Shown here: piece by piece, positions 1-64,000 of the stretch | Layout of the letters: each line of letters opens with the position of its first letter | How positions within the stretch are numbered: position 1 is the first letter of the stretch | Origin: Nilaparvata lugens | Lineage: Eukaryota; Arthropoda; Insecta; Hemiptera; Delphacidae | Assembly (NCBI RefSeq): GCF_014356525.2 | Contig: NC_052507.1 | Location: 3,770,509-3,834,508, forward strand | Direction: 5' to 3' | DNA length: 64,000 bases | The notes under the pieces: generated by a model | The model's input: only the letters and a program-made list of their open reading frames with translations | The model's database searches: none | Told to the model about the DNA's origin: nothing | Position numbers and translations under genes: made by a program

Positions 1-1029
1 TCTCGTTCTCTTTCTCTTTTTCTCTCTTTCTGGCTCTCCTTCTCTCTCTCTCTCAACTCTTTGATAGAGAGTTAGGGGGAAGGATAGTTTGAATATTCTT
101 TCCAAAGAATGGACATTGATAAGTCTAAAGCTCCGTCAATTTATGTAGATGCATAACAATATTATCTATAGTTATTCCAAATTGCTTTTTTCATATCATA
201 TACAGTTCAATAATTTCCCTAGTCTATATTATGTGAATTCATCTATAATTTTGCTGTATTGTAAGCTATTGTATATACGTGTATAAGCCAGTATATATTG
301 TAATCTACATAAATAAAGTACTCAATCAATATTTTTCTCTTTTTCTGGCTCTCTCTCTCTCATTCCGTCTATTTCAGACTCGCTTTATCTTTCTCCTTCT
401 CAAATTCCCGGTCGTGTGTTAAAGGGAAAGATATTTTATATCCTTCTAAGAGAATCGACAATTATTTGTTGAAACACCGCCGATTTATGAAGTTACATCA
501 CATTATTATATTATCGTTATTCTAATTGCATTCAATCTTTATTCTCATTGATTAATTATCTATACTTTGTAAAATTCGTTGAATAATTAGCATTAACGCC
601 ATTTAATGTAGACTAGTTTATAAGCCAGTAAATATTGAAACATACATAAATAAAGAAATCTAATCTAATCTCTTTCTCTCTTTTTAGCTCTTCTTTTCTC
701 TTTCGTTCTCTTTCTCTTTTTCTTTAACTTTTTCTCTCTTCCTGGCTCTTCTTTTCTCTCTCTCTCACTCTCTCTATGTCCCTCCTTTTCTATCTCACTT
801 TCTTTCTCTCTCTCTCATTCCGTCTCTTTCTGAATAGCTTTTTCTCTCTCTTCCAATATCTTTCTCATTCCCACACAATCGTAATCTATACGAATACGAC
901 TATCGCCACCATTCAGCAGTAAGTAGGTACTGAAAACCGAGTTTACTGAAATCCAAGGTTACTAAGAACTGTGGTTTCTAAGACTGGCGTTTATTCGTGA
1001 AACTTCGGTCACCAGCCACTGTATTAACA
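1..1029. repeat. Upstream region: TC-rich tracts and two LINE-like 3' tails
   Basis: Imperfect TC-rich stretches at 1-60, 340-400, 665-800 and 810-880. Between them are two related segments (about 125-335 and 425-665) ending ATAAATAAAGTACTCAATC and AATAAAGAAATCTAATC. The first matches segments at 17245-17515 and, reversed, 24603-24885, and looks like the 3' end of a non-LTR retrotransposon with an ATCA-type tail. The eva-1 promoter should be here or further upstream, but I cannot identify it. Confidence 0.5.
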
Positions 1030-52725
<51,696 letters not shown>

Positions 52726-52862
52726 TAGCAACAAAATCTTCAATATCAAATCCCTACTTTAGTGAGATATTTTATACATATCCAAACTATAAACATTCAT
52801 ACCTAATAATTGTATTTTTAAATTCACACGGTGTATGGTGAGATGTTGTGATACATGGTCTC

Positions 52863-53015
52863 GGTTGCATAAAATCCCCTTTAATTTTAATCATGGTTGA
52901 AAATGTCACAAGAAACAATCAGAGAAGTCATCTCATTAATATTATTCTCTCTGATTGGTTCTCAAGGTCTTTAATTATGATTAACATTCAACAGACTTCT
53001 GTGCAACCGGACCTT
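52863..53015. repeat. Palindromic MITE (CCCGGTTGCACAAAAGCC family) in the eva-1 3' region
   Basis: CGGTTGCATAAAATCCCC start, mirrored by ACTTCTGTGCAACCGGACC; inner ACAATCAGAGAAGTCATCTC / CTCTGATTGGTTCTC. Probably transcribed within the eva-1 3' UTR. Second copy at 58746-58899. Confidence 0.65.
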
Positions 53016-53084
53016 AAATATAAACTCAAGGAAGCATTCTAGACTCTATTATATCATATTGTCAACTATCACATTCATTTACAA

Positions 53085-53290
53085 AATAAATGAATAAATA
53101 TGGAATTATATTCTAAACTCTACATATTTCCATGCCTTTTTATCATCTTCAATGTGAGTTGAATACTGTAGCCCATATAAAACTATAATTTATCCAATTA
53201 ACACTTGGCACAGGAATGTTGTGAAATTTCTCCATATAAGATGAAATTAATGAAAACATATTGTTTAATGTATATTATTCTATGAATAAA
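53085..53290 (+). terminator. Candidate poly(A) signals for eva-1
   Basis: AATAAA hexamers at 53085-53090, 53093-53098 and 53285-53290, 360-565 bases after the eva-1 stop codon. A MITE (about 52863-53015) lies between stop and signals. The same hexamers recur in the second duplication copy. Which one is used cannot be told from sequence alone, since AATAAA is frequent in AT-rich DNA. Confidence 0.4.
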
Positions 53291-53540
53291 TGATGTGGCA
53301 TTGACAATATCTTTTCATTTCACCTTAATATAATTTATTCATACATACAATAAGTACATCATCAAAAATGATAGAGAGAAAAAAGGTAACCTTGTGCTAT
53401 TCCTTTCCCAAATTTAGATAAGATTACACGTAGTCCAAAATGGGTCAAGTCTTGTAGTTGTTAACTTCACAAAATTTTCAGCTCAAGCAAAAGCTGATTA
53501 AGTACCTCAAATTTAACTCTGACATTGAAGAAAGTTTTTT

Positions 53541-53695
53541 ACTTTCCTTGCCCTATTACCATAGTTAAGGAAAGTATTGCTTTCCGAAAAAAATTAAGGT
53601 ACTCCAATTTCTAAATTTCTATACGTTTCAAGGTCCCCTGAGTCCAAAAAGTGGTTTTTGGGTATTGGTCTGTATATGTGTGTGTGTGTGTGTGT

Positions 53696-53758
<63 letters not shown>

Positions 53759-54465
53759 TGTGTGGTGTGTGTGTGTGTGTGTGTGTGTGTGTTGTGTGTG
53801 TGTGTGTGTATGAGTGTATGTGCGTCTGTATACACGATATCTCATCTCTCAATCAACGTAATGACTTGAAATTTGGAACTTAAGGTCCTTACACTATAAG
53901 GATCCGACACGAACAATTTCGATCAATTGCAATTCAATATGGCGGCTAAAATGGCGGAAATGTTGTCAAAAGAGGTGTTTTCGCTATTTTCTCGAAAACG
54001 GCTCCAACGATTTTGATCAAGTTCATACCTAAAAAAGTCATTGATAAACTCTATCGACTGCCACAAGTCCCATATCTGTAAAAATTTCAGGAGCACCGCC
54101 CCATCTATGAAAAGTTTGATTTTAGATTCCCAATTATCAGTCTTCAGATACAATTTAAACTAGAAAAATTGAGTGGAAAAGATTCAGCATGAAAATCTCT
54201 ACAGTTTATGTTCAGTAACATTTACACCTAAAATTGAAAATAAGCTTTAAATTCGAGGAATGTGATTATTCAGTTGCAAATTATTGTCGATTCTATTAAA
54301 TCATTCACTATGAAGAGATAGCAGACTTCATGTGTGTCTCCAGCGTTATTGCCCTGTCACCAGCTGGCTCAAATCTTTGAATTGAGATGCGCGGGAACAC
54401 TAGCGTCAGGTGATCAATTTTCATAACGGCATGAAAGTTGTGTGAGTGCGCCATACCAGATTTTT
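53541..54465 (+). mobile_element. ACTTTCCTTGC element, copy 3, with TG microsatellite
   Basis: Start ACTTTCCTTGCCCTATTACC; TG repeat 53679-53817; ATGGCGG words; TTTTCTCGAAAACGGCTCCA; end GAAAGTTGTGTGAGTGCG then CATACCAGATTTTT. The TG repeat lies after CTGAGTCCAAAAA, as in other copies. Confidence 0.6.
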
Positions 54466-54489
54466 GAATTATTTCCACCTATCTATATA

Positions 54490-54989
54490 TGAGAAGGTTG
54501 TTTCCAAAAGGTACTATATCCATATTTTTAGCAAAATGTTTTTATTATTTTTTTGGGTAATATATTCCATTTATATGAGTTGAAGCTATTATTTTGTTCC
54601 AGAAAATTCTATTTCATGCATAAAACTGGCTTTAAAATAGCTGTTTCATATCAAAAGGTACTATATCCAATTTTCCAAAAAGTACTATTTCCATTTTGGT
54701 CCAAAAAGTACTATATCCCATACACGCATCACAAGCTTTCACATTCTCAAGCCAAAAAGTACTATATCCATGCTCTGAATATTGTTTAATCACTTGTGTT
54801 TCTTGAAATAAACCAATGAGGAGTATAATTTTGTGTTGGAAAGAATCTGTTGGCTGCACTGAAGTCAATCATATGATTTCTAGCGGGAATTGCTGATTGT
54901 TGTTTTAGCATTGAGGTTAAAAGTGTGTGTGGTCTGTGTACATATGTGCTCATCTTTATTTCCTGATTCATATATTTTTAAAGCAAGTT
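54490..54989 (+). mobile_element. Truncated left end of the DUF7869 transposon
   Basis: Identical in layout to 60374-60875: the 32-bp terminal repeat (54490-54521), five subterminal motif copies, then the sequence stops before the transposase start codon. No right end is attached. It is part of duplication copy 1 and not an independent non-autonomous element. Confidence 0.85.
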
Positions 54990-55409
54990 TTTGCTATTAA
55001 AAATGATTTTAAAGTCTACATTATTTACTCATTAGAATGGGATTATACACAATAAAATAATCTTCCTCTAAATCTGGAATAACAGCTTCCAATTGCCCTC
55101 TTTATTACTCAATGAATGAATCTGAACACTTTCTGACGACATTCCAAGTAAATGGTAGTATAAAAATTACTTCTCACATGATGTAGTGCTTTCAAACATT
55201 TTATGTGTCAATCTTCAACAGACTTCTGCAAGAGAGTACATATTGAAATGGACATCTGGGAAATCTAATAATAATAATCGCCTTTATTGATCAAATATAC
55301 AACAATTTGTTACAAAAATATTTCTATGTAAGTATTACATTACTGGCGTTCGCCCCATGGATAAGATCCGTCCGGGGGGAGAGGAGAAAGATAATTTTCT
55401 ACCCTTTTT
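54990..55409. other. Start of the spacer between duplication copies
   Basis: AT-rich. TTTTGCTATTAAAAAT at the junction (54990) recurs at 56671, close to the end of the spacer. 55262-55405 contains a LINE- or SINE-like 3' piece in reverse (CGCCTTTATTGATCAAATAT). No gene. Confidence 0.35.
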
Positions 55410-55547
55410 ACTTTCCTTGCCCTACTACCATAGGTAAGGAAAGTATTGCTTTCCAAAAAAATAAGGTACCCAAATTTCAAGTTTTCTATACGTTTCAAGG
55501 TCCCCTGAGTCCAAAAACATGATTTTTGGGTGTTGGTCTGTGTGTGT

Positions 55548-55643
<96 letters not shown>

Positions 55644-56532
55644 TGTGTATGTCACGATAACTCCATTCACAAACAACCGATTGACTTGAAATTTTAAACT
55701 TAAGGTCCTTATACCATGAGGATCTGACAATAAGAAATTCAATAAAATTGAATTCAAAATGGCGGAAAATATGGCGGATAATTACTAAAAAAACATGTTT
55801 TTCACGGTTTTCTCGAAAACGGCTATAACGATTTCCTTCAGATTTATACCATGGATAGCTATTTATAAGCCCTATCAACTGATATGAGTCTCATTTCTGA
55901 GAAAATTACAGGAGCTCCGTAATATTCTTGTGAAAAATGGCGGATAATCACTAAAAAACCATGTTATTCACGGTTTTCTCGAAAACGGCTCTAACGATTT
56001 TCTTTAAATTTATACCATGTATAGCTATTTATAAGCTCTATCAACTGACATGAAGTCTCATTTCTGAGAAAATTGCAGGAGCTCCTTAATATACTTGAGA
56101 AAAATGGCGAATAATTACTAAAAAAACCATTTTTTTCACGATTTTCTCAAAATAACTTGACCGATTTTTTTTCAAATTCATACTCTGTATAGCTATTTAT
56201 CAGCTCTATTAACTGGCATGAGTCTCCTTTCTGGGAAACTAATGGGGGGTCCACCCCATCCTTGAGAAATGGACTTTGTAACCTCCTTCTCGTGCATGAG
56301 GTAGGTATAGGTAGAGCAGTTCATAAAAAGAACACATAGTCAAGATATTTCATCTGTAGAACAGCTGTTTTGACGACTTTAAAAAAATGACTAAAAAAAT
56401 CATCGAATTTCACAATTTACACGAAGGAAAAAGTACTCTGAAAACAATTTTATATACACATATACAAAAGTCTGATCGTAGTTTCAAATATGAGCAAGGA
56501 AAGTTGTGTGAGTGTACCACACCAGATTTTTT
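55410..56532 (+). mobile_element. ACTTTCCTTGC element, copy 4 (longest)
   Basis: Start ACTTTCCTTGCCCTACTACC; TG repeat 55544-55655; three tandem versions of the TTTTCTCGAAAACGGCT block (55800, 55970 and 56140 regions); end GCAAGGAAAGTTGTGTGAG. It shows that the internal module is amplified in this copy. Confidence 0.6.
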
Positions 56533-57041
56533 AAGTTGCAAAAAGTTACCAATGCTACATTAATTATATTAGATTTTTGAGTAGCAAAGACTACCTACAT
56601 GATCTATTTTGTTTGGTAAATTCGTTAATGTTGTTTCCTATCAAGAACTGCTTACTATTAAATTACCTTTTTGCTATTAAAAATAACGACCAGCAGTCTG
56701 ATTCGTTCAATAATTGAATTTATTGATTCACTACCTATGACAACGAGATCTTTCGGCAGATCCACCATCTTAAATAATGAATTCATTTTTCGAAAAAACA
56801 GTCTTCTAGTCGTTCTTTTTAGTACCTAGCAAAATAAGTGAAAATTAAATTTTTGCAAATTCAACATTTCCATGCATCTATGTTGCCTCAAATCTATACT
56901 TCTCGCTCCAATCAAATCCTCAATGCTAAAATTTTTTATTAGGCCTAATATGACAGACAAATAATATAATGAAGAAATCAATGAATGCCTTGTTTTTGTA
57001 AGATTTATTAGAATAAATAAGAAACATATCTGTATGAGACT
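56533..57041. other. End of the spacer between duplication copies
   Basis: No gene or repeat recognised apart from the TTTTTGCTATTAAAAAT word at 56670. Confidence 0.3.
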
Positions 57042-58539
57042 AGGATAAAGTGATATCTTGATATTCTTTGATACGACCATAGAATAAACAAAGTGTTAGG
57101 AGAAGATAATGAACTCACATCTTGACTTTTATATGACCATAGAATAACCAATCTATATATTGTTGGTTATCAATCTTGTTTTCACTATTATTATTACTAT
57201 TGTATTTAAATATAACTTTAAAGTGAAGAAACACTCACATTCTTTGGTGTTAAGACGACCGTTTCGTGCTGGTGTTGCACATTCTCAAGCCTGAGAATGT
57301 GAGTGTTTTTCCACTTTAAAGTTATATCAAAATACAATAGTTATAATCTATACCAGTAAGAGATGAGGATAAACTTACATAAGAAAAATGCCTGTATTCT
57401 ACAATCAGATCCGATAGTTGTGGCCTATCAAAAAACTTTACAATAATCGAGAGATTATAAAATTAATATTTTGAGAAGAAAAAGAAACATTTTAGTCTCT
57501 GTACTGTAGCCTTCAATAATTTATCAAAATGATTTCTACTTACCATACCGTATCCCTTGAGACATTTATTTTTATTGATATTATTTTCCATGATAATACA
57601 CTCTATAATAACTTTGTTCTAATAAAAACACTCCTCTTTGATGAGCTACTTTTACAAATTAATAAAGAAATATTGAAACTTTTGAAGTACCCTTTATTAT
57701 TTAAAATATATTACAACGACTAAATTCGTCCATAACTTAGGTCATTTTCGGGTTGAAATGTCAACATTCACATTTCAACTTGAAAATGACCCAAATGGTC
57801 GAAACTATAGTCGTTGTAATATTTTAAATAATAAAGGGTACTTCAAGTTTCAATATTGTTTTATAAATTTGTTTTAATGTTTATTTACGTTGATTAGAAA
57901 AAAAATTGATTAGAGATGAGGAATTGATTTCTTGTTGAATGAAAAAGACTAAGAAATTGTCAAAAAATCACAGATTTATTGATACTTAGAAAGACCGGTT
58001 TTGGTTATTACACCATTGTCAAACTGTGATAAACTCAGAGGAGTTTTAATATCAATGAATCTGTGGGTTTTTGACAATTTCTTAGTCTTTTTCATTCAAT
58101 ATGAATAATTACCACAATATCAACTTCTCAACTACACAAAAAGTGAAAATTAATTTCTTTCCTAGGAGTTGCTTTATCAGCCTCATGATATATAAATGAG
58201 CAGGATAAACCTCCTCCTTGAAGAGTTAAATGCATTCCAAATTTCTCATTGAAAAGAAAGATTTTTTATTTAATATCAAATCAAATTCAAAATTTCTAGT
58301 TTATTTATTTCTGGACTGAAAAGTGGACCCAAATCAATTCAAGTGGATAGCATAACCTATAATTTTTATTCATTCATAACTCTACCTTCATTATTGTATT
58401 ATCATACATCCCATCATCATCACCTAGGCTTAAAATACTTCTAGAAAGTCGCCTTTGTAAAATAATAAAAAATATATAATAAGTGTAATAACAGTTTCTA
58501 GATTGATTGAAGTTATATTTTTTAATATCTGTTTTTCAG

Positions 58540-58608
58540 GTAGTACGATTCAGTGCCCAAGGAACGAAGCCGCGAAGTTTGGGCCAAAGTTACTTCTACT
58601 ATGGATGA
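58540..58608 (+). CDS. Duplicate copy of eva-1 terminal exon
   Basis: Same acceptor context (GTTTTTCAG) and the same 69 coding bases as exon 8, carried by the second copy of the 3.8-kb duplication. It could serve as an alternative terminal exon, giving the same protein with a different 3' UTR, or be unused. No other eva-1 exon is duplicated in the window. Confidence 0.8.
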   Translation, partial: VVRFSAQGTKPRSLGQSYFYYG

Positions 58609-59424
58609 TAGCAACAAAATCTTCAATATCAAATCCCTACTTTAGTGAGATATTTTATACATATCCAAACTATAAACATTCATACCTAATAATTGTATTT
58701 TTAAATTCACACGGTGTATGGTGAGATGTTGTGATACATGGTCTCGGTTGCATAAAATCCCCTTTAATTTTAATCATGGTTGAAAATGTCACAAGAAACA
58801 ATCAGAGAAGTCATCTCATTAATATTATTCTCTCTGATTGGTTCTCAAGGTCTTTAATTATGATTAACATTCAACAGACTTCTGTGCAACCGGACCTTAA
58901 ATATAAACTCAAGGAAGCATTCTAGACTCTATTATATCATATTGTCAACTATCACATTCATTTACAAAATAAATGAATAAATATGGAATTATATTCTAAA
59001 CTCTACATATTTCCATGCCTTTTTATCATCTTCAATGTGAGTTGAATACTGTAGCCCATATAAAACTATAATTTATCCAATTAACACTTGGCACAGGAAT
59101 GTTGTGAAATTTCTCCATATTAAGATGAAATTAATGAAAACATATTGTTTAATGTATATTATTCTATGAATAAATGATGTGGCATTGACAATATCTTTTC
59201 ATTTCACCTTAATATAATTTATTCATACATACAATAAGTACATCATCAAAAATGATAGAGAGAAAAAAGGTAACCTTGTGCTATTCCTTTCCCAAATTTA
59301 GATAAGATTACACGTAGTCCAAAATGGGTCAAGTCTTGTAGTTGTTAACTTCACAAAATTTTCAGCTCAAGCAAAAGCTGATTAAGTACCTCAAATTTAA
59401 CTCTGACATTGAAGAAAGTTTTTT

Positions 59425-59560
59425 ACTTTCCTTGCCCTATTACCATAGTTAAGGAAAGTATTGCTTTCCGAAAAAAATTAAGGTACTCCAATTTCTAAAT
59501 TTCTATACGTTTCAAGGTCCCCTGAGTCCAAAAAAGTGGTTTTTGGGTATTGGTCTGTAT

Positions 59561-59593
<33 letters not shown>

Positions 59594-60349
59594 ATGAGTG
59601 TATGTGTGTGTGTGTGGTGTGTGTGTGTGTGTGTGTGTGTTGTGTGTGTGTGTGGTGTGTGTGTGTGTGTGTGTGTTGTGTGTGTGTGTGTATGAGTGTA
59701 TGTGCGTCTGTATACACGATATCTCATCTCTCAATCAACGTAATGACTTGAAATTTGGAACTTAAGGTCCTTACACTATAAGGATCCGACACGAACAATT
59801 TCGATCAATTGCAATTCAATATGGCGGCTAAAATGGCGGAAATGTTGTCAAAAAGAGGTGTTTTCGCTATTTTCTCGAAAACGGCTCCAACGATTTTGAT
59901 CAAGTTCATACCTAAAAAAGTCATTGATAAACTCTATCGACTGCCACAAGTCCCATATCTGTAAAAATTTCAGGAGCACCGCCCCATCTATGAAAAGTTT
60001 GATTTTAGATTCCCAATTATCAGTCTTCAGATACAATTTAAACTAGAAAAATTGAGTGGAAAAGATTCAGCATGAAAATCTCTACAGTTTATGTTCAGTA
60101 ACATTTACACCTAAAATTGAAAATAAGCTTTAAATTCGAGGAAATGTGATTATTCAGTTGCAAATTATTGTCGATTCTATTAAATCATTCACTATGAAGA
60201 GATAGCAGACTTCATGTGTGTCTCCAGCGTTATTGCCCTGTCACCAGCTGGCTCAAATCTTTGAATTGAGATGCGCGGGAACACTAGCGTCAGGTGATCA
60301 ATTTTCATAACGGCATGAAAGTTGTGTGAGTGCGCCATACCAGATTTTT
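59425..60349 (+). mobile_element. ACTTTCCTTGC element, copy 5
   Basis: Duplicate of 53541-54465. The TG repeat region is rearranged (a TATGAGTGTATG word appears twice), the fastest-changing part of the duplication. Confidence 0.6.
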
Positions 60350-60365
60350 GAATTATTTCCACCTA

Positions 60366-60373
60366 TCTATATA
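60366..60373 (+). mobile_element. Detached head of Helitron-like copy 4
   Basis: TCTATATA immediately left of the DUF7869 transposon, continuing at 63473 as TATATAAAAGCGAAATAGC. TATATA (60368-60373) is repeated at 63473-63478, so the transposon landed in the TA-rich head of the Helitron. Confidence 0.55.
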
Positions 60374-60405
60374 TGAGAAGGTTGTTTCCAAAAGGTACTA
60401 TATCC
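60374..60405 (+). repeat. Left terminal inverted repeat of the DUF7869 transposon
   Basis: TGAGAAGGTTGTTTCCAAAA then GGTACTATATCC. Perfect inverse of 63441-63472. Its last 18 bases are one copy of the subterminal motif. Confidence 0.9.
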
Positions 60406-60654
60406 ATATTTTTAGCAAAATGTTTTTATTATTTTTTTGGGTAATATATTCCATTTTATATGAGTTGAAGCTATTATTTTGTTCCAGAAAATTCTATTTC
60501 ATGCATAAAACTGGCTTTAAAATAGCTGTTTCATATCAAAAGGTACTATATCCAATTTTCCAAAAAGTACTATTTCCATTTTGGTCCAAAAAGTACTATA
60601 TCCCATACACGCATCACAAGCTTTCACATTCTCAAGCCAAAAAGTACTATATCC
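60388..60654 (+). promoter_or_regulatory. Left subterminal motif cluster (five copies)
   Basis: Copies of CCAAAAAGTACTATATCC at 60388-60405, 60537-60553, 60560-60577 (TATTTCC variant), 60586-60603 and 60637-60654, all on the plus strand. Clustered subterminal repeats are commonly transposase binding sites; that role is inferred. They also lie upstream of the gene and could influence its transcription. Confidence 0.75.
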
Positions 60655-60941
60655 ATGCTCTGAATATTGTTTAATCACTTGTGTTTCTTGAAATAAACCA
60701 ATGAGGAGTATAATTTTTGTGTTGGAAAGAATCTGTTGGCTGCACTGAAGTCAATCATATGATTTCTAGCGGGAATTGCTGATTGTTGTTTTAGCATTGA
60801 GGTTAAAAGTGTGTGTGGTCTGTGTACATATGTGCTCATCTTTATTTCCTGATTCATATATTTTTAAAGCAAGTTCAGTTGAAAGTGATAGTTTTAATAT
60901 GTAATTTAAATTGTCCTTGTTCAGTATACATAGATTTCAAA

Positions 60942-62753
60942 ATGCCTAGCAGTGAACTTCATTGTGATAGTGATGAAGACAGGTGGGACTACTGCAGAGA
61001 AACAGAGAAGCCAAGGAAACGTAAGTCAGATCCAAGCAAGTGGGCGAAAAATGTCAGTAAAGCAAAGAAGAAAGAAGCTAGGGATAAGGACTGTTTTATA
61101 GACTGTGAACACAATACAAATTTCTGTAAAGCGAAAACTATCAATGAAGAGACAATGAAATTTTTTCATGAAAAATATAAAAACCTTACTTCTGCTGTCG
61201 ATGAAAGAAAATTCATACAGAGACAAATTACTGTATCACAAGTGAAAAGGAGACGTGTGGATGAAGATGCTGCTTCAAAGGAAGCAATCAATTTCCATAA
61301 ATTGTTTTATTCAAGGTCCTGAGGGTCCTATCCCTGTTTGTAAAAAGACGTTTATGAGTATTCTGTTAATAGGTCGGCGAAAAATTGAAATTGCTGCAAA
61401 ACAAATCTCTATTGCTGATGAATCAATGACTGAGAGAAGAGGTGGAGCTAGAGTTTCTTGTTTTCAACTCAACAGACGGAAGAAAATCATCGAACATATA
61501 AGTGAATTCAAGTGTAAGGAAAAACATTATGGTAGAAACAATGCACCAGGGCGAGCTTATCTTCCATCCAGTTTATCAATTCGAAAAATGTGGGAAATGT
61601 ACAAAGAAAAATGTAATGATGAGAACTGTAAATATGGTATCTACTGGAATGTTTTTACCCACAATTTTAATTTGGGATTCGGTACTAATAAAACAGACGT
61701 TTGTAGTGAGTGTGTCAGTCTTAAAGTTAAACGAAAAATGGAAACTGATATTGAGAAGAAAAAGGTGTTACTGGTGCAGCTTTTAGTGCATAAGAAAAGA
61801 GCAGCAGTATTCTACAAGGAACTGAATGTGAGACCACAGAAGACTATTACTATAGTTTTTGATTTGATGCAAAATCAGCCTCTGCCAAGAACTGAGATTG
61901 GCGAATCTTTTTACTCTCGCCAAATGTGGTATTACATATTTGGTATTGTAATACATGATAATACGTCAACACTAACCAAGCAAAATGTTCATTTCTACAG
62001 ATGGCTTGAATCAAACTATGGGAGAGGCTGTAATGAAATTGTCTCATGTGTGTGGCACTTTCTGAATAGGGTTTTACCCAATATAGTTGGAGGTCCAATA
62101 GAATCAATAGAAGAGCTCCGTGTATTTTGTGACAGCTGTGTAGGACAAAATAAGAACTATACAATGCTCTTCTTGCTGATGAAATACTGCCTTAAAGTGA
62201 GTCTTAATTTGAAATGGACATTTCCTGTAAGAGGACATTCTTATCTCCCGGCGGATCGTGCGTTTGGACTTGTAGAAAAGAAGATGAGAAAACTACAAAA
62301 CGTTATTGATCCCAGACCATATGATGAGATCCTATCATCTATTGGGACACTTCACACTAGAGATGTGATTATTCAAAACTGGAAAGACTCTGTGCAACCT
62401 ATTTGAAAGCAAATAAGGGTTTCAATATTAGGGATGCCAAAGTGATTACATTTAAATTCAAGAATCCATCACAAGTGAACGTTAGGCAGTTCTACACGGA
62501 AGGCGCAGGTACTGAGCATTCTATTTTAAAAAGTAAGTTCAAAAATGTTTCAAAAGTTACTTTGCCACTTCGACAAGTGAAGAAATGCAATCACATGTCT
62601 GTTGACAAGATTAAGGACGTAAAAACGCTCTTGCAGAAATTGGGTATAAACTGGCAAGATCATCAATTTTTCAGAGATTGTCTATCTGCTCAAGAAGTGC
62701 CAGGCAATAATGATTCAGATGATATAGATGTTATGAATGAGGATCTTTTTTAA
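60942..62753 (+). pseudogene. DUF7869-type putative transposase, broken by two frameshifts
   Basis: About 600 codons in three frame segments: 60942-61322, about 61310-62395, about 62395-62753. Start ATG at 60942 (AAAATGC); TAA at 62751. N-terminal part: basic region KPRKRKSDPSKWAKNVSKAK, then an early CEHNTNFC motif. Middle: NFNLGFGTNKTDVCSECVSL (zinc-binding-like Cys pair) and a Lys-rich helix. DUF7869 core: FDLMQNQPLPRTEIG (Asp at 61861), FYSRQMWYY, CDSCVGQNKN (Asp at 62131), FPVRGHSYLPADRAFGLVE (Asp at 62254, Glu at 62275). D-D spacing of about 90 and D-D/E of 41-48 residues recall RNase H-fold DDE/D transposases; this catalytic reading is inference. Both breaks look like single-base shifts with overlapping frames, not introns: recent inactivation or assembly error. 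Confidence 0.8.
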
Positions 62754-63186
62754 ATCTTGAATAATATTCATTAATATCGTTTGTATTCAACATTTTCACA
62801 TTATTTCTACAGTATCTGCCATGAAATTAGAGTGCAATAATAAAATACCATGATAATATTTTTAAAAAGTGGTCAATCGAATTTATTTTTCTACATACGA
62901 GATAATAGATTATTATTTGAATTTTTTATCCATGAGAAACTGAAAAGTTTCATTGAGTTTTTCATCACATTAACAACCTCAATTTTGTGAGGAAAATATG
63001 TTTTGAGTGAATATTTACTAATATTTTCACTTAGAAAACTAAAAGTTATTAATAGAGATGAGAACCTTGAGCGATATATTTGAATATATTTTTAATGAAG
63101 AATAAATTTGGTCCAATGTTTTAAGCTAACACAGATTGCTAGCTTTTTAAACGAGCCCTCTTCTCAATAATGATTCTCTTATGTTT
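62754..63186. other. 3' non-coding part of the DUF7869 transposon
   Basis: AATAAT/AATAAA at 62838-62843 (CAATAATAAAATACC) may serve as a poly(A) signal about 85 bases after the stop. Otherwise AT-rich sequence up to the right subterminal cluster. Confidence 0.4.
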
Positions 63187-63262
63187 CAAAATGTACTATA
63201 TCCTTCTAGTTTTATTCCAAAAAGTACTATATACTAATTAAAAACCAAAAAGTACTATATCC
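63187..63262 (+). promoter_or_regulatory. Right subterminal motif cluster (three copies)
   Basis: Copies at 63187-63203 (AATGTAC variant), 63217-63234 (TATATAC variant) and 63245-63262, again on the plus strand, while the terminal copy (63441-63458) is inverted. The right end is therefore not a mirror image of the left in its internal sites. Confidence 0.75.
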
Positions 63263-63440
63263 AAGAATTTCCAATTAGTTTTTTATTTTTATTAATTTTA
63301 GTAGTCGTGATATAATAAAAGTGTATATTTAAATGACAATAACAATTCATGCCGATTCGTTTGAACATATTATCAAAATAAGTATTATTACTCCTAATTG
63401 TTGAGAGGAATTAATCATATCCTGAAATTTTTCACCAAAC

Positions 63441-63472
63441 GGATATAGTACCTTTTGGAAACAACCTTCTCA
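63441..63472 (-). repeat. Right terminal inverted repeat of the DUF7869 transposon
   Basis: GGATATAGTACC then TTTTGGAAACAACCTTCTCA on the plus strand; perfect inverse of the left end. Followed by TATATA. Confidence 0.9.
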
Positions 63473-64000
63473 TATATAAAAGCGAAATAGCACTCACTCA
63501 CTGACTGACTCACTCACTCACTCACTCACTCACTCACTCGCATAACTAAAAATCTACCGGACCAAAAACGTTCAAATTTTGTTGGTATGTTCAGTTGGCC
63601 CTTTAGAGGCGCACTAAGAAATCTTTTGGCAATATTTTAACTCTAAGGGTTGTTTTTAAGGGTTTAAAGTTCGTCTTTTAGCATGTATATTCTTCTTCTC
63701 CCAATCTCTTAATTATAATTGAAATTTCCATATCATATGTTACTATAGAACTATAATCTAGATAGAGTACCTCTTCGAAACAGTTGTTAACTGGCAACTA
63801 AATTAATAATTTTGTCTGGTTGGCATTAAGTTGAGTTGACTTTGTTAGGTTGGCACCAAGTTGAAGATTCACGAGTAAATGCATTCATCGCGGAAAAATT
63901 GATTGGGTACTGCTACTTCAATCCTGGGAATATTATATTACTAGCCGTCAGGCTCGCTTCGCTCGCCATATCCGTATAGCCAGACGTTTAGTCTGGACCC
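63473..64000 (+). mobile_element. Helitron-like element copy 4, body (cut by window end)
   Basis: TATATAAAAGCGAAATAGC head, CACT/GACT words, CTACCGGACCAAAAACG and GGCCCTTTAGAGGCGCACT blocks, and the left foldback arm CCGTCAGGCTCGCTTCGCTC. The CTAG end lies beyond the window. Confidence 0.65.

What the first reader, a model, noticed from the sequence alone, without database searches (positions are those of the whole stretch)
60374..63472. A DUF7869 protein as the sole gene of a TIR transposon: a candidate undescribed transposase superfamily
Seen: perfect 32-bp terminal inverted repeats, flanking TATATA on both sides, subterminal motif clusters, and one gene occupying the interior. Known: DUF7869-type proteins are abundant, uncharacterised insect proteins (recognised from memory of the FD-x-M-Q-N and CGGQNKN-like motifs). 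Inference: the protein is the transposase, with acidic residues encoded at 61861, 62131 and 62254 or 62275 as the triad. This would give a function to a domain of unknown function and define a family of mobile elements.
Basis: partly seen in the sequence, partly recalled or inferred. Interest (0 to 1): 0.88.

Follow-up and report, generated by a model that had tools for sequence, protein, structure and literature searches.

The report
Insect-type DNA transposon with DUF7869 transposase
A 3.1-kb jumping gene whose only gene, so far filed as a "domain of unknown function", looks by its predicted shape and conserved residues like the enzyme that cuts and pastes it; whether it is a new superfamily or belongs to the known Sola group could not be settled.

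The parts
60368..60373 (.). TATATA left of the element (target duplication of 2, 4 or 6 bp, or outermost part of the inverted repeat)
   Evidence: palindromic TA tract, so length not resolvable
60374..60405 (+). left terminal inverted repeat (32 bp; 38 bp with TATATA)
60388..60654 (+). left cluster of the 18-bp motif CCAAAARGTACTATATCC at 60388, 60536, 60560, 60586, 60637 (0-1 mismatch), all in + orientation; proposed transposase binding sites
   Evidence: binding role inferred
60942..61322 (+). first frame of the DUF7869 gene, from the ATG at 60942
   Evidence: (profile positions 7-98)
61246..62406 (+). second frame: conserved CxxC...H residues and RNase H catalytic domain (DUF7869); two N-terminal helices (residues 32-39, 43-54) may be a helix-turn-helix, not tested
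   Evidence: (positions 94-465)
62361..62753 (+). third frame: C-terminal end of the same protein
   Evidence: positions 459-584
61861..61863 (+). first proposed catalytic Asp codon (D205 of the second frame)
   Evidence: D in 315 of 315 rows with a letter; end of first strand of the fold
62131..62133 (+). second proposed catalytic Asp codon (D295)
   Evidence: D in 311 of 314; just after fourth strand
62254..62256 (+). third proposed catalytic Asp codon (D336)
   Evidence: D in 312 of 315; start of the helix after the fifth strand
63186..63262 (+). right subterminal motif copies at 63186, 63217, 63245 (0-2 mismatches), in + orientation (opposed to the right terminal copy)
63441..63472 (-). 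right terminal inverted repeat
63473..63478 (.). TATATA right of the element
54484..54989 (+). second copy of the left 506 bp (TATATA included), part of a local duplication that includes 3.35 kb of left flank; not an independent insertion

Best explanation
The element is a cut-and-paste DNA transposon. Its DUF7869 protein is a DDD transposase with an RNase H-fold catalytic domain (D205, D295, D336, in codons 61861, 62131, 62254) of the integrase/mariner type. The protein would bind the repeated CCAAAARGTACTATATCC motif in and beside the terminal repeats, pair the ends, cut the element out and insert it into AT-rich DNA, duplicating 2, 4 or 6 bp of a TA tract. Shown: the ends, the motif clusters, the full-length but frame-broken gene, the conserved acids. 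Predicted: the fold. Inferred: motif binding, catalysis, cut-and-paste mode. This copy is probably dead.
Against: No second independent insertion with these ends was seen, so gene and ends are tied together by one copy only. Foldseek gave no match with E <= 0.001 to either model and none in the viral library for P0004. VIA-align only re-ranks Foldseek's own list, and many of its rows have rmsd near 10 or more because several domains are spanned. No Pfam transposase family matches the 60 A1 members better than E 0.079 (DDE_1, one member), and no NCBIfam transposase at E <= 0.01. The PDB sequence search with A1 found nothing. The gene has two frame changes. The target duplication is ambiguous. 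No biochemical evidence was found.
Confidence: 0.9

Rival explanations
1. The element is a member of the known Sola superfamily (Sola2 the best candidate), so DUF7869 is simply Pfam's name for Sola-type transposases.
For: Sola is described as encoding a DDD transposase, with 4-bp duplications, mostly 2-9 kb, TIRs 11-1124 bp (PMC10741241, passage). Sola2 has AT-rich 4-bp duplications such as ATAT (PMC3627910, passages). Here: DDD, 3.1 kb, 32-38-bp TIR, and a TA tract that allows a 4-bp TATA or ATAT duplication.
Against: No sequence comparison was possible. These features are general and fit other groups too. A classification of RNase H-like proteins puts Sola in the clade of RNases H1, away from the clade of Mos1 and retroviral integrases (PMC3985635, passages), whereas this model's listed matches are Mos1 and integrases; weak, as a structure list is not a phylogeny. 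Sola is reported abundant in Culex quinquefasciatus (PMC7728395, passage), yet none of the 36 hits that bear a species name is a mosquito; weak, because few hits are named and each list is cut at 120.
Confidence: 0.5
2. DUF7869 defines a DNA-transposon superfamily separate from all 20 or so named ones.
For: No Pfam or NCBIfam transposase family matches 60 members at significance. Two deep clades, both with the DDD set. No paper in the library holds DUF7869 or PF25273.
Against: Named superfamilies without a Pfam model were not compared, Sola above all (that it has none is my recollection). Absence of the Pfam name in papers says little, because the name is recent (my recollection).
Confidence: 0.4
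3. DUF7869 is a passenger or host gene, and the real transposase acts from elsewhere.
For: Passenger genes in TIR elements are known, for example Fanzor1 proteins captured by Sola2 elements (PMC3627910, passages). Only one element copy was examined.
Against: It has an integrase/transposase-type predicted fold with conserved acids, is the only gene recognised in the element, and the family is multi-copy in some animals.
Confidence: 0.04
4. Chance or assembly artefact: unrelated sequences that happen to look like ends around a gene.
For: A local duplication (51133-54989 against 57016-60875, 98.3%) with a breakpoint inside the element shows the locus is rearranged or imperfectly assembled.
Against: 38 bp against at most 14 in shuffles; the right flank is an interspersed repeat with three other copies in the window that lack the element at that point.
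Confidence: 0.02

Closest known systems
Sola superfamily (Sola1/2/3) DNA transposons
   Same: DDD transposase, TIRs, size, AT-rich 4-bp duplication possible here (descriptions in PMC10741241 and PMC3627910, passages seen)
   Different: Not known: no Sola protein or end sequence could be compared; the duplication length here is unresolved; a published RNase H-like tree puts Sola apart from Mos1 and integrases (PMC3985635, passages)
Tc1/mariner (Mos1, SETMAR) transposases
   Different: No significant match to Pfam transposase families (one of 60 members to DDE_1 at E 0.079); 40 residues between second and third Asp; conserved QNxN and GHS motifs and a CxxC...H set not expected of mariner (recalled)
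Retroviral integrase catalytic core
   Different: No reverse transcriptase or LTRs recognised in this element; third acid is Asp, not Glu (recalled for integrases); low identity, 7-13% in the integrase rows
Pfam DUF7869 (PF25273)
   Same: The window frame (just under the cut-off) and 59 of 60 relatives match
   Different: The Pfam entry carries no function in its name; on P0004 it matches residues 340-487 and so leaves out the first proposed catalytic Asp, residue 306

Membership tests
DUF7869 (PF25273) | Profile match | tested here: met
   Window frame 25.7 bits, E 9.9e-6, cut-off 26 (just under); 59 of 60 relatives match at E <= 0.1, the first at 34.7 bits
DDE/D (RNase H-fold) transposases | RNase H topology with three conserved acids | tested here: met
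   Predicted models; VIA-align; conservation. Predicted, not solved; Foldseek E not below 0.001
TIR DNA transposon | Terminal inverted repeats around the transposase gene | tested here: met
TIR DNA transposon | Target-site duplication | tested here: inconclusive
   TATATA on both sides in a TA tract; 2, 4 or 6 bp possible
TIR DNA transposon | Several dispersed copies with the same ends | not tested
   The genome search did not answer in 19 tries (first, last); the only other end in the window is a local duplication
Sola | DDD transposase | tested here: met
   against the description in PMC10741241 (passage)
Sola | 4-bp target duplication | tested here: inconclusive
Sola | Sequence homology to Sola transposases | not testable with these tools
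Tc1/mariner | Match to mariner/Tc1 profiles | tested here: not met
   Pfam scan of 60 members: only one match to a transposase family, DDE_1 at E 0.079
Kolobok / piggyBac | TTAA target duplication | tested here: not met
   Flanks are TATATA; TTAA as defining taken from PMC9587614 (passage)

The most novel reading that the evidence does not exclude
DUF7869 is the transposase of an unnamed superfamily of DDD cut-and-paste transposons spread through animals, with at least two deep clades and horizontal spread between insect orders, separate from Sola and all other named superfamilies.
Probability: 0.38. Interest if true: 0.75.

Novelty: new member of a known kind. Interest (0 to 1): 0.52.

Why it matters
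Proteins of this family appear in the databases as uncharacterised or hypothetical genes of insects, fish, a brittle star, a sea slug and other animals (names). If they are transposases, such predicted 'host genes' are mobile elements, the Pfam entry gets a function and a catalytic set (DDD), and the family becomes directly testable with an intact relative. If the family is not Sola, it also adds a superfamily to the list of eukaryotic DNA transposons.

Tried and rejected
Third acid as Glu at 62275: rejected. E is present in 189 of 313 rows overall and in 3 of 123 rows of the second clade, where G, S, R or K mostly stand instead; D336 is kept in 312 of 315.

Second copy in the window (54484-54989) as independent support: rejected, because 3.35 kb of left flank is duplicated with it.

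Target duplication of 6 bp from TATATA: not accepted, because the flanks lie in a TA tract.

Relatives with DNA context: with A1 as query, viral contigs and genome contigs gave 0 confirmed loci out of 85 and 69 pattern matches. Phage records gave none for P0004 at E <= 0.01. End and motif patterns gave 0 in viral contigs and 0 in genome contigs. So TIRs around relatives were not examined.

PDB by sequence: one match at E 1.2, a cell-division protein, for the window frame; nothing for A1. Viral structure library, searched with the P0004 model only: no E <= 0.001. Weak Pfam matches of single frames or members (for example DUF2800 at E 0.0042 and ZSWIM1-3_RNaseH-like at 0.066; RWP-RK at 0.001 in one of 60) were taken as chance. 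So were the three NCBIfam matches, one member each, E 0.0016-0.0058.

Papers (10 of 10 searches used): DUF7869/PF25273 in none; QNKN with 'transpos' gave two papers unrelated by their listing; new-superfamily searches gave nothing that I recognised as this family from the listings. Absence is for this library only. Of the papers cited I saw passages only.

A first motif scan listed only the exact copies in the element; one search recounted with mismatches.

Full report
What is there. The window has a perfect 38-bp inverted repeat at 60368-60405 / 63441-63478; the outer six bases on each side are TATATA. One hundred dinucleotide shuffles of 60000-64000 gave at most 14 for arms over 1 kb apart. 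In and next to the left end there are five copies of the motif CCAAAARGTACTATATCC with 0-1 mismatch (60388, 60536, 60560, 60586, 60637), all in + orientation. Near the right end there are three more in + orientation (63186, 63217, 63245; 0-2 mismatches) and the terminal copy in - orientation (63441). So the subterminal motifs of the two ends are not a mirror image of each other.

The gene. Three overlapping frames (60942-61322, 61246-62406, 62361-62753) match positions 7-98, 94-465 and 459-584 of one 594-position profile built from A2 (115 rows), in order. It is one protein of about 600 aa, with no need for an intron and with two frame changes. Pfam calls the middle frame DUF7869 at 25.7 bits, E 9.9e-6, a hair under the cut-off of 26; 59 of 60 relatives match at E <= 0.1. 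The frame changes may be true or assembly errors: in the locally duplicated left region, 5 of 8 one-base gaps between the two copies lie in homopolymers.

Relatives. Three searches listed 120 each of 122, 154 and 135 hits, together 320 proteins. Thirty-six bear a species name, and these are animals: beetles, butterflies, a leafhopper, a mealybug, a psyllid, wasps and a sawfly, an ant, a stick insect, a cockroach, an orthopteran, a springtail, a sea spider, a brittle star, a sea slug and three fish (common names mine). No relative was confirmed in viral or prokaryote contigs or phages. In a tree of 38 chosen rows (35 of the 36 named proteins, the window, P0001, P0004; P0120 left out for its short match) four Callosobruchus chinensis proteins fall in three places, and one is sister to the leafhopper Homalodisca protein (local support 0.995), to which it is 72% identical over 608 positions, a 48-residue gap included. 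That is usual for mobile genes and suggests horizontal transfer; contamination of an assembly is not excluded.

Catalytic set. One of the 320 proteins was dropped as shorter than 250 aa; with the window that left 320 rows. D205 is D in 315 of 315 rows with a letter, D295 in 311 of 314, D336 in 312 of 315, and position 343 is E in 189 of 313. In the second, deeper set (123 rows) position 343 is E in 3, while D336 is D in 120. The signature is DDD, with 89 residues between the first two and 40 between the last two in the window; over the 115 rows of A2 the last spacing is 40-44. D150, C152, C155 and H181 are also nearly invariant (305/306, 302/306, 305/306, 309/312), a possible metal site outside the catalytic core, not tested. 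Rows were chosen by similarity, which favours conservation; the contrast between D336 and E343 within the same rows does not suffer from that.

Insertion site. The right flank begins an interspersed repeat with three other copies in the window (22412 -, 27580 +, 36274 +), each with a TA tract before AAGCGAAATGGCACTC. The element lies in that tract: the joined flanks read ATC(TA)nAAAGCG like the copy at 36274. Duplications of 2, 4 or 6 bp fit.

What it works like, and what it is. It works, most likely, like other DDE/D cut-and-paste transposons. As to membership: mariner is not met at the Pfam profile level, Kolobok and piggyBac are not met on TTAA. Sola fits the described features that could be checked (DDD, size, TIR), its 4-bp duplication is allowed but not shown, and its sequence could not be compared. 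Against Sola stand two weak points: a published RNase H-like classification puts Sola with RNases H1, away from Mos1 and integrases (PMC3985635, passages), and no named hit is a mosquito although Sola is reported abundant in one (PMC7728395, passage).

Verdict. A sound observation; the functional reading of DUF7869 as transposase is well supported by computation; the claim of a new superfamily is open.

Noticed in passing
window 51133-54989 and 57016-60875: A local duplication (98.3% over 3.87 kb; 46 substitutions and 13 gap events) copies 3.35 kb of left flank and the first 506 bp of the element; one search showed no copy of the 2-kb spacer left of the first unit, so it is not a plain tandem duplication. 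Recent rearrangement or assembly fault.
   Followed up: partly
window 11748-15981, - strand: Non-LTR retrotransposon in three frames: PRE_C2HC gag-like, endonuclease and reverse transcriptase domains.
   Followed up: partly
window 22276-22412, 27580-27720, 36274-36411, 63472-63600: Interspersed repeat beginning with a TA tract and CACTCACTGACTGACT-like simple repeats; four copies in the window, the last one holding the element.
   Followed up: partly
window 60388-60654 and 63186-63262: Subterminal motifs all point the same way on the + strand, so the two ends are not equivalent beyond the terminal repeats; an end-specific assembly of the transposase is conceivable.
   Followed up: no
P0139 (Homalodisca vitripennis) and P0160 (Callosobruchus chinensis): 72% identity between a leafhopper and a beetle DUF7869 protein, against deeper splits between proteins of one species; a candidate horizontal transfer.
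   Followed up: partly
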